A DNA stretch of 64,000 nucleotides, taken from a virus. Positions 1-64,000 of this stretch are shown here, piece by piece (the first letter of the stretch is position 1; each line of letters begins with the position of its first letter). The DNA lies in IMG/VR virus record IMGVR_UViG_3300045999_010887, positions 1 to 64,000 of that record; one strand, 5' to 3'. The translations under genes were made by a program, and so were the position numbers. The notes beneath the pieces were generated by a model, which did not search any database, was not told the DNA's origin, and saw only the letters and a program-made list of their open reading frames with translations.

Positions 1-125
1 TTGGAAGGTGCAGAGACTACTGGGTGTAACACGATCTTGTTACGTAATACCAGATTTAGCGTCCGGCATCCCACAGGGATGAAGAGATAGTCCACCCCTC
101 TAAGAAACTAGAGACCAGGAGAACG
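1..125 (+). ncRNA. 3' end of a group I intron interrupting the major capsid gene
   Basis: The first 125 bases carry the hallmark 3' core of a group I intron. The P7 5' strand lies in CAGAGACTAC (11-20) and pairs GACTA (15-19) with TAGTC (88-92), which sits inside GAAGAGATAGTCC, the typical P7/P3 signature. A P9 hairpin follows: CTCTA (98-102), loop AGAAAC, TAGAG (109-113). The capsid reading frame becomes open right after this. I place the 3' splice site after G125 because group I introns end in G, but the exact base is inferred. The 5' part of the intron and any intron-encoded endonuclease lie outside the window. Confidence 0.8.
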
Positions 126-1273
126 ACTTTCCAAAGATTTTAGGTGCGGAACTTTATCGTCCCCACCCTGCATATATTGCCGAGATGGCAGTGGAGCCCG
201 TGGTTGTCCACGACTTCACCCGCCAGCCTGGTCAAACCGTTCAGCTCGACCGCTATAAGTTCTGGGGTACCCCTGGTACGAAGGACAGCCGTGAGCGTAT
301 CGCTGACCAGACCATTGGTACTGCCAACAGCCGTAACATCACCAAGGAAAAAGTCCTGGTGGTGCTTAAGGAATACACTGGCCCTGCGGACCCGGGCGAT
401 CCGACCCAGCCTTCGACCTTCAAGATTGCACGTGAAACCCTGATTACCGCCCAGCGCCTGCTGCTGGACACCGGTAACCTGAACATGTTCCACCAGTCCA
501 TCGGCAGCCTCACCCTGCTGGATGACTATCGCCGGTGGCGTGATCGCGTGTTCATCGATGAACTCGCCAAAGCCGAAGCCAACGGTGAAGCTTCCAGTAC
601 TCAGGGTGGTTACTACTTCCCCGGTGGCAAGACCAAAGCTGCCAATGGTTCGATCTCGTACACCACTGCTGAGTACGCTGCTGATGTCCAGCAGTTCCAG
701 GTGCGCACCGACCTTCTGACCGTTGTCAAGGACCTGCGCAAGCGCAACGTTCCTACCTTCGCTGATGGTCTGTATCGCTGCATTTGCGATCCCACCTTCA
801 TGATGCACCTGCGTCGTGATCCTGATTTCCGTGAGATCGCTCGTTACAGCGGCAACCCTGGCCAAGGCATGTACATGGGCAACCCCATGATGCCTAACAA
901 CGCCAGCTTCTACATGGGTCCACAAGCTGGTCAGGGCTACTTCCTGGCTGGTGAGCCTGTGATGCCGACTGGTGTTCAGTTTGAAGGCGTGAAGTTCTTC
1001 GAGTCGACTAACTTCCCGACCAAGACTGTAAGCGCAAGCTTTACTGATACTCCTTCCTTCTCTAACCAGGAAGTTGCACAGGGTTATTTCTTCGGTCCTC
1101 AGTCGATTGGCGTTGGTATCGGTGGCCCGAATGCGCAGGTGCTCATCAACAACAACGACGACTTCAGCCGTTTCATCATTCTGATTTGGCAACTGTACGC
1201 CGGTTTTGAAATCCTGAACAAGGACTTTGTGACCACCGCGTTCAGCTTTGTCCAGGACGACGGCAGCATCTGA
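126..1273 (+). CDS. Major capsid protein, 3' exon (partial)
   Basis: Forms the head shell. The open frame runs back through the first ATG (185) to about base 126, reading FPKILGAELYRPHPAYIAEM before that ATG, so 185 is not the true start and the N-terminus is in an upstream exon. The remaining 380 or so residues have the general look of an N4 gp56-like, HK97-fold capsid protein: an N-terminal GQTVQLDRYKFWG strand, a central helix-rich stretch, and a late segment DGLYRCICDPTFMMHL resembling the family's conserved Y-x-C/I-h-P region. A second virion gene with a good Shine-Dalgarno follows. Identity as the major capsid protein rests on remembered family features, not on an alignment. Confidence 0.75.
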
Positions 1274-1308
1274 TAAAGAAAAATAAATCCAATTTAACGG
1301 AGAAATAA

Positions 1309-2106
1309 ATGTCTTATTTGTCTTCTAAAAAGATCTATCCAGGCAACTGGACCAACGCTCTGAACGGCTGGTACAAGAACATTGATACCAACGACAACGG
1401 TACCAATGATGCTTCCAAGGGCGGCCCCACTTCTGTGCTGGCCGTCCCTGGCTACCGCTATTTCCAGCAGCGTGGTTACGTGGCTGTTGCATGGGCCTCT
1501 GGCGATGCTGCAACCAAAGGCCAGACCATGGATGTGATCGTTCCTTCGCCTTACCGCCAGGACGACACCCGCCCCGACATCACTGGCATGGTGATCTCTG
1601 GTAGCGCCACCCAGCCTGTTTTCGTGTATCGCGCTGCGATCTCGGTTGCTTCTGGTTGGGGTGACGGTCGTGTTGCTACCGGCGTCTATGCCGCCACCGG
1701 TAACGTCATCACTTTCGGTGCTGGTCCTGCTGCTGTGACCGGTGTGGGTGAAGCCATTTCTCAGGCCAACCTCACCTCCACTGTCTCTGGCGACGCTTCC
1801 GCCAAGATTGTGTTTGCTGCTGGTACTCAGGCCCTCAGCTCCACTCCCTTCCTGACCGCTACCGGCGCTACCGGTGTTGGTCCTTCGGGCGTGTACAAGG
1901 TTCTCAGTGGTACTACCACCTTCAAGGTGTTTGCTCGTGGCACCACCACCGACACCGGCGTGTCTGGTGGCGTGTACCTGGCTGATGCTGATTTCAACGC
2001 TGGCCTGAAGGGTTACCTGGTGGTTGAGGTGTGTTACATCCAGCCTGACGAAGCTCCTGGCTACGAAGATATTGAAGAGTATATCCTCGGCCGCACTGTT
2101 AGCTGA
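1309..2106 (+). CDS. Probable capsid-associated virion protein
   Basis: 265 residues, rich in Gly, Ala, Thr and Val, with an N-terminal aromatic segment (YPGNWTNALNGWYKN) and a long beta-strand-like middle. The ATG is preceded by ACGGAGAAATAA, a good Shine-Dalgarno. It follows the capsid gene by 35 bases, a usual place for a head decoration or minor head protein. The C-terminus (GYEDIEEYILGRTVS) is acidic. I do not recognise a named family; the role is inferred from position and composition. Confidence 0.6.
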   Translation: MSYLSSKKIYPGNWTNALNGWYKNIDTNDNGTNDASKGGPTSVLAVPGYRYFQQRGYVAVAWASGDAATKGQTMDVIVPSPYRQDDTRPDITGMVISGSATQPVFVYRAAISVASGWGDGRVATGVYAATGNVITFGAGPAAVTGVGEAISQANLTSTVSGDASAKIVFAAGTQALSSTPFLTATGATGVGPSGVYKVLSGTTTFKVFARGTTTDTGVSGGVYLADADFNAGLKGYLVVEVCYIQPDEAPGYEDIEEYILGRTVS

Positions 2107-2119
2107 TTAGGTTAAACTA

Positions 2120-2145
2120 GGACCAGAAATTAAAACATCTGGTCC
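2120..2145 (+). promoter_or_regulatory. Hairpin ending two bases before the next start codon
   Basis: GGACCAGA (2120-2127) and TCTGGTCC (2138-2145) form a perfect 8-bp stem with a 10-base A-rich loop. It is followed by only TT and then the ATG at 2148, so it occupies the place a Shine-Dalgarno would. It lacks a long T-run, so it is a poor terminator. It may control translation or mark a processing site. The same layout recurs before the lysozyme gene at 10337. Confidence 0.6.
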
Positions 2146-2147
2146 TT

Positions 2148-2558
2148 ATGCTTTATCAGCACCGCAAAACTGGCGCTCGCGTCAAAGTTGTAAGCGAATG
2201 GGATAACGGCGATTGGTTCATGGTTGAAGATCAGGACGGTCGCCTTTATACCGCTTACAAAAATGAATTGACCCCTGATGAAGCTGCAACTAAAAAAGTT
2301 GCTACTCTTCAGGTTAAGGATAAGGCAGCCCAAGAAGAGCCTCGTACTTTCCCACCCGAAACACGTTTAAATATCAATACCGCTACCCCGCAAATGATCG
2401 CGGATCACATCAAGGGTATCGGCCTTAAGACAGCTCGAGAGATTAAAGATCTTCAGATGTCCTTATCGGGTGAGAAGTTTAATAGCCTTGAGCAGTTAAG
2501 ACAGATTAAGCGTGTGGACTGGGAGGCAGTCCTTGCAGCCGACTTAATCAGGGTTTGA
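2148..2558 (+). CDS. Helix-hairpin-helix protein (ComEA-like C-terminus)
   Basis: 136 residues. The C-terminal half reads LNINTATPQMIADHIKGIG followed by LKTAREI, the classic ComEA-type helix-hairpin-helix pair (NINTA...L..hPGIG..tA..I), which binds DNA backbone without sequence preference. The N-terminal 50 residues look like a small beta barrel (ARVKVVSEWDNGDWFMVEDQ). Lying among head genes it could be a head completion or DNA-contact protein, but that is inference. The start is the ATG directly after the 2120-2145 hairpin; no Shine-Dalgarno is visible. Confidence 0.65.
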   Translation: MLYQHRKTGARVKVVSEWDNGDWFMVEDQDGRLYTAYKNELTPDEAATKKVATLQVKDKAAQEEPRTFPPETRLNINTATPQMIADHIKGIGLKTAREIKDLQMSLSGEKFNSLEQLRQIKRVDWEAVLAADLIRV

Positions 2559-2579
2559 TCCATTCATCACAAGACGAGA

Positions 2580-2604
2580 CCCCTGGGAGACCAGGGGTTT
2601 TTTC
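2580..2604 (+). terminator. Rho-independent terminator
   Basis: CCCCTGG (2580-2586), loop GAGA, CCAGGGG (2591-2597), then six T (2598-2603). A 7-bp GC-rich stem with a T-run, placed just after the helix-hairpin-helix gene, is a canonical terminator. It would separate the capsid transcript from the following peptidase gene. Confidence 0.9.
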
Positions 2605-2629
2605 GTTTTAAAATAAAAAGAAAAAGATA

Positions 2630-3316
2630 ATGGCTGGCATTCAGTATTTTGGGCAAGTCGGATCGACTGGTGTATCAACCGGTCCGCATAAACACGTTTA
2701 CGTAAAAGAGTTAGCCACAGGCAAATACCTGGATCCAGCAACCATTCGCACTCCTCTCCTTGGTTTGCGTATTGGTGAAAAAAAGATACCTGCTTTAATT
2801 AAAACTGCAGACGGAAAGATTGATTTCAATCCAGCAGCAGGCATTACCCTTACATCACGATACGGACCTCGCAATGCGCCAACAGCTGGGGCAAGTTCTT
2901 TTCACCGCGGAGAAGATTGGGCTCTACCAGAAGGCACACCTATTTACTACGAAGGTGGCGGTAAATTTATTCCAAAAGCAAATCAAGGCGGCTACGGAAA
3001 TCTTGCAACGTTAGTAACTGGAGATAATAAATACGAGATTGGCTTGGGGCACATGAAGACTCTTGGCGGCGCTTCTGAATTGCCGCCAACAACACTTCCT
3101 GTAGATACTGCAACTTCTACGGCTTCAGCGTCCTCTGGATCTGGAGACGATTTAAATACGTTGATGTCTCTTTTGCAGTTAACTAAACCAAGGCAAAAGA
3201 CACTGCAAGAATCAATTCTTGAGCAGTCTTTAGGAGAAGCTTTAACACCAAAGCCAAGCATAGCGCAGCAATTCCTCCTGGAATATATGAACTCACCACT
3301 ACCTGGTGTCGGTTAA
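2630..3316 (+). CDS. M23 (LytM-type) peptidase with permuted motif order
   Basis: 228 residues. M23 enzymes are zinc endopeptidases that cut peptidoglycan cross-bridges. Their usual order is HxxxD early and a TG-x-STGPHxH motif at the C-terminus. Here the C-terminal motif comes first (GSTGVSTGPHKHVYV, residues 11-25, H20 and H22). The N-terminal half follows: SRYGPR (76-81), HRGED (92-96; H92 and D96 as zinc ligands), GTPIYYEGGG, GGYGNLATLV and GLGH (138-141). All ligands are present, so this is better explained as a circular permutation than a broken gene. The last 80 residues are Ser/Thr-rich then helical and may anchor it to the virion. Probably a virion-associated lysin. Confidence 0.7.
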   Translation: MAGIQYFGQVGSTGVSTGPHKHVYVKELATGKYLDPATIRTPLLGLRIGEKKIPALIKTADGKIDFNPAAGITLTSRYGPRNAPTAGASSFHRGEDWALPEGTPIYYEGGGKFIPKANQGGYGNLATLVTGDNKYEIGLGHMKTLGGASELPPTTLPVDTATSTASASSGSGDDLNTLMSLLQLTKPRQKTLQESILEQSLGEALTPKPSIAQQFLLEYMNSPLPGVG

Positions 3317-3355
3317 ATTGATTACTTTATAATTAAACTATAACGAAAGGTAGAC

Positions 3356-3817
3356 GTGCAGTTATCTGACTTCGACAAAAGTAGAGTTAGGTATCACCTG
3401 GGCTACTTTACCGTGTCTGTTCCAGCGGGTGATTATGCTCGTTTGGAAGAAGCAATGAATACCATTCCGGATTCATACTTCTACGACAAGGTTGTTATTC
3501 AGCTTGGTCGTTGTGATACAGCTGAAAAGAAAACAGAAGTTGCATCAACACCTTCTACGCGAATTGAAAGCATCCTCGGCGACGTGGACCGTACAATTCG
3601 CTCTAGTAATGCCAAAGAGGCATTAAAGGTTTGGGATGAGATTTATCTCTACGAAACCAATCGTCTTGCTGGCATCCTTTATGTCCCGAACTACAAGGAC
3701 CCCTTCCAAGCCAGATACCGTTACGAACGCTCTGGTGCTGAGTTTATTCAAGCTTTACCTGGTCCTGCTGACACTGCAGTGGGCTCTCGTCTTTATCTTC
3801 ATGAGGTTTGGCGCTAA
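3356..3817 (+). CDS. Virion-region protein of unknown function
   Basis: 153 residues from a GTG start preceded by GAAAGGTAGAC. It mixes short strands (VRYHLGYFTVSVP) with a C-terminal aromatic segment (YVPNYKDPFQARYRYERSG). No family recognised. It lies between two structural or lysis genes and ends three bases before the next ATG, suggesting translational coupling. A head-tail connector or neck role is possible but unsupported. Confidence 0.55.
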   Translation: MQLSDFDKSRVRYHLGYFTVSVPAGDYARLEEAMNTIPDSYFYDKVVIQLGRCDTAEKKTEVASTPSTRIESILGDVDRTIRSSNAKEALKVWDEIYLYETNRLAGILYVPNYKDPFQARYRYERSGAEFIQALPGPADTAVGSRLYLHEVWR

Positions 3818-3819
3818 TC

Positions 3820-4647
3820 ATGGCCATTGATATTTTTAAAGCGATTCAAGCTGCAGGTGTTCCATCTCCTTTGTTTCAACGGCAGAAAGCCAAGCCAAAA
3901 TCTTTTATTGAGATGGCGGCCTCTGCCCCAATGGCAGCTTCTCCACTGTTTAAATTCCCTGGACAGACTGCACCTTATGCTGTGCCAGCGACTGTCCCAG
4001 CCGCTCAAGTAGCCACTGGAGCACCAGCCGCCGCAGAACGTGCTTATCAAACAGAAAAGGCTCGTGTTGCACAGATGGCAGCTCAAAACCCAGAACTACA
4101 GCGTTACGAAGCAGCACGCAAGATTGCAGCAGCTAAAGGTGCAACGCCTGAGCAAGTGCAGTCTGCAGAAGATCTCGGGATGCAGATGTGGGCTAAAGCC
4201 AACCCCACACTTGCAGCTAAGGTAAAGCCTGGGCAGTCTGGATATGAAGCCATTCAAGGGATTGTTGGCCCCAGTGCAGCGTCTGCGTTAAGTAATCAAC
4301 AAGTTTTAGGTGTCATGAGTTTTGACCCTAATACTGTTTTAACTACAACACAGAACATTCAAGGTCAGTTTCGTCCCAATCAACAACTTACGGATCAAGA
4401 GATTCTTGCTGCCATGAGTTTTGATCCTAATGTTGCTATGCGCAGCGCAGCAAACATTGCGTATGCACCAATGTCTGCCGCAGAATCTGCCATGCTCCAA
4501 GAGGTGGGCGGTCCCCAAGGTGAGTACATCACTCCCATGGATTCTTTTGTACCACCCGCTCAAAAGCGTCGCGAAGCCAATCAAGCTGCATCTCCGGATG
4601 CATTTGCTCGGATTCTTGAAGGAATTCGTTTATATGGTGGGGGTTAA
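3820..4647 (+). CDS. Ala/Gln-rich virion-region protein
   Basis: 275 residues from the ATG at 3820; an upstream in-frame TTG at 3808 would overlap the previous gene and is less likely. It is rich in Ala, Gln and Pro with long low-complexity stretches. It contains an internal repeat, VMSFDPNTVLTTTQNIQG and AMSFDPNVAMRSAANIAY, spaced about 40 residues. Such composition fits an internal virion or ejected protein. No enzyme motifs are seen. Confidence 0.55.
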   Translation: MAIDIFKAIQAAGVPSPLFQRQKAKPKSFIEMAASAPMAASPLFKFPGQTAPYAVPATVPAAQVATGAPAAAERAYQTEKARVAQMAAQNPELQRYEAARKIAAAKGATPEQVQSAEDLGMQMWAKANPTLAAKVKPGQSGYEAIQGIVGPSAASALSNQQVLGVMSFDPNTVLTTTQNIQGQFRPNQQLTDQEILAAMSFDPNVAMRSAANIAYAPMSAAESAMLQEVGGPQGEYITPMDSFVPPAQKRREANQAASPDAFARILEGIRLYGGG

Positions 4648-4738
4648 TATAAATTGACTGGCGTTGCTTTGCATGTAAGCCCAGCCTGCTGGACAGGAAT
4701 CCTTGATTCACGGGGGCCAGCGTTGTTGCTTTAAAACC

Positions 4739-4855
4739 ATGATTCTCTGTCCCAATTTTGTTAAACGAACCCTGACTCATCTGGCGGTCGCACTTACTCT
4801 TCAAACAGTGTTTATTCCCGGTCTCAGGGCAAGTTCAAATTGGGTAGGAGCATAA
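4739..4855 (+). CDS. Possible 38-residue membrane peptide
   Basis: An ATG at 4739 opens a 38-codon frame with a basic N-terminus ([10 protein letters not shown]) and a hydrophobic run ([14 protein letters not shown]). It fills the otherwise gene-free gap 4648-4865. There is no Shine-Dalgarno, and a frame this short can arise by chance. The rest of the gap shows no other gene and no clear stem with a T-run. Confidence 0.3.
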
Positions 4856-4865
4856 GCAGAAAACC

Positions 4866-5492
4866 ATGTCTTACACCAGCGAACAACTTAAAGAGATTGC
4901 GAGGGAAAAGGCTCGCACTTACGGTGTAAACGAAGACATCTTTCTGCGTCTTGTAGGAGCAGAATCAGGCTGGAATCCACGTGCCAAAAGCGGTGCTGGC
5001 GCCGAAGGTCTAGGCCAACTTATGCCGGGAACTGCTCAAGGTCTTGGTGTAACCAATCCCTATGATCCTGTCCAGAATTTGACGGGCAGCGCCCGCTATC
5101 TGAGCCAACAGCTCAAGCGTTTTGGTTCTTACGACAAAGCACTGGCAGCGTACAACGCAGGTCCAGGTAACGTCGAACGGTATGGTGGCATCCCACCCTT
5201 CAAGGAAACACAGAACTATGTGAAAAAAATCCTTGGTGGTGCCGATATTGCAGCCCAGCCAAAACCTCAGGTGCAGGAACCAACCACGTCTGGACCACAA
5301 GTACAAGATTTTTTGAAGGGGTTTCTTCTTCAAAACTTGTTGATTGGCAACCAAAACGTTGCACCTTCCATTGGCGAGCAGTTACTTAAAACTGCATTCC
5401 AACGCCCAATGACTGAGGTAGAGACGGATATCTCAACGGCGTCTTTGTTTACACCAAGGACACAATTTTTGGAATCCCTGACTCAGTTTTGA
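4866..5492 (+). CDS. SLT-type lytic transglycosylase
   Basis: 208 residues. Cleaves the MurNAc-GlcNAc bond of peptidoglycan to form 1,6-anhydro ends. The motifs of family 1 SLT are complete: AESGWNP with the catalytic Glu at residue 33, [10 protein letters not shown] (48-57), [10 protein letters not shown] (92-101) and ETQNYV (114-119). The domain fills residues 5-125; the rest is Pro/Gln-rich then helical and probably attaches it to the particle. Lying among structural genes, it is more likely a virion-associated cell-wall enzyme used on entry than the lysis enzyme. Confidence 0.88.
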
Positions 5493-5498
5493 CTTTTA

Positions 5499-5523
5499 GG
5501 CTTCACGTGAGTGGAGCCTTTTT
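5499..5523 (+). terminator. Rho-independent terminator
   Basis: GGCTTCAC (5499-5506), loop GTGA, GTGGAGCC (5511-5518), followed by five T. The stem has 8 bp with one G-U pair. It closes the transglycosylase gene. Confidence 0.85.
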
Positions 5524-5601
5524 CATTGAGTTTTTTACGTTAGAATTTATTTACAAGAATGCGAAAGCAGTCATAAAACTGCTACATCTGGGAGGTTTAT
5601 T

Positions 5602-6381
5602 TTGAGCTCTACTAGTAGCAACAAGCAGCCCCTATTTATCGACCGTCCGTTGTTTGATACGGTACGTGTTACCACTCAGACTGTTGGTAGTCAAGCCAGT
5701 AATACGGTATTTGTCCAAGGCGGCCAGGCCCCATCGATTTTGGTGGACATGGACGCTGCTCTTAGTGAAGACAATAACAGCGGTGGTGTTGTTGATTCCA
5801 TTACGATTGTTCGCAACGATCGCTATCGGGATGCTGATTACACCGTTAACGCCAGTACTTCTGGAACTGTTGTTGCTTTAACAAGTGGTCAAGTTGTTTA
5901 CGTTCAGTCATCTGCAGTATTGACCAACGGTACGGCCAGTGGTGTTGGTTACTACACCTATACCGGCTCCGGTACGTTGACCGGCGTAAATACAGCCCTT
6001 AATTATTCTGGCGCCATTGCCAGTGGCTTCCAATATCAAGGTGTTGCGTACGGCTATCAACCTGCTGTAACTTTTGTTTTTTATCAGACACGTAATACCA
6101 CCACTCCGATTCCTGCTAGCGGTGATTACCGCGTACTGTTTGCAAAGACAGTACCTGCAAACAGTGGTGTAGTTGACTGCTCAGACGTAATGCCTCAGCT
6201 GGCCATTCCGATGCCAAGTGCAGGCAACACTAACGGCTTGGGTCCAAGTGCTCCACTACGCAACAAAGGAATTTACCTGGAACGAGGCGACCGAATTTAT
6301 GTCGGAGTATTTGCGGAAGGTCCAAACATTTCTGGGTATACACCAGGCGCACATATTTATGCGCAAGGCGGTTTCTTCTGA
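5602..6381 (+). CDS. Beta-rich virion structural protein
   Basis: 259 residues from a TTG start. The start is chosen because GGAGG (5591-5595) sits six bases upstream. The protein is Ser/Thr/Gly/Val-rich and strand-dominated throughout, with a C-terminal segment (NKGIYLERGDRIYVGVFAEG) of the kind seen in jelly-roll or cell-adhesion virion proteins. No family can be named. It is followed by another structural gene after six bases. Confidence 0.6.
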   Translation: MSSTSSNKQPLFIDRPLFDTVRVTTQTVGSQASNTVFVQGGQAPSILVDMDAALSEDNNSGGVVDSITIVRNDRYRDADYTVNASTSGTVVALTSGQVVYVQSSAVLTNGTASGVGYYTYTGSGTLTGVNTALNYSGAIASGFQYQGVAYGYQPAVTFVFYQTRNTTTPIPASGDYRVLFAKTVPANSGVVDCSDVMPQLAIPMPSAGNTNGLGPSAPLRNKGIYLERGDRIYVGVFAEGPNISGYTPGAHIYAQGGFF

Positions 6382-6387
6382 TAAATT

Positions 6388-7926
6388 GTGACAAAACAAA
6401 AGGGCGCATTTGGATCCTTTTCTTCCTTTACTAAGGAAAAAGATAAGGATCCTTTTCGTCTAAAACCAATTACAACTGAGTTTTCTAAAGGATCAATTCC
6501 TGATTCACTCAGCACTGTAAATAGAGAATCTGCGTGGTCTAGATGGCGTCGTGGCTACGAACTTGCGACGGCAACTTTTTATGACAACGATTTCTCGTAT
6601 TCTTTTCAATATCAAATTCCAGTTCCTTCTGGCACGCCAAGTTCTGTCGCTAATCCAAACCCAATCATTTCAGGTGTCTTTGTAGGTTTCCCAACAACAA
6701 ATAAAGAGTTGGGAATGCATTGGGCTGGATGGCGTTATGCAGGCTCGATGAGGAGCGATAAATTAAAAGATCCGATTACAAATCAGAACCTATTCATTGA
6801 ATCTATTACAGAAGATGCAACGAATTGGTACGTAAAACTTGCGGGATCCTGGAGCCCAGCCAATCCCCTTCCGCCTCCTTTTTACGTAGCTGTACCTGGT
6901 GTTCCAGGGGGATTAAAACCTTTGATCACAGAGATCCTGGAAGATCGTGTGATTACTGTTAACGGTGAAATTATTGATAAGGATACGATTGATCCGACTA
7001 CACAAAAACGATACGGATACGTACAAGCCGTCCTTACGGCTGTGAATCAGAATACTGGAATTCTCACATTCAAAAAGGCTGGTTCAGTGCAGGTGACACC
7101 GGACCAAGAATACATCACACCTTCTCCTGCAAAGTTTACGGTAGGCAGGTACCTTATTACTGGTGCAAGATTTTGTTGTTCATGTCAAGATTTTACACAT
7201 CGTGATTATTCTTTTTTAACGAATCCAGCTGCGAGCGACAGGAGATTTTTCCCAAGGAATAGTATTGCTTCCGTCAAGCCTGGACGATATGAAGTCACCA
7301 CACTCAGCGGGGTGGTTGACAACAATGTAATGAACGATGCATCCGTCAATAGAAAGATGGACGTTTATGCCCCTTCGGGATACACTGTTCCATTTTCTCT
7401 TTCTACAACAACTAAAGTTGATAATAATGCGGCTCGCGACAATATAGGTGTTTATAGAGAATTTGGATCAACTTATTTAAGAAGTACATCTAATCCAGCC
7501 ATCCCTGGTGCAAAAGCAGAAGGAATGCCTGGTTATAACGATTACACCACAGAGCAAGGAGTAATCACATCTATTACAGACAACTGGACTCCCCTGCTTG
7601 ATGAAATGCGTTACTGCAAGCATATCTATGCGCTTAAGTTTAAAGACAATACGTTTCCTCCAGAGCCTTCTGATTTCCCCGTGCAAATAGGAAGCATGGC
7701 AGCATGGGAACAAAAACTTGTTGTAAATACAGAAAATGAACAGAAAGAAGCAGTTTCCTTCTTGATGACGAAGAAATCCCTGGCGGATATGGACGTACCG
7801 CCTTACAACTGCCAGAGTCCCATGATGATGCCAATGATGCAGAAGCTTTTCAATGTTCCTGCTGATTTCATTGTCATGAGCGGGTTTACCATGTTTGACA
7901 AGAATGGTCAACCCTATAAACCTTAA
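6388..7926 (+). CDS. Large virion structural protein
   Basis: 512 residues from a GTG start. It mixes strand-rich sequence with a cysteine cluster (RFCCSCQDFTHRDY, about residue 260) and a Met-rich C-terminal patch (SPMMMPMMQKLF). The cysteine cluster could bind metal or form a redox or cross-linking site in the particle. No family recognised; assigned as virion by position at the end of the structural block and by its length and composition. Confidence 0.55.
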   Translation: MTKQKGAFGSFSSFTKEKDKDPFRLKPITTEFSKGSIPDSLSTVNRESAWSRWRRGYELATATFYDNDFSYSFQYQIPVPSGTPSSVANPNPIISGVFVGFPTTNKELGMHWAGWRYAGSMRSDKLKDPITNQNLFIESITEDATNWYVKLAGSWSPANPLPPPFYVAVPGVPGGLKPLITEILEDRVITVNGEIIDKDTIDPTTQKRYGYVQAVLTAVNQNTGILTFKKAGSVQVTPDQEYITPSPAKFTVGRYLITGARFCCSCQDFTHRDYSFLTNPAASDRRFFPRNSIASVKPGRYEVTTLSGVVDNNVMNDASVNRKMDVYAPSGYTVPFSLSTTTKVDNNAARDNIGVYREFGSTYLRSTSNPAIPGAKAEGMPGYNDYTTEQGVITSITDNWTPLLDEMRYCKHIYALKFKDNTFPPEPSDFPVQIGSMAAWEQKLVVNTENEQKEAVSFLMTKKSLADMDVPPYNCQSPMMMPMMQKLFNVPADFIVMSGFTMFDKNGQPYKP

Positions 7927-7952
7927 AGTTTTAAATAAAGTATACTTATATT

Positions 7953-7968
7953 AAGTCTCATGAGACTT
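7953..7968. repeat. Perfect 16-base palindrome
   Basis: AAGTCTCATGAGACTT is a perfect palindrome in the 116-base gap after the structural block. It could be an operator for a dimeric regulator. The integrase-like gene begins 75 bases downstream. No T-run follows, so it is not a typical terminator. Confidence 0.5.
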
Positions 7969-8042
7969 GTTAGGAATTCCTTAAGAAGCGGCGACCAGTG
8001 ATCTACGATTCCTAGGTTCTGGGGACGCAGCTCATCTCAGCC

Positions 8043-8465
8043 ATGACTCAGACCATCCCTGTGGACCAGCGGATTGTAGATTCGTATTTTCAGCTTGATA
8101 GCCAGCGCAGTAATAAAGGTGCTGCCTGGCTGTTCGGTATGATTGCAACCTACGGCATCAAGCCAGAAGATCTTTCATCCTTTGATTGGGGGCCAGGCAA
8201 CACCCTGGTGCTCACAACTAAAAAGCGTCCGATTAGCCCATTGCATCCGCAATGGGTTGTTTTGTTTAACTTACAAAAAAAGCGGCCTTGCGAAATGCAT
8301 GACCGCTTAGGTTCCCTCGCTCCTCAACTGTATCGTCTGATGGCTCACCAGGCCATTGACGTTAATGTGACAGATTTACTGTTGGCATATAGCATGCGCA
8401 AAAAGCATTACAAATCCATCAAGCAGCGCCCGCCAGCTCTTCTTGCTTGCGTAGGTGCTTCCTGA
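8043..8465 (+). CDS. Degenerate tyrosine-integrase-like protein
   Basis: 140 residues resembling the catalytic core of cyanobacterial tyrosine integrases: GAAWLFGMIATYGIKPEDL matches their ATYGLR-P-x-E box, and ISPLHPQWVVLF matches the xPLHPEWxxxF segment. The first catalytic Arg (the R of YGLR) is Lys here (YGIKPED). No clear HxxR box or active-site Tyr follows, although AYSMRKKHYKSIKQR near the end is in the right place for a decayed box. Recombination seems unlikely; a DNA-binding remnant or repurposed protein is more plausible. It converges on a small excisionase-like gene. Confidence 0.55.
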   Translation: MTQTIPVDQRIVDSYFQLDSQRSNKGAAWLFGMIATYGIKPEDLSSFDWGPGNTLVLTTKKRPISPLHPQWVVLFNLQKKRPCEMHDRLGSLAPQLYRLMAHQAIDVNVTDLLLAYSMRKKHYKSIKQRPPALLACVGAS

Positions 8466-8637
8466 CTGCCCCTACATTCCAGCGATAACCGTCCCTAGAG
8501 CGAGTCTCAGGGAAGGCAGCGAAGTGCGGGCCAAGCTTTAGCGTCCCATCATCACGCATGCGAAAGAGCTCCTTGCGGTCAATCCCAAGGAGCTCTTCTG
8601 CTCGTGCGACGGAGACCCAACCTTTGCTTTGAGCCAT
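8419..8637 (-). CDS. Excisionase/MerR-like helix-turn-helix protein
   Basis: 72 residues. WVSVARAEELLGIDRKELF followed by MRDDGTLK is a winged helix-turn-helix of the excisionase/MerR kind, and the C-terminus is basic (VRKHLRKQEE). It probably binds DNA. Its 3' end overlaps the integrase-like gene by 47 bases in convergent orientation, an arrangement reminiscent of an int/xis module. A sigma70-like promoter lies just upstream. Confidence 0.65.
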   Translation of the reverse strand: MAQSKGWVSVARAEELLGIDRKELFRMRDDGTLKLGPHFAAFPETRSRDGYRWNVGAVRKHLRKQEELAGAA

Positions 8638-8667
8638 GACGTAGATGTCAGGGTGAACAACTCTCGT

Positions 8668-8695
8668 ACAGTAACGGTTCAGGACCTCGAGTCAA
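8668..8695 (-). promoter_or_regulatory. Sigma70-like promoter for the excisionase-like gene
   Basis: Read on the minus strand: TTGACT (8695-8690), a 16-base spacer, and TACTGT (8673-8668), about 30 bases before the start codon at 8637. The -35 box is near consensus and the -10 box matches at TAnnnT. Similar boxes occur at 24705 and 50091. Confidence 0.55.
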
Positions 8696-8777
8696 GGGTA
8701 CTTATACTTTTTTAAGGCCAAGGTGAAGTTCTGTAAAGCCTAAAGAAATTAGAATGAGTTAACGGCTGCTAAAGAGT

Positions 8778-9215
8778 ATGTATTACAGCGAGCATGAGCC
8801 CATCGCCTTACTCGTTGAAGTTACTCCAAAATTAGCAAAGAAACGATTTAGAGACGAGATTTATAAATCCTGGAACCACGAATGCGCTTATTGTGGTGAT
8901 GGCGCCACAAGTTTGGATCATGTCATCCCTCGTCATAAGTCTGGCGAAACAACACGTAAAAACTTAGTGCCAGCGTGTCGACGGTGCAATGCATCCAAGG
9001 CTTCCTATAAGTTACATGAATGGTATTTACAACAAGATTTCTTTTCCAAAGCTAGGCTCAATAGAATTGAAAGATGGATTGATCAAGATCCTTTCCAGGT
9101 ATTGAATTGGGAAAGAGAGGGAAACCATTCTTTAGTTCACTTTAATTATGTCGGACAAACCAAAGAAGGCTGTGGCTGCAGCCAAGCGATACCAGAAGGA
9201 CAAGATGGCGTGTAA
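8778..9215 (+). CDS. HNH endonuclease
   Basis: 145 residues. CAYCG (about residue 36) and CRRCNASK form the zinc knuckles around the HNH core LDHVIPRHKSGE, followed by NLVPAC. This is the McrA-like/HNH fold with a DH...N...H set. Free-standing HNH genes in phages are usually homing endonucleases that cut one DNA strand. Its last 68 bases overlap the next gene. Seven further HNH or Endo VII-type genes occur in this window. Confidence 0.85.
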   Translation: MYYSEHEPIALLVEVTPKLAKKRFRDEIYKSWNHECAYCGDGATSLDHVIPRHKSGETTRKNLVPACRRCNASKASYKLHEWYLQQDFFSKARLNRIERWIDQDPFQVLNWEREGNHSLVHFNYVGQTKEGCGCSQAIPEGQDGV

Positions 9216-9519
9216 CAAACCACAACGCACTCCTGGGCATAAAACCAAAAGCCATATCGTCAAGGCTTGCGAGGGTGGAGAAGAACGCATCATTCGGTTT
9301 GGGCAACAAGGTGTAGAGGGTGCAGGCAAGAATCCACAGAGCGAGAAGGATAAAGCGCGTAAAAAGTCTTACTACGCTCGTCATAACGCTCAAGATCCTA
9401 ATCCAGATAAGATGTCAGCACGGTATTGGAGTCACAAGGTTAAGTGGATGATCTTAAGTGGTATGATAATCCCAGAGTTGCTTCACGCATGTCTTCACGT
9501 TGGAACTACATTGACGTAA
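9148..9519 (+). CDS. DUF6321-like cyanophage protein with altered C-terminus
   Basis: 123 residues. The core (KMACNKPQRTPGHKTKSHIV, ACEGGEERIIRFGQQG, KARKKSYYARHN, KMSARYWSHKVKW) matches the basic DUF6321 family as I remember it. In that family the protein ends at or near K-V-K-W. Here the frame runs 22 residues further (ILSGMIIPELL...) into the DNA of the following HNH gene, with 76 bases of overlap. The natural stop may have been lost when that HNH gene inserted. Function of the family is unknown. Confidence 0.65.
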   Translation: MSDKPKKAVAAAKRYQKDKMACNKPQRTPGHKTKSHIVKACEGGEERIIRFGQQGVEGAGKNPQSEKDKARKKSYYARHNAQDPNPDKMSARYWSHKVKWMILSGMIIPELLHACLHVGTTLT

Positions 9520-9911
9520 AGTGCACAAGTTGCGACACGGAAAGTTGCATACGCATTGATCAATACAATCGCAAGGGAAAACAGTGGACGTGTCGTTCAT
9601 GTGCTTTTTCTGGACGAAAATTGCACGTCAAAAATCCTTCAGCAAAACATGATCCTCAAAAAACAGGGGCTTGGAAAAGTTATTGGAGGGCCAAAAAACG
9701 AGTCAGTGAAAACCATAACGGCGCATATGGAGATGTATTGTTTAAATTTGAAAGTTTTGATCAGTTTTGGAATGAATTGGGAGAAAGGCCTGAAGGCAAG
9801 AGTTTAGATCGAATAAATCCTTGGGGTCACTATGCGCCAGGTAACGTAAGATGGGCTACACATAAAGAGCAATGCAATAATAGAAGAAAGAAAAGTGCCG
9901 TTCAAAAGTAA
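9444..9911 (+). CDS. HNH homing-type endonuclease
   Basis: 155 residues from a GTG; an internal start is possible because the first 25 codons overlap the DUF6321-like gene. A zinc ribbon (CTSCDTESC, WTCRSCAFSG) is followed by a helical linker and the diagnostic core SLDRINPWGHYAPGNVRWAT, then KEQCNNRR. That core is typical of phage homing endonucleases. Its placement exactly over the end of a conserved gene fits an inserted mobile gene. Confidence 0.8.
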   Translation: MDDLKWYDNPRVASRMSSRWNYIDVKCTSCDTESCIRIDQYNRKGKQWTCRSCAFSGRKLHVKNPSAKHDPQKTGAWKSYWRAKKRVSENHNGAYGDVLFKFESFDQFWNELGERPEGKSLDRINPWGHYAPGNVRWATHKEQCNNRRKKSAVQK

Positions 9912-9925
9912 AAGGTGAAGTGGTA

Positions 9926-10147
9926 ATGAAATTAGCAGGCAAGTACAGCACTGGTTACACACCAGAAATTTTTCCAAATCAAAACGTCATGCAAGCAATG
10001 GCAGCGCAAACAAAAAATCCTGAACTAAAGAATGCTTTTCTTGATTTTCAGTATCCGTTTCGACATGAAGATTTGATTAATTCTGAATACTCTCCTGAAG
10101 TTAAGCAATTGATTTTGGACGCTGCCACACGGCAAAACTACCGCTAA
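9926..10147 (+). CDS. Small MKLAGKY-type protein
   Basis: 73 residues. The start is ATG 9926, with AGGTGAAG upstream; an in-frame GTG lies six bases earlier. It opens MKLAGKYSTGYTP, closely similar to the opening MQIAGRYMDTSGP of the 55-residue protein at 35682. Both are therefore probably members of one small cyanophage family. No function known. Confidence 0.6.
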   Translation: MKLAGKYSTGYTPEIFPNQNVMQAMAAQTKNPELKNAFLDFQYPFRHEDLINSEYSPEVKQLILDAATRQNYR

Positions 10148-10173
10148 ACTGCTTACGTCAACCCCATTCCATC

Positions 10174-10299
10174 ATGGCAAAACCCAAGTCAAGCGCATCC
10201 ATCAAGATTGAGTCCAAGCCTAAGAAAACAAGACAAGGCCAGGGATTGCACTCCTTGCCTAATCACGGACGCAAGAAAACTCGCGGTCAAGGCAAGTAA
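10174..10299 (+). CDS. Small basic cyanophage protein
   Basis: 41 residues with a very basic sequence (KIESKPKKTRQGQG, HGRKKTRGQGK). I recall similar K/R/G-rich peptides ending in RGQG-K/R in T4-like cyanophages. It may bind nucleic acid or pack in the virion. It lies close to the DUF6321-like gene. Confidence 0.6.
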   Translation: MAKPKSSASIKIESKPKKTRQGQGLHSLPNHGRKKTRGQGK

Positions 10300-10315
10300 A
10301 ATCTGTGTATGATTG

Positions 10316-10334
10316 GGGGTAACTTAGTTACCCC
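10316..10334 (+). promoter_or_regulatory. Hairpin ending two bases before the lysozyme start
   Basis: GGGGTAAC (10316-10323), loop TTA, GTTACCCC (10327-10334), then TT and the ATG at 10337. A perfect 8-bp stem replaces any Shine-Dalgarno. It may delay or gate translation of the lysozyme. Layout is identical to the hairpin before 2148. Confidence 0.65.
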
Positions 10335-10336
10335 TT

Positions 10337-11002
10337 ATGTCTGATTTTTCTAGTGCAATTGAATTAATCAGGAAGTACGAGGGGTATAACGAAAAGGCAT
10401 ACCCCGATCCTTCTACAGGTTCCGAACCTTACACCATTGGTTACGGCACGCAGTATTACCCAGACGGATCTCCAGTCAGGCGCGGACATCTCTGCACAAA
10501 ACGCAAAGCCCTGGAGTATCTGTACCATGAGTTGGAAGTGCTTGATACTGAACTCAAGCGATTAAATCTTGGCCTGGATGATTCCATGCACCAAGCGTTA
10601 ATTTCTTTCATTCATTCGGTTGGCTGGAATTCTTTCCTGTACAGCAACATCATCGACTGCCTGGAACAAGAGGACTGGCGTGGTGCCAGCGAAGAGATTC
10701 CTAAGTGGATTTTTGATCAAGATCACAAGATGGTAGGAGCCCTTCTGCATCGTCGCCAGGAGGAAGTCTCGTTGTTCTTGCGTGAGATCAACGACAGCGC
10801 CTGGGTTTCAACAGAGATCCTGCTGACTGCCTTCCGCAACTACTCTGCGGCTGCTCACCAGGTGCGCGCCATCCGCCTCCTGGAGGAGGCTGTCAACCCT
10901 TATACTCTGTCTGAGTTTGCTAACAATTTCAGAATTGAAGAGGATCCCTGGACCGCGACTGAGTTTGATGATTTTGGCCTAAAAGGCATCTGCGACATTT
11001 AG
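10337..11002 (+). CDS. GH24 (T4-type) lysozyme
   Basis: 221 residues. Hydrolyses the MurNAc-GlcNAc bond. The catalytic region is IRKYEGYNEKAYPDPSTG (E15, D24) followed by YTIGYGTQY (T33), the Glu/Asp/Thr arrangement of T4 lysozyme. The helical lobe contains ALISFIHSVGWNSF, matching the family's N-x-G segment. The last 60 residues are extra and unassigned. No signal peptide is seen, so release would need a holin. One of four wall-cleaving enzymes in the window. Confidence 0.85.
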   Translation: MSDFSSAIELIRKYEGYNEKAYPDPSTGSEPYTIGYGTQYYPDGSPVRRGHLCTKRKALEYLYHELEVLDTELKRLNLGLDDSMHQALISFIHSVGWNSFLYSNIIDCLEQEDWRGASEEIPKWIFDQDHKMVGALLHRRQEEVSLFLREINDSAWVSTEILLTAFRNYSAAAHQVRAIRLLEEAVNPYTLSEFANNFRIEEDPWTATEFDDFGLKGICDI

Positions 11003-11026
11003 CTCTAGAATAGTTTTAATTGAAGC

Positions 11027-11335
11027 ATGCGATCAGGAATGGACAGATCGGTTGAACCTCGTGAGTTTGAGCTTCCTTTAGAGCTTCAATTCTCAATGCG
11101 CAAGGCCGAGTTGCAAGCGCAGGAAATGACATGGGAACAACTCTATGGTGCGCTCCTAAACCTGTACCACCAACGTCTCATGGAATGGTACGCTGTTAAG
11201 TCCTTGATGGCCGATGAGAATGTCAACATTGAATGGGATTACCCTACAGATATAGAGCTTGCGGAGTTGGCTATGGCATGCGTTTATGAAGATGATGAAA
11301 ATGAAGATGAGGAGGATGATTTCCAGCCTTTTTAA
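11027..11335 (+). CDS. NblA-like phycobilisome degradation protein
   Basis: 102 residues. The middle reads LELQFSMRKAELQAQEMT then WEQLYGALLNLYHQRLMEW, which parallels host NblA (L-x-QQF-x-hR ... MS-x-x-Q ... LY-x-QMM). NblA is a small adaptor that brings the Clp protease to phycobilisomes; freshwater cyanophages are known to carry it. This copy has an N-terminal extension and a very acidic tail (DDENEDEEDD), which host NblA lacks. Functional NblA activity is inferred. Confidence 0.55.
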   Translation: MRSGMDRSVEPREFELPLELQFSMRKAELQAQEMTWEQLYGALLNLYHQRLMEWYAVKSLMADENVNIEWDYPTDIELAELAMACVYEDDENEDEEDDFQPF

Positions 11336-11787
11336 AATGTTGACTGTTCTAAATAAAGGATTGCTTTTTGCAAAATAGCAATATCATCATTGGCTTGCCC
11401 CAATAATGAGTTGCATTTAATACAGAGCAATCCTCTTATTTGATTTGTGCGGTGACAGTGATCAACGGAGAAGGTATTACGTTGCTTCCCAGGAGAGGTT
11501 GTCTCGCAGATTTTGCATTTTCCTTCTTGTTTACTTAATAGTTTTTCATACTCGGCGGATGTTAATTCATACCTTTTTTCAAGATGCCAACTTCTTTGAT
11601 ATTCCGGATAGCGTCTTTTGTTGTTATTTTTTCTTTTCTTTTCATGCGCTTCTTTAGTAAGCCATTGCTCAACATAAAAGCCATCTTTCTTTTTTCTATG
11701 TGTTTCGTAAGCCCAGAATAATCGCCCATCCTCACGCTGATCTCCACAGCGAAAAGGTAATCCAGTGATTGGATTGATTCTTTTCAT
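11332..11787 (-). CDS. Endonuclease VII-type HNH protein
   Basis: 151 residues. CKIC, then SVDHCHRTNQIRGLLCIKCN and LGQANDD are the recombination endonuclease VII core (zinc-binding Cys pairs around DHCH). Such proteins are common as free-standing homing genes. The start is ATG 11787, which shares ATGA with the stop of the upstream DUF3310 gene; a start at 11826 would overlap that gene further. Its end overlaps the convergent NblA-like gene by four bases. Confidence 0.8.
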   Translation of the reverse strand: MKRINPITGLPFRCGDQREDGRLFWAYETHRKKKDGFYVEQWLTKEAHEKKRKNNNKRRYPEYQRSWHLEKRYELTSAEYEKLLSKQEGKCKICETTSPGKQRNTFSVDHCHRTNQIRGLLCIKCNSLLGQANDDIAILQKAILYLEQSTF

Positions 11788-12272
11788 TTTTGCTCTTGAA
11801 TCAAGAGGAGGCGATCCAAATACCACTGAGCCTTTAAAAGATCTGTTTTTCCTCCTTTATGACGCCATCTCCATAAATATTTAACGCAATTTCCACGGAG
11901 ATAACCTTCGTATTCTTCAAGTGTTAATTGAGCTTCAATTGCTTCAATGCACTCAATCCCACCACCGTCAGTGTAATGAGGTGGGTGATTAACTTGATCT
12001 GCCTGGACTACAGGAGTTTCTTCTTTTACGGCCCAGGGTACAGGGCATACGCCACCAGGGCAATCACTCACTTCTTCTACCGGAGCAAACCACGTCGTTT
12101 GGCCGACAGAAGGCGTTCCGTCTCCTCCGGCTCCTCCAGTTCCAGCACCAGAGCCTTGGGACGTGGTGATGCCCCCATCGCCAGGCCCTCCTCCATCGAA
12201 GGAATGTAACCCGTCATTCCAGGACGTGCCCCCTCTAGTTCCAGGCTCTGTCTTGGTATCCCCTCTTCGCAT
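11784..12272 (-). CDS. DUF3310 protein
   Basis: 162 residues. The C-terminal 70 match DUF3310: VNHPPHYTDGGGIECIEAIE, then LRGNCVKYLWRWRHKGG and DLLKAQWYLDRLL. The family is widespread in phages and often placed near nucleotide metabolism, but its reaction is not established. The N-terminal 90 residues are Gly/Ser/Pro-rich and overlap another open frame (12077-12427) by 196 bases, so the true start may be downstream of 12272. Confidence 0.75.
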   Translation of the reverse strand: MRRGDTKTEPGTRGGTSWNDGLHSFDGGGPGDGGITTSQGSGAGTGGAGGDGTPSVGQTTWFAPVEEVSDCPGGVCPVPWAVKEETPVVQADQVNHPPHYTDGGGIECIEAIEAQLTLEEYEGYLRGNCVKYLWRWRHKGGKTDLLKAQWYLDRLLLIQEQK

Positions 12273-12427
12273 AATGTCAGTCCACGATTGTACTGGTCAT
12301 ACAATGGTACATCATTTTCTTCGTTGTCGAGATCAGCGCCGAATGTCGCCTGGCTCAAGCAGCGACACATGACCTCGTCAATGATGTTTTGACCAAGGCC
12401 GTCGCGGTAATCAGCAAAGTTATGCAT
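12077..12427 (-). CDS. Small acidic protein overlapping DUF3310
   Basis: 116 residues starting MHNFADYRDGLGQNIIDEVM, with many Glu and Leu. The first 50 residues lie outside any other gene and read like real protein. The last 65 overlap the low-complexity N-terminal part of the DUF3310 frame. Either the two genes overlap heavily or the DUF3310 start is later. No family recognised. Confidence 0.5.
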   Translation of the reverse strand: MHNFADYRDGLGQNIIDEVMCRCLSQATFGADLDNEENDVPLYDQYNRGLTLCEEGIPRQSLELEGARPGMTGYIPSMEEGLAMGASPRPKALVLELEEPEETERLLSAKRRGLLR

Positions 12428-12468
12428 GGAAATATCTTGGCCTAAATTGCCTCGATTACAATATTAAC

Positions 12469-12930
12469 ATGGCAAGATTCTATAACCCACGCAGAGAAAA
12501 TATTGATCAACCGGTGGATACACCAGTTGGCTACAGAGGCCGTGTTCAATATGACCCACGGCAAGATTCTGGTTCATCCGGCGGTGAAGTTACCGACTTA
12601 ACCCCAGAGCGTCAATATGACGTTGACTTACGGCGCTTGGACTCAGGCGAACGTGCTACCGCTGGAGCGGCTGACACAGAGAATGCGGTTCAGCAAGGAC
12701 GTGTTTCAAGATTTTTAAAAGCATCCCGCCTGGCAGAGAAATATAAATCACAAGCGGACACCCGCTACCCAAACATTGGGACATCGGAACGGCGGTTGCC
12801 TGCCTCCAGAGGGGGCGTCGTCCTCCCGAGCCTGGGAGATGCTCCTGGAGCAAGGGGCAGTGTTAACTACCCCAATAAACCCCAGCCTCGAACAGGTAAG
12901 CCCTACAACTGGCTTGACGTCTTCAGTTGA
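12469..12930 (+). CDS. Hypothetical protein, disordered and charged
   Basis: 153 residues, rich in Arg, Asp, Gly and Pro (REN-x-DQPVDTPVGYRGR, RRLDSGERATAG), without clear secondary structure except one helix (RFLKASRLAEKYKSQ). It is divergent from the gene at 12427 and convergent with dCTP deaminase, whose stop codon directly abuts its own. No family recognised. Confidence 0.5.
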   Translation: MARFYNPRRENIDQPVDTPVGYRGRVQYDPRQDSGSSGGEVTDLTPERQYDVDLRRLDSGERATAGAADTENAVQQGRVSRFLKASRLAEKYKSQADTRYPNIGTSERRLPASRGGVVLPSLGDAPGARGSVNYPNKPQPRTGKPYNWLDVFS

Positions 12931-13518
12931 TCAAACTTTGCTAAAGACAACTTCAGGGGCCTGGTTCTGATACTTGCCCTTACGATCTTGGTAGCTGACT
13001 TCGCAGGGGTTGCCGCGGTAGAACAGCAACTGGGTGACACCCTCATCGGCGTAAATGCGATTGAAGAGTCCAGTGCAATTGCTGATCTCCAGAGTGAGGT
13101 AACCTTCCCAACCGCTTTCGGCCGGTGTGATATTCACAAGAATACCGGAGCGGGCATAGGTTGATTTACCAACTGCAACCACGGTCACGTCACGCGGCAG
13201 CTTAAGGCGTTCACGGGCAACTCCCAAGCAGTATCCATAGGGCGGCAGGAGAAAATAACGTCCTTTCTCGTCTTCTAAAAGTTCAGCATTTGTTAAGATT
13301 TCAGGCTTGAAATCTTTAGGGTCGCATTCACCTTCTGAGATGCGCCCGAAGATAAGGCACTGCTCTGGAGACAATCGAATGTCGTATCCATAAGAGCTGA
13401 GGCCGTAGCTCAGGATGCGACGACCGTTTTCCTTGCTAACGAGATGGTCCTGGAATGGGACAATCATCTCCTCTTCTTCTGCAAGACGACGGATTTCTTT
13501 ATCGCAGAGAACGCTCAT
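12931..13518 (-). CDS. dcd: dCTP deaminase
   Basis: 195 residues. Converts dCTP to dUTP and ammonia, feeding dTTP synthesis. Family motifs are present: SSYGYDIRL, GKSTYARSGI (substrate-binding Ser/Arg), ITPAESGWEGYLTLEISN with the catalytic Glu, and the C-terminal EGVTQLLFY. It resembles the cyanobacterial type more than the E. coli one. Together with ThyX (52361-53011) it gives the phage its own route to thymidylate. Confidence 0.9.
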   Translation of the reverse strand: MSVLCDKEIRRLAEEEEMIVPFQDHLVSKENGRRILSYGLSSYGYDIRLSPEQCLIFGRISEGECDPKDFKPEILTNAELLEDEKGRYFLLPPYGYCLGVARERLKLPRDVTVVAVGKSTYARSGILVNITPAESGWEGYLTLEISNCTGLFNRIYADEGVTQLLFYRGNPCEVSYQDRKGKYQNQAPEVVFSKV

Positions 13519-13550
13519 AGATCCATGAAAGCTTTTTCAATATAGATCAT

Positions 13551-14138
13551 TCAGCAAAGAACGCGACCTTTCTGAGAGTAAATATCAATGAATCGCTGGG
13601 TAGCCTCCTCCACATTATGTTTTGGTTGTAAGTACACCAAAAAGGAAGTGCATGTGTTATGTCGTTTGATGCCCTCATTTGTACGTGCAACCAAGCTTGG
13701 TACAGTTCTAAGAATGCAAACAGGAAAATCAAAGAGTCGTTGTTCGTAACGAAACATGTCAGGACAGTTGGAGAAATACAATCCCTCCTCTATTTCGTTA
13801 TGGAACCAAGCTTTGAATAAACGTCTGAACCACACAGCATGAGACGATGTCAAGGTCGCCGAACAAGCTCGTGTCATCTTCCAGCGTTCGTTCTTTTTAT
13901 CCCAAAAGTACGTCCCGCTGGGAGGGAATAAGTAGACCTTGCCAAACCAGTCCTGGTCATTCAAGCCATCATCGCTTGGAGTGTAATAATGTTTTGCATT
14001 GACGTATTCGTTAGCAAACGCTGAACTTGCCACATCCAGATCGATGTGTCCCATTAGACCATGCGCAGAAGCGACGAGATCTGAATTGGTCACCAACTCC
14101 AAATCTTCGCGACGCATGCCGCTTTTAGTAATAGCCAT
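13551..14138 (-). CDS. Dam-like N6-adenine methyltransferase family protein
   Basis: 195 residues resembling phage N6-adenine methyltransferases: IDLDVASSAFAN replaces the usual D-PCA-S segment, then YYTPSDDGLNDQDWFGKVYL and PPSGTYFWDKKN at the position of the catalytic DPPY box (here FPPSGTY). The box is not canonical, so activity is uncertain. It could protect phage DNA from host nucleases. It ends next to dCTP deaminase and overlaps the upstream gene by one base. Confidence 0.55.
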   Translation of the reverse strand: MAITKSGMRREDLELVTNSDLVASAHGLMGHIDLDVASSAFANEYVNAKHYYTPSDDGLNDQDWFGKVYLFPPSGTYFWDKKNERWKMTRACSATLTSSHAVWFRRLFKAWFHNEIEEGLYFSNCPDMFRYEQRLFDFPVCILRTVPSLVARTNEGIKRHNTCTSFLVYLQPKHNVEEATQRFIDIYSQKGRVLC

Positions 14139-14524
14139 TACTTCTCAGTCACTTTGTTGTAATCGATTTCAAAATAACGGATGCCTTCTTCATCATTAAT
14201 GACGTATCCGGCTTTTTCTGCTGGATCAATCTTTTGTGCAGCAGATAAAATTCGCCTAAAACTCTCAGCAAGATCTCCGTCGTTGTTCCGTTCACACTCC
14301 TCTTGAGCAGAGTGAATCTCTTTAAGCGTCCAAAAAAACATTGAACGTTCTTTATTTTTAGGCTGAAACACCATCACGCCAGGCCCCTCTGCTTCCCATA
14401 ATTTGCAGTAGTGCTGGCCCATGTCGCCAAGAATTAAACGCACAGTAACGTCTAACATCTTGACTTTAGTATCGTCCATGTCAGGACCAATTGCTTGAGC
14501 AATTAATTTTTCTCGTCTATTCAT
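14138..14524 (-). CDS. Hypothetical protein
   Basis: 128 residues, mixed alpha/beta, opening MNRREKLIAQAIGPDMDD. Acidic helices dominate (HSAQEECERNNDGDLAESF). It overlaps its upstream neighbour by eight bases, so it is part of a translationally coupled minus-strand set with the helix-turn-helix gene at 15447. No family recognised. Confidence 0.55.
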   Translation of the reverse strand: MNRREKLIAQAIGPDMDDTKVKMLDVTVRLILGDMGQHYCKLWEAEGPGVMVFQPKNKERSMFFWTLKEIHSAQEECERNNDGDLAESFRRILSAAQKIDPAEKAGYVINDEEGIRYFEIDYNKVTEK

Positions 14525-14999
14525 TGGAATTCAATCCTTGTTTTTGTAAGACCTCTTGAAGGCGAGGGAGAGGTTGATAAATAACGACTAGCTTACCAAG
14601 AATGCCACGTTTTTTAACGAGTTTCCCTTGGTCATCACGAAGTTTGTCAAACTCTCCAGATCTGATTAAGTACTCAGCCACGCAACGTAAACGCCTTTTC
14701 AGAGGCAACTCAGCTGCTGGAAATTTATTACAAATTGTATCTGGTTGCATATCTTTGAAAGCAACACGCAATCGATTTGCCAGGGTCATGTTGGAGTTGA
14801 CGTCCTCTTCTTCGTAGTTACGAATAACTTCCAGATAACGACGCAAGCAACCGTCGTCAAATGAGCCTTCAGGAGGAAGAAAACATTCCACTTGGAGCGC
14901 CAAGGACACAGGGAGAAGCACCTGGTAATTTTCAAGCGTTACTTCCTGTATTGAAAATGTTTCAAATCGATGTGCCAGGGGTATCGTCTTCTTCTGCAT
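14517..14999 (-). CDS. Hypothetical protein, possible winged-helix C-terminus
   Basis: 160 residues. The C-terminal half (LRCVAEYLIRSGEFDKL, KRGILGKLVVIYQPLP) has the helix-helix-wing rhythm of a winged helix, but no diagnostic motif. It overlaps the gene upstream by 38 bases and the one downstream by eight. Unknown function. Confidence 0.5.
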   Translation of the reverse strand: MQKKTIPLAHRFETFSIQEVTLENYQVLLPVSLALQVECFLPPEGSFDDGCLRRYLEVIRNYEEEDVNSNMTLANRLRVAFKDMQPDTICNKFPAAELPLKRRLRCVAEYLIRSGEFDKLRDDQGKLVKKRGILGKLVVIYQPLPRLQEVLQKQGLNSNE

Positions 15000-15447
15000 T
15001 TGATTCTTTGTTTAATGAGGCAAGGTAAACATCAAGCGAATGTTCGTTGTATTTATAGAGCTGTTGGCTGCTTCTATCTTTGAACTGCTTGAAATTAAGT
15101 TCTTCGTTTTTACTGAAGGAACGGACGAGATGGTTCCACGGAATGCGAAGTTTGTTTCGACTTTTGTGTCCAGGATTGATATTGACGTAATGAACGCCTT
15201 CTATCCAGCCTTTCCCAGATTTGTTTTTTTTGCCAACGGCGATCCAGTTCCGGATCGTTTGATCTGTGACGCCAAGCCGTCTGGCACACTCTTCTGTGGA
15301 AATGTATTCATCAGCGTACGCCTCTGGATTGGGGCTGCCTTTTGAATCTGCCCCTTCCTGGAGCGCCCAAATACTTGCAAGAATATTGCGAATTCCTTTT
15401 AATTCGTATGCAATATCTTCTAGGCCCTTGCGAATTCCGTAAGTCAT
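14962..15447 (-). CDS. Helix-turn-helix regulator (excisionase fold)
   Basis: 161 residues. A helical N-terminus (GLEDIAYELKGIRNILASIW) precedes a clear helix-turn-helix, EYISTEECARRLGVTDQT then IRNWIAVGK, followed by a beta wing (GVHYVNINPG). It probably binds DNA as the first gene of the minus-strand set 15447-13551, making it a candidate regulator of that set. The tail is acidic. Confidence 0.65.
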   Translation of the reverse strand: MTYGIRKGLEDIAYELKGIRNILASIWALQEGADSKGSPNPEAYADEYISTEECARRLGVTDQTIRNWIAVGKKNKSGKGWIEGVHYVNINPGHKSRNKLRIPWNHLVRSFSKNEELNFKQFKDRSSQQLYKYNEHSLDVYLASLNKESNAEEDDTPGTSI

Positions 15448-15495
15448 ACCTCAGTCGTTTTGCGTAAATGCTAATGTATTTGTACAAGTTTTGTT

Positions 15496-15843
15496 ATGCC
15501 CATGGACGAACAAGTCCAAAATAGTGTTCCACAAGAGTTTCAAGCGCCAATGAAACTTTCGTCAGAACAAATTGAAATGCTGAAGGCCGTTGCCAGGGAG
15601 CGGGCAATTGCTCAGGCAGCAGCGGAGCAACCTCTCCAGCCCCAGCGTTTTGCCGCCCCTCCTCCGTCTATTGTTCCACCACAGCAACAACAAGAGCCAA
15701 AGGTTATTTACCTTCGCCGTAACTTTACGGTTGCGGAGGTTCTTTTGGTCCTTCTGATTTCTTGCGGAATTGTTGCAGGTGTACAAGCCTTATGGGGACT
15801 TGGATCTCGTATATTACCTCAAGTTGAAATAAAGGTCAAATGA
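15496..15843 (+). CDS. Single-span membrane protein
   Basis: 115 residues. A Gln/Pro-rich cytoplasmic-type region (to about residue 75) leads into one hydrophobic helix, VAEVLLVLLISCGIVAGVQA, and a short basic end. It stands immediately before the tail fibre gene. It could be a holin-like or virion membrane protein; nothing diagnostic is seen. Confidence 0.55.
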   Translation: MPMDEQVQNSVPQEFQAPMKLSSEQIEMLKAVARERAIAQAAAEQPLQPQRFAAPPPSIVPPQQQQEPKVIYLRRNFTVAEVLLVLLISCGIVAGVQALWGLGSRILPQVEIKVK

Positions 15844-15849
15844 AATACA

Positions 15850-15885
15850 GCAAACCTAAACTATAATTTTAGTTATAAGGTTTGC
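15850..15885 (+). promoter_or_regulatory. Inverted repeat with a -10-like core before the tail fibre gene
   Basis: GCAAACCT (15850-15857) and AGGTTTGC (15878-15885) pair, enclosing an AT-rich centre with CTATAAT and an inner AACTA/TAGTT pair. It lies 10 bases before the GTG of the fibre gene. It may combine a promoter -10 element with an operator or terminator. Role uncertain. Confidence 0.45.
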
Positions 15886-15895
15886 GGGCGTATAC

Positions 15896-18250
15896 GTGGC
15901 CAACAGGCGGATTTCAGATCTACCAGCAATTACTTCGGTTGGCATCTCTGATGCCGACCTATTTACTATTGTTGATGTTTCAGAGGTTGATCCTGGCCTA
16001 AAGAACAAGAAGTTTACATTTGCAGAACATAAGACATATTTAAATAACTACTACCTTCAACTCAGCGGTGGAACCATTGTCAATGATTTAATTATTGGCG
16101 ATGATCTAAATGTTTCTGGAGATTTGACAGTCGCCCAGAACATGGCGATTGCCGGTACTGGTACATTTGGAACCCTGGTTATTAGTGGGTTTACAAGCAC
16201 TGGTATTATCAGTGGCGTAACCATTACAGGCACCAATATTCTTGGTGTCAATGTCAATGGTAATAACGCTTATTTTGCTTCTCTCCAGGCACCCACAGCA
16301 GCATTGGGTGCGGCAACTGCAACCTCTTTGAGTGGTGGCACGATCACCGGCAACACGATCGCCGCTAGTGGCATTACCGGTCAAACAATCACGGGTAATG
16401 TCATCAATGGCCTTAACATTAGTGGCACGACAATCACTGGCGTAACAGGTGTTTTCACAACGTCTGTTTCTGGTTTATTAGTCACCGGTGATACGGGAAG
16501 TTTTTCTAATATCACCGGCATTTCTGGAACATTCACCAGTCGTTTATCTGGTGCTGTTATTACAGGTAACACCGGTTTATTCTCCAGAATTACTGGCGTA
16601 TCTGGGGTTTTTACTGATCGTGTTTCAGGCGCTCTTGTTACCGGTGTAACAGGACAATTCACTCAACTCAATGCAGTTACCGGTCAATTCACTGTTGCAT
16701 CGGGTGCCACTGTCACTGGAACAACTGGTGCATTTACGACGATTACAGGTCAAAACATTTATGCAGGCATTGCCGTTTCCGGAGAAACAATCAACGGAAC
16801 CACAGGCGTTTTTGTAGATCTTGTTGCTAATAGTGGTACTTTTTCCGGCCGCGTTTCTGGCGCAGTCATCACTGGTGTAACCGGTTTATTTACCGTTGTC
16901 AATGCCGGTGGTATTACTTCGACTGGCACTATTAGTGGGGCTACGGTAACAGGTGCAAGCGGTCGATTCATCACACTGACTGCACAGACAGGTGTCTTTA
17001 CTGATACCATCTCCATTCCTTCAATTACAACAACGGGCAATCTGTCTGCCAGTGGTGATTTAATTGTTAATGGAAGTGGTTACATCAGTTCTGGCCTGGT
17101 CGTTTCCGGAACAATTTCAGGTAACACGGTTACAGGTCAAACGTTTATTTTTAACACCGCAACCGGATCTTCATTAAACGCTACCGGTCTAATCTCGGGT
17201 GTTTTAATTACAGGCAATACGATCCAGGTAACGTCACTAACTGGTGTTACCGGTGTATTTAATACAGTCAGTAGCGCTGTCATTACTGGGGGTACAGTCT
17301 CCGCCGTAACTGGTTCCTTTACGACTGGTTTATTTTCGTTTGTTTCAGGTAACACAATTACAGGCGCAACAGGCACATTTGTAGCAGTTACAGCAGTCTC
17401 TGGCACCTTCACCAGTCGAGTTTCTGGTGCAACTGTTACAGGCAACACCGGTTTATTTGGAAACCTAAGTGGTGTTTCTGGTGTTTTTAACGTGCTGTCC
17501 GGTAGCTCAATTACCGGCAACACAATCAGTGGCACTATCGGAACTTTTAATACAATCAATGCAACTACAGTTAACTACACTTCAACGGCAACTGGCAACA
17601 TCGTTGCAAGTGGCAGCGGTATCTTTAACTCGGGTCTTTTAACCAGCGGTAATCTTTTTGTTTCCGGAAGCGGAATCTTTGGCTCTGGTGTTCTTACGTC
17701 AGGTGCATTATCAACTAAGAGTGGTGTACGTTGGCTTGATGCAGATGAAAGTAATTGGGTTGCCTTCCAGGCCCCTGGAGTAGTCCCAACCAACGTTACG
17801 TGGGTTCTTCCTTCGGGAGATGCTACAACTTCTGGCTATGCCTTGATCAGTGATGCGTCAGGTAATTTGACGTGGGGGAACGTTTTATTAATTTCAGGAA
17901 CAACTGTTACCGGTCAAATAACCTTTGCAAGCGGTTTTGTTTCTAGTGGACAGGCAACATTTGTTAGCGGATTTGTTTCGTCTGGTACGGTCATTTTTGC
18001 AAGCGGTTTTAGTTCTAATTTGCATGCCACTTTTGGCATGCAATCAGCTTTGCGTTTTGCAGATGCTGATTCTAGTAATTGGGTTGCATTCCAAGCTCCT
18101 GCTACAATAGGAAGTAATGTTACATGGACGTTACCTTCTGGTGATGGCACTGCTAATCAGAACTTGAAAACTGATGGGTCTGGCAACCTAAGCTGGGCAA
18201 CAAATTCATCTATTACAAAAGGAATGTCTTATTTTTACGCAGGTTTTTAA
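15896..18250 (+). CDS. Repetitive tail fibre protein
   Basis: 784 residues from a GTG start. The N-terminus (ISDLPAITSVGISDADLFTI) is the usual virion-attachment opening of phage fibres. Residues 90-620 are repeats of about 24 residues around a core like SGVFTDRVSGALVTGVTG, forming regular short strands as in a beta-helix shaft. Two near-identical distal blocks follow (RWLDADESNWVAFQAPGVV and RFADADSSNWVAFQAPATI, each with a WxLPSGD-G end). It probably forms a long trimeric fibre. No chaperone domain is seen, so the following small genes may help folding or bind the tip. Confidence 0.8.
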   Translation: MANRRISDLPAITSVGISDADLFTIVDVSEVDPGLKNKKFTFAEHKTYLNNYYLQLSGGTIVNDLIIGDDLNVSGDLTVAQNMAIAGTGTFGTLVISGFTSTGIISGVTITGTNILGVNVNGNNAYFASLQAPTAALGAATATSLSGGTITGNTIAASGITGQTITGNVINGLNISGTTITGVTGVFTTSVSGLLVTGDTGSFSNITGISGTFTSRLSGAVITGNTGLFSRITGVSGVFTDRVSGALVTGVTGQFTQLNAVTGQFTVASGATVTGTTGAFTTITGQNIYAGIAVSGETINGTTGVFVDLVANSGTFSGRVSGAVITGVTGLFTVVNAGGITSTGTISGATVTGASGRFITLTAQTGVFTDTISIPSITTTGNLSASGDLIVNGSGYISSGLVVSGTISGNTVTGQTFIFNTATGSSLNATGLISGVLITGNTIQVTSLTGVTGVFNTVSSAVITGGTVSAVTGSFTTGLFSFVSGNTITGATGTFVAVTAVSGTFTSRVSGATVTGNTGLFGNLSGVSGVFNVLSGSSITGNTISGTIGTFNTINATTVNYTSTATGNIVASGSGIFNSGLLTSGNLFVSGSGIFGSGVLTSGALSTKSGVRWLDADESNWVAFQAPGVVPTNVTWVLPSGDATTSGYALISDASGNLTWGNVLLISGTTVTGQITFASGFVSSGQATFVSGFVSSGTVIFASGFSSNLHATFGMQSALRFADADSSNWVAFQAPATIGSNVTWTLPSGDGTANQNLKTDGSGNLSWATNSSITKGMSYFYAGF

Positions 18251-18263
18251 TTGGGAGGTATAA

Positions 18264-18575
18264 ATGGCATCCGGAACATTAGGTCAAGCAGCACCAGCTG
18301 CTTTTACAAATACAACGGTTTATACTGTTCCTAGTGGTAAAACTGCTACGGTAAACATTAATGTTGTGAACCGTGGCACGGATGCCGCACTTGTTCGAGT
18401 AGCTGTTGCAGCCTCTGCCACTCCCACGAACAGTGAATACCTTGAATACGATGCAGCTATACTACCAAATGACGTTTTAGAGCGTACGGCAATTGTGATT
18501 AGTGCGCAAAAAAATTTGGTGGTATATGTAGATACCGCCGATACAAGTGTAAATGTTTACGGGTTTGAGGAGTAA
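18264..18575 (+). CDS. Small fibre-associated protein
   Basis: 103 residues with a GGGAGG Shine-Dalgarno. Strand-rich: TVYTVPSGKTATVNINVVNR then a short jelly-roll-like domain ending VDTADTSVNVYGFEE. Such small beta-sandwich proteins sit on fibres in cyanophages. Exact role unknown; assigned from its place between two fibre genes. Confidence 0.6.
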   Translation: MASGTLGQAAPAAFTNTTVYTVPSGKTATVNINVVNRGTDAALVRVAVAASATPTNSEYLEYDAAILPNDVLERTAIVISAQKNLVVYVDTADTSVNVYGFEE

Positions 18576-18577
18576 AA

Positions 18578-20992
18578 ATGGGACGCTACGCTACTAGATT
18601 TCAGGCAGGCGGTTCAAATACTGTTGGTGCTACGTATACCGCAGCAGCGGGTGGTAGCAACTCTAAGCTTTTTGTTGCTGCAAACGGACAAACGTTATCA
18701 CGTGCTCAATATCCTGCATTAGCTGCTTATTACAGCGGACAAACTCAATTCGATTCTTTAACTATCAATGGAACAGTTACCGGTGATAGCGCCGGTGATT
18801 TTATTGCAGGCGTAAGAAGCAGTAGCCCACGTTCTAATTTATTTGGAGGAGGAGAACAGGCTGCTACTTTTAGTGGTTTTACTCTTTACCTACAGAATAC
18901 ACGCACGTATTCAGATACGAGCTCCTCCGGTAACGTAGATACTTATAGAATTTGGTATACGCAAAACGGAATTGATTGGAAATTAATTGAGCCCTTCTTA
19001 ACTCCTTTTACAGACGCATCATTTATTACAACTTCAAGCGCTGTTTACATTTGTCATTCGTCAGGTCTTTACAAAACAACTGACGGTTTAAATTACACGA
19101 GCGTGTATTCAGCGGCGGCCGGCGTTCGTGGTTTAGCAGAGTTAAATGGTGTAGTTATTTTCTGCACTGGTGGAACAGGCGTTTTAACAACGACCGATTT
19201 TAGCTCCATTACCGGGTACGATATCACTGGTTTTACGCCACAAAGCATTGTTAATTACAGTGGCGTTTTATATGCTTTTCAGTCCAGCGTAACTGGAGTA
19301 CAGTTCTCAACAAACACTGGACAAACATGGAGCGCAGCTACCAGTGGTTTGGCAGTTGCAGCGGGCGCAGGAAACTGGGCTCGAGTTATTAACAATATTG
19401 TACTTGTCTCAACTCCTGGAACAGGAGCACTGTATCAATACTCGACAAATCCAACAGGTACAACCAATACATGGACGGCGCTCTCTACTAATAAACCAAC
19501 GCAAGCATTATACGGAACGCACTTTGTTTATGACAGTACGGCTAATGTATTAATGTGCGCTTGGCAGCATTTAATTGGTGCCAATACAACATCAGGTGCT
19601 ATTTTTGGTTACCGCGTTACAGGGGTTACAGGTTCTTCAGTTGCGTATACTGGCCTTGTTTTTAACGTAGGTTATCAAAACAGCACGTTTAGCGGGCAAA
19701 GGGCATACCCATTTATTGTTAACACAGGAAATATTAAAGCTTTCTACAACGATAATATTTTTGCTTATCAACCTACGGGTGCGGATTGGCAAGGTGAATA
19801 CAACGTTAATTTGTCAGGCGCTGTAAATTTAAGCGGTTTGCTTTCTACTCCATTTTTTCCTTTTGGAGATAGTTATGCAAATGGCTGGGGAAGAGTAGGG
19901 ACAACAAATTCAGGCCGACGTTATATTATTAAAGGAACCAATGCAAATGTAAACAATAATCATGGTTATATTTCTTATCTCTCAGTACATGTAGAAGAAA
20001 GTGGATTCTTTAAACCACTTTATGGTGTATCTGGGACGGTAACTGGTGCCACGGCGAATATTAATCGCACCACTGGAATTTACTCTTCAAGTAATAATAC
20101 TTGGAATCAAAGCATGACTGTAGCGGAGGCATCCGGGCAATATATTGTTGCCTGGCAATCTGCTGAAAGATCAGGTATTTATTACAACAGGTATAACCAA
20201 TCAACAAGAACTTCAAGCGGCGATTTCTTGTTTGCCTCTGGTCTGGGAACAACTTCCACGGTTGTGACTGCTGGAGCAACAAAAAATGATGGGATTTATA
20301 TTATTCCTACCGGACTTAATACAACGCAAACGGGCGCTTTGATCCAAGCAAGTGGCGCGCCTCTCACTTTTACTTACAATGTAACAGGAATTGTATCAGG
20401 AGGTTTGTTCCCTGGGATTATTCAATTTTCAGACGTTACTAATGAAGTTATAATCTCAACACATACAACAGGAAGCGTAACCGGTGTATCTCTTATTATT
20501 TCCGGGGGGAAAGTAGTTTCTCGGAGTACCTATACACTTTATAATTCCACTGGTGGTGTTGTCAGCACATTAAGCGGCACTTATGTTCTTAAATCTCAAA
20601 ATGCTTACTATGCCATTGACGTTAGTGGGAACATATACAAAGGAAGCAATCCAAGTGCGTTGACTTTTTATAGCAGAAGTGGACCATATCCAACTGGTTT
20701 GACAGGCACTTTCCAGCGTTTCCGCGAATTTGGGGAAACAAAAATTGTAGGACCTTTATTCTTTGATAATGAATATGGAATGATAATTACACAGCCGTTG
20801 CGTAATACATTACATGTCGGCGGAATAGCAGTTTTTCCAGAAATTTTCTCTCAAACACCTACTGACTATTTATTAGCAGTTAATGGCACTACTAATTCTT
20901 TAAGATTTGCAGGTGCCGGAACCGGTTCATTTATTGTCCCCAACATTCCAGTTTCTTCTACTGGAGAAGCTAAATACATTATTGCAAGGTAA
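18578..20992 (+). CDS. Receptor-binding tail protein with split collar-like domain
   Basis: 804 residues. The N-terminal segment SKLFVAANGQTLSRAQYPAL matches the start of the phage tail-collar domain, and the last 30 residues (GSFIVPNIPVSSTGEAKYII) match its end. Between them lie about 700 strand-rich residues with repeated sialidase-like blades (WYTQNGIDWKLIE, GLYKTTDGLNYTSV, VQFSTNTGQTWSAAT), so a beta-propeller seems inserted in the collar fold. It is probably the host-binding tip. Confidence 0.7.
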   Translation: MGRYATRFQAGGSNTVGATYTAAAGGSNSKLFVAANGQTLSRAQYPALAAYYSGQTQFDSLTINGTVTGDSAGDFIAGVRSSSPRSNLFGGGEQAATFSGFTLYLQNTRTYSDTSSSGNVDTYRIWYTQNGIDWKLIEPFLTPFTDASFITTSSAVYICHSSGLYKTTDGLNYTSVYSAAAGVRGLAELNGVVIFCTGGTGVLTTTDFSSITGYDITGFTPQSIVNYSGVLYAFQSSVTGVQFSTNTGQTWSAATSGLAVAAGAGNWARVINNIVLVSTPGTGALYQYSTNPTGTTNTWTALSTNKPTQALYGTHFVYDSTANVLMCAWQHLIGANTTSGAIFGYRVTGVTGSSVAYTGLVFNVGYQNSTFSGQRAYPFIVNTGNIKAFYNDNIFAYQPTGADWQGEYNVNLSGAVNLSGLLSTPFFPFGDSYANGWGRVGTTNSGRRYIIKGTNANVNNNHGYISYLSVHVEESGFFKPLYGVSGTVTGATANINRTTGIYSSSNNTWNQSMTVAEASGQYIVAWQSAERSGIYYNRYNQSTRTSSGDFLFASGLGTTSTVVTAGATKNDGIYIIPTGLNTTQTGALIQASGAPLTFTYNVTGIVSGGLFPGIIQFSDVTNEVIISTHTTGSVTGVSLIISGGKVVSRSTYTLYNSTGGVVSTLSGTYVLKSQNAYYAIDVSGNIYKGSNPSALTFYSRSGPYPTGLTGTFQRFREFGETKIVGPLFFDNEYGMIITQPLRNTLHVGGIAVFPEIFSQTPTDYLLAVNGTTNSLRFAGAGTGSFIVPNIPVSSTGEAKYIIAR

Positions 20993-20997
20993 TTGAA

Positions 20998-21303
20998 ATG
21001 CGTATTCAGACAGTTAATGACAGCGTCACGGCAATTGATTTTAAATTGCTTTTTACTTCAACGGAACGTGTGCAAGCTAGAGAATTAGCTAAAACGGATT
21101 CCATTGTTGCAGACATGTTTGGATTACTTGACGACCCACGGACGCAATCAGTCAGTTTAGTCATGCCACAAATTATTTCAATGTTAGATTATTTAGTGGC
21201 GCAAGGAATTTTAACCGCAGAACGTAAGCAACAAATTTTATTAGCTGACGCTCCGGACAGTGAGACTTCTTTTATTCCACCCCCTAACACACCTCCAGCA
21301 TAA
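20998..21303 (+). CDS. Small tail-region protein
   Basis: 101 residues, mostly helical (SIVADMFGLLDDPRTQSV, IISMLDYLVAQGILTAERKQ) with a Pro-rich end. It follows the receptor-binding gene by five bases. Could be a fibre assembly helper; unknown family. Confidence 0.55.
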   Translation: MRIQTVNDSVTAIDFKLLFTSTERVQARELAKTDSIVADMFGLLDDPRTQSVSLVMPQIISMLDYLVAQGILTAERKQQILLADAPDSETSFIPPPNTPPA

Positions 21304-21315
21304 AGGAGAAAAGAG

Positions 21316-22344
21316 ATGGCAATTAAATTAACTGATGTTGCCATTCACTTCAAAAACTTAGACCATCAAGTTGAAGCGTTAAATTATTTACAAGCAAACG
21401 TTCCAGCGGATGTGTTAAGCGCTTTTGAGGAGAAGTGGCGCACACCTACTGCGCCAACCTCACCGCCCGTCAACAAACAGGACAACACCTGGGACGGTGT
21501 ATACCAGATGGCCCAAAAAGCTGGCGCCAAATTCCCAGAGGTTGTATGTGCTCAATGGGCTCTTGAATCTGGTTGGGGCAAACACGTCTCAGGTAAAAAT
21601 AATTACTTTGGCTTGAAGGGGTCAGGCTCGAGTGTTAATACACAAGAGTTTATTAACGGACAATGGATAGATATCAAAGCAGGTTTTATTGATTTCCCCG
21701 ATATTGCAACGTGCATTGCATATCTTGTTGATCGTTGGTACAAAGATTTTGGCCGGTTTAAAGGTGTTAACCGTGCCAAGACACGTAATGAATGTGCTCA
21801 ACTTTTGGTTGTTGAACAATACGCTACTGATCCTGATTACAGTACAAAATTAATTCAAATTATGGACCGGGAGATTGGTACTCCTGGTAACGTTGAAAAG
21901 AAGCCAGAAACAACAAAAGAAGAACGTTTTAATCCCTGGAGCCCATTCACCTATAAAGTTACACCTAATATTACGTACGGAGAACTCACTCTTAACCAAG
22001 AAGTACGTCGTTTTACTAAGCAATATCAATGTGATACAGCTTTAGAACTGTGTAAATTTCTTGAAAAAGTTAGAGCGGCTTTTGGAAATAAACCGTTAAT
22101 TATTACAAGTGCTTCTCGCCCTGAACCCATTAATACTCAAGTTGGTGGTGCCAAAAACAGTGAACACACTTACGATGCTCCTTCAAAAGGAGCTATTGAC
22201 TTTTATATAGAAGGTGCCAATATTTATGTTGTACAAGATTGGTGTAACAAAAATTGGCCGTACTCCTTGGGTTATGGTGCGTTAAAAGGTTTTGTGCACC
22301 TTGGCATCAGAGAAAGCAAGCAGCGTATTCGCTGGGATTACTGA
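21316..22344 (+). CDS. Two-domain endolysin: glucosaminidase plus M15 peptidase
   Basis: 342 residues. Residues 60-188 form a FlgJ-type glucosaminidase: ALESGWGKH with catalytic Glu84, NNYFGLKG (95-102) and YATDPDYSTKLIQIM. A Pro/Glu linker leads to an M15-type zinc carboxypeptidase (210-342): SASRPEPIN, SEHTYDAPSKGAIDF with ligands H284 and D295, and GFVHLGI with H328. It would cut both glycan and peptide. Good Shine-Dalgarno (AAGGAG). The likely main lysis enzyme, although the GH24 lysozyme at 10337 competes for that title. Confidence 0.85.
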   Translation: MAIKLTDVAIHFKNLDHQVEALNYLQANVPADVLSAFEEKWRTPTAPTSPPVNKQDNTWDGVYQMAQKAGAKFPEVVCAQWALESGWGKHVSGKNNYFGLKGSGSSVNTQEFINGQWIDIKAGFIDFPDIATCIAYLVDRWYKDFGRFKGVNRAKTRNECAQLLVVEQYATDPDYSTKLIQIMDREIGTPGNVEKKPETTKEERFNPWSPFTYKVTPNITYGELTLNQEVRRFTKQYQCDTALELCKFLEKVRAAFGNKPLIITSASRPEPINTQVGGAKNSEHTYDAPSKGAIDFYIEGANIYVVQDWCNKNWPYSLGYGALKGFVHLGIRESKQRIRWDY

Positions 22345-22345
22345 G

Positions 22346-22507
22346 ATGAAAAAATATAAAGAGCCTTACATTAGGGTTAATATCTGCTGGGAAATTGGAA
22401 AAGAAAAAAAGTGCGCAACCCTGTCAAAAGAACAGGCTTACGCAACAAGAGATTGGGTAGAAAAAGAAGGCGGAGTTTGTTTTTGGTTTCAAGCCCTGCC
22501 AAATTAA
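22346..22507 (+). CDS. Small hypothetical protein
   Basis: 53 residues from ATG 22346, one base after the endolysin stop. It reads as a compact beta-alpha protein (YIRVNICWEIGKEKKC, LSKEQAYATRDWVEKEG). Closely linked to lysis genes but with no membrane segment. Function unknown. Confidence 0.55.
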   Translation: MKKYKEPYIRVNICWEIGKEKKCATLSKEQAYATRDWVEKEGGVCFWFQALPN

Positions 22508-22668
22508 CGCTGCTTGGCGCGACCAACCACTAAACCACAGATTTCAATCAAACGATACAATTTCCGAACTGCAAGATCATCTTTGGGTGTTGGGGTGAGT
22601 GCGCAGATGGCAGAACATGCTGCATGGATGGCCAGTGCAACTTCTAAATAACGGTTAAAATCATGCAT
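22504..22668 (-). CDS. Small hypothetical protein, convergent
   Basis: 54 residues (opening MHDFNRYLEVALAIHAACSA) from ATG 22668, preceded on the minus strand by CTGGAGATGATC, a good Shine-Dalgarno. Helical throughout. Its stop overlaps the stop of the convergent gene. Unknown function. Confidence 0.6.
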   Translation of the reverse strand: MHDFNRYLEVALAIHAACSAICALTPTPKDDLAVRKLYRLIEICGLVVGRAKQR

Positions 22669-22719
22669 GATCATCTCCAGATCTTTTTACATTCTAATTG
22701 TTGATCCAAAGTATTTTAT

Positions 22720-22860
22720 TTAATCTTCATAAACACGGCAGCTGCGCTCCCAGGGATTTTGTTCACAGTAGTTTTTGAAGCGTTGCGCTGTTGGTAGCGG
22801 CTTACCCAGATGAAAACGCCTTGATAACTTACAGATAAACCAGTTGTAAAACTTAATCAC
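22720..22860 (-). CDS. Miniprotein with CP12-like C-terminal motif
   Basis: 46 residues from a GTG whose last three bases in GTGA overlap the stop of the upstream gene. It opens MIKFYNWFICKLSRRFHLG and ends in YCEQNPWERSCRVYED. That end matches the C-terminal CP12 motif (C-x8-C with NP and R-x-Y-D/E-D), which in hosts forms a redox loop binding GAPDH and PRK to switch off the Calvin cycle. The CP12 core is absent, so only the GAPDH-binding end is represented. Function as a Calvin-cycle inhibitor is a hypothesis. Confidence 0.55.
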   Translation of the reverse strand: MIKFYNWFICKLSRRFHLGKPLPTAQRFKNYCEQNPWERSCRVYED

Positions 22861-23597
22861 GGCACTGTAGTCAAGGGAACAAGAAAAGAAGGAAAACGGT
22901 CATCCGCCTGGTGCTCACGATCCCATGCTGTTTGCCATTCACTTAAAGAATGATCGTGAGAATCTTGTCCTTCATAGAATTCGGAATGATCATTAAGAAT
23001 TGAGTCACCGTTCTCTAATAAGATTAATCCATAATCTTCAAGAAGCAAATCAAAGTCAGCACTTGGAAACTCAATAACAACGCCAACTTCATAATCAATA
23101 GGTTCATTGCGTGTAGCAGATACACATAAGAGATAAGTTCCAACGGATAGAGGATAGTAGCGTTCATCCCCTTTATCCAATCGATTGGGATCAAAGGTGT
23201 TGTATAGGTCAGATTGAGCATTCATCGTATGCCCAACATAAGGGTTATAAACTTTGTTATCAATTGTTATTGTGATGCTGTCATCTTGAAAGATACCTCG
23301 TCCTTCAATGGGATTTAGGTTGAGGTCATACATTGAGACGTTGATATATTTTGGACGTGGCCCACCTTTTGCAACAATGATCCAAGCTTTTTGTGTAATC
23401 GTAAAACTAAACCAATGATTATATGCGCCACCGCCATAACCACCATTGGAGAGTTGATTTGTATCACGACGGCCAACGACTTGATTTTTAGGGCCAAGAC
23501 TTCCTTTTAAATTACGCAAAGAAAGCTGGCTAAATTGACCCATATTCAATGGGTTATCTTGCGTGCGTTGCCTTTGAATATCTTGATTACGAGCCAT
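22857..23597 (-). CDS. Hypothetical protein, possibly virion
   Basis: 246 residues. A Gln/Asn-rich N-terminus leads to a strand-rich domain (HWFSFTITQKAWIIVAKGG, KYINVSMYDLNLNP) and an acidic end containing LLLEDYGLILLENGDSILND, a sequence style common in cyanophage structural proteins. On the minus strand next to HNH genes, it may be a late gene read separately. Translationally coupled to the CP12-like miniprotein. Confidence 0.5.
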   Translation of the reverse strand: MARNQDIQRQRTQDNPLNMGQFSQLSLRNLKGSLGPKNQVVGRRDTNQLSNGGYGGGAYNHWFSFTITQKAWIIVAKGGPRPKYINVSMYDLNLNPIEGRGIFQDDSITITIDNKVYNPYVGHTMNAQSDLYNTFDPNRLDKGDERYYPLSVGTYLLCVSATRNEPIDYEVGVVIEFPSADFDLLLEDYGLILLENGDSILNDHSEFYEGQDSHDHSLSEWQTAWDREHQADDRFPSFLVPLTTVP

Positions 23598-23625
23598 TTA
23601 TTATATTTGGACCAATCAATCTATT

Positions 23626-24288
23626 CTACTGGTCTGGTATTTCTGGATTTTCTGGAAATGTAATTGTATTAAGGAAGGAACGATTAAAAGTTAAGGGTTG
23701 TTCTTTATGTTTTCCATAGACCATGAGCTTCTCGGCTTGGAATTCAAGTTCAAATGGATGAATTGTTTCAGGTGCAAACAATTTATTCCAACTTGAAACC
23801 ATGTGCAAAGGATTGCCACAGCGAGGGTTTCCGCATAGACGTGTTGTTACCATTCCCCCCACGTCCCCCCAGGCACAGTTGTATATTGCTTTATGAAAGC
23901 TTAAGTTTTCAGACTTCTGGTGACTGTAAGCAGAGCGATAAGAAGGCATGCAAACACGCTTGGGGCTGTAAGCGCCAGGAGAATCGATGGGCCAGCACTC
24001 CTCCATGGGACCTATGGTTATTTTTTTCCAGAGTTTTTCATACTTAGCTTTGTATTCAACATGAAGATAATTGATATCAAATCCACAGATATTAGATTGG
24101 ATTTTGTGAACGCAGTGATAACACCAGTTATCTGTTTGATCCCTGATTACATGACCATGAGGGCAAACAAAACCTCTGTAATAACCAGCGGTGTTTAATT
24201 GATCATCATCAAGATTATCAATAGAAGGAATGAAGCGAAATTTAACAGCTTCAATTAACTTTTTCTCTGATCTATGAAGGTTAGCCAT
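23626..24288 (-). CDS. HNH-like endonuclease with zinc motif
   Basis: 220 residues. FVCPHGHVIRDQTDNWCYHC is a zinc finger, and RLCGNPRCGNPLHMVSSWN matches the C-x4-C-x-NP-x-H motif of His-Me finger homing endonucleases. CWPI at about residue 98 and the H-rich YSHQKSENLSFHKAIYN segment agree with this family. Adjacent to a second, smaller homing-type gene that ends exactly at its start. Confidence 0.65.
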   Translation of the reverse strand: MANLHRSEKKLIEAVKFRFIPSIDNLDDDQLNTAGYYRGFVCPHGHVIRDQTDNWCYHCVHKIQSNICGFDINYLHVEYKAKYEKLWKKITIGPMEECWPIDSPGAYSPKRVCMPSYRSAYSHQKSENLSFHKAIYNCAWGDVGGMVTTRLCGNPRCGNPLHMVSSWNKLFAPETIHPFELEFQAEKLMVYGKHKEQPLTFNRSFLNTITFPENPEIPDQ

Positions 24289-24653
24289 TAGGAAGCAAGG
24301 GAAGAATAAGATTCAGACTCCGCTTGAGCGGATAATTTTTTGAAGTATTTTTTGCTAGCAATCAGCTTTTTGCGATTATCTTTATCTTTATTTAAGGTTT
24401 CGTGAAGGATATCGGTTTTTACCGGATCAACACCAGTACGTAAGTAGTACACGACTCGGTGAGCGAGGTAGACCACGTTGTCGATACAGACCATGTAGTA
24501 ACCAGTGGTCTTGTTAAGGCGTCCCGCCTGGCTTCCAGCAGGGTTACAGGCCTTTTTTACGCGCCACTCGAGCCCACTGGGGTACTGGTCGGACAACAGG
24601 AGCAGCTCTTCCACCCTCCAGAGGGGCGGCATTTCCTTGTGGTTGTGGGACAT
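24288..24653 (-). CDS. HNH-type homing endonuclease, short
   Basis: 121 residues. SGLEWRVKKACNPAGSQAGR, then GYYMVCIDNVVYLAHRVVYY and LRTGVDP, are typical of His-Me finger homing endonucleases (W...AG...GY...Y-x-hHR-h-h). The usual C-terminal D-H-x-N-x-N end is weak (DILHETLNKDKDNRKK) but present in outline. A sigma70-like promoter lies 24 bases upstream. Its start shares one base with nothing else, but its stop meets the ATG of the 23626-24288 gene. Confidence 0.6.
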   Translation of the reverse strand: MSHNHKEMPPLWRVEELLLLSDQYPSGLEWRVKKACNPAGSQAGRLNKTTGYYMVCIDNVVYLAHRVVYYLRTGVDPVKTDILHETLNKDKDNRKKLIASKKYFKKLSAQAESESYSSLAS

Positions 24654-24676
24654 CGGACCCTCTGGGACTGAAAAAC

Positions 24677-24705
24677 ATAGTAATAGGGGTCCCAGGGGAC
24701 GTCAA
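24677..24705 (-). promoter_or_regulatory. Sigma70-like promoter
   Basis: Minus strand: TTGACG (24705-24700), 17-base spacer, TACTAT (24682-24677), 24 bases before the ATG at 24653. Both boxes are close to consensus and the spacing is ideal. The best promoter candidate in the window; likely recognised by the host polymerase. Confidence 0.7.
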
Positions 24706-24929
24706 GGGTGCGTAAAAAACTAAGAATAAGTCTTTTTATTCTTTATATCTAGTTAAATGACGCCGCTTGACCAAAGTGTACGTACTTTATTTCTCTTTGC
24801 TTTCTCAGCGAACTTTTCAACATTACACCCTTTATCCAAACTGTCATTTGCTCTAAGGGGGGATTAGGCGGGACCCTATTCTCTGTTCTTACGCACCGCA
24901 GTCAAGTCTTATGTTGAGACTGCGCACAC
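24706..24929. other. Gene-free stretch with hairpins
   Basis: No convincing coding frame on either strand. It contains AAGAATAA/TTATTCTT around 24721-24742, and CGCAGTC (24897-24903) pairing with GACTGCG near 24917-24924. Sequence is AT-rich at first then pyrimidine-rich. It separates the homing-type gene from the sugar-modifying genes. Confidence 0.5.
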
Positions 24930-24959
24930 AAAAAAAGGGAGCTGCGTCCAACAGCTCCC
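24930..24959 (-). terminator. Rho-independent terminator
   Basis: Minus strand: CAGCTCCC pairs with GGGAGCTG (plus 24937-24944 with 24952-24959, 7-base loop), followed by a run of seven T. It ends the transcript that carries the cupin and glycosyltransferase genes. Confidence 0.88.
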
Positions 24960-24991
24960 CACCAGGTCCATCTCCTTGGAGACTCTACGCC

Positions 24992-25333
24992 TTACTTGCG
25001 ACCGTAGTCGTCACTAAGGCGGGTGATGTCCTCTTCGTACAGCTGGGAGCCCCTCTGGACCTCGATCAGAGTGAGTTCAGCGTCCCCAGCCTCGAGGCGA
25101 TGGATCTGACCTTTGAGGATGTGAGCGTTAGTGCCGGGGGATGCGGGGAACGTTACGTCCCCCACCGTGATGGTTCCAGTTCCGTTCACAACAACCCAGT
25201 GCTCTTCCCGATGCTCATGCTTTTGCAAGCTGAGTCTCGAATGAGGCTTAACTGAGATTATTTTGACCTTGTAATTGGGTCCCGCACAGATCGTTTCAAA
25301 GGAACCCCAAGGTCTTTCCTCCTTGTAGGTCAT
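24992..25333 (-). CDS. Mannose-6-phosphate isomerase-type cupin
   Basis: 113 residues, one cupin domain. RPWGSFE, LSLQKHEHREEHWVVVNGTG (metal-binding His and Glu), and EVQRGSQLYEEDI then RLSDDYGR match the C-terminal isomerase half of type II PMI/ManC proteins. It would interconvert fructose-6-P and mannose-6-P, feeding GDP-mannose. The guanylyltransferase half is absent. It starts inside the end of the glycosyltransferase gene (four-base overlap). Confidence 0.82.
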   Translation of the reverse strand: MTYKEERPWGSFETICAGPNYKVKIISVKPHSRLSLQKHEHREEHWVVVNGTGTITVGDVTFPASPGTNAHILKGQIHRLEAGDAELTLIEVQRGSQLYEEDITRLSDDYGRK

Positions 25334-26595
25334 GCCAAAACCTCGGCCAGCTCCTTGTTCTCAGCCTTTTTTCCTTTCCGTTTACTGACTTTGATCTGCG
25401 GTTCTTTTTTCTTAGTCAGCACCTCCTGGAAGACATCATTAAAGTCTGCTGCAACGGTGTCCCAGTCAAAGCAGGGATCAGTGACACGTTCGTAGCAGGC
25501 TTGGGCAACGGCATCCAGCTGCTCACGATCCTCATACAGTTCGGTCAAGATGTCAGCCAGGTGGTTGTCATCGGGACACGGCATGATGCGACCAAAGTTA
25601 GTGTCTACATCTGCGTGAAGGTTACGAATCAAACGGCCGTAACCGTCAAAAATTTCTTTACATGAGGTGTGATCGGGTACAACTTGAGCAACACGGCAGG
25701 CAGCGTGTTCAAAGTTGACCAGACCCCAACCTTCACCTTTGCAAGTATTTACACCAACATCAGCACAGTTATAGATGATGTTCAAGAGTTCAACATCTAC
25801 CGAAGGACCATGCGGTGTGGGTGCCGTCATGATGATGCGGTTATTTGGATCAAGTCCTTGGCGAAGCATCTCTCGATTAAAGAGAGGCATGATGTCCCAG
25901 CCCTGGTCCTTTTGCCCCATATGCAGGTATAGCTTGGCGTTTGGTTTGTCGACCGCAAACTTTGCAAACGCAGAAATCGTAATGTCAATTCGTTTTCGGA
26001 ATTGATTTCTATTTCCGTTAAAAACAATGAAGTCGTCAGGATTCAGATTTAATTTTTTCCGGCACTCAACCTTATCCAATGGATAAAACTGACCAGAGGT
26101 TACACCATGGGGCACAACCCAGATTGGTTTTTCGACACCCGCAAGGACTGTTTCCTCTGCCCCGAATTTGGTATAACAAACTGCTGCGTCCCATTCATTC
26201 ATGGTATCAGCTAAACAGCCATACCATCCATAGGAATCCATGGGGTAGTAACCAACGAATTTAAACCCGAGCTGCTCGCGAAGATCACGGACTTGAGTCC
26301 ATTGATTATTAATGATCCAGCAATCGTTAATTGTGAAGATAACGTCAGGTTGAATTCGTTCAGTAATTTCACGAATACGCGCTTCCCCAAAGGGAGCGTT
26401 CTGATACATGTTGGAGGCTGGATAGAGGAAGTACTCCTTTTGAAGGGGGGTGTAATCACCGTGCCAGTTGCAACCAAGCACATGGATTTCATATTTATGT
26501 TTAAGGCGACTCAGCACATTTTCGGTAACACGTGCAAAGCCCGTGGTAGCAACGATGTCACCTACCCACAACAGCTTGGGTTTATTTTCAGTCAT
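25330..26595 (-). CDS. GT4-type glycosyltransferase
   Basis: 421 residues. A GT-B enzyme that moves a sugar from a nucleotide donor. VGDIVATTGFARVTENVL opens the acceptor domain; the donor domain contains FNGNRNQFRKRIDITI, the family's usual K/R-rich loop, and CKGEGWGLVNFEHAACR, the E-x7-E-like GEG..L..lEa motif. The C-terminus is Lys-rich and unstructured. It could modify phage DNA, virion protein or host surface sugars; the linked cupin suggests a mannose-derived donor. Confidence 0.82.
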   Translation of the reverse strand: MTENKPKLLWVGDIVATTGFARVTENVLSRLKHKYEIHVLGCNWHGDYTPLQKEYFLYPASNMYQNAPFGEARIREITERIQPDVIFTINDCWIINNQWTQVRDLREQLGFKFVGYYPMDSYGWYGCLADTMNEWDAAVCYTKFGAEETVLAGVEKPIWVVPHGVTSGQFYPLDKVECRKKLNLNPDDFIVFNGNRNQFRKRIDITISAFAKFAVDKPNAKLYLHMGQKDQGWDIMPLFNREMLRQGLDPNNRIIMTAPTPHGPSVDVELLNIIYNCADVGVNTCKGEGWGLVNFEHAACRVAQVVPDHTSCKEIFDGYGRLIRNLHADVDTNFGRIMPCPDDNHLADILTELYEDREQLDAVAQACYERVTDPCFDWDTVAADFNDVFQEVLTKKKEPQIKVSKRKGKKAENKELAEVLA

Positions 26596-26628
26596 TTAAT
26601 TGTTTATTGACTGAAAATAGTATACAAA

Positions 26629-26979
26629 TTATTTTGGAGTTATAGAACGAACTAGCTCTTTTTCGATAGATTGTTTCGATTTAAGTTTTGCTTTTAGGAA
26701 TTCAGCCGCCTTATGCGTGTTTGTTGTATCCCCACAGGTGTAGAGATCAATAGCGGCATAGCCCAATTCAGGCCATGTATGGATAGAGGCGTGGGATTCT
26801 GCCAGCAATGCTAGTAGCGTCACACCTTGCGGCTGAAATTTTTCACCAAACATGCGCAGGATTTTTGCGCCTGCCATATTAAGAGACACCTGGAGCAACC
26901 GTTCAAGCTCCTCGTAATTATCAAGAAGAGCTTGATCACAGTCATAGAGATCAAGGATGAGGTGACGCCCGTTGCTCAC
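26629..26979 (-). CDS. speD: S-adenosylmethionine decarboxylase proenzyme
   Basis: 116 residues. Makes decarboxylated SAM for spermidine synthesis. The diagnostic LLAESHASIHTWPE holds the Glu61-Ser62 self-cleavage site that creates the pyruvoyl cofactor, and LYTCGD holds the catalytic Cys. Length fits the bacterial SpeD type. speD is known as an auxiliary metabolic gene in cyanophages. It starts with GTG in GTGA, overlapping the primase-helicase stop, so the two are translationally coupled. Confidence 0.92.
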   Translation of the reverse strand: MSNGRHLILDLYDCDQALLDNYEELERLLQVSLNMAGAKILRMFGEKFQPQGVTLLALLAESHASIHTWPELGYAAIDLYTCGDTTNTHKAAEFLKAKLKSKQSIEKELVRSITPK

Positions 26980-29606
26980 AGTTCTTGTGCTACCTCTTCC
27001 ATTGTCGCATCAGATGCTTTGTCAATAATGTCCCCATAGAACGTACGCCATTCTTCTTTGTTTAGGCCCACTTCCACCAGAGATGGATACTGCTCGTACT
27101 TGGGACCGGATGCCCGAAGCGCGATGTTGACGACCCGCATGCCGCGACTGTTCTTGAATTGATAGACATTCAGCTTGAGCTGATGCACGCATACGTCCAT
27201 CAAGAGGGATTCAAACCGGCTGCGACCAAGGATGTTGCTGTTTGAACCACGTGAGAATTCGCAGTAGCTGGCATACAACCACTTGTCCCAGTTGATGTAC
27301 AGGTTAGAGACGCCACCGGGCGCATGTTTTGCAAGGCCCACAGGAGTGGCAATACCTGGATCAAAAACAACACAATGTTGCATCCAATCAAGGATCTGAT
27401 TGGATTTAAGGATTTGTTCACGGTGATGCTTGGCAAAGAAGTCAACTTTCTCGTTGGTCTCCATTAGGTATTCACGCATCTCCGACTCGGGCATATCGAG
27501 GACCCAGTTCACAAGTCCTGGAAGCAGAGATGCAAATTCTCCGAAGGGACGACCGTGATCATCCATATCGATCAAGGTTTTTTGTTCGGCTGAACTACCT
27601 GTGAATGGTTGATCGAATGGAATGGTGAGACGACGACGAGCTAAACCAGAGGTGGGGTCGGTGGTCTGGATGGGTTCGTTGGCCGTGATCATGACCAAGC
27701 CATTGAATTTAAATGGCTTTTGGCTACCGGCTTGGAACTTGCGTTCATTACGAATCAGGTCACGACCTGTAATTGCTTTCAAGACGGAGACCGATCCACC
27801 GTAACGCTCCACATCATTGAAGAGCAGCAGCTTTTTCTTATAGAGGTTGGCGGTTTCAAATCTGTTTTTCTCCAGATGCTCCAGCGAGGAAATCATGGCG
27901 TTGTCATCACCAACTAATGCGTGAGCAAGGTTGGAGTACGTGGATTTACCGGACTTACCGGGACCAACAATTTCCACAAACTTCTGAATATCTGAGTGAC
28001 TCAGCAGTACGGCACGCAACCAAGCCCGCAGCACCTGGACTCGCCCCCAACTATCACGTTGTGTGGATTTCAACCATTTAATGATGGGTTCACAACTTGC
28101 GTAGGGATCGTATTCATACGGCAGTTGTTGGGTGATGTACATCTCCCGGTCAAAGGGAAGCAGCTCCCTAGTCTCAACCTTCAAGATGCCATTGGTAAAA
28201 AGCAGATAATCATTACCTTCATACCAATCATCAAAAATTGTTGAAATCCTCAATTGCTCCATTAAGTCGGAGATGAGGTTCATTGAGTAACCACTGTGCA
28301 GCAACCCATCTTTAATGGAATCAAGTTGGCCTTTGATATCGCCTTTCACCTCATATTCCGACAGTTGTGACCACAGACCCTTTCTGTGGTATTGATACAT
28401 GAAGAATGCGCCATGTGATTGGCTGTACCGAAGATTTCCTTGGTAGTTCTGCAGCAAGATTGCTGCAATGACATCGGAAGATGGATTGCGAGTCTTTTGT
28501 TTGGCACCTTCTCCACCGCCATAGTTAGGACTGCTTCGACGACGGTAGACTTTGGTGTCGCCTTCGACCGTTTCTTTCTTAGGAGCTGGAGCCAATCCCA
28601 AGTCTTTTTCCAATTCAGTTAATAGTTCTGCAACATGATCAAGCATGGCGTCATCTACATTCATTGCCTTGTGATTTTCTGACGGCTTCCAACCGTTTTC
28701 TTTGGCGACGTGAATCAGAGAACCAACGCCACGTCCACCACCTTTCGAGAAGGAACGCCACCGCCGATGGCATTCACCCTCCTGATATTTATCCGACTGC
28801 CGGGACCATTCATCCCAGTGGTCAAGCAGCGATTCATCTAATGAGTGAAGCGACTGACCAACTGTGATCCAGATGTCGTAGTCATCCGTTGCTTCTGGCG
28901 GCATACCCCACATGGCTTCCAGCGCCAGTTGCATGTCGCGCTCTAGGTCAATCTCTGCATTAATGGCAAAAGAAGGACCAACGATGCGTGTAGTTTCTTT
29001 GGCGGGAACACCTTGCTTGATGTTCTTTTGAACAATGGCATTCAGCAGCCATTCTGGAAATTCTGGCAACTCCTGGATCCACTCAAACCCTTGATCTGAA
29101 GCCGTGAAGTAGCCTTCAGTCTCAGGATGCAGACCCATGAGAACGCCTTGGTGACGTTTCCAAAGGATCTCAAGTTTTTCTTTTGTTCCTTCTGCGTGCC
29201 AGGTGTATTTATTTCGTACGAATTGTTTGTGTTGATCTCGCGACAAACGATATAACTTCCGTTCGCGGCCTTCTTTGCCACTGAGGATGGTCAGAGTTTG
29301 AGGTAGAGCCTCTGCAAAAGGAAGTTCCGAGAGATCTTCAATGAGTTTATAAACGGTGGGACCGTCCACATCAACCCAAACCAAACCATAGGGATGGTTG
29401 TAGACAGGACCGCCAAGCAAGCCAACTGCTTTACAACGGCCAGCCAGCACCTCATTCTCGATTTCCTGAGGACTGTAGGGTTTGTTTTGCCAGCCAGCAA
29501 TATAGGGGTCCTTATTTGGACCTAGTGGCGTAAGAGGCCAGTCAATGGGGATATAGTCGAGCCTGATTTCACCGGGCTTGAGAGCTTGCTGATTTTTATT
29601 AGTCAT
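26976..29606 (-). CDS. Primase-helicase (prim-pol plus D5-type SF3 helicase)
   Basis: 876 residues. Residues 1-200 look like an archaeo-eukaryotic prim-pol: IDWPLTPLGPNKDPYIAGWQ, then LVWVDVDG with metal-binding D79 and D81. A PriCT-like linker follows (VGQSLHSLDESLLDHWDEWS). The C-terminal half is a D5/SF3 helicase: Walker A GPGKSGKST (548-556), a Walker B in KLLLFNDVE, and sensor residues in GLVMITANEP and LARRRLTIPF. It primes and unwinds at the phage fork, working with the family A polymerase. No separate clamp or loader is seen nearby. Confidence 0.88.
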   Translation of the reverse strand: MTNKNQQALKPGEIRLDYIPIDWPLTPLGPNKDPYIAGWQNKPYSPQEIENEVLAGRCKAVGLLGGPVYNHPYGLVWVDVDGPTVYKLIEDLSELPFAEALPQTLTILSGKEGRERKLYRLSRDQHKQFVRNKYTWHAEGTKEKLEILWKRHQGVLMGLHPETEGYFTASDQGFEWIQELPEFPEWLLNAIVQKNIKQGVPAKETTRIVGPSFAINAEIDLERDMQLALEAMWGMPPEATDDYDIWITVGQSLHSLDESLLDHWDEWSRQSDKYQEGECHRRWRSFSKGGGRGVGSLIHVAKENGWKPSENHKAMNVDDAMLDHVAELLTELEKDLGLAPAPKKETVEGDTKVYRRRSSPNYGGGEGAKQKTRNPSSDVIAAILLQNYQGNLRYSQSHGAFFMYQYHRKGLWSQLSEYEVKGDIKGQLDSIKDGLLHSGYSMNLISDLMEQLRISTIFDDWYEGNDYLLFTNGILKVETRELLPFDREMYITQQLPYEYDPYASCEPIIKWLKSTQRDSWGRVQVLRAWLRAVLLSHSDIQKFVEIVGPGKSGKSTYSNLAHALVGDDNAMISSLEHLEKNRFETANLYKKKLLLFNDVERYGGSVSVLKAITGRDLIRNERKFQAGSQKPFKFNGLVMITANEPIQTTDPTSGLARRRLTIPFDQPFTGSSAEQKTLIDMDDHGRPFGEFASLLPGLVNWVLDMPESEMREYLMETNEKVDFFAKHHREQILKSNQILDWMQHCVVFDPGIATPVGLAKHAPGGVSNLYINWDKWLYASYCEFSRGSNSNILGRSRFESLLMDVCVHQLKLNVYQFKNSRGMRVVNIALRASGPKYEQYPSLVEVGLNKEEWRTFYGDIIDKASDATMEEVAQEL

Positions 29607-29787
29607 TCCCGGTGTGCTGTCGAACTTCTACTTTAAAGTTTTTATCTGCAAAAGATGCTTCCTTCAATAAGCAGAAAGCATGAAGATGCATGTCAGTGGG
29701 CAGATAAAAACAGTCCCCATCCGCCGCATCTAACATGCGACTCATGAGACTATTTATCCACTCACCCGTACAGACGTTGATGTCCAT
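29599..29787 (-). CDS. Small hypothetical protein
   Basis: 62 residues overlapping the primase-helicase start by eight bases. WINSLMSRMLDAADGDCFYL and HLHAFCLLKEASF read like a compact alpha/beta protein. The overlap suggests coupling to replication. No family recognised. Confidence 0.5.
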   Translation of the reverse strand: MDINVCTGEWINSLMSRMLDAADGDCFYLPTDMHLHAFCLLKEASFADKNFKVEVRQHTGND

Positions 29788-29861
29788 GGTGAGGGCTTGA
29801 CTTGAGTGTTTTCTTATCCTACGGCGACCAATCCGGCCACGCCATTACGAGTTTCTGAAAA

Positions 29862-30029
29862 TCAGTAAGTCTTATGGGACTCATTAATTGGATCGATTAT
29901 TTCAAATTGTTTCATTAAACGTTCGTAGACCTGCAACACGTCTTCTTTTGTAACCACAACCGTTTGGCAGGCTATATCCCAAGCGTGTGTCTTACGGCTT
30001 TTCAGTTTACTGTTCAAATCACCGTCCAT
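29862..30029 (-). CDS. Small hypothetical protein
   Basis: 55 residues from ATG 30029. It reads MDGDLNSKLKSRKTHAWDIA then VTKEDVLQVYERLMKQFE, amphipathic helices with good protein character, and fills the gap before the plus-strand Pro-rich gene. Unknown function. Confidence 0.5.
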   Translation of the reverse strand: MDGDLNSKLKSRKTHAWDIACQTVVVTKEDVLQVYERLMKQFEIIDPINESHKTY

Positions 30030-30092
30030 GACTATTTAAAAATAAAACATAAGTTACTTTCGATATAATTATCTTATAGAAAATATGTTGTC

Positions 30093-30599
30093 ATGCCAAA
30101 GCCTACAGGGCCTGCACCTAAAACCGGAAGCACACCAACACCTACAGCTGGACGGCCAACAGGAGTGAATCGCCCCACCACTTCACCGCAGCCTGCCCAG
30201 CCAAAACAACAAGCAAAACGACCAACAGGCGTAAATCGCCCAACTGCCTCACCTCAGCCTACTAAACCAACACCAACACCTGGACGGCCAACAGGAGTGA
30301 ATCGCCCAACTACTTCACCACAACCTGTCAAACCAAAACAACAAAAAGACCCTGGTGAAGCAAGGAAACGAGCAGAAGAAGTCCAAGGAAAAGTTAAAGC
30401 AATTGATGCAAAACGTCAAGAAGCTTATGCAAAGCAACCTTTTAAAAAGGCTGGTGCTAGCAATGCAAGACCAACTCCCACACCTCCCCAAAGACCTGGG
30501 ACAAACCCTCCTCCTAGACGGGCTGCCCCCATAGGAACCTCAGTTGCCCCCCGTGGAATCAGCAATAAAAATACATCTAAAGGAAGAGGAACTAAATAA
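30093..30599 (+). CDS. Pro/Thr-rich repeat protein
   Basis: 168 residues. Three copies of a segment like RPTGVNRPTTSPQP fill the first half; a charged helix (ARKRAEEVQGKVKAIDAKRQ) and a basic Pro-rich tail follow. Almost certainly disordered. A TATAAT box lies about 25 bases upstream. It may be a virion-attached or nucleic-acid-binding tail. Repeats could change by slippage or recombination. Confidence 0.6.
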   Translation: MPKPTGPAPKTGSTPTPTAGRPTGVNRPTTSPQPAQPKQQAKRPTGVNRPTASPQPTKPTPTPGRPTGVNRPTTSPQPVKPKQQKDPGEARKRAEEVQGKVKAIDAKRQEAYAKQPFKKAGASNARPTPTPPQRPGTNPPPRRAAPIGTSVAPRGISNKNTSKGRGTK

Positions 30600-31446
30600 G
30601 ATCTGGATCGTAGCTGTTACAGTTTTCTATTTGAGAATAGTATTCGGCTACGATTTTAAGCCAGTCTTCTCGTAAAGAATCCAGGAAACGCCTGGAGATT
30701 TTAAAAACTTGAGTACGAACAGGCGTCGACACTAGGATTGCCGCCTGTTGTACTTTCATGCCAAGAGTTTGTTCAATTGCAATATCATACGCAGCAAGTT
30801 GTTTGCATGTCTTTTTAAATTTCATATGACCTCCAAGTAGATCACGCCATTCAGGCGAACCTTTTTCCAGATCTTTAGGCCACTTGCGACTGTAAGGTTT
30901 AACGCTGGTTTTTAGATCAGCAAGCGTCAGTTTGTTATTGGCAACAGCAATAATATCAGGAGCACCAGCCCAAGCGCGGCCTTCGTCGTCACAACCCCAG
31001 ACGCGAGCAACATCGTCAGCGCCGATAGTAAAATCAAATTTATCAAGGACGGGTGACTCGGCCCAAAGAACCTCCTGGAACTGATCCAGAATTCCTGGCA
31101 TACCAGCCCAAAAGTCTGCGTATTCTTCTTTGATTTCAGGTGTTTTATTCCCCTTGAGATATTGTTCCATCCCATAGTGGATTGCTGTACCACGTTCAGC
31201 CGCAGCTTCTTTAACACCTGGATTTGCTTTTGACCACATTTCGAGCTTCCGTTTGTTTGCTTCGGAAGCTGTTTCGCTAATGATTGTAGTTACGGACGGC
31301 GCAGGTCCAGTGGGTAACGGAGTTGTGTAGTGACGTTTTCCGTTAAGCGTAATTCTGGCTGCGGTCCTGTTGATTGACCGCATCATTTCTGGTTGCTCTT
31401 CCTTGGCTTTGATCCAAGGATCTGATGTATTCAGTTTAGCAACCAT
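30592..31446 (-). CDS. PD-(D/E)XK (RecB/Cas4-like) exonuclease
   Basis: 284 residues from ATG 31446; an in-frame ATG at 31485 is an alternative. The nuclease core is RGTAIHYGMEQYLKG (motif I His), WAGAPDIIAVANNKLTLADL then KTS (D...D-x-K, catalytic acids and Lys), and CKQLAAYDIAIEQ (the Q-x3-Y box of RecB-type enzymes). Likely processes DNA ends during replication or recombination. An N-terminal SVTTIIS segment is typical for phage members. Confidence 0.8.
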   Translation of the reverse strand: MVAKLNTSDPWIKAKEEQPEMMRSINRTAARITLNGKRHYTTPLPTGPAPSVTTIISETASEANKRKLEMWSKANPGVKEAAAERGTAIHYGMEQYLKGNKTPEIKEEYADFWAGMPGILDQFQEVLWAESPVLDKFDFTIGADDVARVWGCDDEGRAWAGAPDIIAVANNKLTLADLKTSVKPYSRKWPKDLEKGSPEWRDLLGGHMKFKKTCKQLAAYDIAIEQTLGMKVQQAAILVSTPVRTQVFKISRRFLDSLREDWLKIVAEYYSQIENCNSYDPDLI

Positions 31447-31493
31447 TACAGGTTTTGTATATTGGCTACAATGTAGCAGATACAAAACTAAGA

Positions 31494-31583
31494 ATGCAGG
31501 AATTCAAACTCATTGTCTTGACGATTTTATTGGCTATGCTTGCCACCGCCGTCATTGAGCTTGTTCCCCATTGGATCCACTGA
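31494..31583 (+). CDS. Possible 29-residue membrane peptide
   Basis: The frame encodes MQEFKLIVLTILLAMLATAV followed by IELVPHWIH, a single hydrophobic span with a charged start. It lies just upstream of, and overlaps by 13 bases, another membrane frame. Shortness limits confidence. It could belong to a small holin-like pair. Confidence 0.4.
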   Translation: MQEFKLIVLTILLAMLATAVIELVPHWIH

Positions 31584-31747
31584 CAAAAATTAAACTGTCC
31601 ATACAAGGATGGTGGGGTTGCCTGGGGGCACTCCTTCAAATTATTTGGATTGGTATCAAACTAAACTGGGAACTCTTGACAGTATGTCTTGCAACATTAC
31701 TCGTTTTTATTACTGTGATCCAAGCATTGACATCAAATCTTTTTTAA
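31571..31747 (+). CDS. Possible two-span membrane protein (holin-like)
   Basis: From a TTG at 31571 the frame encodes 58 residues with two hydrophobic spans: WWGCLGALLQIIWIGIKL and LLTVCLATLLVFITVIQA. There is no ATG/GTG in the frame and no clear Shine-Dalgarno, so the start is tentative. Size and topology resemble small holins. It overlaps a soluble-protein frame downstream (31684). Confidence 0.4.
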   Translation: MDPLTKIKLSIQGWWGCLGALLQIIWIGIKLNWELLTVCLATLLVFITVIQALTSNLF

Positions 31748-31866
31748 AACTTGAACACTATCGTCGTAATGGCGTTGCCTTTGACGATATTGAAACAGGA
31801 GAAGCCAACGCCTTCGAGGAGAAATTGCTCCAAGAAGGCGAGCTTTATTTAAGAATAGATCTTTAA
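31684..31866 (+). CDS. Small soluble protein
   Basis: 60 residues from ATG 31684 (MSCNITRFYYCDPSIDIKSF), then an acidic helix FEEKLLQEGELYL. The frame is open from 31609, but the earlier part overlaps the hydrophobic frame and looks non-coding. Its stop meets the convergent GMD gene. Unknown function. Confidence 0.45.
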   Translation: MSCNITRFYYCDPSIDIKSFLKLEHYRRNGVAFDDIETGEANAFEEKLLQEGELYLRIDL

Positions 31867-32885
31867 ACAGTAGCAAGATCGTATGTAATCATTTCTTTAA
31901 CCATATCTTCAAAAGAAATACGAGGCTCCCAACCAAGCTCCCAGTGCGCTTTGGAGCAATCACCTAGGAGAGTATCAACTTCAGCTGGACGGTAAAACTG
32001 TGGGCTAATAACAATAACAGTTTTATCCAGTTTGGTGCTGTATCCAATTTCATCAACGCCTTCTCCACGCCATTCCAAACCAAGATCCAAGTAATCAGCT
32101 GCAATTTCACAGAACTGCCGAACACTGTGCTGGATGCCACTTGCAATCACATAATCTTTAGCTGCTACTTGTTGCAAGATTCGACGCATGGCATCTACGT
32201 AATCCTTGGCATGACCCCAATCACGCCTGGCCTCAAGGTTTCCCAACTCAAGGACGGGAAGCTTACCTTTAATAACAGAAACTAGTCCTTTGGTAATTTT
32301 CTTAGTAACAAAGTTATCGCCACGGATTGGACTCTCGTGATTAAAAAGGATACCGTTAGCGCCAAACATGTCGTAACTCTCACGGTAATTAACCGTCAGC
32401 CAGTAGCCAAAAAGCTTGGCAACACCATACGGACTTCTGGGATAGAAACAAGTTTTTTCATTTTGAGGAGACGATTCTGTTTTCCCAAACATCTCAGAGG
32501 TTGATGCCTGGTAGAACCGCGGACTTGAGGATCCGGCCCGACATGCCTCAAGAACATTCATCACACCAATTGCGTTTGCCGCAGCAGTGCTTACAGGAGA
32601 TTTAAAGCTGACACCTACATGGCTTTGAGCGGCCAGATTATAAACTTCATCAGGCGCAAAGTCCTGAATTACCCTGGTTAGAGAAGGGGCATCAGTCAGA
32701 TCAGAGTATTCAATTTGCACATCACTTGGAATGTCACCACTAAAAACCCATTTCAGTTTGTCAAGATGGTTGGGTTGCGTGTGGTTTCTGACAACACCAC
32801 AAACCTTGTAGCCATGGTCGATTAGGTTGCGTGCCAGATACGAACCATCTTGGCCAGTAATTCCGGTGATCAGTGCGCGTTTCAT
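31863..32885 (-). CDS. gmd: GDP-mannose 4,6-dehydratase
   Basis: 340 residues from ATG 32885; upstream codons to 33032 are an extension into the opposite-strand gene. Converts GDP-D-mannose to GDP-4-keto-6-deoxy-D-mannose. TGITGQDGSYLA is the NADP-binding loop; STSEMFGKT carries the catalytic Thr/Ser and Glu, and YGVAKLFGY the Tyr-x3-Lys pair. It is divergent from a ColD-like gene that would use exactly this product. Confidence 0.9.
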   Translation of the reverse strand: MKRALITGITGQDGSYLARNLIDHGYKVCGVVRNHTQPNHLDKLKWVFSGDIPSDVQIEYSDLTDAPSLTRVIQDFAPDEVYNLAAQSHVGVSFKSPVSTAAANAIGVMNVLEACRAGSSSPRFYQASTSEMFGKTESSPQNEKTCFYPRSPYGVAKLFGYWLTVNYRESYDMFGANGILFNHESPIRGDNFVTKKITKGLVSVIKGKLPVLELGNLEARRDWGHAKDYVDAMRRILQQVAAKDYVIASGIQHSVRQFCEIAADYLDLGLEWRGEGVDEIGYSTKLDKTVIVISPQFYRPAEVDTLLGDCSKAHWELGWEPRISFEDMVKEMITYDLATV

Positions 32886-32934
32886 TTGCCATATCTGCGT
32901 GGTTAAAGTATAACCATTAAAACGACGTTTAGTT

Positions 32935-34110
32935 ATGACGGTGTTTGATTGGCCGCTCCAAAAAAATACGATTGGCTGGAAGGAGCGCCTGGCGCTAGCA
33001 AAGTTTATTTTGACTTCTGACCGTTTTACCAATGGTCCAGAGTGCCGTCAATTTGAAGATGAATGGAGTGAATGGCAGGGTGCACCGTATTCTTTGTATG
33101 TTGCCAACGGTTCCGTCGCCAACTTTTTACTGCTTGACGCAGTACATGAATACTATTTCCCCACCAAAAAACAGCTGACCATCTTTGCTCCAGCCATTAA
33201 TTGGGCCACCAATATCTCAACCTTTTGCCAACAACATCACAATGTTTACTTTTATGACATTGATTACGAAACCTACAGCCCCACTCCCGAGTCGGCCCAG
33301 CAGCTTTTCTTCAAAGGTTTCCAGCCAGACGTTGTTTACCTGACGCATGTTCTTGGAATCTCCAATGACATGGAGAGGATCAAAGAGTTGTGGCCCCATG
33401 CCGCAATTATCGAGGACTGTTGTGAATCCCATGGTGCCCGCGACGCCAAGACTGGTGTGAAGGTCGGCAATACGGGCATTGGCTCAACCTTTTCTTTCTA
33501 CTTCGGACATCACATGACCACCGTGGAGGGTGGCATGATCTGCGTCCAGAATGAAAAACTGTATAACCTCTTGCGTGCCAAGCGTTCTCACGGCTTATCG
33601 CGTGAGATGCTCCCTGCCTACCGAGCAGACATTCAAGAAAAGTATCCGGACGTTGACCCGACCTTCTTATTCCCCACCAAGGGATACAACTTCCGGAACG
33701 TGGAAACCGGAGCAGTCTTGGGTCGAGTCCAACTGAAGAAACTTGACAGCTGGAATGAACAGCGCAGCAAAAACTATGCGTTGTTCCGGGAAGAAATGAT
33801 CGACCGCCCCTGGTTCGACACTCTCCCTAAGGCCGATGGAAACAGTGCCATGACACTGCCATTCCATTGCAAAGATCCAGAGATTGCAGCTGAACTGAAG
33901 AAGTTCCTCCAGTTGATTGGCATTGAAACCCGTCCGTTCCTGGTCGGTAACCTCCTGCGTCAGCCCTTCATGGAGGACTACACCTCTTTAATTGATCTAC
34001 CGAATAGCGAGCGGATGCACACGCATTCGTTTTATATCGGCAATAACCACTTCATCAAAGAAGGTGACATCAAAGAACTCTCGAAGGTACTAGACAAATG
34101 CGGGTATTGA
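32935..34110 (+). CDS. ColD-like 3-dehydratase of the DegT aminotransferase fold
   Basis: 391 residues. The fold is that of PLP sugar aminotransferases: AINWATN, IIEDCCESHGA (PLP-binding Asp161), FSFYFGHHMTTVEGG and GYNFRNVETGAVLG. The Lys that normally holds PLP is His192 (SFYFGHH). Such a His is the hallmark of the dehydratases ColD and E1/DdhC, which remove the C3 hydroxyl instead of transferring an amine. Because GMD lies next door, I favour GDP-4-keto-6-deoxymannose 3-dehydratase, giving a 3,6-dideoxy sugar. The ColC reductase/epimerase step is not in the window. An inactive aminotransferase is the alternative. Confidence 0.75.
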   Translation: MTVFDWPLQKNTIGWKERLALAKFILTSDRFTNGPECRQFEDEWSEWQGAPYSLYVANGSVANFLLLDAVHEYYFPTKKQLTIFAPAINWATNISTFCQQHHNVYFYDIDYETYSPTPESAQQLFFKGFQPDVVYLTHVLGISNDMERIKELWPHAAIIEDCCESHGARDAKTGVKVGNTGIGSTFSFYFGHHMTTVEGGMICVQNEKLYNLLRAKRSHGLSREMLPAYRADIQEKYPDVDPTFLFPTKGYNFRNVETGAVLGRVQLKKLDSWNEQRSKNYALFREEMIDRPWFDTLPKADGNSAMTLPFHCKDPEIAAELKKFLQLIGIETRPFLVGNLLRQPFMEDYTSLIDLPNSERMHTHSFYIGNNHFIKEGDIKELSKVLDKCGY

Positions 34111-34835
34111 TTTGCAGCATCATTCGCAACAGGGAGCCTTTCTTGTTTGGCTGGAAGGATCAAATCCTTTGTCTCAAGGACGAGAACCCAAAGATTACGT
34201 TTGACCTTTCTGTCTTTGAGAATGATTCAGATGACGGCACTGTCGACTATCTACGGATGATTGAACCAGAGCTTAAGTCTGAGCTCAATCAAGTATGGAT
34301 CCAGTGCGTCAAAAAGGACTGGCCTTATTTTGGTTCGGTGCGCGCAGAAGATCGAGTCAAGTATTTGGCTGAAGCACGCAACGAATGTCTGGACAAAACA
34401 GAGAAAGAAGTTGGTCTCAAGGAGTACGACAAGGTTGTATTTATTGAGCCCGACATTGATTTTGATCCAGAAGAAATCAGTCAACTTTTTTATACAGACG
34501 ATGATATTGCGTCGCCATACAGCGTGCATCCCCTGGATGTCCAAAGTCATCGCTGGATTTATGACAGCTGGGCAACTCGTCTTTCCGTAGAGGATGACAT
34601 CTTCAAAGGCCCTAGGATTTTTGAGATGCCACCCCGCCTTGATGTGGTCTCTACGTTTAATTGCTTCTGTGTTTATCGCGGTCAACCCTTTGCAGAAGGC
34701 GCACGTTTCTCTGGTATTAACCCATGGACTGATTCATGGGACTGCGATACTACTAACATCTGTTATGAGTTCAGCATGCGTGGTTACGACCGCATTGGGC
34801 TGTACAATATTCTCTTAACACACCTTGGCAATTAA
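34098..34835 (+). CDS. CAP59-like (GT69-type) glycosyltransferase
   Basis: 245 residues. SVFENDSDDGTVDYLRMIEP, then KYLAEARNECLDK and KVVFIEPDIDFDPEEISQLF follow the pattern of CAP59-like alpha-1,3-mannosyltransferases: END-S-x-DGT, ARN and a DxD-like acidic patch. Its ATG lies 13 bases inside the end of the ColD-like gene, so the two are coupled. It could transfer the product of that pathway. Confidence 0.72.
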   Translation: MRVLICSIIRNREPFLFGWKDQILCLKDENPKITFDLSVFENDSDDGTVDYLRMIEPELKSELNQVWIQCVKKDWPYFGSVRAEDRVKYLAEARNECLDKTEKEVGLKEYDKVVFIEPDIDFDPEEISQLFYTDDDIASPYSVHPLDVQSHRWIYDSWATRLSVEDDIFKGPRIFEMPPRLDVVSTFNCFCVYRGQPFAEGARFSGINPWTDSWDCDTTNICYEFSMRGYDRIGLYNILLTHLGN

Positions 34836-34878
34836 GGTAAGCCGTACTGTTCATTCAAGTTCTCCGTATTGGATTTAA

Positions 34879-35085
34879 ATGGAAAAACTGCCAGACTATA
34901 TTCAAGCGATAGAAGAGGGTAAATCCCTGGTCGCTAACCACAACAATCTTTTGAAAAGTTTATTGCTATCAAAGCAGGCCAATGACAACAACCTTTATAC
35001 TGGCGAAACAACCAACGGAAGCACAGATGTCTCTCTCAGCGCAAGTGAAGGAATCAGTGGATCAAGCGATTCACCATCTGCGTGA
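34879..35085 (+). CDS. Small hypothetical protein
   Basis: 68 residues with a helical, acidic start (EKLPDYIQAIEEGKSLVANH) and a Ser/Thr-rich end that overlaps the next frame by 59 bases. The helical half looks coding. Unknown family. Confidence 0.45.
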   Translation: MEKLPDYIQAIEEGKSLVANHNNLLKSLLLSKQANDNNLYTGETTNGSTDVSLSASEGISGSSDSPSA

Positions 35086-35254
35086 TGCCCTTGCGTTTGC
35101 CTCAAGGTCAGAACATTCAATGACCATTGGCACACTGTCAGATATTTTGATTCGTTGCGAAAGTATTGAATCAATGGATGAGATTATGCATCGCTTTGGT
35201 TCCAAATCAAAGCAAGGTAACTTAAATACACCACAAGATTTTGACAAAGCCTGA
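35027..35254 (+). CDS. Small helical cyanophage protein
   Basis: 75 residues from the ATG at 35027 (MSLSAQVKESVDQAIHHLRD); an in-frame ATG at 34982 adds a poorly structured extension. Helices ALAFASRSEHSMTIGTLSDI and SIESMDEIMHRFG follow. I recall a similar conserved small protein in cyanophages. Function unknown. Confidence 0.6.
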   Translation: MSLSAQVKESVDQAIHHLRDALAFASRSEHSMTIGTLSDILIRCESIESMDEIMHRFGSKSKQGNLNTPQDFDKA

Positions 35255-35417
35255 ACGTCATCGATTAACGGAGGCTGATCGCCTCCAAAAATATTTTTGG
35301 GATTTAGAAAAATTAATCCCCAATCCGCCTGCAAACTGGGCGGTGAATGCTAAGCCGTGTAAGTGGGCTAAAATATTAGAAGAACGTAAAAAGAATCCTG
35401 ATGTCTCAGGAGAATAA
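35241..35417 (+). CDS. Small protein with a TTG start
   Basis: 58 residues. The frame reads LTEADRLQKYFWDLEKLIPN then PPANWAVNAKPCKWAKILEE, strongly protein-like, and bridges two genes with overlaps of 14 and 17 bases. It has no ATG or GTG near its beginning, so TTG 35241 is the best start. Function unknown. Confidence 0.5.
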   Translation: MTKPERHRLTEADRLQKYFWDLEKLIPNPPANWAVNAKPCKWAKILEERKKNPDVSGE

Positions 35418-35682
35418 ATATACAAAACCAGGATTACGCGAACGGATTAAAGATCGCGTGATGGCTGGTTCTCGTGGCGGCCGACCAGGTCAATGGAGTG
35501 CTAGGAAGGCGCAGCTTGTTGCACAAGAATACAAGAAAGCAGGCGGTGAATATAAAGGCGGCAAAGGAGAGAAGCAAAAGTCTTTGGAGAAGTGGGGCAA
35601 GGAAAAGTGGATGACAAAAGACGAATACGAGAAGCGCGGCAAAGCTAAAGCTACTGCCAAGAAGTACAAGGAGAGTAAGTGA
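35401..35682 (+). CDS. DUF5872 family protein
   Basis: 93 residues, strongly basic. YTKPGLRERIKDRVMAGSRG, GRPGQWSARKAQLVAQEYKK and KSLEKWGKEKW match the DUF5872 family, which is widespread in cyanophages and some giant viruses. Probably nucleic-acid-associated; unknown function. Its TGA shares an A with the next ATG. Confidence 0.78.
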   Translation: MSQENKYTKPGLRERIKDRVMAGSRGGRPGQWSARKAQLVAQEYKKAGGEYKGGKGEKQKSLEKWGKEKWMTKDEYEKRGKAKATAKKYKESK

Positions 35683-35849
35683 TGCAAATTGCCGGACGTT
35701 ATATGGATACATCTGGGCCAGGCAATGACCCAAGAGATTTTTTATTAGAAGAAAATTTTTGGGCTAGTCAAGCTTTGCCCCAAGGTGTTTCCATAGATCA
35801 AGCTATTAAAGATGGTTTATGGCAACAGCTTATTAAGTTTAAAAAATAA
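35682..35849 (+). CDS. Small MQIAGRY-type protein
   Basis: 55 residues. It opens MQIAGRYMDTSGPGNDP, paralogous in its first dozen residues to the MKLAGKYSTGYTP protein at 9926, then a short amphipathic tail (IDQAIKDGLWQQLIKFKK). Overlaps the upstream stop by one base. No known function. Confidence 0.6.
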   Translation: MQIAGRYMDTSGPGNDPRDFLLEENFWASQALPQGVSIDQAIKDGLWQQLIKFKK

Positions 35850-35851
35850 AC

Positions 35852-36055
35852 ATGACAGACAAGGCGATTCAAAAGGGTTACACCAAACGCTACCTTCCAC
35901 AAAAAGCCTGGGCCTCATTGTCACCAGAAGAACGTGCAGAAACAGACCAAAAGAAACGCGCTGCCAGTCGTGAAGGTAAACAATTTGTTCCGAACACTAG
36001 GAAAGCAAAGTTAGCTGGACGTGCTGCACGGCGTTATCGCAACAGTAAATCATGA
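35852..36055 (+). CDS. Small basic cyanophage protein
   Basis: 67 residues: GYTKRYLPQKAWASLSPEER then KKRAASREGKQFVPNTRKAK. This K/R-rich YLP-x-KAW pattern recurs in cyanophages as I recall. Possibly DNA- or virion-associated. It ends the small basic gene group and is followed by the hairpin region. Confidence 0.6.
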   Translation: MTDKAIQKGYTKRYLPQKAWASLSPEERAETDQKKRAASREGKQFVPNTRKAKLAGRAARRYRNSKS

Positions 36056-36059
36056 TATC

Positions 36060-36159
36060 CTGACAGCGGAGCAATACCGCTCTAGGGGTAATAGTCGAAA
36101 ACCCCTTCCACGTTACGAACGTGGTGCTTAGCAGCGACTTGAGTGGGAAGGAAGTTATG
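36060..36159 (+). ncRNA. Candidate structured small RNA
   Basis: Three stable hairpins follow one another in a gene-free stretch: AGCGG/CCGCT with a 7-base loop, AGGGGT/ACCCCT, and CCACGTT/AACGTGG. A strong terminator comes right after (36160-36186). No open frame crosses it. It may be an independent sRNA or a leader of the gene at 36191. No known family recognised. Confidence 0.5.
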
Positions 36160-36186
36160 ATCCCGGTATAACAACCGGGATTTTTT
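36160..36186 (+). terminator. Rho-independent terminator
   Basis: ATCCCGGT (36160-36167), 6-base loop, ACCGGGAT (36174-36181), then five more T. The start codon of the next gene lies four bases after the T-run, so read-through could be regulated. Confidence 0.85.
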
Positions 36187-36190
36187 GTAC

Positions 36191-36820
36191 GTGGCGTATT
36201 TGAATCACAATCTTCCCGACTGGTCTTGCTATATCCGCAACGAGTTTCTTTACAACCACAAGCAAGGTCATGGCGAGGTGACCAAGTGTGATGTGCACTG
36301 TGTTGCCAGCCTTGAGAAACGTGTGCCCCTTTTTGAAGCATTCCTTGAGAATGGTGTGAATTGGACTAGGCGTCCACTCCATGCGTTCTGTTGGAAGCCT
36401 GATGCACCCATCGAACCGTTGGAAGATGTGATGTATTGGGATTGTTTCTCCCCTTATATTGATGTGCAGAAACGTGCACGGCTTGCTGGTTTGCAAGCGG
36501 AGCTCATCAAACCTAATGGTGACAAGGCTCTTGGTACCTACATGTTTACCCTTGATTGGTCATGGGAGAACAAGGGTACTACTGACTTTAATTTCTCAGA
36601 GACACCCGAGCATAAGTGTGCGCACCTCTTCAAGATGGAGAGCGGCAACTACTATGCGTATCCCAACAACCGAATCATCTGGTACGACAACGCCTGGACG
36701 TTTAACCGTATCAAACAAAACCCAGGGTACGAGATTGATATGACGGTTTATTCCGTAGAGAACAAACGGAAGCTGGAAACCTCAGACCATTACATGTACG
36801 AGGTAAAGACTGTAGAATAA
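36191..36820 (+). CDS. Conserved cyanophage-type protein of unknown function
   Basis: 209 residues from GTG 36191; the in-frame TTG at 36185 lies in the terminator T-run and is unlikely. AYLNHNLPDWSCYIRNEFLY opens a long protein rich in aromatic residues. I recall similar MAYLNHNLP proteins in T4-like cyanophages. There are no enzyme motifs that I can name. Confidence 0.6.
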   Translation: MAYLNHNLPDWSCYIRNEFLYNHKQGHGEVTKCDVHCVASLEKRVPLFEAFLENGVNWTRRPLHAFCWKPDAPIEPLEDVMYWDCFSPYIDVQKRARLAGLQAELIKPNGDKALGTYMFTLDWSWENKGTTDFNFSETPEHKCAHLFKMESGNYYAYPNNRIIWYDNAWTFNRIKQNPGYEIDMTVYSVENKRKLETSDHYMYEVKTVE

Positions 36821-36882
36821 TTTCGTTCCCCCTCTCTTTTCGATGGGGCAGCAAGGGTGCAACAAGGAACGTTGCATTAAAT

Positions 36883-36930
36883 AAAGGATCCCCTCAGCCG
36901 CATCGTAGATTATCGTAGGCGGACATCCTT
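36883..36930 (+). other. Nested inverted repeats before tRNA-Pro
   Basis: AAAGGAT (36883-36889) pairs with ATCCTT (36925-36930), enclosing CCGC (36898-36901) with GCGG (36919-36922). It ends nine bases before the tRNA. Could be a processing structure or a separate RNA. The surrounding 119 bases contain no gene. Confidence 0.4.
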
Positions 36931-36939
36931 GCCCTTTAC

Positions 36940-37013
36940 CGAGAATTAGCGCAGTTTGGTAGCGCACCTGTTTTGGGAGCAGGGGGCCGCAGGTTCAAAT
37001 CCTGCATTCTCGA
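36940..37013 (+). tRNA. tRNA-Pro (TGG)
   Basis: A complete cloverleaf: acceptor CGAGAAT/ATTCTCG, D arm GCGC..GCGC, anticodon arm CCTGT-TTTGGGA-GCAGG giving anticodon TGG, and T arm GCAGG-TTCAAAT-CCTGC. The C1-G72 pair is typical of bacterial tRNA-Pro. CCA is not encoded. Discriminator A. Confidence 0.93.
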
Positions 37014-37038
37014 TTATTCAGATTCTCGATAAATTGCG

Positions 37039-37059
37039 TTTATCAGGATTCCTGATAAA
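37039..37059. terminator. Perfect 9-bp hairpin after tRNA-Pro
   Basis: TTTATCAGG (37039-37047), ATT, CCTGATAAA (37051-37059). A weak T-rich stretch follows on the plus strand. Probably terminates or protects the tRNA transcript. Confidence 0.5.
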
Positions 37060-37088
37060 TTATATTTACGCGTGCACAAAAACTATAC

Positions 37089-37343
37089 GTGGCTTGGGTT
37101 AATGCTAAAAAACGTATCGATAAGAATCGACAAAAGCTTCTGGAGTACAAGAAGACTTTGCAGTGCGAGAAGTGTGGGCTGGATGATCACCGTGTCCTTG
37201 AGTTCCACCATGTAGGTGACAAGGATAACAATATCTCAAGCATGGTAAACCATGGCTACGCCTGGAGCAGGGTAGAGCAAGAGATTGGGAAGTGTATCCC
37301 CCTCTGCTGCAACTGCCACCGACTGGAGCACTGGCAATGTTAA
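37089..37343 (+). CDS. HNH endonuclease, small
   Basis: 84 residues from a GTG. CEKCG and CCNCH are zinc pairs around LEFHHVGDKDNNISSMV, and ends HRLEHW. A compact HNH homing-type protein. It follows tRNA-Pro and precedes an Endo VII-type gene. Confidence 0.82.
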   Translation: MAWVNAKKRIDKNRQKLLEYKKTLQCEKCGLDDHRVLEFHHVGDKDNNISSMVNHGYAWSRVEQEIGKCIPLCCNCHRLEHWQC

Positions 37344-37367
37344 TATATTCGTAATTAAAATTTCGTA

Positions 37368-37829
37368 ATGTCAGAAAAGGTTTGCAGCGCTTGCAATGAG
37401 CTAAAACCTCTTGAAGATTTTTACAAAGAATCTCGCGTAAAAGATGGCCGCATGCGTCGATGCAAGCTTTGCCATTGTGCGGCAACGGCTAAATACAGAA
37501 CACAAAATCCACAGATTTATAGAAAAGCTAGTTTAAAACATTGGCACAACTTAAATGACAGCAAAAAACATAGTAAATGGCTCAAGCGTTATGGATTAAC
37601 AAAAGAAGAATATAAAACCCTTTTTAATAAACAGAAAGGACTTTGTTTTATCTGCAAAAAGAAATGTTGCTCTGGTCAAAACTTATCAGTTGATCATTGT
37701 CATAAAACACAAAAAGTTAGAGGGCTACTTTGCAAAAAATGCAACACAGCCCTTGGGATGCTAGACGATAATGTTGAATATTTTGAGACAGCTATTCTTT
37801 ATCTTAAGAATTACGAAGAGTCGCCTTGA
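37368..37829 (+). CDS. Endonuclease VII-type HNH protein
   Basis: 153 residues. An N-terminal zinc finger (CSACNELKPLEDFYKES, RRCKLCH) precedes the Endo VII core: CFICKKKC, LSVDHCHKTQKVRGLLC, KKCNTALGMLDD. Similar in plan to the minus-strand gene at 11332-11787. Its 3' end overlaps the convergent Dps-like gene by 26 bases. Confidence 0.85.
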   Translation: MSEKVCSACNELKPLEDFYKESRVKDGRMRRCKLCHCAATAKYRTQNPQIYRKASLKHWHNLNDSKKHSKWLKRYGLTKEEYKTLFNKQKGLCFICKKKCCSGQNLSVDHCHKTQKVRGLLCKKCNTALGMLDDNVEYFETAILYLKNYEESP

Positions 37830-38367
37830 TCATCCATGCAGCTTTAAATGCTTGCCCACATAAATCACTTAAATAATTTTGAATATCAATGGCACCGACT
37901 TTGGCTGCAACAGGCTCTAGCTTTTTGGTTTTCATTCCCAGCTCTTCAAGATTTTTATAGTACACAGTGAGCATATCCGTGTTCTTGTAGCTGGTAACAT
38001 GCTGGATACCTGGGCCAGCATCAGCCAAACCTCTGGCACACATGGGCATCAGGTAATCCATCGACCGAATAAATTCGGACAACGTATCAAACTGTTCCAA
38101 ATGAGCTTCGTACTGACCTTTAAGGAACCCGTGGAGACCGAGAAAGTTTGCACCTTCAATATTCAGGTGAATCAAATGGGATTGTGTCTGAAGTTCCTTG
38201 AGGTAGGAACAGAGGGAGATGCACTGCTGGATAAAGGCCCCGACATCACCATTCTTTGAGCGAGCAGGGCCTTTTGGTTTGGCCTGGGGCTCAGGAATCA
38301 CTCCATTTTGGGGTGGTTCTACCCCCATCTGGGGTGGTTGTTGAGCTTGAGGACCAGGGGTATACAT
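37804..38367 (-). CDS. Dps/ferritin-like protein
   Basis: 187 residues. A Pro-rich N-terminus (40 residues) is followed by a four-helix ferritin-like domain: SHLIHLNIEGANFLGLHGFL has the Dps-type H-x-x-H/W-N-x-x-G...LH pattern, then QYEAHLEQFDTLSEFIRSM has the Asp/Glu ligands. Dps proteins oxidise iron and bind DNA, protecting it from peroxide. The usual D-x-x-AER is replaced by D-x-x-SEF, so ferroxidase activity is uncertain. It may guard DNA or be a virion part. Confidence 0.65.
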   Translation of the reverse strand: MYTPGPQAQQPPQMGVEPPQNGVIPEPQAKPKGPARSKNGDVGAFIQQCISLCSYLKELQTQSHLIHLNIEGANFLGLHGFLKGQYEAHLEQFDTLSEFIRSMDYLMPMCARGLADAGPGIQHVTSYKNTDMLTVYYKNLEELGMKTKKLEPVAAKVGAIDIQNYLSDLCGQAFKAAWMIKATLRNS

Positions 38368-38404
38368 GATTTTTTTGCAGTAATTCTATTTTAACGCAAA
38401 CTAA

Positions 38405-39703
38405 TTACACAATTTCAAACCAAGACAGGTCTGTATAGACCTTTGCACCACTAATAGTTGGAGCAGCAACAACAGTAAACACATCACTGACGCCAGCTTG
38501 AGTACGACCCAGCTGGAAGTTAAAGTCCCGTACATCACTCAATGAGAGTGTGCCATCAGAAACAATGTAACCACCAATAATGTCAGTGCCACCACTTACA
38601 GTTGTTGCACTGGTGTCGTATTGAACGTTACCGTTGTAGTGGGTTTGCCAGTTTGCTCCACTAAGTGTTGGGTTAAGAACTACGCGATATTGGATAATAT
38701 CTGGCTTGTTGTTTTGTGTTTGCTCAAGCGCAATGCTTAAATTGGCCGGAATAACAACACTATCCGTGCGTCCTGATGCCATGCGGATTGAAACCAGCGG
38801 ATATGTTGCGCCAGAAGAAGTAAGAGTTTTTGGTGTTGTACTGGTAGCAATGTTATAACGCCTGGTAAAACCTTCGTAGCCACCTTCCGATGCAACCGTT
38901 GCACAGATTTGTTTTGCTGTAGAACTAGATGCAGTCGTACCAAGATTTTCAATTTCTTGGCGCAGCGGCAACACCGCTGTTGTCATATAGCTTGTTGTGT
39001 TTTGATTATCGTTGTGGAAGATATGAGCAATTTCCATATGACCATCAACAATAAAACCAACGCGTACATCACCAACGCCTAGCCATTCAATATCCATCCA
39101 AAAGATATTGGCTTTAGATGGATCCAAGGTACGGGCCGACGGGCCAGCGCCGTTAAATTTATCGTAGTTCCAATCGCTTTGAGCAACGCGAGTTTCATTA
39201 ATGGAACCGCTTACATAACTACGTAGGACAAGGTTGTTTGTAGTTCCGCTTTGCTCAAAGAAGACACCGTTTTGTGTACCAAATAAACCAACACGCTGTC
39301 TTAGGTTTGTCTTGCCAGAAGCAAAAACAAACGAGGACATATTCAAGAATGATTTCCCTGGTTGATAAGGAAATACACGTGTGGTTTCTCGATAGATGTA
39401 ATCACCAGAAACAGTAGTTACATTTAAATCAACAACGCTTTGGTTGACTTGATAGGTTGTCGAAGCACTACCACCAGTAACAGTAGTCCACTTATCGTTT
39501 TCTTGATAACGGTGTTGACTATCAAAGATGGTATATAGCTGTGAAATTCGTTGCCGTCCAAATGCATCACCTGCTGTTGTTCCTGGTTGCGTGTAAACAA
39601 CAGCACCTGAGGTGGTTGAAACCTCTAAGGGACGGCCACTACAGGTTTGAACTTTATGAACATGATAAAGATTATTATCTGTGGGGTCCCGATAATTAGG
39701 CAT
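38405..39703 (-). CDS. Virion structural protein, lectin-like
   Basis: 432 residues. I recall closely similar phage structural proteins: DAFGRQRISQLYTIFDSQHR, TTRVFPYQPGKSFLNMSSFV, then IFWMDIEWLGVGDVRVGFIV and a concanavalin-like sheet. Probably a head fibre or tail protein. Unusually it is transcribed on the minus strand, away from the plus-strand virion genes. Downstream terminator at 39750. Confidence 0.7.
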   Translation of the reverse strand: MPNYRDPTDNNLYHVHKVQTCSGRPLEVSTTSGAVVYTQPGTTAGDAFGRQRISQLYTIFDSQHRYQENDKWTTVTGGSASTTYQVNQSVVDLNVTTVSGDYIYRETTRVFPYQPGKSFLNMSSFVFASGKTNLRQRVGLFGTQNGVFFEQSGTTNNLVLRSYVSGSINETRVAQSDWNYDKFNGAGPSARTLDPSKANIFWMDIEWLGVGDVRVGFIVDGHMEIAHIFHNDNQNTTSYMTTAVLPLRQEIENLGTTASSSTAKQICATVASEGGYEGFTRRYNIATSTTPKTLTSSGATYPLVSIRMASGRTDSVVIPANLSIALEQTQNNKPDIIQYRVVLNPTLSGANWQTHYNGNVQYDTSATTVSGGTDIIGGYIVSDGTLSLSDVRDFNFQLGRTQAGVSDVFTVVAAPTISGAKVYTDLSWFEIV

Positions 39704-39749
39704 TTGCTTTTAGCTACGTAATATTATTTTAGGTTCAATATATTTGACA

Positions 39750-39778
39750 TAAAAAAGCAGTGACCTAACGGCCACTGC
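39750..39778 (-). terminator. Rho-independent terminator
   Basis: Minus strand: GCAGTG pairs with CACTGC (plus 39757-39762 with 39773-39778), then six T (39756-39751). Ends the transcript of the genes at 39797-41185, upstream of the virion gene at 39703. Confidence 0.8.
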
Positions 39779-39796
39779 AAATACATATCAATGTAA

Positions 39797-40195
39797 TTAA
39801 TCGTTATTTACTGTTTGTAGTAGTTTGAGTAACACTTTATTTTCATCCGCATTTTTTTGGTAATACTGCCAGTTGTCATAGACTACCTCTAGTAACACTT
39901 CAAAGAATTCATTACCATTCAAAACGTTAGTGTCAACAAATTCACTGACGGTATCAGCTAGGTATTCCCGCAGGCGTTCTTTTGCTTTTGCTTTGGACTC
40001 TTGGAAAAAGTCCGACCATTTATCTGTGGGTGCTTTTAGAACATTAGCTTCTGGTTTGAAGTTTGCTTTGATGTAATCAGAAGTTGCTTTGTCAGATTCA
40101 CGCCGCATTTTGGTAGTACCAAATTCCTCAAAGGCTTCTTTGTAAAGGACATCAAGATTGTCTAGTTGGTTGCTCTGTGCCAAGGTAGGAAGCAA
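39797..40195 (-). CDS. Hypothetical helical protein
   Basis: 132 residues, mostly helix: SKAKAKERLREYLADTVSEF, FFEVLLEVVYDNWQYYQKNA. Overlaps its upstream neighbour by 44 bases; a start later than 40195 would remove much of that overlap. Unknown family. Confidence 0.55.
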   Translation of the reverse strand: MLPTLAQSNQLDNLDVLYKEAFEEFGTTKMRRESDKATSDYIKANFKPEANVLKAPTDKWSDFFQESKAKAKERLREYLADTVSEFVDTNVLNGNEFFEVLLEVVYDNWQYYQKNADENKVLLKLLQTVNND

Positions 40196-40337
40196 GATCT
40201 GTAACAGCTTGATGATAGCCTTGCAACCACTCGTCGGAAACCTGTTGTTTACATTTGGGATTATTTCTATCTGTTACGTAACAGATGTAAGTAACATCAA
40301 GGTGCCTAAGCGCAGCTACAGCATGTTGCTCATTCAT
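40152..40337 (-). CDS. Small hypothetical protein
   Basis: 61 residues opening MNEQHAVAALRHLDVTYICY. Reads as a strand then helix (WLQGYHQAVTDLASYLG). Its start lies against the 40342-40372 hairpin. Unknown function. Confidence 0.5.
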   Translation of the reverse strand: MNEQHAVAALRHLDVTYICYVTDRNNPKCKQQVSDEWLQGYHQAVTDLASYLGTEQPTRQS

Positions 40338-40341
40338 AAAA

Positions 40342-40372
40342 AAAGGGATACTTAATCTTTAAGCATCCCTTT
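40342..40372 (-). terminator. Hairpin with T-run against a start codon
   Basis: AAAGGGAT/ATCCCTTT plus CTTAA/TTAAG form a long stem with a single mismatch; on the minus strand it runs into TTTTTTT and the ATG at 40337 follows within a few bases. A terminator, or an attenuator controlling the next gene. Confidence 0.65.
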
Positions 40373-40400
40373 ATTCTAAGTTGTAATAAAAGTTACATTC

Positions 40401-40691
40401 TTAAGAAAGAATAACTTCTTGTCCTTCAAACTTGCCCGCTTCCAGGTCTTTAACAAATTCAACACGCCGGAAGTATTCATCCCGGCAATAAGGACCTGCT
40501 TCTGTCAGGCAAAAGTTTTGCCACAGCCCAGTGTATAGACCATTGGTACGAGCAGAGCACTGGTACATATGTTCCATAAAGTCTGCTTTCTTTTGCTCAG
40601 CAGTAACGTTCCAGTTCCGAAGCTGCTCTTTTAGCCAGGGCGTATCAAAAGCACCTGCAGTGCGGAGTTTTTTGGCAAGGTCGTCAGTCAT
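40401..40691 (-). CDS. Hypothetical protein
   Basis: 96 residues from ATG 40691; the frame is open further but overlaps the upstream gene. LRTAGAFDTPWLKEQLRNWN and QCSARTNGLYTGLWQNFCLT are protein-like. Three Cys could bind metal. Overlaps its upstream neighbour by eight bases. Confidence 0.55.
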   Translation of the reverse strand: MTDDLAKKLRTAGAFDTPWLKEQLRNWNVTAEQKKADFMEHMYQCSARTNGLYTGLWQNFCLTEAGPYCRDEYFRRVEFVKDLEAGKFEGQEVILS

Positions 40692-40881
40692 TGAAGTTAA
40701 CGGCTGTTGTAGAAGTATAGACACCTTTGACGCTGGGGCTGAGCTCAAATAACAAATCATCAAGATCGTCTTGAAGAGCCTCTGCAATTTCTTCGGCAGT
40801 CTTGCCGCCAAAGGAATTGTATTCAACGTCAATGTCAACCGCAAAAGATACGGTTAACCTTGGCACAACAACAGGTTCCAT
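40684..40881 (-). CDS. Small hypothetical protein
   Basis: 65 residues: VPRLTVSFAVDIDVEY then GKTAEEIAEALQDDLDDLLF. A beta hairpin plus acidic helix. Coupled to the next gene by overlap. Unknown family. Confidence 0.55.
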   Translation of the reverse strand: MEPVVVPRLTVSFAVDIDVEYNSFGGKTAEEIAEALQDDLDDLLFELSPSVKGVYTSTTAVNFND

Positions 40882-40927
40882 TTAATCCAAAGAAGACCTC
40901 AATACTGTAGCAGTAATTTTATTGAGT

Positions 40928-41185
40928 TCAGAGGAGTCGCTCTAATGATTGGAACTTGACACTTTCGTAATAACCAAGGCGTTCTTGAATTAGGTTGTAA
41001 TAATTAATAGCAGCATCAACCATTTCTTCTGCATCCATAGAAGATGCAAGGTTTTCATTTGCAAGCATGGATGCTGTCAAGATAATGACACCATGTTCCA
41101 TTTTGGAACCAGTGATTGCAGCTAACGGCGTTCCATCATTGGTAAACCCAGCAATCAATTTATTTAAGACTGGATCACCGCCCAT
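40928..41185 (-). CDS. Small hypothetical protein
   Basis: 85 residues, opening MGGDPVLNKLIAGFTNDGTP, then a helical acidic part (ASSMDAEEMVDAAINYYNLI). First gene of the short minus-strand group 41185-39797. Unknown function. Confidence 0.5.
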   Translation of the reverse strand: MGGDPVLNKLIAGFTNDGTPLAAITGSKMEHGVIILTASMLANENLASSMDAEEMVDAAINYYNLIQERLGYYESVKFQSLERLL

Positions 41186-41241
41186 AAAACTTTATTGTTT
41201 TACTTAGTTTAACCTATCATAAACTTATAAATAAAAGAAAA

Positions 41242-42135
41242 ATGTTTGATAAAGCAAAGGCTTTACTTGCTACTTTAGCTGCTAAACGACACAAAGAAGT
41301 TGTAGGCCAAGGCGCTTTTGGTGTTGTATATGCAGACGCTCCTGGAACAGTCGTTAAAAAAATTGCAGGTGAAACACCAGAAAAAATTTTAAACGAAATT
41401 AATTTACAAGCAAAAGCAGCAGAGCTTAACATTGCACCAACTTTAAAAACAGCTCAAATAAATCCGTCTGGACCTGATGTTGGTGGATCAATTACGATGC
41501 AAGATTTAAGAAAAAACTATGTTCGTTTAGGTGAGCCTGTTGCTGATATGCCTTATCCCCGTGAAGGTGTTGTAGAAATTGCTGGTGAAGGATACAATTC
41601 TTATGACCCAAGTTTGAATAGCGCGCAAATAACTCAAGCAAAAGTAAATACACATAAACAATTGGCTCAGCTTGCTTTAAATAATGTAATGCTTGAAGAC
41701 AGGCATGTTGGAAATATTTTTGTAAACAAAATGAGCAATAGACCAATGCAGATTGATTTTGGTTTAGCAACTGAGATTAAAACACCTAGTCAAAAAGCTG
41801 GTGCTTTGGCGTACCATGTTGGGAATGGTTTGAATGCAGCAGGTTTAAACGAAGAAGCCAGACTGTTTAGTCAACTTGTTAATGAGGTAGGTCAGTTTAA
41901 TATTATGACAAATGCATACGACAATCCAGAAGCAGCACTGGATATGGCTAAACAAGGTTTGTCACGCCTTCAAAAAATCAAAACACCTCAAATAGAACAA
42001 ATTTCTGCTGTAAGACAAAAAGAATTAGAGAGCATGAGAAAAACATCTTTACTTTTGGAACAAACTCCTGCGCAACAAAGGCTTAATACTTTTGGAGAGC
42101 CAATAGAAAAGGGGTACTATGGTACCCCTGTCTAG
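41242..42135 (+). CDS. Protein kinase-like protein
   Basis: 297 residues. The kinase fold motifs are present: glycine loop GQGAFGVVY (22-30), VVKK with Lys39/40, Glu52/53 in the C helix, DRHVGN (153-158) as the catalytic D-x4-N loop, and IDFG (171-174) for Mg binding. HRD is replaced by EDR, as in some atypical kinases. It would phosphorylate a protein, possibly the host polymerase, or a small molecule. On the plus strand, isolated between minus-strand groups. Confidence 0.68.
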   Translation: MFDKAKALLATLAAKRHKEVVGQGAFGVVYADAPGTVVKKIAGETPEKILNEINLQAKAAELNIAPTLKTAQINPSGPDVGGSITMQDLRKNYVRLGEPVADMPYPREGVVEIAGEGYNSYDPSLNSAQITQAKVNTHKQLAQLALNNVMLEDRHVGNIFVNKMSNRPMQIDFGLATEIKTPSQKAGALAYHVGNGLNAAGLNEEARLFSQLVNEVGQFNIMTNAYDNPEAALDMAKQGLSRLQKIKTPQIEQISAVRQKELESMRKTSLLLEQTPAQQRLNTFGEPIEKGYYGTPV

Positions 42136-42138
42136 GTT

Positions 42139-42366
42139 TTACTTAGCTGTTTTTTCCCGTTGTAACCAATACCAATAGGCGTGACGTGCGTTCTGATGAA
42201 AGCGTTTACCTGAAAGAAGTTTTAGTTTGCGTTCTTCCATTTCATCAAGCTTTGATTCTTGATAAGCAAGGATTTCGCGCCCTTCTTCGCTAAGCATGTT
42301 GATTTCAATGTCAAGCATGTCAATCTGCATTTGGAAGTCATCAACAGATTGTTGATGACAACACAT
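42139..42366 (-). CDS. Small coiled-coil protein
   Basis: 75 residues from ATG 42366: VDDFQMQIDMLDIEINMLSE and SKLDEMEERKLKLLSG form a coiled coil. The frame is open upstream to 42759, but that part overlaps the Gp157 gene. Its stop converges on the kinase-like gene. Unknown function. Confidence 0.5.
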   Translation of the reverse strand: MCCHQQSVDDFQMQIDMLDIEINMLSEEGREILAYQESKLDEMEERKLKLLSGKRFHQNARHAYWYWLQREKTAK

Positions 42367-42388
42367 CAAAATATGTGCGTCTTCCAGG

Positions 42389-43102
42389 TCAGTTGGTGAC
42401 GTCAGGTTCTTGTAGAAGCTCTCCGAAATATTCGGGTGCTTGTGCTTCCATCCGTTTGGTAGAGAAGAGCCGGTTTTTTCGGACTGCATATTGTTGTTCA
42501 ACTTTGACTCCGGTCGGTAGGTGTTCACCGTTTTGGTAAGCGTTGCGGATTGCATCAAGGTTTGGGAGGGTTTCAATTTTTGTTTTAGGTTCTGTTCTAT
42601 CGGATAGAACTTCTCCTGACATTGAACGTACCACAGTTCTTTTGGTTGTGGTGACTTCTTGCTCGATACAGTACTTGCTTCTCTCTTCAGTGTGCCAAAA
42701 CTCCGGATCCGATGTGATTTCGACCGTAAGTTCCTTCTTCTTAGAGAGGACAAACTCATAGTTTTTGCCTTGGATTCGATTGGAGTCCAGCGGCAAGGAC
42801 CGCCTCAGCCAACCTAGCAAGTTCTTAAGTTGGTTGAGTTGTGCCTCATGGTGGCGTTTGGCCTGAGCAATTAGATCTCCTTCCTTTTTAATGCGCTCCA
42901 GGGCATCTTCATGGGCAGCCAACGCGTAATAAATACGATCAATTTTTTCAGACCGTAGGTTGGCGCAACTTTCCAGCTCGGCTTTTGCCAGCTCTTGGGA
43001 CTCAGGAGTAAGGAGAGGAAGAGAGCGTTCCAGGGCACCATAGTGCTCGTATAACTTGATGATGTTTAGATCTTCAAGTTTAGTTTGAGTGATGTGAGTC
43101 AT
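42389..43102 (-). CDS. Siphovirus Gp157-like protein
   Basis: 237 residues from ATG 43102, which is close after the stop of a small membrane gene. A long helical region (ELESCANLRSEKIDRIYYAL, HHEAQLNQLKNLLGWLRRSL) then YEFVLSKKKELTVEIT fits the Gp157 family, found near recombination genes in many phages. Exact role is unknown. The C-terminal third is extra and strand-rich. Confidence 0.65.
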   Translation of the reverse strand: MTHITQTKLEDLNIIKLYEHYGALERSLPLLTPESQELAKAELESCANLRSEKIDRIYYALAAHEDALERIKKEGDLIAQAKRHHEAQLNQLKNLLGWLRRSLPLDSNRIQGKNYEFVLSKKKELTVEITSDPEFWHTEERSKYCIEQEVTTTKRTVVRSMSGEVLSDRTEPKTKIETLPNLDAIRNAYQNGEHLPTGVKVEQQYAVRKNRLFSTKRMEAQAPEYFGELLQEPDVTN

Positions 43103-43104
43103 GA

Positions 43105-43224
43105 TCAGATGGTGTTGAATTGAGATTGAATTTTGTTGATTGCATAGGTCAGCAGCATGCCTGCTGCTGCCCAAAGAAGATCTTTAACAACCGGAAGTAC
43201 GGCAGCAAACAACGATTCAAACAT
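43105..43224 (-). CDS. Small membrane or amphipathic protein
   Basis: 39 residues: MFESLFAAVLPVVKDLLWAA then AGMLLTYAINKIQSQ. One hydrophobic span. It has the C/A-rich leader (CATCTCAACTC before ATG) rather than a Shine-Dalgarno. It ends two bases before the Gp157 start. Confidence 0.5.
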   Translation of the reverse strand: MFESLFAAVLPVVKDLLWAAAGMLLTYAINKIQSQFNTI

Positions 43225-43248
43225 GAGTTGAGATGAGATGGGATGGTC

Positions 43249-43271
43249 AGTTTACCGTCATGACCAGGACG
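43249..43271 (-). other. CGTC/GACG hairpin with TTAAACTG-type flank, copy 1
   Basis: On the minus strand CGTC, an 8-base loop, GACG, then GTAAACTG. Three related copies lie at 46618-46641, 47731-47755 and 51373-51398, and a partial one at 63297-63318. It sits between a stop and the C/A-rich leader. Confidence 0.5.
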
Positions 43272-43290
43272 CCCACACCCCCGTGGGACG

Positions 43291-43665
43291 TCAGTCTACC
43301 AGGTCTGTCAAGCTTTTAGTAGCAATGGTAACAAACTGATTGATGTAATCAGTCAAGGCTTCAACCTTAGCATTGACCACTTTGATCTCCTCCATCAACT
43401 CTTCCCTGGAAGGGCTCAAACCAAAGATGTCATTGTCTTTGAGTGCCTCTGGGTTGTTAGCTTTTTGATACATGCGGCAATCATTGTTGGTTGCATAGAC
43501 AGTTTCTTGATATATTTCAGAAACTGTTTTGAAATCAACATTGCCAACTCCCTCGGCTGAAAGGAGGTTGCAGGTATCAAGGTAAAGCCTGGCAGCAAAC
43601 CTGACATTGTCTTTGAAAAACTTCACATACTGTTCAGAAGGAAGTCCGTAGGTGTCAATCGACAT
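43291..43665 (-). CDS. Hypothetical helical protein
   Basis: 124 residues from ATG 43665. IDTYGLPSEQYVKFFKDNVR, RLYLDTCNLLSAEGV and MEEIKVVNAKVEALTDYINQ are helical and coiled-coil-like. Slight overlap with the upstream gene. Unknown function. Confidence 0.55.
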   Translation of the reverse strand: MSIDTYGLPSEQYVKFFKDNVRFAARLYLDTCNLLSAEGVGNVDFKTVSEIYQETVYATNNDCRMYQKANNPEALKDNDIFGLSPSREELMEEIKVVNAKVEALTDYINQFVTIATKSLTDLVD

Positions 43666-43867
43666 AACAATCCAAAGCTTCTCGGAGTGCATTAATCATA
43701 AAGGTTTCTTGGCCTTCTGGACCAAGGTCAGTCCACCATTGAAGATCAGGATCGTTTTCGTCCCATTCAATATGAATGGTCATGGAACCATCCTCCTCAT
43801 CAATGCAATTAATTTGCAACTTGTTAATTGAACTGGGATTCAAGCCGATCGAGGCCAGATTCAACAT
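43655..43867 (-). CDS. Small acidic protein
   Basis: 70 residues from ATG 43867. INKLQINCIDEEDGSMTIHI then EWDENDPDLQWWTDLGPEGQ has a beta-alpha rhythm with strong acidity. Overlaps both neighbours by ten to forty bases. Unknown. Confidence 0.5.
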   Translation of the reverse strand: MLNLASIGLNPSSINKLQINCIDEEDGSMTIHIEWDENDPDLQWWTDLGPEGQETFMINALREALDCYVD

Positions 43868-44060
43868 GTCCAATAAGGATGTGTTCTGCATAGGTTTCGC
43901 AATCAGTTTTGATCTCTGCACCAAGCTTAACGAGACCCCAGTAGGTGTCTTCGTCAAGCTCTAGATCTAATTTGAATTTACCGTTTGAAAGCATCATTGT
44001 TTTTAAAGGTGGTTTTGCAATAAGCGATAACGCATACTCACGTAACTCGTCAGGCATCAT
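43824..44060 (-). CDS. Small hypothetical protein
   Basis: 78 residues opening MMPDELREYALSLIAKPPLK. Strand-rich middle (SNGKFKLDLELDEDTYWG), helical end. Stop and start overlap with neighbours indicate an operon with 44057-44998. Confidence 0.5.
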   Translation of the reverse strand: MMPDELREYALSLIAKPPLKTMMLSNGKFKLDLELDEDTYWGLVKLGAEIKTDCETYAEHILIGHVESGLDRLESQFN

Positions 44061-44998
44061 TGCTTTTTAAGTGCAGCCTTGAGTTGTGGCAGTGCAGTAC
44101 CAGGAAATGGAACGTAGCCCGCCTCCATCATATTGAAGAACAAATCCCATGCATCATGCTGCGTAAAGATTTCCTTAGGTTTGTAGGTACGCCAATGCGT
44201 CAGCGGAGCTTGTGCCCCTGAGTTGGTATATAACAATACAAAACGACCGTCACTAATGTGATCAACGGGTGGTGCATACCACCAGGCCACACACTTCTCA
44301 GGCGTACCACTGGGGCTGGCATTCCGTACATCAGTGCGCTTGCACAGCAGTTCCCTGTACTTGTTGAACCAAGTCAGGTGGATACACCAGGGCTTGAAGC
44401 CTTGGATCTCGGACGCAAAGTCAGATAGGTTGCTGAGCTGACGCTGATACGACCCACACGAACACCAAGGTTCACCCATGACAGGCTCGGACTGGTCAGC
44501 TTCCATGTCGCTGTCAAGGTCAATGGGCCGATTTGGAAGCCGCAATCCGTCTGGTGCAACCAGATGTCCAAGATCCGTTTGGTCGGACTGAAGGAGATGG
44601 AGGACTTTGTTGGTGTCTGATACATGTATAAATTTGTCAGCCCAATGCGCCTGGAGCTTTGCATTTGAGGTCAGGTGTCCGAGTGCATGCGTGTAGTTCC
44701 AGCCCTTAAAAAGAATGTAAGCATTGTTATGCCATACACTAGGGCCACGGTAATTGGGACCAAGGTAAGAAAAGAAGTCTTCGAGACGATTGGTGTAGGT
44801 TTGGAAATGAGCTTTGATTAATGTCCGTTCGTAGATTTGCTCAGTGCCATCATGACACACCACAACACAATGATCGCCTCGCAGATAAATGCCAGCGATT
44901 GCGGTGTCATCAAAGTCCGGGTAAGCACGCCGGATACTGGAACGAGAGTAGATAAGAGCCTGCGCCGAGTTGAGCTCGGTCTGCGCCTGGATCGACAT
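44057..44998 (-). CDS. SWIM-like zinc motif protein
   Basis: 313 residues. WCSCGSYQRQLSN followed after 16 residues by WCIHLTWF is a SWIM-like C-x-C...C-x-H zinc motif, as found in DNA-binding or protein-binding domains. The rest is strand-rich and unassigned. The ATG has the C/A-rich leader (CAACCCAACTCAACTTC) with no Shine-Dalgarno. Unknown role in early development. Confidence 0.5.
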   Translation of the reverse strand: MSIQAQTELNSAQALIYSRSSIRRAYPDFDDTAIAGIYLRGDHCVVVCHDGTEQIYERTLIKAHFQTYTNRLEDFFSYLGPNYRGPSVWHNNAYILFKGWNYTHALGHLTSNAKLQAHWADKFIHVSDTNKVLHLLQSDQTDLGHLVAPDGLRLPNRPIDLDSDMEADQSEPVMGEPWCSCGSYQRQLSNLSDFASEIQGFKPWCIHLTWFNKYRELLCKRTDVRNASPSGTPEKCVAWWYAPPVDHISDGRFVLLYTNSGAQAPLTHWRTYKPKEIFTQHDAWDLFFNMMEAGYVPFPGTALPQLKAALKKQ

Positions 44999-45028
44999 GA
45001 AGTTGAGTTGGGTTGAGTGGGATTGGAA

Positions 45029-45241
45029 TCAGACGTGCCAGAAGGACGTGTCCTCTTCTTTTTGATCCGACTTGATCTTAGCATTGGCCTTGGCGTGTTT
45101 GTACGCAGCCTTGCCCATGCGATAGGTGCCGTAAAGAACAGCAGCCCAGCACACGGGGTTCCCAATGATAGAGGCAACAACAGCACTAGCAGCAAATGTT
45201 GCTCCTGCTGTTTTGATTGCCGACTTTTCTTCAGGGTTCAT
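45029..45241 (-). CDS. Small membrane protein
   Basis: 70 residues from ATG 45241. Two adjoining hydrophobic stretches (GATFAASAVVASIIGNPVCW and AAVLYGTYRMG) are flanked by a charged end. An upstream in-frame ATG at 45259 adds six residues. Inner-membrane location likely; function unknown. Confidence 0.55.
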   Translation of the reverse strand: MNPEEKSAIKTAGATFAASAVVASIIGNPVCWAAVLYGTYRMGKAAYKHAKANAKIKSDQKEEDTSFWHV

Positions 45242-45323
45242 GTCAGAGATTCTTAACACAAATGGAAAGTTGTGCGTAATAAATGTTTAAGTAAGTAGAC
45301 TTGTTGTAACAAATAAATACAAA

Positions 45324-45584
45324 ATGGACGAAATTAAATACGTACCTTTAACCAAATTTCAAATTGAACCAACGCTTGACGATAAATTCTGGGAAGAAAA
45401 AGTCAAACGTTCAATTCAAGATTGTAATTCAGTCAGTACATTAAAGGAAATAGCGATCCTCTTAGCGAGGATCGCTACCCAACGTCAAGGTGTGATTCGT
45501 GGGTTAGTTCAAGACATGTTCATCTTCAACAATGTTGCAGTTGAACCAGATGGCTTGACTAACCCTGACGTCACCTCACAGTGA
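45324..45584 (+). CDS. Small hypothetical protein
   Basis: 86 residues: IKYVPLTKFQIEPTLDDKFW then VSTLKEIAILLARIATQRQG. A single helix-rich domain; plus strand between two minus-strand blocks. Its stop overlaps the convergent DUF5895 gene. Unknown. Confidence 0.5.
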   Translation: MDEIKYVPLTKFQIEPTLDDKFWEEKVKRSIQDCNSVSTLKEIAILLARIATQRQGVIRGLVQDMFIFNNVAVEPDGLTNPDVTSQ

Positions 45585-46592
45585 ATCGTCTTCACCAGTT
45601 AGGGGATCACGAGAAGGCAGGGCCTTTACGTCAACCGCATCTGTGGTACGAGACACAGGCAGGATCTCGACGCCTTGCTTGATGCCATAGGCACCACCAA
45701 GCTTTTCAGCATCCTGACGTGCATGTTGATTGATGTAATCGCTGAACATTTCCTGGAACTTCCAGGTTGATTCACGATCTTCATCAGGAATCGACATGCG
45801 GCTCAGCGATTCGATGGCGGCATCTTGGTCGCTGTAATCAGGGATGTCAAAAGATTCAATTGCGCAGATCTCAACGTTGTTGGCTCCACGCATTTCGTTG
45901 GCAAGTACCGGAGCAAATACGGTAGTGGCGTAGAACTTTTCATTGAATGCAAGAGGCACTTCAGAATCCAGTGCCTTGCTCAGGCACTTAGACATTTCCT
46001 TCTCATACAGCTTGACCTTATCGGACACATCGGTGCCATTCAGACCTTTGAGGGTAAGGACCATCGGGATCTTGTGAGCACGCTTGTTGTCCTCAGTCAC
46101 GATGTAGATGAGGTACTTGGTGCGTACGCTGTACTTACGCTTGTACATTTCGCCCTTGCTGTTAGCAAGGTCGGCAGCAATCTTGTCGGCATCAAACAAT
46201 TCCTTGACCTCTGGATGCTCAAAGGTACCAATCGTTTGACGCATCCCTGTGGTTTCTTCAACCATCAAGGGAGAACGCAGCAGGATTTGAATGCGTGGCT
46301 CAGTGAAGTTCAGGCCTTCTTCAACAGAAGTGTTGGGTGCCATACCAAAGGTTTGCTTGTAATCCCAGATGACGGAACCTTTAGCAAACTGATCTTCGGT
46401 TGCAGTCCAACCACAGGTATCAAGATCTGATTTACGGATGAACCATCCGCGTACTTTTGACTTGTTGAGAGGTTGAATTGTGACGAGGTTCTGGTAGCCA
46501 GATACAAATTCTTTAGACTGGAACATCCGGAAGGAGTCAAGTCCGCGAGCAGCAAGCGCAGCAGTTTTCTTGGTGGTCATGGAAGAGGTCAT
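45576..46592 (-). CDS. DUF5895-like protein
   Basis: 338 residues. I recall the DUF5895 family in cyanobacteria and their phages: GWFIRKSDLDTCGWTATEDQ, KYLIYIVTEDNKRAHKIPMV, then a strand-rich body. It lies beside SSB and polymerase, which suggests a replication-linked, perhaps ssDNA-associated, role. Two start ATGs four codons apart (46592 and 46580) are possible. Leader GAACACACC. Confidence 0.6.
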   Translation of the reverse strand: MTSSMTTKKTAALAARGLDSFRMFQSKEFVSGYQNLVTIQPLNKSKVRGWFIRKSDLDTCGWTATEDQFAKGSVIWDYKQTFGMAPNTSVEEGLNFTEPRIQILLRSPLMVEETTGMRQTIGTFEHPEVKELFDADKIAADLANSKGEMYKRKYSVRTKYLIYIVTEDNKRAHKIPMVLTLKGLNGTDVSDKVKLYEKEMSKCLSKALDSEVPLAFNEKFYATTVFAPVLANEMRGANNVEICAIESFDIPDYSDQDAAIESLSRMSIPDEDRESTWKFQEMFSDYINQHARQDAEKLGGAYGIKQGVEILPVSRTTDAVDVKALPSRDPLTGEDDSL

Positions 46593-46617
46593 GGTGTGTT
46601 CGTAGTCAGGAGTGAGC

Positions 46618-46641
46618 AGTTTAACGTCATGCTTAGGACGT
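46618..46641 (-). other. CGTC/GACG hairpin with TTAAACTG flank, copy 2
   Basis: Minus strand: ACGTC, loop CTAAGCAT, GACGT, then TAAACTGCTC. Located between the stop at 46646 and the DUF5895 start. See the copy at 43249. Confidence 0.5.
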
Positions 46642-46645
46642 GAGG

Positions 46646-46888
46646 CTATTCTGCTTTAGGTTTGTCCCATTCCATCACGTACTGCTGGGTACGTAATAAA
46701 TCGAAATATGCCGCAGAAGATTCTTTCATGCATTCATAAATAGTACTTTCCATGTAGCCACAACCCTTGAGGAAATCCACAACGTGGGTGACTACATCGT
46801 CAGCAACTAATGCTTTGAATTCATAAAGAAGTTTGGTGTTCTCATCCTCGTAAAGCAGGGTGAATTGATCGTGAGTTGGTGTTGACAT
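46646..46888 (-). CDS. Small acidic protein
   Basis: 80 residues: THDQFTLLYEDENTKLLYEF then VTHVVDFLKGCGYMESTIYE. A compact beta-alpha protein. Its start shares one base with the SSB stop, so it is probably made with SSB. Unknown function. Confidence 0.55.
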   Translation of the reverse strand: MSTPTHDQFTLLYEDENTKLLYEFKALVADDVVTHVVDFLKGCGYMESTIYECMKESSAAYFDLLRTQQYVMEWDKPKAE

Positions 46889-47703
46889 CAGAAGGGTACT
46901 TCGTCGAGTTCAGGTGCATTGCCGTAGTGACCAGGCAGATCAGGCAGTCCACCACCAGAGGCAGCGTTCCAAGGATCCGCTGGCTCCTCAGCAGTGCGGC
47001 CACCCCAAAGCGGTGCGACCTTATCGGAGTTAGCCACTACAGTCTGAGGGCGAATCGATTGATTGGCTGTGTCGCCTGTCACCTTTGGCGCCAAGGTCAT
47101 GGACACCAGTTGAATCTTGGTGACTTGACGGCGCTGATTACTTTCTTTATCTTGCCAGGCATCGGTGACTAGACGACCATTGATCGTTAAGCCTGTCCCT
47201 TTACGCGTGAAATCAAGTAAGAGCTGAGCATTGTTCAGCTTGTCTTGATGGGAATTAATAGCGTAAAAATTAAAGAGATCTGCTTGATTGCGTCCGGTAT
47301 TAACGGAAAGCGTTTGATTGCAGATCATCAGACCATCTGCCGTTGTCTTAAAGGCGCGTGTGTCATCCTGCTGGATGTCTTTAACGCAACGACCACTAAG
47401 AATGATTGTGTTTAGGATCGGAAACGATTCCGTGACCGTGGTAATGACGCCACCATGGAGCGAGTGGGTGCGTGTCTCCAGGTCATAGCGCAGCTTGGCG
47501 CCATGAATGTAGATCAACGAGTTCTTTGCAGTGCGTGCAAAACGCTCAGAGTTTTTGCCATAGACGTTGAGTTCAATTGGAGTTGCTGCCTTGTTACCAA
47601 CAGGTGGCAGCAAGACATTGCAACGCAGGGCGTAAGACGTTGCAGAGATGGATACCTCACGGGGTTCCTCTGTGGTTTGGGCACAGACAAAAGCTTGGTT
47701 CAT
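46888..47703 (-). CDS. Single-stranded DNA-binding protein with two OB domains
   Basis: 271 residues. Coats ssDNA during replication. Residues 95-210 are a typical SSB OB fold (NTIILSGRCVKDIQQDDTRA, LLLDFTRKGTGLTINGRLVT). The first 90 residues look like a second OB fold (SYALRCNVLLPPV, IELNVYGKNSERFAR). The C-terminus is Gly/Pro-rich and ends in LDEVPF, the acidic tip used by SSBs to recruit partners. C/A-rich leader (CTCACACAACC). Confidence 0.75.
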   Translation of the reverse strand: MNQAFVCAQTTEEPREVSISATSYALRCNVLLPPVGNKAATPIELNVYGKNSERFARTAKNSLIYIHGAKLRYDLETRTHSLHGGVITTVTESFPILNTIILSGRCVKDIQQDDTRAFKTTADGLMICNQTLSVNTGRNQADLFNFYAINSHQDKLNNAQLLLDFTRKGTGLTINGRLVTDAWQDKESNQRRQVTKIQLVSMTLAPKVTGDTANQSIRPQTVVANSDKVAPLWGGRTAEEPADPWNAASGGGLPDLPGHYGNAPELDEVPF

Positions 47704-47730
47704 GTGATGCCAAAAGGTTGTGTGAGAGGC

Positions 47731-47755
47731 AGTTTAACGTCTTACCTCAAGGACG
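47731..47755 (-). other. CGTC/GACG hairpin with TTAAACTG flank, copy 3
   Basis: Minus strand: CGTC, a 10-base loop that includes the stop of the zinc-ribbon gene, GACG, then TTAAACTGCCTC. Upstream of the SSB leader. Confidence 0.5.
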
Positions 47756-48005
47756 AGAGATCAACTGGTTTATGTTTAACTTCAATCATTTCACCTTTTC
47801 GATTCCAACACTGACCACAATCAGGACACTGATAATGGTTAATACGGTCAGTGCCCAAATACTCCACACCAATAACACGACTAAAGAATTTAGATTCGGG
47901 TGAATAATAACCCTTGTCTATGGATTCTTGAGGGATGTAGGAGTGAATCCAGCTGACTTCGCAAACCGGGCACTGTTCTACTTTGGTGATGTCGAGGTAG
48001 TCCAT
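47742..48005 (-). CDS. Zinc-ribbon protein
   Basis: 87 residues. CPVC (residues 12-15) and CPDCGQCW make a zinc ribbon, with a strand-rich centre (FFSRVIGVEYLG). It starts inside the end of the polymerase gene (TGATG overlap). It may bind nucleic acid or partner the polymerase. Confidence 0.6.
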   Translation of the reverse strand: MDYLDITKVEQCPVCEVSWIHSYIPQESIDKGYYSPESKFFSRVIGVEYLGTDRINHYQCPDCGQCWNRKGEMIEVKHKPVDLSSLR

Positions 48006-49870
48006 CAGTGGGTCTGAGACCAGTCCGATCCTACCCTGGAATCACCTTCGATACTGCAGCGGAACCCAAAGAATTCCTGTGCCTGTGGGAAAGCAAGCAT
48101 GGCCTGCTCTCTGATGGCGTCTGTGTATTGAGGCTTGCACGCTAGTTGCACTTCATCATGAACCATCAATAGTTGTTGCCAGTCATGATCGTATTGCAAA
48201 CCAAGGTTTTGTTTGATGTTGTTGTGAATATTAATCACAACTTGTTTCATAAGGATTGCACCAGCTGATTGCAACAACACATTCAATCCTTTGAATGCGG
48301 AACGACAATACAACTGACGACGATCCAAACCAATCAGATAACCACGCAAACCAATAGTCTTATCAATCTCCAGCTTAAGAGCTTTCAATGCTGGGACACC
48401 ACGCATAAAACCATCGATGGCATTACGCCCAAGCATGCGCAGTTCATCTTCATCTTTGAGATTTGGATCAATGATTGAACCAGCCTTTACAGATCCACAG
48501 CCATAGAGCATGCCGTAAAGCAACCTCTTGCTGATGTCCCTGGTTTCTACGCCAAATTGCTTTTGGTTGTAGGTGTGGATGTCAACGGATTCATCGGTTA
48601 CCAGCCTTGCGTATTCACCGTTATCCCAGACGGCAAGGTATCCAGCAAGGCAACGTAATTCAAGTGCCTTAGCGTCAATGCCAATGAGATCCCACCCGTC
48701 AGGAGGAACGAACAAACTTCGACACTCTTTTCCGTAAGGTGAGTAACTGGCTGGGACCTGACCCATATTTGGATTGCGGTGTGCACAGCGCCCAGTAATG
48801 CAACCGTTAGTAATAAGATCGCCGTGGATACAACCAGTGTCATTGTTGTAGAGCTTGATCCAAGCATTGTTGCCATCAGCAATTTGACCAAGGCGCTTTT
48901 TGATCAGCATATACTCAGCCAAAGGTTTAGCCTCTGGGTATGGGAGTCGTTCTAATACTTCGTCATCAAGAACTGGATTTCCTTTCTCAGTTGTTTTCTC
49001 TGGAGTCCATCCGTACTTTTGGCGGAGTCGATCAGCAATCTGCTGACGAGATCCAGGATTGAACTCTTCATAGCTGACTTTAGTGAAAGGTTGTCCTTTG
49101 ACATAACCACGATTCTTGTTGTTTACTTTTGGAACAAATGTTGATTCATGTTTGATAGGTGGAAAGATTTGTTTTAGATGGGATTCAAGTTCTGTTTCCT
49201 TTGCTCTGAGATTATCCACCAAATCAAGAGCAGCATCCAAATCGAAAGGAACACCTGATCTAATTTGTTTGTTAATCGCCAAAGCAAAGTTGTGCTCCAA
49301 GAGAATGGAGGACTCTGGATAATTTTGCGCAGCGATAAGCTGCCAAAGATTGAAGGTGACTGCAACGTCTTGGATGCAGTAGTCCAACATCTCCTGCGAG
49401 TATTCCGTGAAGTCTTTGAAGTCAATCTTATGGTTGGCCAATCGCCATCCCCATGCCTTAAGCGATGGGGATCCACGTTGTGCCTTTGGAACTTCCGGAT
49501 ATTGTTCAATGTCAAGCTCATAGAGAACCTCCTTGGGCCAGATCAAACGTGAACAGATGAGGGTGTCAATGATGCGAGCGTTGGTCTTAAAGTCTGGAAA
49601 CAGTTTCTTTAAGACAGGGATGTCATAAAAGCAGATGTTGTGGCCAATAAGAACATCAGCGTTACGCAAATACTCAAGAGCAGTGTCAATGTTGTCAGGA
49701 CCAAAAGACAAAGTGCTTTGACTGTTGATGTCATAGATGACAACACAGTGAACTTTGGCGACTTTGTCATACAGTCCGTCTGACTCCAAATCAAAGACAT
49801 ACCATTTGTCATTTGCGGAACTGGGCTTCATCGCGAACTTCGAGTTCTTCACTGGCAAGGCTGCTGTCAT
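48005..49870 (-). CDS. Family A DNA polymerase with 3'-5' exonuclease
   Basis: 621 residues; ATG 49831 (MKPSSANDKWYVFDLES) is the better start since it reduces overlap with the gene at 49809. Exonuclease motifs: FDLESDGL (Exo I) and LIGHNICFYDIPVL (Exo II). Polymerase motifs: GIDAKALELRCLAGYLA (motif A), SKRLLYGMLYGCG (motif B) and MVHDEVQLA (motif C). Motif A reads DAKALELR instead of the usual D-x-SQIELR. T7-like replication with the D5-type primase-helicase is inferred. Confidence 0.92.
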   Translation of the reverse strand: MTAALPVKNSKFAMKPSSANDKWYVFDLESDGLYDKVAKVHCVVIYDINSQSTLSFGPDNIDTALEYLRNADVLIGHNICFYDIPVLKKLFPDFKTNARIIDTLICSRLIWPKEVLYELDIEQYPEVPKAQRGSPSLKAWGWRLANHKIDFKDFTEYSQEMLDYCIQDVAVTFNLWQLIAAQNYPESSILLEHNFALAINKQIRSGVPFDLDAALDLVDNLRAKETELESHLKQIFPPIKHESTFVPKVNNKNRGYVKGQPFTKVSYEEFNPGSRQQIADRLRQKYGWTPEKTTEKGNPVLDDEVLERLPYPEAKPLAEYMLIKKRLGQIADGNNAWIKLYNNDTGCIHGDLITNGCITGRCAHRNPNMGQVPASYSPYGKECRSLFVPPDGWDLIGIDAKALELRCLAGYLAVWDNGEYARLVTDESVDIHTYNQKQFGVETRDISKRLLYGMLYGCGSVKAGSIIDPNLKDEDELRMLGRNAIDGFMRGVPALKALKLEIDKTIGLRGYLIGLDRRQLYCRSAFKGLNVLLQSAGAILMKQVVINIHNNIKQNLGLQYDHDWQQLLMVHDEVQLACKPQYTDAIREQAMLAFPQAQEFFGFRCSIEGDSRVGSDWSQTH

Positions 49871-50042
49871 TTTTGTTAATCCACGTCAAGATCTGCTGAG
49901 CTCCAGCCCTGTATGGGTGGGAGAAGATCTTGTTCAGAGCTACCTCTGAATCTAACGGAATTAATTGGAATTGATTAGAAGTTTGACAGGCAGTAATGGC
50001 AAATGGCTTACCGTTTTTCCAGGTAGCAATGACGTAAGACAT
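49809..50042 (-). CDS. Small hypothetical protein
   Basis: 77 residues: SYVIATWKNGKPFAITACQT then VALNKIFSHPYRAGAQQILT. A small alpha/beta protein coupled to the polymerase start. A sigma70-like promoter lies 22 bases upstream. Unknown. Confidence 0.55.
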   Translation of the reverse strand: MSYVIATWKNGKPFAITACQTSNQFQLIPLDSEVALNKIFSHPYRAGAQQILTWINKNDSSLASEELEVRDEAQFRK

Positions 50043-50063
50043 AAAGGAATGAAAGACGGACAG

Positions 50064-50091
50064 ATACTATCCGATCTTTCATTCCCGTCAA
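50064..50091 (-). promoter_or_regulatory. Sigma70-like promoter for the polymerase operon
   Basis: Minus strand: TTGACG (50091-50086), 16-base spacer, TAGTAT (50069-50064), 22 bases before the ATG at 50042. Well placed to drive the polymerase and genes after it. Confidence 0.6.
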
Positions 50092-50097
50092 GGTTCT

Positions 50098-50571
50098 TCA
50101 GTTTGTCTTCTGTTTTGATTTGCGGAAACCAAGACGTTCGTGATGCGCCACTGTTGCCTTATCACAACCAAAGCGCTTCGCAATCTGATCGCGGCTCATG
50201 CCGGAGACTCTGAGTTGTTTCATTTTGTCAAGATCCTCTTGGCTAAACCGTGTTTGCTTTGGTCGAAAACGTCCTCTTTGCATCTTGTCATTTACGTTGT
50301 CTTGGTTTGTTCCAAGTAGAAGATGAAGTGGATTGCAACAAGATGGATTGTCGCATGTGTGCCGTACTTGTAAAGCGTTGTAGATAACAACACCATGATG
50401 ATGCTGATAACTCCAACGATGAGCAAGCATTGTTTTGTTATCTATAGATGATTGGCCATAGCCTTTTGGATTCCTAAATCCAAGCCAAGGCCAACAAGCT
50501 TCATGACCCCCGGAGGGGTCAATCTGCTTTAAGAACGTTAATGAGTTATTTGGTGTTCTGCCTCTAGGCAT
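50098..50571 (-). CDS. HNH homing-type endonuclease
   Basis: 157 residues from ATG 50571. CWPWLGFRNPKGYGQ, MLAHRWSYQHHHGVV and VRHTCDNPSCCNPLHLLLGT are the core of phage homing His-Me finger endonucleases; the C-terminal helix-turn-helix (SRDQIAKRFGCDKATVAHHE) is a DNA-recognition domain. It overlaps the 3' end of the Gp88 gene by eight bases, as expected for a mobile gene placed next to a conserved one. Confidence 0.85.
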   Translation of the reverse strand: MPRGRTPNNSLTFLKQIDPSGGHEACWPWLGFRNPKGYGQSSIDNKTMLAHRWSYQHHHGVVIYNALQVRHTCDNPSCCNPLHLLLGTNQDNVNDKMQRGRFRPKQTRFSQEDLDKMKQLRVSGMSRDQIAKRFGCDKATVAHHERLGFRKSKQKTN

Positions 50572-51337
50572 GAGATTGATTTTTACGTTTGGAACTATAG
50601 CCCACAAATCCCCCTTCCTTCTTGCGTTGAGAAAGCGCCTTGCTTGCGTCGGATCCAGCCCGCTGGGAGCCATGAACCAACAGTGCGAAGGGCTTGTCAC
50701 CTAAGCAATGGCTGTCGTCGTGATCGATCTCCAGACCACGCTCTGCTGCCTCAGCTTCTGTGTAGACCACATAAGCGATGCGCTGAAACACATGCGGATA
50801 TTTCGGGATGAGGTAGTCAAGTGTCCCACCGAACGATGCGGTGAGGTAGAAGTTGGGTGGGATCTGATCCCGTAGGTTAATCCACATACCAAGAGACTTG
50901 GTGTAGCTGTAGAACTTTTGCCTGGGCCTCTCGCGAGCAACCATCATCCAAGCCTTCATGTAGTTCTCAGTCCAGTAGTCACCACTCTCATGGACACGAA
51001 CAAGTTCCTTGGGTGGCTGCATCAAAAGGGACATGTCAATCAGATCACGGAGGAGTGTGACCTGATTGCCGTTCATGTGGATGGTTTCACGCAACAGATC
51101 CCAGTTGTGCCAACGCGCTTCACGCACGGTGGGCCTGGTCTCCGCCATGGCAGCAAAACAACGGTACTCATCTGCTTCTGTGCCTGTGAACTGAGGCAGG
51201 TCACGGATCTGACCAGTGACACGATCAGCCATGGTTTTGCAAACACCAGCATGTGGACATGAATAGCCCGCTGGGATATTGAAGATGAGTCGGTTCTTAA
51301 GCTTGCCGTTACCGGTAGAAAATTTCAGGAGCTTCAT
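50564..51337 (-). CDS. Gp88-like protein
   Basis: 257 residues from ATG 51337, with the C/A-rich leader. LKFSTGNGKLKNRLIFNIPA followed by GYSCPHAGVCK is the hallmark of the Gp88 family, found in many phages; ESGDYWTENYMKAWMMVARE and FYSYTKSL follow. Function is unknown; the Cys cluster suggests a metal centre. Confidence 0.72.
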   Translation of the reverse strand: MKLLKFSTGNGKLKNRLIFNIPAGYSCPHAGVCKTMADRVTGQIRDLPQFTGTEADEYRCFAAMAETRPTVREARWHNWDLLRETIHMNGNQVTLLRDLIDMSLLMQPPKELVRVHESGDYWTENYMKAWMMVARERPRQKFYSYTKSLGMWINLRDQIPPNFYLTASFGGTLDYLIPKYPHVFQRIAYVVYTEAEAAERGLEIDHDDSHCLGDKPFALLVHGSQRAGSDASKALSQRKKEGGFVGYSSKRKNQSHA

Positions 51338-51372
51338 GGTTGTGTTGAATTGATTGATAAGAAAAACTAATG

Positions 51373-51398
51373 AGTAGTTTAAGGACGTGCTCAGGTCC
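51373..51398 (-). other. GGAC/GTCC hairpin with TTAAACTAC flank, copy 4
   Basis: Minus strand: GGAC, loop CTGAGCAC, GTCC, then TTAAACTACTC. The stem differs from the CGTC/GACG copies but still pairs, and loop and flank are conserved. Upstream of the Gp88 leader. Confidence 0.5.
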
Positions 51399-51417
51399 AT
51401 CTTCCCGTTCGGGATTA

Positions 51418-51711
51418 TTACAGTTGATTACAGCCTTTGAATGGTTCTCTGGACAAACGAATCATAATCTGATCACCTGAGTCTGGAACTTCTGATGGAC
51501 CCTGGTGCACCAGGATCTCCCATACGCTTCGATTGATCTTCATGATGGAGTGACAGTACTTCGTCATCAAAGCTTCTTTGTCTTGCCCTGGTTTGTAGGA
51601 CAAAACTTTCTTGTGGATACCAACGGGTTCATCTTCATTGTCTTTGGTGTAACAAGCAACCCAGTAAGCAGATGAATGGGTCTTTTGTTTGGTCGTACTA
51701 AAACCTTTCAT
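51418..51711 (-). CDS. Small hypothetical protein
   Basis: 97 residues: SSAYWVACYTKDNEDEPVGI, then MTKYCHSIMKINRSVWEILV. Mixed alpha/beta. Unknown family; lies between Gp88 and an Ala-rich gene. Confidence 0.5.
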   Translation of the reverse strand: MKGFSTTKQKTHSSAYWVACYTKDNEDEPVGIHKKVLSYKPGQDKEALMTKYCHSIMKINRSVWEILVHQGPSEVPDSGDQIMIRLSREPFKGCNQL

Positions 51712-51726
51712 TAGTTGATCGGACTA

Positions 51727-51960
51727 CTAGGCTTCAAGCTCGGTGGCAATGGCGAAGAGATTACCCACTGTCACTGCATGGACCGGACAGCCTTCCAAAT
51801 AAAAGGTTTCTCCTTGCTCTGCGGCAGCACGCAGGGCGGCGGCAGCAACCATGCCTGCGTGTTTCTTGGCGGGAACTACATAAAGGTGTTCCTCTTCGTC
51901 GTAGACGCGGAAAGCGGCAAACTGCACCGCCTGAGCAATAGGTGAAAGTTCTTGAGTCAT
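51727..51960 (-). CDS. Ala-rich small protein
   Basis: 77 residues: SPIAQAVQFAAFRVYDEEEH then AAALRAAAEQGETF and GNLFAIATELEA. Helical, recalled from other cyanophages in outline. First gene of the minus group ending in Gp88. Unknown. Confidence 0.5.
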   Translation of the reverse strand: MTQELSPIAQAVQFAAFRVYDEEEHLYVVPAKKHAGMVAAAALRAAAEQGETFYLEGCPVHAVTVGNLFAIATELEA

Positions 51961-52066
51961 TGTTGAACTTCGTAGTGTGTAGAACTAAGTTGTAGTTATG
52001 TTACTGGATGAACAACATCATATACATGAAACGTCATATACTTTCCGTATCAACCGCTACAGAATA

Positions 52067-52219
52067 ATGACGCTCACGTATCGGGGTGTCAAGTACGACA
52101 AGGACGAGCAGTCCAAGACGGACATTGGCTGGTGGAACTTAGCCCACCGTCCATGGCTCTGCCTGACGTACCGTAACATCTGCTACTTTCCTTTTGTCAC
52201 CGGAGGTCAAATCAAATGA
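52067..52219 (+). CDS. DUF4278-like protein
   Basis: 50 residues from ATG 52067. MTLTYRGVKYDKDEQ and LCLTYRNICYFP show the LTYRG-x-Y repeat of DUF4278, which is common in cyanobacteria. This points to a cyanobacterial host. Plus strand, with the next small gene overlapping through ATGA. Confidence 0.6.
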   Translation: MTLTYRGVKYDKDEQSKTDIGWWNLAHRPWLCLTYRNICYFPFVTGGQIK

Positions 52220-52332
52220 ACAAAGCACTGATTGTCTACTTGGTAGATAGGAAAAAGAAAGTGACACGCAAGGATGTGGAGTCCAAGCATGCCATCAAAG
52301 AATTAAAAAAACAAACAACCGCGACCTTCTGA
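52216..52332 (+). CDS. Small basic protein
   Basis: 38 residues: IVYLVDRKKKVTRKDVESKH followed by AIKELKKQT. Its ATG overlaps the stop of the DUF4278-like gene (ATGA), which supports it as real. Unknown. Confidence 0.45.
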   Translation: MNKALIVYLVDRKKKVTRKDVESKHAIKELKKQTTATF

Positions 52333-52360
52333 TCGCCATTGTTCTATCTCCTCCCCTGGC

Positions 52361-53011
52361 TTAGTAGCCGGGGGATTCTTCTTGGAAGGCAGCTTCTCCA
52401 ATGATGGGGAACTGTTGGCAGAAGATTCGTTTAATTTCTCTGGCAATTTGTTGGTGTTCAAGTTGCGTTCCATTGGAACAACGAAGATCAAGGTAGTGTA
52501 TCCACGACCTCAGTGTGCCGTTCATGAACAGACGAGTCTGTGTGGATAGTGGCAAAACGGAACGAGCACATTCCTTGGCAATGCCATTGCTTACCATCTC
52601 ACGATAAAGATGCTCAGCATTTTCATACAGTTCGCTGATGCGTCTGTAATAATTACCAAGCATCTCAACAGGGATGTCATCAATGCTGTTCTGTCTGTTC
52701 TTTAAATCTTGACGACGTAGGTGCGGGATAACAGCAGAGCCAAGCTCGCTGGTATCTGCATAGCGTTGACTAAATTCCTGAAATGAAAATGAACGATGAC
52801 GCAAGATTTGTGGTGAGATTGCACGGGTCGTTTCAATCTCCACGGTCATGTTGGCCATCTCAAATGGACTCCAATGTTTGTTCCGAATGAGATACTTCAA
52901 CAAACGTGGAGCTGTGTTCATGTTGTCTTGGTTCTTTGGTGCAGAAACTCTTGCCATCTTGACAATCATTTCTTCTGCATCGGGCGTTGCCCAGATAAGA
53001 TTAACATTCAT
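52361..53011 (-). CDS. thyX: Flavin-dependent thymidylate synthase
   Basis: 216 residues from ATG 53011, in ATGA with the upstream stop. Makes dTMP from dUMP using FAD. The signature RHRSFSFQEFSQRY matches RHR-x7-S-x-RY; HWSPFEM precedes it, and the C-terminal LRSWIHYLDLRCSNGTQLEH holds the substrate-binding residues. Works after dCTP deaminase. Confidence 0.93.
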   Translation of the reverse strand: MNVNLIWATPDAEEMIVKMARVSAPKNQDNMNTAPRLLKYLIRNKHWSPFEMANMTVEIETTRAISPQILRHRSFSFQEFSQRYADTSELGSAVIPHLRRQDLKNRQNSIDDIPVEMLGNYYRRISELYENAEHLYREMVSNGIAKECARSVLPLSTQTRLFMNGTLRSWIHYLDLRCSNGTQLEHQQIAREIKRIFCQQFPIIGEAAFQEESPGY

Positions 53012-53220
53012 GTGCTGCACCTGAGGAAGTAATGCCAATTGTTAGTGGGATCAGTGTACCTGATTACGTTGCAGTTTTTGTAAGTGTCAATGACTTCAAA
53101 GTTTGATTTGCCTTCAGTTTTATCTGATGACAAAAAGATTGAAGCCAACAAACCAGTAGCTGCAAACGCAAGGATTGTTACACAACAACCACGGAGGAAA
53201 TGAATCTGTTGTTCAGTCAT
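53008..53220 (-). CDS. Small membrane protein
   Basis: 70 residues from ATG 53220. One span near the N-terminus (GCCVTILAFAATGLLASIFL), then a soluble tail ending NCNVIRYTDPTNNWHYFLRC. Cyanophages carry similar short spans with an NNWHYFL-type end, as I recall. ATGA overlap with ThyX. Confidence 0.6.
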   Translation of the reverse strand: MTEQQIHFLRGCCVTILAFAATGLLASIFLSSDKTEGKSNFEVIDTYKNCNVIRYTDPTNNWHYFLRCST

Positions 53221-53561
53221 GATTCCCATGGTAGAAAGTCAAGTGTTCTTCGCAAGGTCAAAGCATCTTCGTCAGTAACACAATTGCCCTCAACAAGACA
53301 TTCAATAATTTCTCGTACTTGATTTTTCAAGTTTGACAGCTTGACACGGCGAGCATTGCGTAACTCTCGTCCATAGCTAGGACAAGGAAGACTGAGCCAT
53401 TCACAACATGCATCCAACTCTTGATCAGCCCCCCAAAGAGCCGCTTGCGTGCACATATATTTTTCACGATTCATGTGTTTTACTTTTGCTTTATACCATT
53501 CATCAGACCATTGGAAAACAAGGCCTTCAGAAGGTAGTGCAATTGGATGCTCTTGAGTCAT
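53217..53561 (-). CDS. Hypothetical protein
   Basis: 114 residues from ATG 53561. FQWSDEWYKAKVKHMNREKY, ALWGADQELDACCEWLSLPC then a helical end. Four Cys in the centre could bind metal. Four-base overlap with the membrane gene. Unknown. Confidence 0.55.
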   Translation of the reverse strand: MTQEHPIALPSEGLVFQWSDEWYKAKVKHMNREKYMCTQAALWGADQELDACCEWLSLPCPSYGRELRNARRVKLSNLKNQVREIIECLVEGNCVTDEDALTLRRTLDFLPWES

Positions 53562-53562
53562 G

Positions 53563-53862
53563 TTATTCACCAGGGACAATGACTTCTTTCATCAGGCGTT
53601 GAAGCTCTGATGCTGGACAGATACGCATCGTAGCGTGTTCTCTTGGTGATGACAGATGATCCCACTGGATCACCAAGAACTTTTGCTTACGTCCTAGCCT
53701 GTTTGGTTTTTCAATGATGTCAAGTACATGACCGTACCGCTGACTGCGGTACTGTTGAATCCGTTCTTTAACTTCATTGCGTACAGCAAAAATCCCATGA
53801 ACCTTGGGACGTTCTGCTACACGATCACCAATGGCATAAGTGAATTGACGTTTGGTTGTCAT
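53563..53862 (-). CDS. Small basic protein
   Basis: 99 residues: FTYAIGDRVAERPKVHGIFA, YGHVLDIIEKPNRLGRKQKF then VIQWDHLSSPREH. A KOW/SH3-like small barrel (V...G-x-V...) is plausible. Nucleic-acid or protein binding; unknown. Confidence 0.5.
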   Translation of the reverse strand: MTTKRQFTYAIGDRVAERPKVHGIFAVRNEVKERIQQYRSQRYGHVLDIIEKPNRLGRKQKFLVIQWDHLSSPREHATMRICPASELQRLMKEVIVPGE

Positions 53863-54194
53863 TTGATGTTGGAATAAGTTTTGTAATTGACAATGCGTGA
53901 GATTGTGCTGCGGTTAGTGTCATAGCGTATAGCTATCTGACCGTTGCTTAATCCCTTCTGATGTAAATGACGAATCATTAATACATCTTTGTCTGTCAAA
54001 AAAGAATTACCATTTCTAGTACCTGTTGGCTTGTAGGGCACCAATGGAACTGGCTTTGCAATTTCGTAACGTTCTACTGTACGAAACTTAGCGCCGCAAT
54101 CAAGACAGCGACAATAACGTTTGGTTACTTCAGATCCTATATGTTCAGTGCAGGTAACACGTGTGTTACTACTGTTACATGTTCTGCATTTCAT
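53859..54194 (-). CDS. NrdR-like zinc ribbon plus helix-turn-helix protein
   Basis: 111 residues. KCRTCNSSNTRVTCTEHI then YCRCLDCGAKFRTVERYE is an NrdR-like zinc ribbon, but the ATP-cone domain of NrdR is absent. Instead the C-terminus is a recombinase-type helix-turn-helix (KGLSNGQIAIRYDTNRSTIS). It is probably a DNA-binding regulator. Confidence 0.6.
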   Translation of the reverse strand: MKCRTCNSSNTRVTCTEHIGSEVTKRYCRCLDCGAKFRTVERYEIAKPVPLVPYKPTGTRNGNSFLTDKDVLMIRHLHQKGLSNGQIAIRYDTNRSTISRIVNYKTYSNIK

Positions 54195-54489
54195 TGTGTG
54201 AAGTGAGGTTCAATGAATCAAGAATGAATACAGTTTCTTCTTTGCCAACAAGATTAAATGAATCTTTGATTAACTTGTGGCCAGGAGCTTCTGTATAAAA
54301 TTGTTGAAGCAGCTGTTCAGCTGTTTCAAATGCATCGGGTTTACCAGTCAGTTGAATCATGACATCTGATGTCATGTTATCTAGCATTTGTTGAATGACT
54401 TGATAACGAACATCAGGCCATGCTTCATCTGGTATGCAATCAGCAATAAGTTCTGTTACATCATGATAGATAATTGATTTGAAGACCAT
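54175..54489 (-). CDS. Hypothetical protein
   Basis: 104 residues from ATG 54489; the frame is open further but crosses a hairpin. DVTELIADCIPDEAWPDVRY, TAEQLLQQFYTEAPGHK. Helical. It overlaps the zinc-ribbon gene by 20 bases. Unknown. Confidence 0.5.
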   Translation of the reverse strand: MVFKSIIYHDVTELIADCIPDEAWPDVRYQVIQQMLDNMTSDVMIQLTGKPDAFETAEQLLQQFYTEAPGHKLIKDSFNLVGKEETVFILDSLNLTSHNEMQNM

Positions 54490-54499
54490 GAAGAAAAGA

Positions 54500-54517
54500 C
54501 CCCTGCATGTGCAGGGG
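54500..54517 (-). other. Spacer hairpin CCCCTGCA/TGCAGGGG
   Basis: A perfect 8-bp inverted repeat between the gene ending at 54538 and the start at 54489. On the minus strand a pyrimidine run (TCTTTTCTTC) follows. Terminator-like or a processing hairpin. Confidence 0.55.
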
Positions 54518-54537
54518 CCGAACATTCCGCTGTGATT

Positions 54538-54900
54538 TTAAGCAGTTTGGGCGTTGGTGTCTACCGCCTGGTCCATCAGGCCTGACTCTTTGAGTCGATC
54601 CAGCATGCCGCACATGATGGTGGCATGGGCATGGGTTTGTTCCATGAACATGCGCGCCCGCTCTGCCGACATGGTATGGACACGGCCGGAGGGTTCCACA
54701 TAACGCCAGCTGCCATCAGGCTGGGGATCACCTTGGAGGGCAAGACGTTCTGAGTTATGAACGTACCTGAGCTCGAGGTTGTAATGGTCCTTAAGGCCGT
54801 CAGCCGCTGTCCAGGTTGCTCCAAGGTTGTAACGCTGTTCTTCATCAGAGTAAGCGTGGAACTCAGGGATAAGATTTTTGAAAGCAGCAAAGAGTTGCAT
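54538..54900 (-). CDS. Hypothetical protein
   Basis: 120 residues from ATG 54900, after the C/A-rich leader ACTCAACACAACATC. QLFAAFKNLIPEFHAYSDEE, DGSWRYVEPSGRVHTMSAER. Alpha/beta. An upstream in-frame ATG lies inside tRNA-Leu and is not used. Unknown. Confidence 0.55.
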   Translation of the reverse strand: MQLFAAFKNLIPEFHAYSDEEQRYNLGATWTAADGLKDHYNLELRYVHNSERLALQGDPQPDGSWRYVEPSGRVHTMSAERARMFMEQTHAHATIMCGMLDRLKESGLMDQAVDTNAQTA

Positions 54901-54924
54901 GATGTTGTGTTGAGTGTAGGTTGG

Positions 54925-55008
54925 TGCAGACGGCGGGAGTCGAACCCGCAAGGGCAAATGCCCGACGCATTTTAAGTGCGTTACGTATACCTATTCCGTC
55001 ACGTCTGC
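54925..55008 (-). tRNA. tRNA-Leu (TAA)
   Basis: 84 bases. Acceptor GCAGACG/CGTCTGC, anticodon arm ACGCA-CTTAAAA-TGCGT with anticodon TAA, long variable arm GGGCATTTGCCC and T arm GCGGG-TTCGACT-CCCGC. Discriminator A, no encoded CCA. Its first 18 bases also encode the end of the gene at 54991-55218, and a structured element (55011-55054) ends two bases before it. Confidence 0.93.
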
Positions 55009-55218
55009 ATCACTTGGACTTACACTCACATCAATTGATGTGTGATGCCAAGTGTGATCATGAGGTAACGGCTCAGTGCCGTAGTCCCATGTATCATAGT
55101 CATCCTCGTTACGAGGATCCTTATCGATCAGGATGTACTGAGGTGAGTTATCTGTGATGTACTCACCAATGTTTGCCATTGCCATGGCAAGCAATTGATC
55201 ATCAGTGTAATCGGGCAT
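54991..55218 (-). CDS. Small acidic protein whose end overlaps tRNA-Leu
   Basis: 75 residues: DYTDDQLLAMAMANIGEYIT then PRNEDDYDTWDYGTEPLPHD. The last codons (ADVTE and TAG) lie inside the tRNA, and residues 50-70 lie over a conserved RNA element. tRNA maturation would therefore cut this message near its 3' end. Alternatively the protein is real only in its first part. Unknown family. Confidence 0.45.
   Translation of the reverse strand: MPDYTDDQLLAMAMANIGEYITDNSPQYILIDKDPRNEDDYDTWDYGTEPLPHDHTWHHTSIDVSVSPSDADVTE
55011..55054 (-). ncRNA. Covarying double-stem element D6
   Basis: Minus strand: outer stem CACTTGG/CCAAGTG (7 bp), internal loop CAT opposite TGTAAGT, inner stem around CACATC/GATGTG with AATT loop. 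It ends two bases before tRNA-Leu. Outer stem differs from copies D1-D4 but pairs fully. See findings. Confidence 0.65.
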
Positions 55219-55226
55219 GAGTTAAA

Positions 55227-55256
55227 GGGCATCCATATAACGAGGATAGGATGCCC
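55227..55256 (-). other. Spacer hairpin GGGCATCC/GGATGCCC
   Basis: A perfect 8-bp stem with a 14-base loop in the 49-base spacer between the stop at 55268 and the start at 55218. On the minus strand TTTAACTC and ATG follow. Confidence 0.55.
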
Positions 55257-55267
55257 CTGCTGTGGCC

Positions 55268-56992
55268 TTAGCTTTCAGATCTTAGCTGTTTCTCACGAGA
55301 TTGCAAGGCCTGCTTGAAGGCAAGTGCGTACTCTTCCCTTTGCTCCTCGTTCAGTCGCTGGTTGGCTACGCCAGCAATCTGCTTGACGTTCATGACACCC
55401 ATGGATACATCCAGTTGAATGGTGAAGGTTGGCCTACCATCAATCATGCAAAGCACAATGAAGTGCTTACGTTTCTTGATGTCTTCTGCATACTGGGACG
55501 CAGAGCCCACACAGTTGCGGACTGCTTGTCCCCACTGTGCAAGTTGATGCGTATCAATGGGTTGCAGGAATGTCCAGCTATGGCCATTCATCTCTACATG
55601 CACAGGTGCAGGGAATAGATCCTGGTGCAGTGACTCCTTCTTGTTCTGAATCTTCCATGCCTCTGCTTGCACATAGTCATGGAAGTCAGGCATGCGCCAA
55701 CGCTTTGGTGGCTCAAGTGTTTTACCTGCCTCAAGGATACGCATGATCATTGAGAAGGTATCGTTCATCTCATACCATGAATGAACAAAATAGTTGTAAT
55801 CAGAATGGATTAAAGAACGAGCTGACGCAGACTTCTCTTCATTAGATTTTTCAGAATACTTACGCATCATATTGAGGAACGATGTAACACTCATGTGCTC
55901 ACGTAGCCAAACAATGAGTTCATCACTGGTACGCAAGTGATTGAGATTGACTTGACGTAACTCAGCAAAGTATGTACGGTAATGATCAAGCGGACAGTCG
56001 GGCCATACTCGATTGATAAAGTAGATTGAATTAGTCGTCTGCTCAAATTCTTTGTAACCATACTTAATTGCTTTACGCAATTCGTTATCAACATTGTTGT
56101 ACTGTTCAACAGAGCGATCAAGCATTGTTTGCAAACGCTTCTTGATAAATGGAGTTGTAATGATGTGCTGAATATCGTTGATGGTTAGATAGGTTAAAGA
56201 TGTGTAATTATTCTTAGCTGTCCATGCATTAGCAAGGTCAACTATATTGTCAACCGTTAACTTGAATACTGAACGATCTTCGATGCAGTTTGTTAATGCA
56301 AATGGAAACTCAAGTGCATCAAGAAGGTTATTACATTTGATGCGATCAAACATGGAATGACTGTCGTTCCATGTTGGGATAGTTTCCATCAAAGTTGACT
56401 CAAAACTATTGATTGCATCATTCATATCACGTGACTTCTGGTAGTAACTAGCAATACCCATGGCACGCCAATTACGTGCATCATTACCTGCAATGATGTC
56501 TTGCTTAGTTATGGTACGTGAGTACGTAAAGGTTTGCGCGCCACGTGTACTGGCGTGTTCGGTGCAACGATCTTTAGTATTCCAGATATGACGAGGTAGT
56601 ACCTTAGCTGCAGCTGCAGTGTTCTTGAATGCATAGGCATAGCCATAGATGTAGTCCTCACCTTTGGCAGGTAGCCATGCGGCATACCAGCATTGCTCAA
56701 AGTGATAGAGGATTGCAATGGTAATTGTACGTGCTTGTGGTGTGGCAACATCAACCACCTTGGTAAAGCGATGGTAACGTTCTGATACACCTGACGAATT
56801 GATACGATCAATTGCATCTTGTTGATAGCTACCACGCACCACATTCTCAGGGATGAGATGTGGGATATTACCCAATGGATATTTAGCTTTCTTTGTAGTC
56901 TTCTTGGGTTCCTGTTCTTTGACCAAAGCCTTAAGCTTTGGATCATAAGCCAAGAGTTCTTGTTGCAGGCAAGAGGGAATTTGGAAGTGCAT
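55268..56992 (-). CDS. PcfJ-like protein
   Basis: 574 residues. The C-terminal 150 match the PcfJ family: WTFLQPIDTHQLAQWGQAVR then NCVGSASQYAEDI (h-C-V-G-x-Y box), TFTIQLDVSMGVMNVKQIAG and ANQRLNEEQ. PcfJ-like proteins occur on plasmids and phages without an established biochemical role. The N-terminal 400 residues are helical with several aromatic motifs. It uses the C/A-rich leader (AATTCAACTC). Confidence 0.65.
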   Translation of the reverse strand: MHFQIPSCLQQELLAYDPKLKALVKEQEPKKTTKKAKYPLGNIPHLIPENVVRGSYQQDAIDRINSSGVSERYHRFTKVVDVATPQARTITIAILYHFEQCWYAAWLPAKGEDYIYGYAYAFKNTAAAAKVLPRHIWNTKDRCTEHASTRGAQTFTYSRTITKQDIIAGNDARNWRAMGIASYYQKSRDMNDAINSFESTLMETIPTWNDSHSMFDRIKCNNLLDALEFPFALTNCIEDRSVFKLTVDNIVDLANAWTAKNNYTSLTYLTINDIQHIITTPFIKKRLQTMLDRSVEQYNNVDNELRKAIKYGYKEFEQTTNSIYFINRVWPDCPLDHYRTYFAELRQVNLNHLRTSDELIVWLREHMSVTSFLNMMRKYSEKSNEEKSASARSLIHSDYNYFVHSWYEMNDTFSMIMRILEAGKTLEPPKRWRMPDFHDYVQAEAWKIQNKKESLHQDLFPAPVHVEMNGHSWTFLQPIDTHQLAQWGQAVRNCVGSASQYAEDIKKRKHFIVLCMIDGRPTFTIQLDVSMGVMNVKQIAGVANQRLNEEQREEYALAFKQALQSREKQLRSES

Positions 56993-57022
56993 GAGTTGAA
57001 TTGATTGAGTAGGTACTGAAAA

Positions 57023-57054
57023 GCCTGGGACTTACACCTTACGGATGCCCAGGC
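57023..57054 (-). ncRNA. Covarying double-stem element D1
   Basis: Minus strand: outer stem GCCTGGG/CCCAGGC, internal loop CAT opposite TGTAAGT, short inner stem CC/GG with GTAA loop. Placed between the stop at 57068 and the leader of the PcfJ-like gene. Confidence 0.7.
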
Positions 57055-57067
57055 ATGATGTCAAACG

Positions 57068-57310
57068 TTAGTCAAGTTCGACCAGTTGCCACTGAGGATC
57101 GAGCTGATCAAGATAGGCGCAGAAGCCATCTTCATCAAGAGGAAATGGTTCCTCTGGATCCAGCTCGACAGTTGTTGTACACAATGCAGGAGCCCACTCT
57201 TCAGGGTCGAGGCGAGTCGCCCGATAGAGCAGGCGCATTTCGTCAACAACTGCTGTAACTGTGACATGAGTATCAGTGAAATGAGTGTCTTCAATGGCTA
57301 AGACTGTCAT
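57068..57310 (-). CDS. Small acidic protein
   Basis: 80 residues from ATG 57310 (TGATG overlap with upstream stop). TVLAIEDTHFTDTHVTVTAV and ATRLDPEEWAPALCTTTVEL. Beta-rich, acidic end. Unknown. Confidence 0.55.
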   Translation of the reverse strand: MTVLAIEDTHFTDTHVTVTAVVDEMRLLYRATRLDPEEWAPALCTTTVELDPEEPFPLDEDGFCAYLDQLDPQWQLVELD

Positions 57311-57495
57311 CAGTTGTCCTCGATGTAGGAACAGTTGGTGGTTTTGATGAGGCGGTACTTCATCCACAGACGTGCTGTGTCGTACTCGCCATTGAAGCGT
57401 GCTTCATCTAACACATTTGAATTCGCCCTGCGCTGTGCACAGGCAGCAAGATTAATGCGATCAAACATGTTGATGTAGTCTGTGTATGTAGCCAT
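57310..57495 (-). CDS. Small hypothetical protein
   Basis: 61 residues: DYINMFDRINLAACAQRRAN then EYDTARLWMKYRLIKTTN. Helical. C/A-rich leader with CAACTCATTTCAATTC. Unknown. Confidence 0.5.
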   Translation of the reverse strand: MATYTDYINMFDRINLAACAQRRANSNVLDEARFNGEYDTARLWMKYRLIKTTNCSYIEDN

Positions 57496-57537
57496 GAATT
57501 GAAATGAGTTGAGGTAATGGACAAAAGCTGGGACTTA

Positions 57538-57555
57538 CACCTTACGGATGCCCAG
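57538..57555 (-). ncRNA. Covarying double-stem element D2
   Basis: Minus strand: CTGGG/CCCAG outer stem, CAT and TGTAAGT internal loop, CC-GTAA-GG inner stem. Differs from D1 only in outer flank. Between the stop at 57560 and the start at 57495. Confidence 0.68.
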
Positions 57556-57559
57556 ATCT

Positions 57560-57760
57560 TTAGATTATCTTAATGTTTGATTTGCTCAAACCTGTGCCTG
57601 GGATACTGATTGATCCACGCACACCAGACTCACGTGCATTGAGTGTGAGTTGGAACGGTCCAAGCTGAAACGATTTGCTATAGGATTGAATACCATTTTC
57701 TGTGATATTGAATCCAGCAATGGTCTTATCAAAGCTGATTGGTGATTTGTCTTTAGTCAT
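57560..57760 (-). CDS. DUF4236-like protein
   Basis: 66 residues. FQLGPFQLTLNARESGVRGS then ISIPGTGLSKS matches the DUF4236 pattern (G-h-x-h...G-h-x-h-S-h-x-G-x-G-h-S). Small all-beta. Four-base overlap with the upstream gene. Unknown function. Confidence 0.6.
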   Translation of the reverse strand: MTKDKSPISFDKTIAGFNITENGIQSYSKSFQLGPFQLTLNARESGVRGSISIPGTGLSKSNIKII

Positions 57761-57969
57761 TTCAAGTTCTCGGGCATTAGTTGATTGATGTCATCTTCAT
57801 CTTCAAAATTTGTCATTACAAACTTTTGTCCATCGGGGGCAACAAAGCCCCCGATAAAACCAATACCGTATTTGTCTGCTGATTCTTTCATCTTGGCTAC
57901 AAGCTGCATAGCTTGAAGTCTTTGAAGATCAATTGAATCAGGAATACGAGGAGTGTTGGAACTAGACAT
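57757..57969 (-). CDS. Small hypothetical protein
   Basis: 70 residues: IDLQRLQAMQLVAKMKESAD then IGFIGGFVAPDGQKFVMTNF. A helix then a beta unit, acidic end. Leader AATCAACTCAACACC before ATG. Confidence 0.5.
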   Translation of the reverse strand: MSSSNTPRIPDSIDLQRLQAMQLVAKMKESADKYGIGFIGGFVAPDGQKFVMTNFEDEDDINQLMPENLK

Positions 57970-58076
57970 TGGTGTTGAGTTGATTGGTGGTCTAGAAGAC
58001 TTGGGTAGTCTACCAGGGTTGTCAAGGGATGGTAAAGGGGGAATACATAATAGTTTCTTATAGAACTAAAGGTATC

Positions 58077-58097
58077 CCCCTGGTACTTCCCCAGGGG
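58077..58097 (-). other. Spacer hairpin CCCCTGG/CCAGGGG
   Basis: 7-bp GC-rich stem in the 138-base spacer 57970-58107. On the minus strand the run after it is GATACCTTT, so it is a weak terminator at best. Just upstream lies CTTGACAACCCTGGTAGACT, similar to the sequence near 43300. Confidence 0.5.
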
Positions 58098-58107
58098 TTG
58101 TAGGGGA

Positions 58108-58554
58108 CTACGAATGCATAGCCTGGTGCTCCTGCCAAGCAGCTGCGTGCATTTCTGCTGCAGTGATTGGAGGTTCACCTGGTTCGTTCGGAGTTGGGTC
58201 GTAGTCGAGTTCTTCTTCCAGCATGGAGATCATTTCTTCGACTAGACCCTTGGCATGTGGTGTAAGGTGTTCATCCATTTCATGGCGCTTGCTCTCGCGA
58301 GCTTGCACATTCTTTAAGATGGAGTGAACTTCTGCAAGGTAGTAATACTCGTTCTGTTGTGCGTAATACATCCGTAATAATGCTTGAATTTCAGATGCAA
58401 CCTTGGGGCCAGCTTGATGAAGTGATTGAATGCGGTACAAACCAAAGTCCAAGATCGCTTGAATAGTTTGTAGTTGTGCACGCATCAAAATGTTCCTCGC
58501 CCTGGTACCAAGGCAAGGACAATCAAGCACTGATGTTTCTGGTTTTAAATGCAT
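58108..58554 (-). CDS. RNA polymerase alpha-CTD-like protein
   Basis: 148 residues. Residues 8-60 read LDCPCLGTRARNILMRAQLQ, TIQAILDFGLYRIQSLH, then QAGPKVASEIQALL. This follows the alpha-CTD of RNA polymerase (LDLSVRAYNCLKRAGI..TVEEL...L..I.NLG.KSLEEI), a helix-hairpin-helix fold that contacts UP elements and activators. The N-terminal domain of alpha is absent. It may mimic or displace the host alpha-CTD; that is inference. The tail is acidic. Confidence 0.62.
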   Translation of the reverse strand: MHLKPETSVLDCPCLGTRARNILMRAQLQTIQAILDFGLYRIQSLHQAGPKVASEIQALLRMYYAQQNEYYYLAEVHSILKNVQARESKRHEMDEHLTPHAKGLVEEMISMLEEELDYDPTPNEPGEPPITAAEMHAAAWQEHQAMHS

Positions 58555-58583
58555 GGTTGGTTTGGAGTTAAGGTTGGATTAAA

Positions 58584-58623
58584 GCCTGGGACTTACACCA
58601 CATTGTTATGTGGACGCCCAGGC
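58584..58623 (-). ncRNA. Covarying double-stem element D3
   Basis: Minus strand: outer stem GCCTGGG/CCCAGGC, internal loop CGT opposite TGTAAGT, inner stem CCACAT/ATGTGG with 4-base loop. The inner stem is longer than in D1 and D2 and pairs perfectly. Confidence 0.72.
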
Positions 58624-58632
58624 TATGACTGA

Positions 58633-58675
58633 AGTATTGGCATGTATTGGCACTTTGTACGTGCCACCCAATACT
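58633..58675 (-). other. Long spacer hairpin
   Basis: AGTATTGG/CCAATACT (8 bp) encloses GGCAC/GTGCC (5 bp). It is second in the 58555-58687 spacer, upstream of D3 on the minus strand. Confidence 0.6.
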
Positions 58676-58687
58676 ACGGTATAACGA

Positions 58688-58948
58688 TTACGTTGTCTTA
58701 GGTTCGAGCATGATCCAGCCTGTGTAGTTAGCACTGCTGCGATCAATGGTTACTAAGCCGTGTTCCTCCAGTCTTGTCAATGCTGTGAGGTATTGATCAA
58801 GCCTAGAGTTTTGGACGGGACACCTTGGTACGTAACACGGTGTGTTCTTGTACTTCTTCCTGTGGTTCAGGTAGTACAAGTAGATGTTCCGTTGATTGAT
58901 GCTCAATCCGACTGGCGGTGTCAGCGTTGATGTTGCCGTTGTCATCAG
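58688..58948 (-). CDS. Small protein, possible winged helix
   Basis: 86 residues from ATG 58948 (ATGA overlap). LSINQRNIYLYYLNHRKKYK then LDQYLTALTRLEEHGLVTID and SSANYTGWIML have a helix-turn-helix and wing rhythm. Possible DNA-binding regulator. The frame is open upstream but overlaps the neighbouring gene. Confidence 0.55.
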   Translation of the reverse strand: MMTTATSTLTPPVGLSINQRNIYLYYLNHRKKYKNTPCYVPRCPVQNSRLDQYLTALTRLEEHGLVTIDRSSANYTGWIMLEPKTT

Positions 58949-59405
58949 CAGTAATGTGGAGTTGATTCGGGGTAGACAGTAGCGTATCCGTTGGAGAAGT
59001 TGACTTCGTAGTTGTGGTACGTCGTCGAGAGACCGAGGCTTGGCTGGTCTGCGACTTCGTACTCGTCGAAGTATTGGATGAAGGCTTGGACCGCTTGCTT
59101 CTTGGAGAAGACACAGTGGGTGAGGACTGGGAGTCCTGCTTGGTACCACCATCCGCCTTCTTCTGGACCGCCGTAGTGGAGCGTCGTTTCGTGGACGGTG
59201 ACAGTCGTTGGGTCTTCATGCTCCCACTGTTGGTGGGTTGTGTATCGCTGGATGGCAAAACGTGCTTTCCAGGAGTTGGGGTAGAACTTTTGGAGTTCAG
59301 AGATGTAAGACATTTGATTGCATCAATGAAAGTTGTGATGAGAATTGAAATGATGACAATGATGTGAACAACAATGTCATCTTCGTGTTGCTTAGGCTTG
59401 GTCAT
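58803..59405 (-). CDS. Overlapping frame with membrane segment (overprinted)
   Basis: 200-codon frame from ATG 59405, which lies 14 bases inside the end of the previous gene, a usual coupling distance. It opens with one hydrophobic span (IVVHIIVIISILITTFIDAI) in a stretch that would otherwise be a gap. The remaining 160 residues are Ser/Thr/Lys-rich and cross the two genes below in another frame. Either a small membrane protein with an overprinted tail or only the first 40 residues matter. Confidence 0.4.
   Translation of the reverse strand: MTKPKQHEDDIVVHIIVIISILITTFIDAIKCLTSLNSKSSTPTPGKHVLPSSDTQPTNSGSMKTQRLSPSTKRRSTTAVQKKADGGTKQDSQSSPTVSSPRSKRSKPSSNTSTSTKSQTSQASVSRRRTTTTKSTSPTDTLLSTPNQLHITADDNGNINADTASRIEHQSTEHLLVLPEPQEEVQEHTVLRTKVSRPKL
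58945..59313 (-). CDS. Hypothetical protein
   Basis: 122 residues: MSYISELQKFYPNSWKARFA, QRYTTHQQWEHEDPTTVTVH, then GWWYQAGLPVLTHCVFSKKQ. Aromatic-rich beta/alpha protein that reads clearly as protein. ATGA overlap with the next gene. Unknown. Confidence 0.6.
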   Translation of the reverse strand: MSYISELQKFYPNSWKARFAIQRYTTHQQWEHEDPTTVTVHETTLHYGGPEEGGWWYQAGLPVLTHCVFSKKQAVQAFIQYFDEYEVADQPSLGLSTTYHNYEVNFSNGYATVYPESTPHYC

Positions 59406-59595
59406 CGTAAAGCTCCTGTTCTTGGTTAGGTGTATTAGTCACAGAGAAACCGACGAATTGTCCGTCGATTTCAATGAGTGACCATTCGGATTGATCAGCT
59501 TCACGCATGGCTTCTTCTAGTTCGTATGCACGATCAGCCATTGCGTCAAGCAAGTCTGCATTGCGCTGCTCATCAATGAAGCTAAAATCTTTCAT
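59392..59595 (-). CDS. Small acidic protein
   Basis: 67 residues: FSFIDEQRNADLLDAMADRA, YELEEAMREADQSEWSLIEI then a beta strand. Leader ATTCAACTCAAACC. Unknown. Confidence 0.55.
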   Translation of the reverse strand: MKDFSFIDEQRNADLLDAMADRAYELEEAMREADQSEWSLIEIDGQFVGFSVTNTPNQEQELYDDQA

Positions 59596-59623
59596 GGTTT
59601 GAGTTGAATAAATGAACAGTTGT

Positions 59624-59675
59624 CCTGGGACTTACACCACTTATTGAGAAGAGTTCTCAAGAGTGGAGGCCCAGG
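59624..59675 (-). ncRNA. Covarying double-stem element D4
   Basis: Minus strand: outer stem CCTGGG/CCCAGG, internal loop CCT opposite TGTAAGT, inner stem CCACT/AGTGG extended by TTGAGAA/TTCTCAA. Longest of the copies. Between the stop at 59686 and the next leader. Confidence 0.72.
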
Positions 59676-59685
59676 TGATGTGTGA

Positions 59686-60192
59686 TTAGGCTTTGATGTC
59701 GCTCCAAGCAATACCGCGAGCGATATTACTGATTGCGCAGCCTGTCACGTTGTAACGGCGACCAATAGCTTGGTACGCCTGAGTTTTGCTTGTCCACCCA
59801 CCCATGTACTTCTCATCGTTGATGAGCAGTTTGATTTCACGTACTTGGCTGGGTGTAAGCTTAGGTACAGGACCGCGATAACGTAGATGTGTAGTACCAG
59901 AAGCACCAACAGGTTTGAACTGTGTTGTGGTCTTGGTCTCTTTCCTATCACGTTCTGCAAGTTCCTTTAGATAAGCCAAGCCCTGTTCCTTGGACATGAC
60001 AGGACCATTCATCCGTCCCCGTGACGGTTGCATGGGGGGTTGAGGGGGTGTCTCGATCCATGGACTGCGGATAGGAAAGCCAAGCGTTACTGACGTTCCA
60101 TCCTTGAGGATGGAGATGGTGACCTTACCATCCCTTGTAATCACAGAGACGTGATCGGGGGCGGTCACATCGAGTTGGCTGAGCGCGTCCAT
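59686..60192 (-). CDS. DNA-binding protein with C-terminal helix-turn-helix
   Basis: 168 residues. The N-terminus is a small beta domain (VSVITRDGKVTISILKDGTS), the middle is Pro-rich, and the C-terminus reads LTPSQVREIKLLINDEKYMG, then TKTQAYQAIGRRYNV. This resembles the helix-turn-helix of homing endonucleases but without a nuclease part. May be a regulator derived from one. Confidence 0.6.
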   Translation of the reverse strand: MDALSQLDVTAPDHVSVITRDGKVTISILKDGTSVTLGFPIRSPWIETPPQPPMQPSRGRMNGPVMSKEQGLAYLKELAERDRKETKTTTQFKPVGASGTTHLRYRGPVPKLTPSQVREIKLLINDEKYMGGWTSKTQAYQAIGRRYNVTGCAISNIARGIAWSDIKA

Positions 60193-60320
60193 GAGTGATG
60201 TACTGGAGTTTGAGTGGACTGTTGGGTGAGCTGCCCCTGCCTTGCAGGATGCAGGTAGAGAATAGCTGGTACGTACAGAGATGCAAGTACCAGCCGTAGC
60301 GCTTTGCGTTTGCGGGACAC
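60165..60320 (-). CDS. Possible small membrane peptide
   Basis: 51 residues from GTG 60320: SRKRKALRLVLASLYVPAIL then a polar tail. It fills the gap between two genes and overlaps the next start by 28 bases. A basic start and one hydrophobic span are credible, but the evidence is thin. Confidence 0.35.
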   Translation of the reverse strand: MSRKRKALRLVLASLYVPAILYLHPARQGQLTQQSTQTPVHHSWTRSANSM

Positions 60321-60330
60321 CAGATGTAGG

Positions 60331-60558
60331 TTAGTCGTGTGGGATAAAGTCCGAGTCGTTGAGTAGCTGATGAACTGACAAGCAGTCTTCAGCGATCTCA
60401 TCTCTGGTGCAACCTTCCCATTCGATGGACTGGTCTTCAATGACTTCACAGCCAGCATCTTCGAGCTGGTCGTGGAATTGAGACCAAGTACGTGCGTTGC
60501 CCCAGACATGGGCATAACGACCGGAATGATCAGCGACTAGTGCGATGTGGAGTGCCAT
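60331..60558 (-). CDS. Small acidic protein
   Basis: 75 residues from ATG 60558: ALHIALVADHSGRYAHVWGN then HDQLEDAGCEVIEDQSIEWE. A compact alpha/beta fold. Leader CTACTCAACAGAACA. Overlaps the end of the next gene by 29 bases. Unknown. Confidence 0.55.
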   Translation of the reverse strand: MALHIALVADHSGRYAHVWGNARTWSQFHDQLEDAGCEVIEDQSIEWEGCTRDEIAEDCLSVHQLLNDSDFIPHD

Positions 60559-60754
60559 TGTTCTGTTGAGTAGGGTTGGAGTTGATGTTAGTGATGTCAA
60601 TGCCGATCAGTGCAGGCACTGTGAATGCGGCAATGATGAGGGCAAAGAGAGCAATGCCGTACGACCAAAGTTGATTTGAGCGAGTCTCAGTAGACTCACC
60701 ATAAGAATCAAGGATGATGTACTTGCCTTTGCCCATGGAATAGATGGTCTTCAT
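60530..60754 (-). CDS. Small membrane protein
   Basis: 74 residues from ATG 60754. One hydrophobic span (SYGIALFALIIAAFTVPALI) with charged ends. The frame is open to 61072 but upstream it overlaps the gene at 60756-61019. Unknown role in the envelope. Confidence 0.55.
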   Translation of the reverse strand: MKTIYSMGKGKYIILDSYGESTETRSNQLWSYGIALFALIIAAFTVPALIGIDITNINSNPTQQNNGTPHRTSR

Positions 60755-60755
60755 C

Positions 60756-61019
60756 TTAGATCGTGGCAAGAATGTAACGGACGCAAACCAGATGATCTGG
60801 CTTGAAACCAGGCGGTAGTTCTTCTGCGTAGAACCACTCGCCCTTGACATCAAGCGAGACGCATTCGCTGTTTCGTGCAAAGCCAAGAGCTTTATCACCC
60901 TTGGTGCACCAAACAATGTAGACGCATGCGTCCATGCAAAGGATGTAATAATCATCCTGCTTGATATCAAACGTTTCAAGTGCGTCTTGAATGTCTGAAT
61001 GATCAAATGTAATTGGCAT
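60756..61019 (-). CDS. Small hypothetical protein
   Basis: 87 residues: DIQDALETFDIKQDDYYILC, ACVYIVWCTKGDKALGFARN then GFKPDHLVCVRYIL. Beta-rich with several Cys. Leader ACAACACT before ATG. Unknown. Confidence 0.55.
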   Translation of the reverse strand: MPITFDHSDIQDALETFDIKQDDYYILCMDACVYIVWCTKGDKALGFARNSECVSLDVKGEWFYAEELPPGFKPDHLVCVRYILATI

Positions 61020-61038
61020 AGTGTTGTATGCAATGGAT

Positions 61039-61088
61039 GCAGGGAAAACCCTGCAGAAAACCCACTCATCACAAGGATGAGAAGGGTT
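61039..61088 (-). other. Spacer hairpins before the gene at 61019
   Basis: GCAGGG-AAAA-CCCTGC (61039-61054) and AACCC...GGGTT enclosing CTCATC/GATGAG (61059-61088). Two stable stems in an 80-base spacer. Confidence 0.55.
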
Positions 61089-61099
61089 AAGTGCAGAGG

Positions 61100-61303
61100 T
61101 CAGTTAACGTACTTACTGTTGATGCAGTAATACGTATCACCAAGGAATCCCTTGGTGTAGATCAGGTTGTGCCCTGGTTGGTTATGGCATGTGTTCTTGT
61201 AATGCTCATTGAGCATCTTCTGTCCACAGACGGACAGGATCATGCCAATACCAGTGCCAACAACGATGGCGATAACAGAGTCAGCCAGATGATTGTTAGT
61301 CAT
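61100..61303 (-). CDS. Small membrane protein
   Basis: 67 residues. One N-terminal span (DSVIAIVVGTGIGMILSVCG) followed by a polar tail with Cys and Tyr (HNQPGHNLIYTKGFLGDTYY). Secreted or envelope-anchored. Unknown. Confidence 0.55.
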   Translation of the reverse strand: MTNNHLADSVIAIVVGTGIGMILSVCGQKMLNEHYKNTCHNQPGHNLIYTKGFLGDTYYCINSKYVN

Positions 61304-61306
61304 GAT

Positions 61307-61510
61307 TCAGATGTCTTTCTTGGGAGTGATAACAAATGCCATGTCATCAGGCATCATGAGTGCAGCAGCACGACAACGAATGTCATGCAGCTTCTCTGAT
61401 GCATTAACCGATTGACATGTCTTGGTAGCAACCTTTGCTGTAGTCTTGGTTGCAGTTACTACCCAAGGCAGGAATTCACGTACGTTCTTCCTGAAATTAA
61501 GTGCAGTCAT
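61307..61510 (-). CDS. Small basic protein
   Basis: 67 residues: NFRKNVREFLPWVVTATKTT then RCRAAALMMPDDMAFVITPK. Helical, with a basic start. Leader CACTCAACTCAATGCC. Unknown. Confidence 0.5.
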   Translation of the reverse strand: MTALNFRKNVREFLPWVVTATKTTAKVATKTCQSVNASEKLHDIRCRAAALMMPDDMAFVITPKKDI

Positions 61511-61529
61511 GGCATTGAGTTGAGTGGAA

Positions 61530-61569
61530 GCAGGATATAGAATCCTGCAGTAAAGGGCCGAAGCCCCTT
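61530..61569 (-). other. Spacer hairpins with UUCG-type loop
   Basis: GCAGGAT/ATCCTGC (61530-61548) and GGGC/GCCC (61555-61566). On the minus strand the second loop is C-TTCG-G, an extra-stable tetraloop. Lies between the stop at 61580 and the leader of 61510. Confidence 0.6.
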
Positions 61570-61579
61570 AGAGCAGGAA

Positions 61580-61828
61580 TCAGAAGATCGTTGCGTAAAG
61601 ATTGTCGAGGTGCATCGTGGTAATGTACTGATAGTAATCAGACATTGCAGCTAATAACTCCTTGGTACCAGCAGGAATACCGTTACCAAGAGTTTGTACC
61701 TCACGTTCAATCCAACAAGGATTGCCATAGCAGTCATCAACTTCTACTTCATAACGAAGCATAGTTGATTCACCGCCATGCCAAGTGATACGCTCGGTTG
61801 CACCTTCGTAAGGGTAGTAGCACAGCAT
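61580..61828 (-). CDS. Small hypothetical protein
   Basis: 82 residues from ATG 61828: LCYYPYEGATERITWHGGES then DDCYGNPCWIEREVQTLGNG. Beta-rich. Preceded by element T1 and the leader CTACTCAACACAACACT. Unknown. Confidence 0.55.
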   Translation of the reverse strand: MLCYYPYEGATERITWHGGESTMLRYEVEVDDCYGNPCWIEREVQTLGNGIPAGTKELLAAMSDYYQYITTMHLDNLYATIF

Positions 61829-61846
61829 AGTGTTGTGTTGAGTAGA

Positions 61847-61891
61847 TGCCACGGGATTGTGGCAAGTGTTGTGTGGGGGATTTGATCCCCC
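61847..61891 (-). ncRNA. T-loop plus GTGGCA hairpin element T1
   Basis: Minus strand: GGGGG-ATCAAAT-CCCCC, then TGCCAC-AATCCC-GTGGCA, then the leader. The first loop resembles a tRNA T-loop. First of five related elements. Confidence 0.65.
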
Positions 61892-61905
61892 GGCATCACG
61901 CCTGG

Positions 61906-62100
61906 TCAGAAGACCATCACAACGTCGTCGGCCTCCATCATCTCCTCGAAGGACATGATGCGCACGTCATGCGTGCCTTGTATGCCGTTGTTAAGTTCGG
62001 GTGCATTGAGCTCGAAGTCGCATTGAGCTGCTTCGATTAGCGCCTCTTCCCACTGGAAGGAAACGCCATGTTGCACGCCGTCAATCACAATGAAGTACAT
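61906..62100 (-). CDS. Small acidic protein
   Basis: 64 residues: FIVIDGVQHGVSFQWEEALI, EAAQCDFELNAPELNNGIQG. A beta-alpha unit with an acidic end. Leader TACTTAACTCAACACC. Unknown. Confidence 0.55.
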   Translation of the reverse strand: MYFIVIDGVQHGVSFQWEEALIEAAQCDFELNAPELNNGIQGTHDVRIMSFEEMMEADDVVMVF

Positions 62101-62118
62101 GGTGTTGAGTTAAGTAGA

Positions 62119-62163
62119 TGCCACGAGATTGTGGCAAGTCTGAACCAGGGGATTGCACCCTGG
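62119..62163 (-). ncRNA. T-loop plus GTGGCA hairpin element T2
   Basis: Minus strand: CCAGGG-TGCAATC-CCCTGG, then TGCCAC-AATCTC-GTGGCA. Located directly after the stop at 62182, with CCG-TTTAAG-CGG just before. Confidence 0.66.
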
Positions 62164-62181
62164 AACGCCGCTTAAACGGAC

Positions 62182-62361
62182 TCAGATAGCGTAACCGTTG
62201 GTGATGCACCAGTTACGGTGAAGCGTGTCATGCTCCTTCGGCCAGTCATGTGTAATGCACTGGTGAGCCGTTGCCTTGTCCACAAAATGGATGACGACTT
62301 GGCTACCAATGCCCATGATGGAAGCAGCAATGAGCACGCAGGATGCAATACGTTGAGTCAT
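62182..62361 (-). CDS. Small membrane or secreted protein
   Basis: 59 residues from ATG 62361. A basic start and hydrophobic segment (RIASCVLIAASIMGIGSQVV), then a His/Cys-rich tail (HQCITHDWPKEHDTLHRNWC). Metal binding in the periplasm is possible. Leader CTACTCAACGCAATC. Confidence 0.55.
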   Translation of the reverse strand: MTQRIASCVLIAASIMGIGSQVVIHFVDKATAHQCITHDWPKEHDTLHRNWCITNGYAI

Positions 62362-62377
62362 GATTGCGTTGAGTAGA

Positions 62378-62422
62378 TGCCACGGGATTGTGGCAAGTCT
62401 GATGCCGGGAATTGAACCCGGC
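62378..62422 (-). ncRNA. T-loop plus GTGGCA hairpin element T3
   Basis: Minus strand: GCCGGG-TTCAATT-CCCGGC, a canonical tRNA T-arm in sequence, then TGCCAC-AATCCC-GTGGCA. Not part of a full tRNA. Confidence 0.7.
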
Positions 62423-62435
62423 TGCGCACCAGCTA

Positions 62436-62618
62436 TCAGAAAGGATGATAGTCGACTACCAGAAGATCTTGCTCCCAATCCTCAAAGGATTGGAAGTATT
62501 CAAGAGCTTCTTGCTCGTTGTCAAACACCTTCTCACATCCCTGGAAGTAGGCGTCTTCGAATGTGTAGTCAGCGTAAACAGCAAAAGGATTACGCTTAAC
62601 TTGAACGGAGTAATACAT
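62436..62618 (-). CDS. Small acidic protein
   Basis: 60 residues: YYSVQVKRNPFAVYADYTFE then CEKVFDNEQEALEYFQSFED. Beta then helix. Leader CTACTCAACTCAAC directly before ATG. Unknown. Confidence 0.55.
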   Translation of the reverse strand: MYYSVQVKRNPFAVYADYTFEDAYFQGCEKVFDNEQEALEYFQSFEDWEQDLLVVDYHPF

Positions 62619-62633
62619 GTTGAGTTGAGTAGA

Positions 62634-62678
62634 TGCCACGGGATTGTGGCAATAACTGGACCAGGGTTTGCACCTGGT
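62634..62678 (-). ncRNA. T-loop plus GTGGCA hairpin element T4
   Basis: Minus strand: ATCCG-TTAAAG-CGGGT small stem right after the stop at 62695, then ACCAGG-TGCAAAC-CCTGGT, then TGCCAC-AATCCC-GTGGCA. Stem bases differ from T5 but pair in both. Confidence 0.7.
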
Positions 62679-62694
62679 CACCCGCTTTAACGGA

Positions 62695-62925
62695 TCAGCT
62701 AACTTCGTAAATTGCCCATGACATTGAGTCATAAACCTTCCTGGCGATTTCGCCATTCGGATCGTTAACCTCAATGAAACGGTCAACTATTTCAGCCATG
62801 CAGATTTCATGGCTGACCATTCTCTGACAACAATCTTCAATTGCTGCCTCACGAAGTGAGATCAGCACTTCAAGAGTGTGCGCAAGAGCTTGGTCCACAG
62901 GATTCTCCTGTTGTGTGGTGCCCAT
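62695..62925 (-). CDS. Small helical protein
   Basis: 76 residues from ATG 62925: ALAHTLEVLISLREAAIEDC, MAEIVDRFIEVNDPNGEIAR. Acidic helices. The frame is open upstream into element T5. Unknown. Confidence 0.55.
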   Translation of the reverse strand: MGTTQQENPVDQALAHTLEVLISLREAAIEDCCQRMVSHEICMAEIVDRFIEVNDPNGEIARKVYDSMSWAIYEVS

Positions 62926-62927
62926 CT

Positions 62928-62966
62928 CCACAGGGGGCAATAACTGTGGGAGGGTTTGCACCTCCC
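62928..62966 (-). ncRNA. T-loop element T5 with variant second hairpin
   Basis: Minus strand: GGGAGG-TGCAAAC-CCTCCC, then CCACAG/CTGTGG in place of TGCCAC/GTGGCA. The two stems share two bases. Preceded by TCCG-TTAAAG-CGGG after the stop at 62983. Confidence 0.65.
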
Positions 62967-62982
62967 AACCCGCTTTAACGGA

Positions 62983-63213
62983 TCAGTTGTTCTCCAGCAT
63001 CTCGTCCACGTAGGACTTGATAACCTGGAGGTGTTCGGCAGTAAGTACCTGGCTACGGCCATACTCAAGCAGGTCAAGGACCTGGAGCATGACTTGATCG
63101 CCAGCTTCCTGCCGGGTCGGTACGCCACACATATCGAAGATCTCTTCGCATGACATCTCAGTGATGTCAACGCAGTCGATCTGACGAACGGTGGCGATGG
63201 TGGTGTTGGTCAC
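62983..63213 (-). CDS. Small hypothetical protein
   Basis: 76 residues from GTG 63213: TNTTIATVRQIDCVDITEMS, MLQVLDLLEYGRSQVLTAEH. I prefer this start to ATG 63282 because GGAG lies six bases upstream and because the longer frame would run through element D5. Unknown. Confidence 0.6.
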   Translation of the reverse strand: MTNTTIATVRQIDCVDITEMSCEEIFDMCGVPTRQEAGDQVMLQVLDLLEYGRSQVLTAEHLQVIKSYVDEMLENN

Positions 63214-63228
63214 GGTGTACTCCGGTAG

Positions 63229-63262
63229 CTTGGACTTACACCACTGAAGTGTGGATGCCAAG
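63229..63262 (-). ncRNA. Covarying double-stem element D5
   Basis: Minus strand: outer stem CTTGG/CCAAG, internal loop CAT opposite TGTAAGT, inner stem CCAC/GTGG with 6-base loop. Outer stem differs from D1-D4 with both strands changed, and matches part of D6. Confidence 0.72.
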
Positions 63263-63521
63263 AACACCTGGTGACCTACCACCTGAGTTGTCTGCTACGT
63301 TTAACGTCCAGCTCGACGATTACACTGCTTAAATCCCGACCTTTAACATCGGGATTAACCAAGTCTTGTATTACTCACTGTCCTATTTGGCCCGTGGGGG
63401 AGCGTAGCGCCACATCCAACCGAAATGTCAGGAAATGTTGACAATTGAGAGGATAATGAGTGGAAGACTCACTAAATGAGGGCTATATAAACCCCTGGTC
63501 GCCCAGGGGAAGAGATAACCG
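63263..63521 (-). other. Gene-free control region with hairpins
   Basis: No credible gene on either strand. It contains CGTC/GACG with TTAAACG (63297-63318), AATCCCGA/TCGGGATT (63332-63356) and CCCCTGG/CCAGGGG (63492-63509). TTGACA occurs near 63434 on the plus strand but without a matching -10 at the right distance. Probably holds a promoter or terminator for the array; I cannot place it. Confidence 0.5.
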
Positions 63522-63842
63522 TCAATCGAAGCAGGTTGCTTCTATAACGAAGCTAAGATCTTTGGGTCTGCGTGTGATAAACACTCGCCATTGACGGATG
63601 TCAACGCTACCTTCGCTGCTGGTGTCATAGCTGTTAGCGTACAACTCTTGTTGAGCAAGCTCAAGCTCGTAGATGTACAGATAACTAAGCAACTTATCCA
63701 TCAAACGCTTCGGACTAATGTCCGCAGCTTTGAAGAATCCTGGTGCTAATGTCACCTTCTTGCCGTTAGCAAGTGCAGCAACTGCGCACTCGCAACGGTA
63801 GTCAACTTCGTAAGCGCTGATCGTAGCAATGAATGTTGCCAT
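63522..63842 (-). CDS. Hypothetical protein
   Basis: 106 residues from ATG 63842: TFIATISAYEVDYRCECAVA, KVTLAPGFFKAADISPKRLM, then a helical part and a beta end. Leader TATTCAGCACA resembles the C/A-rich type. Unknown. Confidence 0.55.
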   Translation of the reverse strand: MATFIATISAYEVDYRCECAVAALANGKKVTLAPGFFKAADISPKRLMDKLLSYLYIYELELAQQELYANSYDTSSEGSVDIRQWRVFITRRPKDLSFVIEATCFD

Positions 63843-64000
63843 TGTGCTGAATACAGTGGAACTCTGCGTTAGTACGGATGCGCAGCCCCCGTTACTTATC
63901 AACCTCCTTCTTTTTTTCTATCCGGTATCTCTCTCGGTTGGGGTGTTGGAGAAGAGTCAGGTAATTTTGTACCCTTTTCAGGGATATATGCGCCCGTTTT
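63843..64000 (-). other. Leader region with AAGGAGG but no start codon in range
   Basis: On the minus strand a perfect anti-Shine-Dalgarno match AAGGAGG follows GAAAAAAAG, then TTGATAAGTAACGG. No ATG or GTG lies 5-10 bases downstream; the TTG is adjacent. The next ATG (63842) is about 55 bases further. The role is unclear. Confidence 0.4.

Follow-up and report, generated by a model that had tools for sequence, protein, structure and literature searches.

The window, by which we mean the whole 64,000-nt stretch of viral DNA analyzed here, contains six copies of a hairpin termed D, all on the minus strand and 30-52 nt long. D is built from an outer stem (P1) ending in GG/CC, a 5' loop strand C-N-U, an inner stem (P2), and a 3' loop strand U-R-U-A-A-G-N. 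The copies and two associated features are as follows:

55011-55054, minus strand: D element 1; the tRNA-Leu 5' end lies 2 nt downstream
57023-57054, minus strand: D element 2; a PcfJ-like gene (55268-56992, minus strand) starts 30 nt downstream
57526-57555, minus strand: D element 3; a 61-aa gene starts ~30 nt downstream, at 57495
58584-58623, minus strand: D element 4; a 148-aa gene (58108-58554, minus strand) starts 28 nt downstream
59624-59675, minus strand: D element 5; a 67-aa gene starts 28 nt downstream, at 59595
63229-63262, minus strand: D element 6; an ORF with a GTG start (62986-63213, minus strand) begins 15 nt downstream
54922-55008, minus strand: tRNA-Leu (TAA), at the gene junction directly 3' of D element 1
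47726-47755, minus strand: companion H-type pseudoknot, located in a leader 22 nt upstream of the ATG of the phage ssb gene (46888-47703, minus strand)

An earlier note on this sequence had placed six minus-strand copies here, and its positions were upheld except for 57538-57555, which covers only the 5' half of the element at 57526-57555. As that note had described, P1 pairs in all six copies with differing letters on both strands (GCCTGGG/CCCAGGC, CTGGG/CCCAG, CTTGG/CCAAG, and CACTTGG/CCAAGTG). The string TGTAAGTCC has exactly six exact occurrences in the window, every one inside a D copy; the reported CAT-like 5' side is CAT in four copies, CGT in one, and CCT in one. Allowing one mismatch gave 11 matches in the window versus a chance mean of 12.5, so the evidence lies in the whole element rather than in the short string alone. 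The claim that the inner stem always pairs was slightly too strong, as the second P2 pair is an A-A mismatch in copy 55011-55054 and the inner stem has two pairs only in the two tetraloop copies.

The window was searched together with the remaining virus record using a covariance model built from 19 copies, all from other virus contigs. This model found five of the six window copies at E-values of 1e-10 to 2.5e-5, followed by next-best matches at 1.1 and 1.9. The copy at 59624-59675 was absent from that list (limit E 2, filters off), and a second search tool assigned it an E-value of 2.7e-5. Minimum-energy folds beat the shuffle mean in all six copies (z = -1.1 to -4.3), with the weakest, at 57526-57555, equaled by 28 of 200 shuffles. 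For an unbiased test of P1, we used 109 sites chosen without regard to P1 pairing, a set that includes false hits such as L066, a twister-sister ribozyme. P1 pairs 3-5 formed in 106, 100, and 79 of these sites, compared with 58.6, 65.5, and 45.2 after shuffling. Among 51 tetraloop copies the covariation score was 0.252 versus 0.085 in shuffles, none of 500 shuffles scored as high, and sliding the pairing gave at most 0.104. The strong covariation in these two sets supports the earlier proposal, made from compensatory changes, of a structured RNA.

The second P2 pair appears as C-G, A-U, U-A, U-G, and G-C and is paired in 139 of 146 copies, in a tally that demanded two P1 pairs beyond GG/CC and whose first two P1 rows are true by construction. 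Letter tallies covered 362 stretches, many fetched by the full motif, and over-count the commonest letters. We also considered a two-hairpin (cruciform) form, in which GG-CAU-CC and GG-UGUAAGU-CC would each pair locally. This form is countered by the second P2 pair, whose two sides vary together and thereby support the nested form. The innermost G and C are invariant and hence compatible with either nested or local pairing at that point, where a local G-C closing pair like that of SL4 in the twister-sister ribozyme is possible.

No family in Rfam 15 matched any window copy, even at E-values up to 5. None of the three outcomes named by the earlier note as refuting D (no additional copies, no significant covariation, or a known Rfam family as a match) arose. 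The further copies that it had suggested seeking with a covariance model were found in at least 84 additional virus records, all selected because they carry D, and at least 267 distinct copies were counted by a loose rule. Within these searches D was found only in viruses: two scans of GTDB genomes yielded one match, a chance one. Synechococcus phage S-EIV1, an isolated phage whose host is Synechococcus sp. PCCC-A2c, is a relative of the window virus; it has two D copies and also bears the pseudoknot. Among isolated phages there was no near DNA match for 48-57 kb of the window, and a short blastn search with one D copy gave 12 partial matches at an E-value of 6. S-CBWM1 and a stretch of S-TIM5 had no D match below an E-value of 1, and the best D match in S-CBS1 and S-CBS3 was at 1.1. 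Separately, the capsid gene of S-CBWM1 is the closest to that of one D lineage. A literature text search with the motif letters gave unrelated papers among the matches listed. Judged from sequence, D is an RNA family with clear covariation and no Rfam match in many viruses of photosynthetic bacteria. Other structured RNAs of cyanophages, namely manA, wcaG, and PhotoRC-II, are in Rfam and were associated with certain types of genes by the authors who described them (PMC2864571), whereas D lacks an Rfam match. Genes around D encode capsid, portal, DNA polymerase, ssb, PcfJ-like, and small unknown proteins as well as tRNAs; psbA was present in 1 of 35 D-bearing records, and an 81-aa gene following D in another lineage had no match.

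Position relative to genes was quantified with 147 representatives. Both a stop and a start were near D in 99 of them, a start only in 22, a stop only in 15, and neither in 11, whereas the corresponding shares at random same-strand places were 14.5%, 31.5%, 13.1%, and 40.9%. An ORF of at least 60 aa ended near P1 in 99 of 147 cases (14% of random places), and an ATG opening at least 40 aa lay within 60 nt of D in 112 (36% of random places). D fell inside an ORF of at least 120 aa in 6 of 147 cases, compared with 46% of random places. Where a stop was found, D began 0-7 nt past the stop codon in 70 of 114 cases. The leader from D to the next start was ~20-30 nt in most cases, contained 13% G versus 22% in the flanks, and had a Shine-Dalgarno-like (SD-like) string in 10 of 120 cases. 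A short U-rich stretch followed D, with 45% T at +2 to +4 versus 25%.

Some copies depart from this layout. D stands 1-4 nt upstream of a tRNA in seven loci, where no start codon directly follows. In the phrog_4652 lineage, the UAA within the D loop is the stop codon of the upstream gene, and, according to which start codon is taken, the next open frame begins 96-264 nt past D. A capsid-gene lineage has longer leaders (45-50 nt in ten copies and 34-37 nt in two) with an SD-like GGAG, as read by eye. A U tail, defined as at least five T in the 8 nt after P1, was present in 26 of 147 copies, a share of 18% against 5.3% for control positions further downstream; of the six window copies, only 57023-57054 has one. 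Because of the tRNA sites, the phrog_4652 lineage, the capsid-lineage leaders, and the U tails, one function may not cover all copies.

The U tails, together with a stable hairpin between genes, raise the idea that D is a transcription element, such as a terminator, promoter-proximal stem, or antitermination site. We regard this as improbable, since 121 of 147 copies have no U tail and full termination would be odd with the next gene mostly ~20-30 nt away. Promoter-like hexamers were also not enriched upstream of D (42 versus 74 expected), and a promoter there was set aside. A terminator scan listed no D copy, using a procedure that is blind to stems broken by an internal loop and hence of little weight here.

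The closeness of D to stop codons and tRNA 5' ends, along with the U-rich stretch, suggests another role, either as a site of endonuclease processing or as a barrier to an exonuclease, which would split cistrons and give stable mRNA ends. Junctions of the same kind in the same genome are occupied by a tRNA gene and by hairpins resembling a tRNA T-arm, the latter named by eye. In tRNA punctuation of transcripts, a folded RNA likewise lies between cistrons. D differs in having no acceptor/T-arm geometry and no tRNA model match: ARAGORN and RF00005 picked out just two tRNAs in the window, both distinct from the D copies. We rejected a T-arm or RNase P mimic because that geometry is missing, and an RNase III site because a P2 of 2 bp is too short for that enzyme. 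D carries no known nuclease signature, which weighs against processing or a barrier, and we consider this role unlikely on balance.

We next compared orthologous junctions. Among 29 S-EIV1-like genomes, the ssb leader held D in 3, a pseudoknot in 25 (19 by script and 6 by eye), and neither in 1; the fold located by script in 22 genomes ended 19-27 nt before the start. The junction at the PcfJ gene held D in 3 of 29 genomes, a D-like element in 1, a pseudoknot in 24, and another hairpin in 1, with these pseudoknots read by eye and two of them having a mismatch in the second stem. The pseudoknot at D-type junctions is H-type, and its fold is unrelated to that of D. A loose rule placed D at the 148-aa gene in 17 of 20 fetched relatives, including two whose element departs from the U-R-U-A-A-G core, and one of the three relatives without D was pseudoknot-like. 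At the 61-aa gene, D was present in 20 of 20 fetched relatives and never replaced, which indicates that exchange is not free at every junction. The rules for D in these last two counts were looser than for the tally of 267 copies. These junction comparisons make D look like a member of a set of compact folds that can replace one another at mRNA boundaries.

This exchange also bears on whether D is a riboswitch, which its conserved loop in 5' leaders might suggest. An unrelated fold replaces D at the same gene, the neighboring genes are many and unrelated with no common pathway, and several copies occur in many genomes, some with tRNAs downstream. These observations make a riboswitch very improbable.

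Pfam assigns an SSB domain (PF00436) to the product of the phage ssb gene, and a pseudoknot or D precedes the gene in 28 of the 29 genomes. D and the pseudoknot might be nucleation sites for phage SSB, which would coat the leader and repress translation of many genes, in the manner of T4 gp32 on its own mRNA. The T4 gene 32 operator is described as a pseudoknot of ~28 nt located 67 nt before the start codon, followed by a less structured leader with UUAAA repeats and a Shine-Dalgarno sequence. The layout of D is rather like this arrangement: in both, a compact fold of about that size lies between genes and is followed by an unstructured leader and the start codon of an ssb gene, SSB binding in the present case being putative. 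D differs in being a nested hairpin with an internal loop, covarying P1 and P2, and no pseudoknot, and in its shorter leaders, mostly without an SD-like string. Moreover, D occurs at many genes, including before tRNAs, after genes with no near start, and in capsid operons of other phages, and the protein is an OB-fold SSB by Pfam without a tie to gp32. We view SSB nucleation as possible, albeit doubtful.

D also resembles loop SL4 of the twister-sister ribozyme (RF02681), which shares the 3' loop string GUG(U/C)AAGUCC with D. The seventh position of that loop is extruded in the crystal structure, and it is the variable position in D. The shared string could indicate that D is a small self-cleaving ribozyme akin to twister-sister or lantern ribozymes, and the scan hit L066 matches RF02681 at 79 bits, without itself being a D element. 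However, the common string belongs to the SL4 loop rather than the cleavage loop, and in D it forms one strand of an internal loop between two stems. Compared by eye from descriptions, the D loop (C-N-U / U-R-U-A-A-G-N) did not match the catalytic loop (G-C-U-C^A-(A/U) / G-C-N-A-G), and in D just two nucleotides separate the C from P2. A circular permutation of the catalytic loop, suggested by CAU and GUAAG flanking the same helix in both, was rejected on two grounds: the common string comes from the SL4 loop, and the 5' strand would need two more nucleotides to fit the catalytic loop. A ribozyme is hence extremely improbable. The earlier note had taken the fixed loop for a binding or cleavage site, a suggestion that was partly borne out; its cleavage half is not supported, as the catalytic loop is absent.

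The internal loop of D, whose fixed letters agree with the SL4 strand, most likely folds as a T-loop-type tertiary motif, a geometry that we infer. With such a fold, the fixed letters may hold the structure together rather than bind a ligand. That an unrelated fold stands in for D at the same junctions suggests that D works via its compact shape. If shape alone matters, the strictly fixed core must be explained wholly by folding.

Building on the structure, covariation, position, and junction exchange demonstrated from sequence, we propose that D is a cis-acting cyanophage mRNA hairpin marking cistron boundaries, with its compact shape most likely making it a boundary or operator for the neighboring genes; we give this reading a probability of about 0.5. 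Typically, D starts a few nucleotides past a stop codon, and between it and the following start codon lies a G-poor leader of ~20-30 nt that in most cases has no Shine-Dalgarno sequence. D may fix or protect an mRNA end and keep the leader accessible or, alternatively, nucleate protein binding there, like the pseudoknot of T4 gene 32. The H-type pseudoknot can take the place of D at the same junctions. We infer an effect on translation or mRNA stability, such that D probably alters gene reading or message lifetime.

A more speculative extension, which we hold to be rather unlikely, is that the interchangeable mini-folds of S-EIV1-type cyanophages (D, the pseudoknot, and tRNA-like arms) dock one phage protein, probably SSB. 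If true, docking of SSB would extend the T4 gene 32 switch to the whole genome and couple the translation of many genes to DNA replication. Since two unrelated folds swap at one junction, the ssb leader included, function can be tested by swapping them. D gives a starting point for asking how tightly packed genes are separated and expressed in phages most of whose leaders have no Shine-Dalgarno sequence.

All six copies of D, the small hairpin that an earlier note had claimed on the window's minus strand, were found in the sequence, although the third spans 57526-57555 rather than 57538-57555. In reverse complement, D follows the consensus P1-GG-C-N-U-C-(P2 hairpin)-G-U-G-U-A-A-G-U-CC-P1', where P1 is the outer stem, ending in GG/CC, and P2 the inner stem. 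The string TGTAAGTCC by itself is not above chance at one mismatch, with 11 matches in the window versus 12.5 by chance. A covariance model, R1, was built on 19 D copies from other virus contigs (alignment A2). It recovered five window copies at E-values of 1e-10 to 2.5e-5, and no other site in the 80,655 bases searched scored an E-value under 1; the sixth (59624-59675) was missing from that search and scored E 2.7e-5 in another R1 search.

The compensatory changes reported for the stems were borne out, as six of nine pairs vary on both sides among 51 tetraloop copies (covariation score 0.252 versus 0.085 shuffled). At 109 distinct sites matched by a pattern blind to P1, positions 3, 4, and 5 of that stem pair in 106, 100, and 79 cases, against 58.6, 65.5, and 45.2 in a shuffled control. 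With P1 letters left free in about 3 Mb of virus DNA, the inner P1 pairs were GG/CC at 174 of 180 sites, a result that is only partly independent because most stretches had been fetched by GG/CC patterns. The second pair of P2 is C-G, A-U, U-A, U-G, or G-C, and is paired in 139 of 146 copies.

We tallied the loops between the stems in scans of all stretches collected, leaving loop positions free. Among matches listed, the 3' loop scan G-NNN-AAGU gave UGU 141, UAU 13, and AGU 4 times of 170; GUGU-NNNN gave AAGU 141, AAGC 15, AAGA 4, and AAGG 3 times of 188; and the 5' loop was CAU 86, CAA 5, CGU 3, and CUU 3 times of 101. The remaining letters were scattered, many plainly chance. These tallies define the core as C-N-U / U-R-U-A-A-G-N. 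Among the matches, L066 proved to be a twister-sister ribozyme (RF02681, 79 bits) that was picked up through an identical string in its SL4 loop. A crystal structure report (PMC5660989) describes in that loop a U-A trans Watson-Crick/Hoogsteen pair, two extruded bases, and an A inserted from another loop, which stacks between the two A's of the SL4 loop and pairs with the G there. The variable base N of the D 5' loop, which is A in 132 of 147 representatives, may by analogy play the part of the inserted base.

Further copies exist, as the earlier note's proposal of a family anticipated. The pattern GGCATCC-N4-34-GGTGTAAGTCC matched at least 119 stretches of viral contigs, part of them by chance. 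R1 found 1-7 copies per record at E up to 0.05 in 35 virus records, including the window's own IMG/VR record (80,654 bases), and 1-5 per record at E up to 0.01 in 50 more; all were picked for carrying D, so these counts show copy number, not frequency. Copies within one record mostly share a strand and often lie close together, and the few opposite-strand matches score weakly. In GTDB genomes, a pattern that included P1 found none, and a tetraloop pattern without P1 matched a single site with unpaired flanks.

By DNA polymerase, the isolate nearest to the window virus is Synechococcus phage S-EIV1 (68% identity), which has one D copy with a UAUAAG variant (E 3.6e-6) and a second, long in P2, that scores poorly with R1 and was revealed by pattern search. 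The window's polymerase was matched in 30 of 63 D-bearing records (in one, G084, at only 29% identity) and its major head protein in 25 of 63. The polymerase match falls in two pieces in three relatives: about 770 bases apart in G005 and G031 (an intein is suggested by an unbroken 886-aa frame in the latter) and overlapping in different frames in G023. D is also present in other lineages. In one, the capsid protein shares 66% identity with its counterpart in Synechococcus phage S-CBWM1, and a record of this lineage encodes psbA, which together identify it as cyanophage. The host of a GC-rich lineage is uncertain, since its terminase matches both Synechococcus phage S-CBS3 (best score, 585 bits; 47.5% identity) and an Acidithiobacillus phage (545 bits; 50.5% over a shorter stretch). 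Other lineages gave no informative relative. On this evidence D belongs chiefly, and perhaps exclusively, to cyanophages.

The earlier note saw no match between D and known riboswitch consensuses, and no window copy matched an Rfam 15 family at E up to 5. At gathering level the whole window yielded two tRNAs and otherwise no match; at E up to 5, 54.9-64 kb yielded a tRNA together with three matches below threshold, and the D copies were hit by none of these. Text searches of the literature, covering few subscription papers and no preprints, found no publication with the motif among the matches listed. Fremin and colleagues reportedly screened viruses and phages on a large scale for structured RNAs in about 2023, and their motifs may include D. 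A 2010 structured-RNA screen names cyanophage motifs other than D (PMC2864571).

We compared 147 representatives, with flanks at most 60% alike, to random same-strand places, scoring whether an ORF of at least 40 aa has its stop codon close to P1 and whether a start follows within 60 nt. D had both in 99 cases, start only in 22, stop only in 15, and neither in 11; random places gave 14.5%, 31.5%, 13.1%, and 40.9%. Under stricter rules, 67% of copies had an ORF end near P1, compared with 14% of random positions, and 4% fell within an ORF of at least 120 aa, compared with 46%. Of the 112 copies with a start within 60 nt, 82 have it 20-34 nt past P1. The leader is 13% G versus 22% elsewhere and has an SD-like string in 10 of 120 cases.

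Several observations speak against a purely translational role. Copies precede tRNAs, including at least three of the 11 without a near stop or start (L008, L089, L203), and at seven loci a same-strand tRNA starts 1-4 nt after D. In some copies the upstream stop codon is inside the loop and the next frame 96-264 nt away, and a capsid-gene lineage has a longer, SD-bearing leader. U-rich tails follow 26 of 147 copies versus 5.3% of control positions, an excess that points to a possible additional role in transcription for some of them; upstream promoter-like hexamers were not enriched. After D in the GC-rich lineage, L364:3700-3960 holds roughly 250 nt of irregular GGC-rich repeats, which may or may not be coding.

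Other folds occur at gene junctions, two of which are located in the window as follows.

47726-47755, minus strand: H-type pseudoknot in the ssb leader
62404-62422, minus strand: T-arm-like hairpin, an example read by eye

The pseudoknot, of form YGUC-CY-NNGNA-U-GACR-UUAAAC-S2', is a second RNA element. It occurs in S-EIV1 and its relatives as well as in further virus contigs (L376-L403, L444-L470, and L471 onward), and in most cases a start codon follows about 20-30 nt later. It is common in virus contigs: a separate scan found at least 119 stretches, and the first ATG lay 20-29 nt downstream in 61 of 111 sites analysed among matches listed. Rfam gave no match to the pseudoknot stretches tested. 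In the ssb leader of G023 (L462), a tRNA immediately precedes the pseudoknot, a further case of a tRNA at a gene junction. T-arm-like hairpins (GGGTTCAATTCCC, GGGTGCAATCCC, GGTGCAAACC) with short acceptor-like stems occupy several junctions at 61830-62960 (minus strand); after most of them come a GCCAC/GTGGC hairpin and a leader resembling CTCAACTCAAC. By eye these T-arm-like hairpins resemble truncated tRNAs lying between genes, and S-EIV1 has similar sequence.

D and the pseudoknot exchange at orthologous junctions. A PcfJ-like gene was located in 30 of 38 records; 28 junctions fetched plus the window gave 29, some from near-duplicate genomes. They held D in three, a D-like variant in one, another hairpin in one, and in 24 a pseudoknot (CGUC-CU-GGGCA-U-GACG-UUAAAC-UGCCC, stems varying) identified by eye, two with a second-stem mismatch; S-EIV1 has the pseudoknot there too. 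Among 29 ssb leaders (those of the window, S-EIV1, and 27 relatives; the search for ssb covered 30 records and gave no match in two), three had D, one had neither, and the pseudoknot was found in 19 by script and six by eye, some of the latter with a mismatch, short second stem, or longer first loop. Before a 61-aa gene, D stood in 20 of 20 junctions fetched (24 found), with P2 ranging from a tetraloop to over 30 nt. Before a 148-aa gene (29 records with a match), a loose rule found D in 17 of 20 fetched, two deviating from the core; by eye, the other three had a pseudoknot-like element or other hairpins.

This layout of fold, leader, and start codon, found at ssb among other genes, is similar to that of the T4 gene 32 operator, described in PMC535899 and PMC3014915 as a pseudoknot of about 28 nt at which cooperative binding of gp32 along the leader is nucleated. 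In T4 the distance between fold and start codon is larger. We consider it rather unlikely that D is an SSB operator, and give the same low rating to a role in processing or protection. The reading we rate highest, at a probability of roughly 0.5, is that D is a general boundary or operator for neighbouring genes. Since unrelated compact folds occupy the same place, its function probably depends on having a compact fold there.

What the first reader, a model, noticed from the sequence alone, without database searches (positions are those of the whole stretch)
61829..62982. Five T-loop-like spacer elements
Between five consecutive small genes the spacer is built to one plan: stop codon, hairpin with a 5-6 bp stem and a 7-base loop (TGCAAAC, TGCAATC, TTCAATT, ATCAAAT), second hairpin (TGCCAC/GTGGCA or CCACAG/CTGTGG), leader, ATG. 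The first loop copies the tRNA T-loop (TTCAANN), and its stems covary: GGGAGG/CCTCCC, ACCAGG/CCTGGT, CCAGGG/CCCTGG, GCCGGG/CCCGGC, GGGGG/CCCCC. They may recruit tRNA-processing or tRNA-binding proteins.
Basis: partly seen in the sequence, partly recalled or inferred. Interest (0 to 1): 0.75.

Follow-up and report, generated by a model that had tools for sequence, protein, structure and literature searches.

The report
tRNA-like punctuation between phage genes
A freshwater cyanobacterial virus separates its small genes with RNA pieces that copy the end of a transfer RNA used by tRNA-trimming enzymes, so it may get host tRNA-processing machinery to cut its long messages into single-gene messages.

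Summary
The window belongs to an 80.6-kb virus related to Synechococcus phage S-EIV1; the genes lie on the minus strand. All five spacers carry a tRNA-like structure. An outer stem, usually containing the upstream gene's stop codon, stacks without a linker on a T-arm with a T-loop (consensus NKYRANN; closing pair G-C in 209/211). The stack totals 12 (or 13) base pairs, as acceptor (7) plus T stem (5) do in tRNA, and then come one nucleotide (mostly A) and UU. Elements 1, 2 and 4 add a small D-arm-like hairpin, element 3 a GG-containing D-loop-like linker, and element 5 is a four-arm cloverleaf. I collected 275 distinct copies on 118 loci. Stems covary strongly (98.5% of cells paired; 159 double changes), and the split between the two stems moves (7+5, 6+6, 5+7, 4+8) while the sum stays 12-13. 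Two collections anchored only on the downstream hairpin give the same T-arm in 68/70 and 67/74 spacers. No curated Rfam family matches. Best explanation: host RNase Z (possibly RNase P) cuts the operon transcript here, giving single-gene mRNAs with a tRNA-like 3' end and a 5' hairpin. Structure: near certain. Cleavage: inferred, untested.

The parts
62941..62988 (-). Element 1, tRNA-like three-way junction: P1 AACTG/CAGTT (62988-62984 with 62946-62942; stop TGA 62985-62983 of the 62983-63282 ORF overlaps it), P2 CCGU-UAAA-GCGG (62981-62970), T-arm TGGGAGG-TGCAAAC-CCTCCCA (62967-62947), discriminator A 62941, then TT
   Evidence: Model R1 80.3 bits; 7+5 bp; MFE fold of the element alone gives this structure
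62653..62700 (-). Element 2, same class: P1 AGCTG/CAGTT, P2 CCGU-UAAA-GCGG, T-arm GACCAGG-TGCAAAC-CCTGGTC, discriminator A, then TT; stop TGA overlaps P1
   Evidence: 78.1 bits; MFE fold with z = -4.4 including the downstream hairpin; 84% identical 51-nt repeat of the element 1 region but with a different, still paired T stem
62397..62440 (-). Element 3: P1 TCTGAT/ATCAGA (6 bp, contains stop TGA 62438-62436), D-loop-like linker AGCTGGTGCGCA, T-arm GCCGGG-TTCAATT-CCCGGC (6 bp), discriminator C, then TT
   Evidence: 6+6 = 12 bp; same class in L112, L113, L064, L157; weak Rfam mascRNA match 18.7 bits, far below gathering 42.5
62138..62186 (-). Element 4: P1 TCTGA/TCAGA, P2 CCGU-UUAA-GCGG, T-arm CCAGGG-TGCAATC-CCCTGG plus one U.U mismatch, discriminator C, then TT; stop TGA inside P1
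   Evidence: R1 35 bits, E 1.4e-7; fold; same class with GGCAGG/CCTGCC stem in many relatives
61866..61923 (-). Element 5, four-arm cloverleaf: P1 GTTGTG/CACAAC (5' strand inside the codons), arm 2 TGGTC-TTCT-GACCA with the stop TGA 61908-61906, arm 3 GGC-GTGAT-GCC, T-arm GGGGG-ATCAAAT-CCCCC, discriminator C, then TT
   Evidence: Fold z = -4.1; same class in about 20 relatives with P1 covariation GTTGTG/CACAAC versus GTTGAG/CTCAAC; weak Rfam tRNA match 18 bits, below gathering 29
62920..62940 (-). TT plus downstream hairpin P4 of element 1 (GCCC...GGGC)
   Evidence: P4 starts two bases after the discriminator in 190/194 distinct tails
62635..62652 (-). TT plus P4 of element 2 (GCCAC AATCCC GTGGC)
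62379..62396 (-). TT plus P4 of element 3
62120..62137 (-). TT plus P4 of element 4 (GCCAC AATCTC GTGGC)
61848..61865 (-). TT plus P4 of element 5
61580..63282 (-). Run of small ORFs (about 60-100 aa) separated by elements 1-5: 62983-63282, 62695-62898, 62436-62618, 62182-62361, 61906-62100, and 61580-61828 downstream
   Evidence: no PHROGs match for any of them

Best explanation
Each spacer encodes a tRNA-like structure at the 3' end of the upstream gene. Shown by comparison: the conserved part is the upper half of tRNA, namely a T-loop, T stem and acceptor-like stem stacked to 12-13 bp, then a discriminator position (mostly A) and UU; the D-side arm varies freely. Inferred: the host's tRNA 3'-processing endonuclease RNase Z clamps the T-arm elbow, measures the stack and cuts after the discriminator. 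This would split a polycistronic phage transcript into single-gene mRNAs. Each would keep its complete reading frame with stop codon and end in a stable tRNA-like 3' terminus, and the next would begin UU-P4, a 5'-terminal hairpin that should protect it from 5'-end-dependent decay. RNase P could also act, but its cut at the 5' side of P1 would remove the stop codon from most upstream genes, so it would be a turnover rather than a maturation step.
For: Covariation: 64 distinct type-A sequences, 15 pairs, 98.5% of cells paired, 159 cells with changes on both sides, 0/500 shuffles reach it. Ruler: T-loop-like hairpins lie 12 or 13 nt plus one base before TTRCC in 218/229 cases, other 7-nt loops show no preferred distance. 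Collections anchored on P4 only: 68/70 and 67/74 spacers have the T-arm at this place, with splits 7+5, 6+6, 5+7, 4+8. Loop: position 56 is C in 267/275, 57 A or G; first pair G-C 209/211. Without the TTRCC anchor, TT follows the discriminator in 140/175 (background 8%) and CCA in 0/175. Stop-codon offset varies from -3 to +20 relative to P1, so the fixed distance is T-loop to 3' end, not stop to structure. Literature: RNase P measures a fixed 12-bp distance from the T-loop and cleaves acceptor+T-arm mini-substrates (PMC11143913); any RNA presenting such a stack can be a substrate, and RNase Z clamps the elbow and measures distance (PMC4919913); B. [quoted passage not shown] C at position 74 is the strongest RNase Z antideterminant, and Synechocystis has a bacterial-type RNase Z (PMC3161902).
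Against: No cleavage, transcript-end or binding data exist here. G at T-loop position 55 in 172/275 excludes pseudouridine there and the usual G18-psi55 contact. The twelfth pair is unpaired in 40/211. Discriminator is C in some copies, including elements 3-5 of the window. UU directly abuts P4 and could be conserved for P4 or as an RNase E site. Folding the whole element-1 spacer favours an alternative pairing. Loci are related, so counts are not independent events.
Confidence: 0.58

Rival explanations
1. The element is bound but not cut: a tRNA mimic that stabilises the 3' side of messages or titrates tRNA-handling proteins (RNase P/Z, CCA-adding enzyme, elongation factor Tu).
For: T-loop, stack length and discriminator are those read by several tRNA-binding proteins; CCA-adding enzyme also measures the elbow-to-3'-end distance.
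Against: The UU and a second hairpin placed exactly at the expected cut site are not needed for mere binding; 1-4 copies per genome by model R1 are few for titration.
Confidence: 0.17
2. RNase P is the main enzyme: it cuts at the 5' side of P1 and thereby removes the stop codon and triggers turnover or shut-off of the upstream message once ribosomes leave.
For: The 12-bp stack with T-loop is the RNase P ruler substrate; RNase P is known to cut polycistronic mRNAs and phage RNAs.
Against: The predicted cut lies upstream of the stop codon in 233 of 250 elements, destroying the reading frame; last pair often open. The precisely conserved feature is on the 3' side.
Confidence: 0.1
3. A single-strand cleavage site (RNase E type, AUU) kept open between two protective hairpins; the tRNA resemblance is only a stable fold.
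For: A/UU between two hairpins is conserved.
Against: Would not need a T-loop with position-specific bases, a closing G-C pair, or a 12-13 bp sum kept while the junction moves.
Confidence: 0.08
4. Translation control: structure at the stop codon regulates termination or reinitiation at the next gene.
For: Stop codon lies in P1 in most copies (196 of 250).
Against: Stop offset varies from -3 to +20; in the cloverleaf class it lies 16 nt into the element in a different arm, while the distance from T-loop to the 3' side stays fixed.
Confidence: 0.05
5. DNA-level linker repeats that mainly help gene cassettes recombine.
For: P4 and leader are near-identical repeats, and the same linkers flank different genes in different contigs.
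Against: Compensatory changes in RNA stems, differing between copies, are not what recombination alone would keep. May be a by-product.
Confidence: 0.02

Closest known systems
tRNA (Rfam RF00005) and tRNA punctuation of organelle transcripts
   Same: Acceptor+T stack of 12-13 bp, T-loop, discriminator and CCA-less 3' trailer; lies between genes of a polycistronic unit
   Different: No anticodon arm in elements 1-4, acceptor strand overlaps a coding sequence, no ARAGORN hit and Rfam score below gathering
mascRNA/menRNA of MALAT1 and NEAT1 (RF01684)
   Same: tRNA-like fold at the 3' end of a longer RNA, made by tRNA-processing enzymes (ELAC2 role in MALAT1: PMC3161902)
   Different: Human nuclear long non-coding RNA; element 3 scores only 18.7 bits against a cut-off of 42.5; here many copies between phage genes
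RNase P sites in bacterial operon mRNAs, phage M3 RNA, C4 antisense RNA, T4 gene 32 mRNA
   Same: Non-tRNA phage or operon RNAs cut by a tRNA-processing enzyme (PMC11143913)
   Different: Single unrelated sites; not a reiterated intercistronic family with a constant ruler and embedded stop codon
T7 early-region RNase III sites (from general knowledge)
   Same: Reiterated intercistronic structures that cut a phage early transcript into single-gene mRNAs with protective 3' hairpins
   Different: T7 uses long duplexes for RNase III; here the stack is 12-13 bp with a T-loop, too short for RNase III
PeSL cassettes of T4-type phages (general knowledge; the paper itself was not read)
   Same: Small repeated cassettes with a stem-loop between mobile phage genes
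   Different: PeSLs carry an early promoter; no promoter excess here and the structure is tRNA-like

Membership tests
tRNA gene | Complete cloverleaf with anticodon arm scored by tRNA models | tested here: not met
   ARAGORN finds only tRNA-Pro and tRNA-Leu in the window; Rfam tRNA not reached at gathering, element 5 at 18 bits versus 29
tRNA-like structure (acceptor+T half) | T-loop with U/N54, C56, R57, A58 on a stem closed by G-C | tested here: met
   Unconditioned loops in P4-anchored set; position tables
tRNA-like structure (acceptor+T half) | Coaxial stack of 12 (13) bp, no linker between T stem and acceptor 3' strand | tested here: met
RNase Z substrate | Discriminator followed by non-C at position 74, no CCA | tested here: met
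   TT 140/175, CCA 0/175; rule from PMC3161902
RNase Z or RNase P substrate | Cleavage at the expected phosphodiester bond | not testable with these tools
   Needs enzyme assay or RNA-end mapping
mascRNA/menRNA | Rfam RF01684 score at or above 42.5 bits | tested here: not met
   18.7 bits for element 3
Any curated Rfam family | Gathering-threshold match | tested here: not met
   Whole window: only two tRNAs; five related loci with E up to 5: nothing assignable to the elements
PeSL (promoter plus stem-loop) | Early promoter within the cassette | tested here: not met
   3 promoter-like sites versus 4.8 expected, none in the spacers on the minus strand; only sigma-70-type patterns tested
Intrinsic terminator | GC-rich hairpin followed by a U tract, on the minus strand | tested here: not met
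   No minus-strand terminator-like site at the elements
RNase III site | Long duplex of about 20 bp or more | tested here: not met
   Longest stack 12-13 bp

The most novel reading that the evidence does not exclude
A lineage of DNA phages carries a dedicated family of tRNA mimics, with variants from two-stem minihelix to cloverleaf, as modular punctuation marks that overlap the stop codon and route its messages into the host tRNA 3'-processing pathway, giving mRNAs with tRNA-like 3' ends (possibly even CCA-tailed).
Probability: 0.5. Interest if true: 0.87.

Novelty: new variant of a known kind. Interest (0 to 1): 0.78.

Why it matters
It would be an operon-wide use of tRNA mimicry as mRNA punctuation in a DNA virus, with evolution having varied every part of tRNA except the half measured by processing enzymes. 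That makes it a natural mutagenesis series for what RNase Z and RNase P read. It is directly testable: the isolate S-EIV1 carries two copies, and short transcripts with purified enzymes would decide.

Tried and rejected
Elements as terminators, RNase III sites, promoter cassettes, stop-position-dependent translation signals and known riboswitches: rejected or disfavoured. Elements as recent duplications: rejected by covariation. I first thought element 5 was degenerate because its P1 failed the three-way-junction descriptor; folding showed a cloverleaf whose P1 lies in the coding sequence, and relatives confirm it. Search of 84,980 species genomes with the type-A pattern gave only two hits, with gaps of 4 and 10 instead of 7, that is, chance. 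A protein-coding chance match (L052) was excluded. The small ORFs have no PHROGs match. The first viral-contig scan with a neighbouring protein gave only one relative. No prior description was found in the open-access library, which lacks many subscription papers, possibly including the original S-EIV1 paper.

Full report
What the window is. The window is bases 1-64000 of an 80,654-bp virus record. Its family-A DNA polymerase (48005-49870, minus) is 68% identical to that of Synechococcus phage S-EIV1, far closer than to any other phage record, and 59 bp of one element region match S-EIV1 DNA. The host is therefore probably a freshwater picocyanobacterium (inference). The finding lies on the minus strand, near the start of a run of small ORFs without PHROGs matches.

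Checking the observation. All five hairpins and loops are present. Folded alone, elements 1 and 2 form a three-way junction: P1 (5 bp) overlaps the stop codon; two bases; P2 with four pairs CCGU/GCGG; two bases; a 7-bp T-arm; and with no linker the 3' strand of P1. Element 3 has 6+6 bp and a GG-containing linker AGCUGGUGCGCA. Element 4 resembles 1 and 2 with one U.U mismatch. Element 5 folds as a cloverleaf of four arms, its first strand lying within the last codons and the stop codon within the second arm.

Relatives. A pattern for the type-A core, CCGTYAAAGCGGGT-N(4-12)-TGCAAAC, hits 82 stretches of viral contigs; the gap is always 7, and one of the hits is a protein-coding chance match. S-EIV1 itself has two copies. 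In 64 distinct sequences the 15 pairs are 98.5% formed, with 159 cells changed on both sides and no shuffle reaching these values. P1 covaries even where the stop changes from TGA to TAA (CTG/CAG to CTA/TAG) and where the last sense codon changes (AAG.TGA with CACTT, AGA.TGA with CATCA). The model built from these finds further classes and hits all 29 long records searched, 1-4 copies each, clustered. Bacterial and archaeal genomes gave only chance matches.

An unbiased test. I then searched only for the downstream hairpin, ignoring the T-loop. For hairpin TTGCCAC..GTGGCAT, 68 of 70 distinct upstream sequences have a hairpin at the T-arm place, 67 of them with a T-loop-like loop. For hairpin TTGCC..GGAGATRGGCACCGCACA, 67 of 74 do. 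P1 plus P3 total 12 (53 and 54 cases) or 13 (15 and 13), although the split varies: 7+5, 6+6, 5+7, 4+8. Hairpins with other 7-nt loops show no preferred distance. In all, 275 distinct elements on 118 loci were collected. In these, T-loop position 56 is C in 267, position 57 is A or G and position 58 is A (both required by that search), and the loop-closing pair is G-C in 209 of 211. Without requiring TTRCC, 175 minihelices were found, 0 in shuffles; TT follows the discriminator position in 140, AT in 27 (one-base register), CCA in none. Canonical tRNA loops TTCGATT and TTCGACT occur, some with an 8-nt linker AUGGUGUA that carries the GG of a D-loop.

The cloverleaf class of element 5 recurs in about twenty contigs. 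Its P1 strand encodes amino acids, and the change GTTGAG to GTTGTG is matched by CTCAAC to CACAAC about 40 nt downstream.

Anatomy on the 3' side. A hairpin P4 starts two bases after the discriminator position in 190 of 194 distinct tails, against 13% at control TTRCC sites. Stop codons of ORFs of at least 30 codons lie in the 5' half of 250 of 275 elements, but their place relative to P1 varies from -3 to +20. What is constant is the distance from T-loop to the 3' boundary.

Mechanism. RNase P and RNase Z recognise exactly this half of tRNA and measure it. The 3' side fits RNase Z: discriminator mostly A, then UU rather than the C74 that blocks the enzyme. A cut there leaves the upstream reading frame whole and gives the downstream mRNA a 5'-terminal hairpin; a cut by RNase P would separate 233 of 250 reading frames from their stop codons. 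I therefore favour RNase Z. That 5'-terminal hairpins protect bacterial mRNAs is general knowledge. The window's own tRNA-Pro also lacks CCA and has A-UUAUUC at its 3' end, whereas tRNA-Leu encodes CCA. No step of cleavage was shown.

Limits. Sequences are related and partly fragmentary, so counts overstate independent events. The descriptor chooses the best split, but shuffles and control anchors show low background. The whole-spacer fold of element 1 prefers another pairing that relatives do not keep. E-values of model R1 are rough.

Novelty. No Rfam family matches at its threshold and no description was found in the open-access library searched. tRNA-like structures and tRNA-enzyme cuts in mRNAs are known kinds; a reiterated, variable family overlapping stop codons in a phage operon is, as far as I could determine, a new variant.

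Noticed in passing
window 57020-57052, 57523-57555, 63230-63265 (minus strand); S-EIV1 L002 8033 and 8724: A second structured RNA motif between genes: stem (CTGG/CAGG, CTAG/TAGT, ATGG/CATG, CTTG/AAGC) enclosing GCATCC, a variable hairpin and GGTGTAAGTCC; 40 distinct copies in the fetched loci with compensatory stem changes. No Rfam hit in the window.
   Followed up: partly
L002 about 9976-10010 and 10694-10725; L043 after its T-loop element; window about 63295-63325 (minus): A third motif, e.g. GTCCTGAGTATGACATTAAAGTGCTCAC or CGTC-GAGCTG-GACGTTAAACGTAGC, looks like a small H-type pseudoknot (TGAG with GCTCA) and sometimes stands in the place of P4.
   Followed up: no
window 62896-62912 (minus); many relatives: The start region downstream of P4 often forms a small hairpin that includes the Shine-Dalgarno and abuts or includes the start codon, with matching changes (CAGGAGAATCCTGTGG, ACGGAGAACACCGTGA, ATGGAGTTATCCATGG).
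   Followed up: no
window 61830-61846, 62105-62118, 62620-62634 (minus) and elsewhere: Many genes have an unstructured leader of CTACTCAACTCAACA type without Shine-Dalgarno directly before ATG.
   Followed up: no
window 2580-2600 and 63489-63509: A 21-nt inverted pair (95%) CCCCTGGG..CCAGGGGTTT; each is itself a hairpin followed by T-rich sequence, and the second lies just upstream of the small-gene run; may mark a boundary of transcription units.
   Followed up: no
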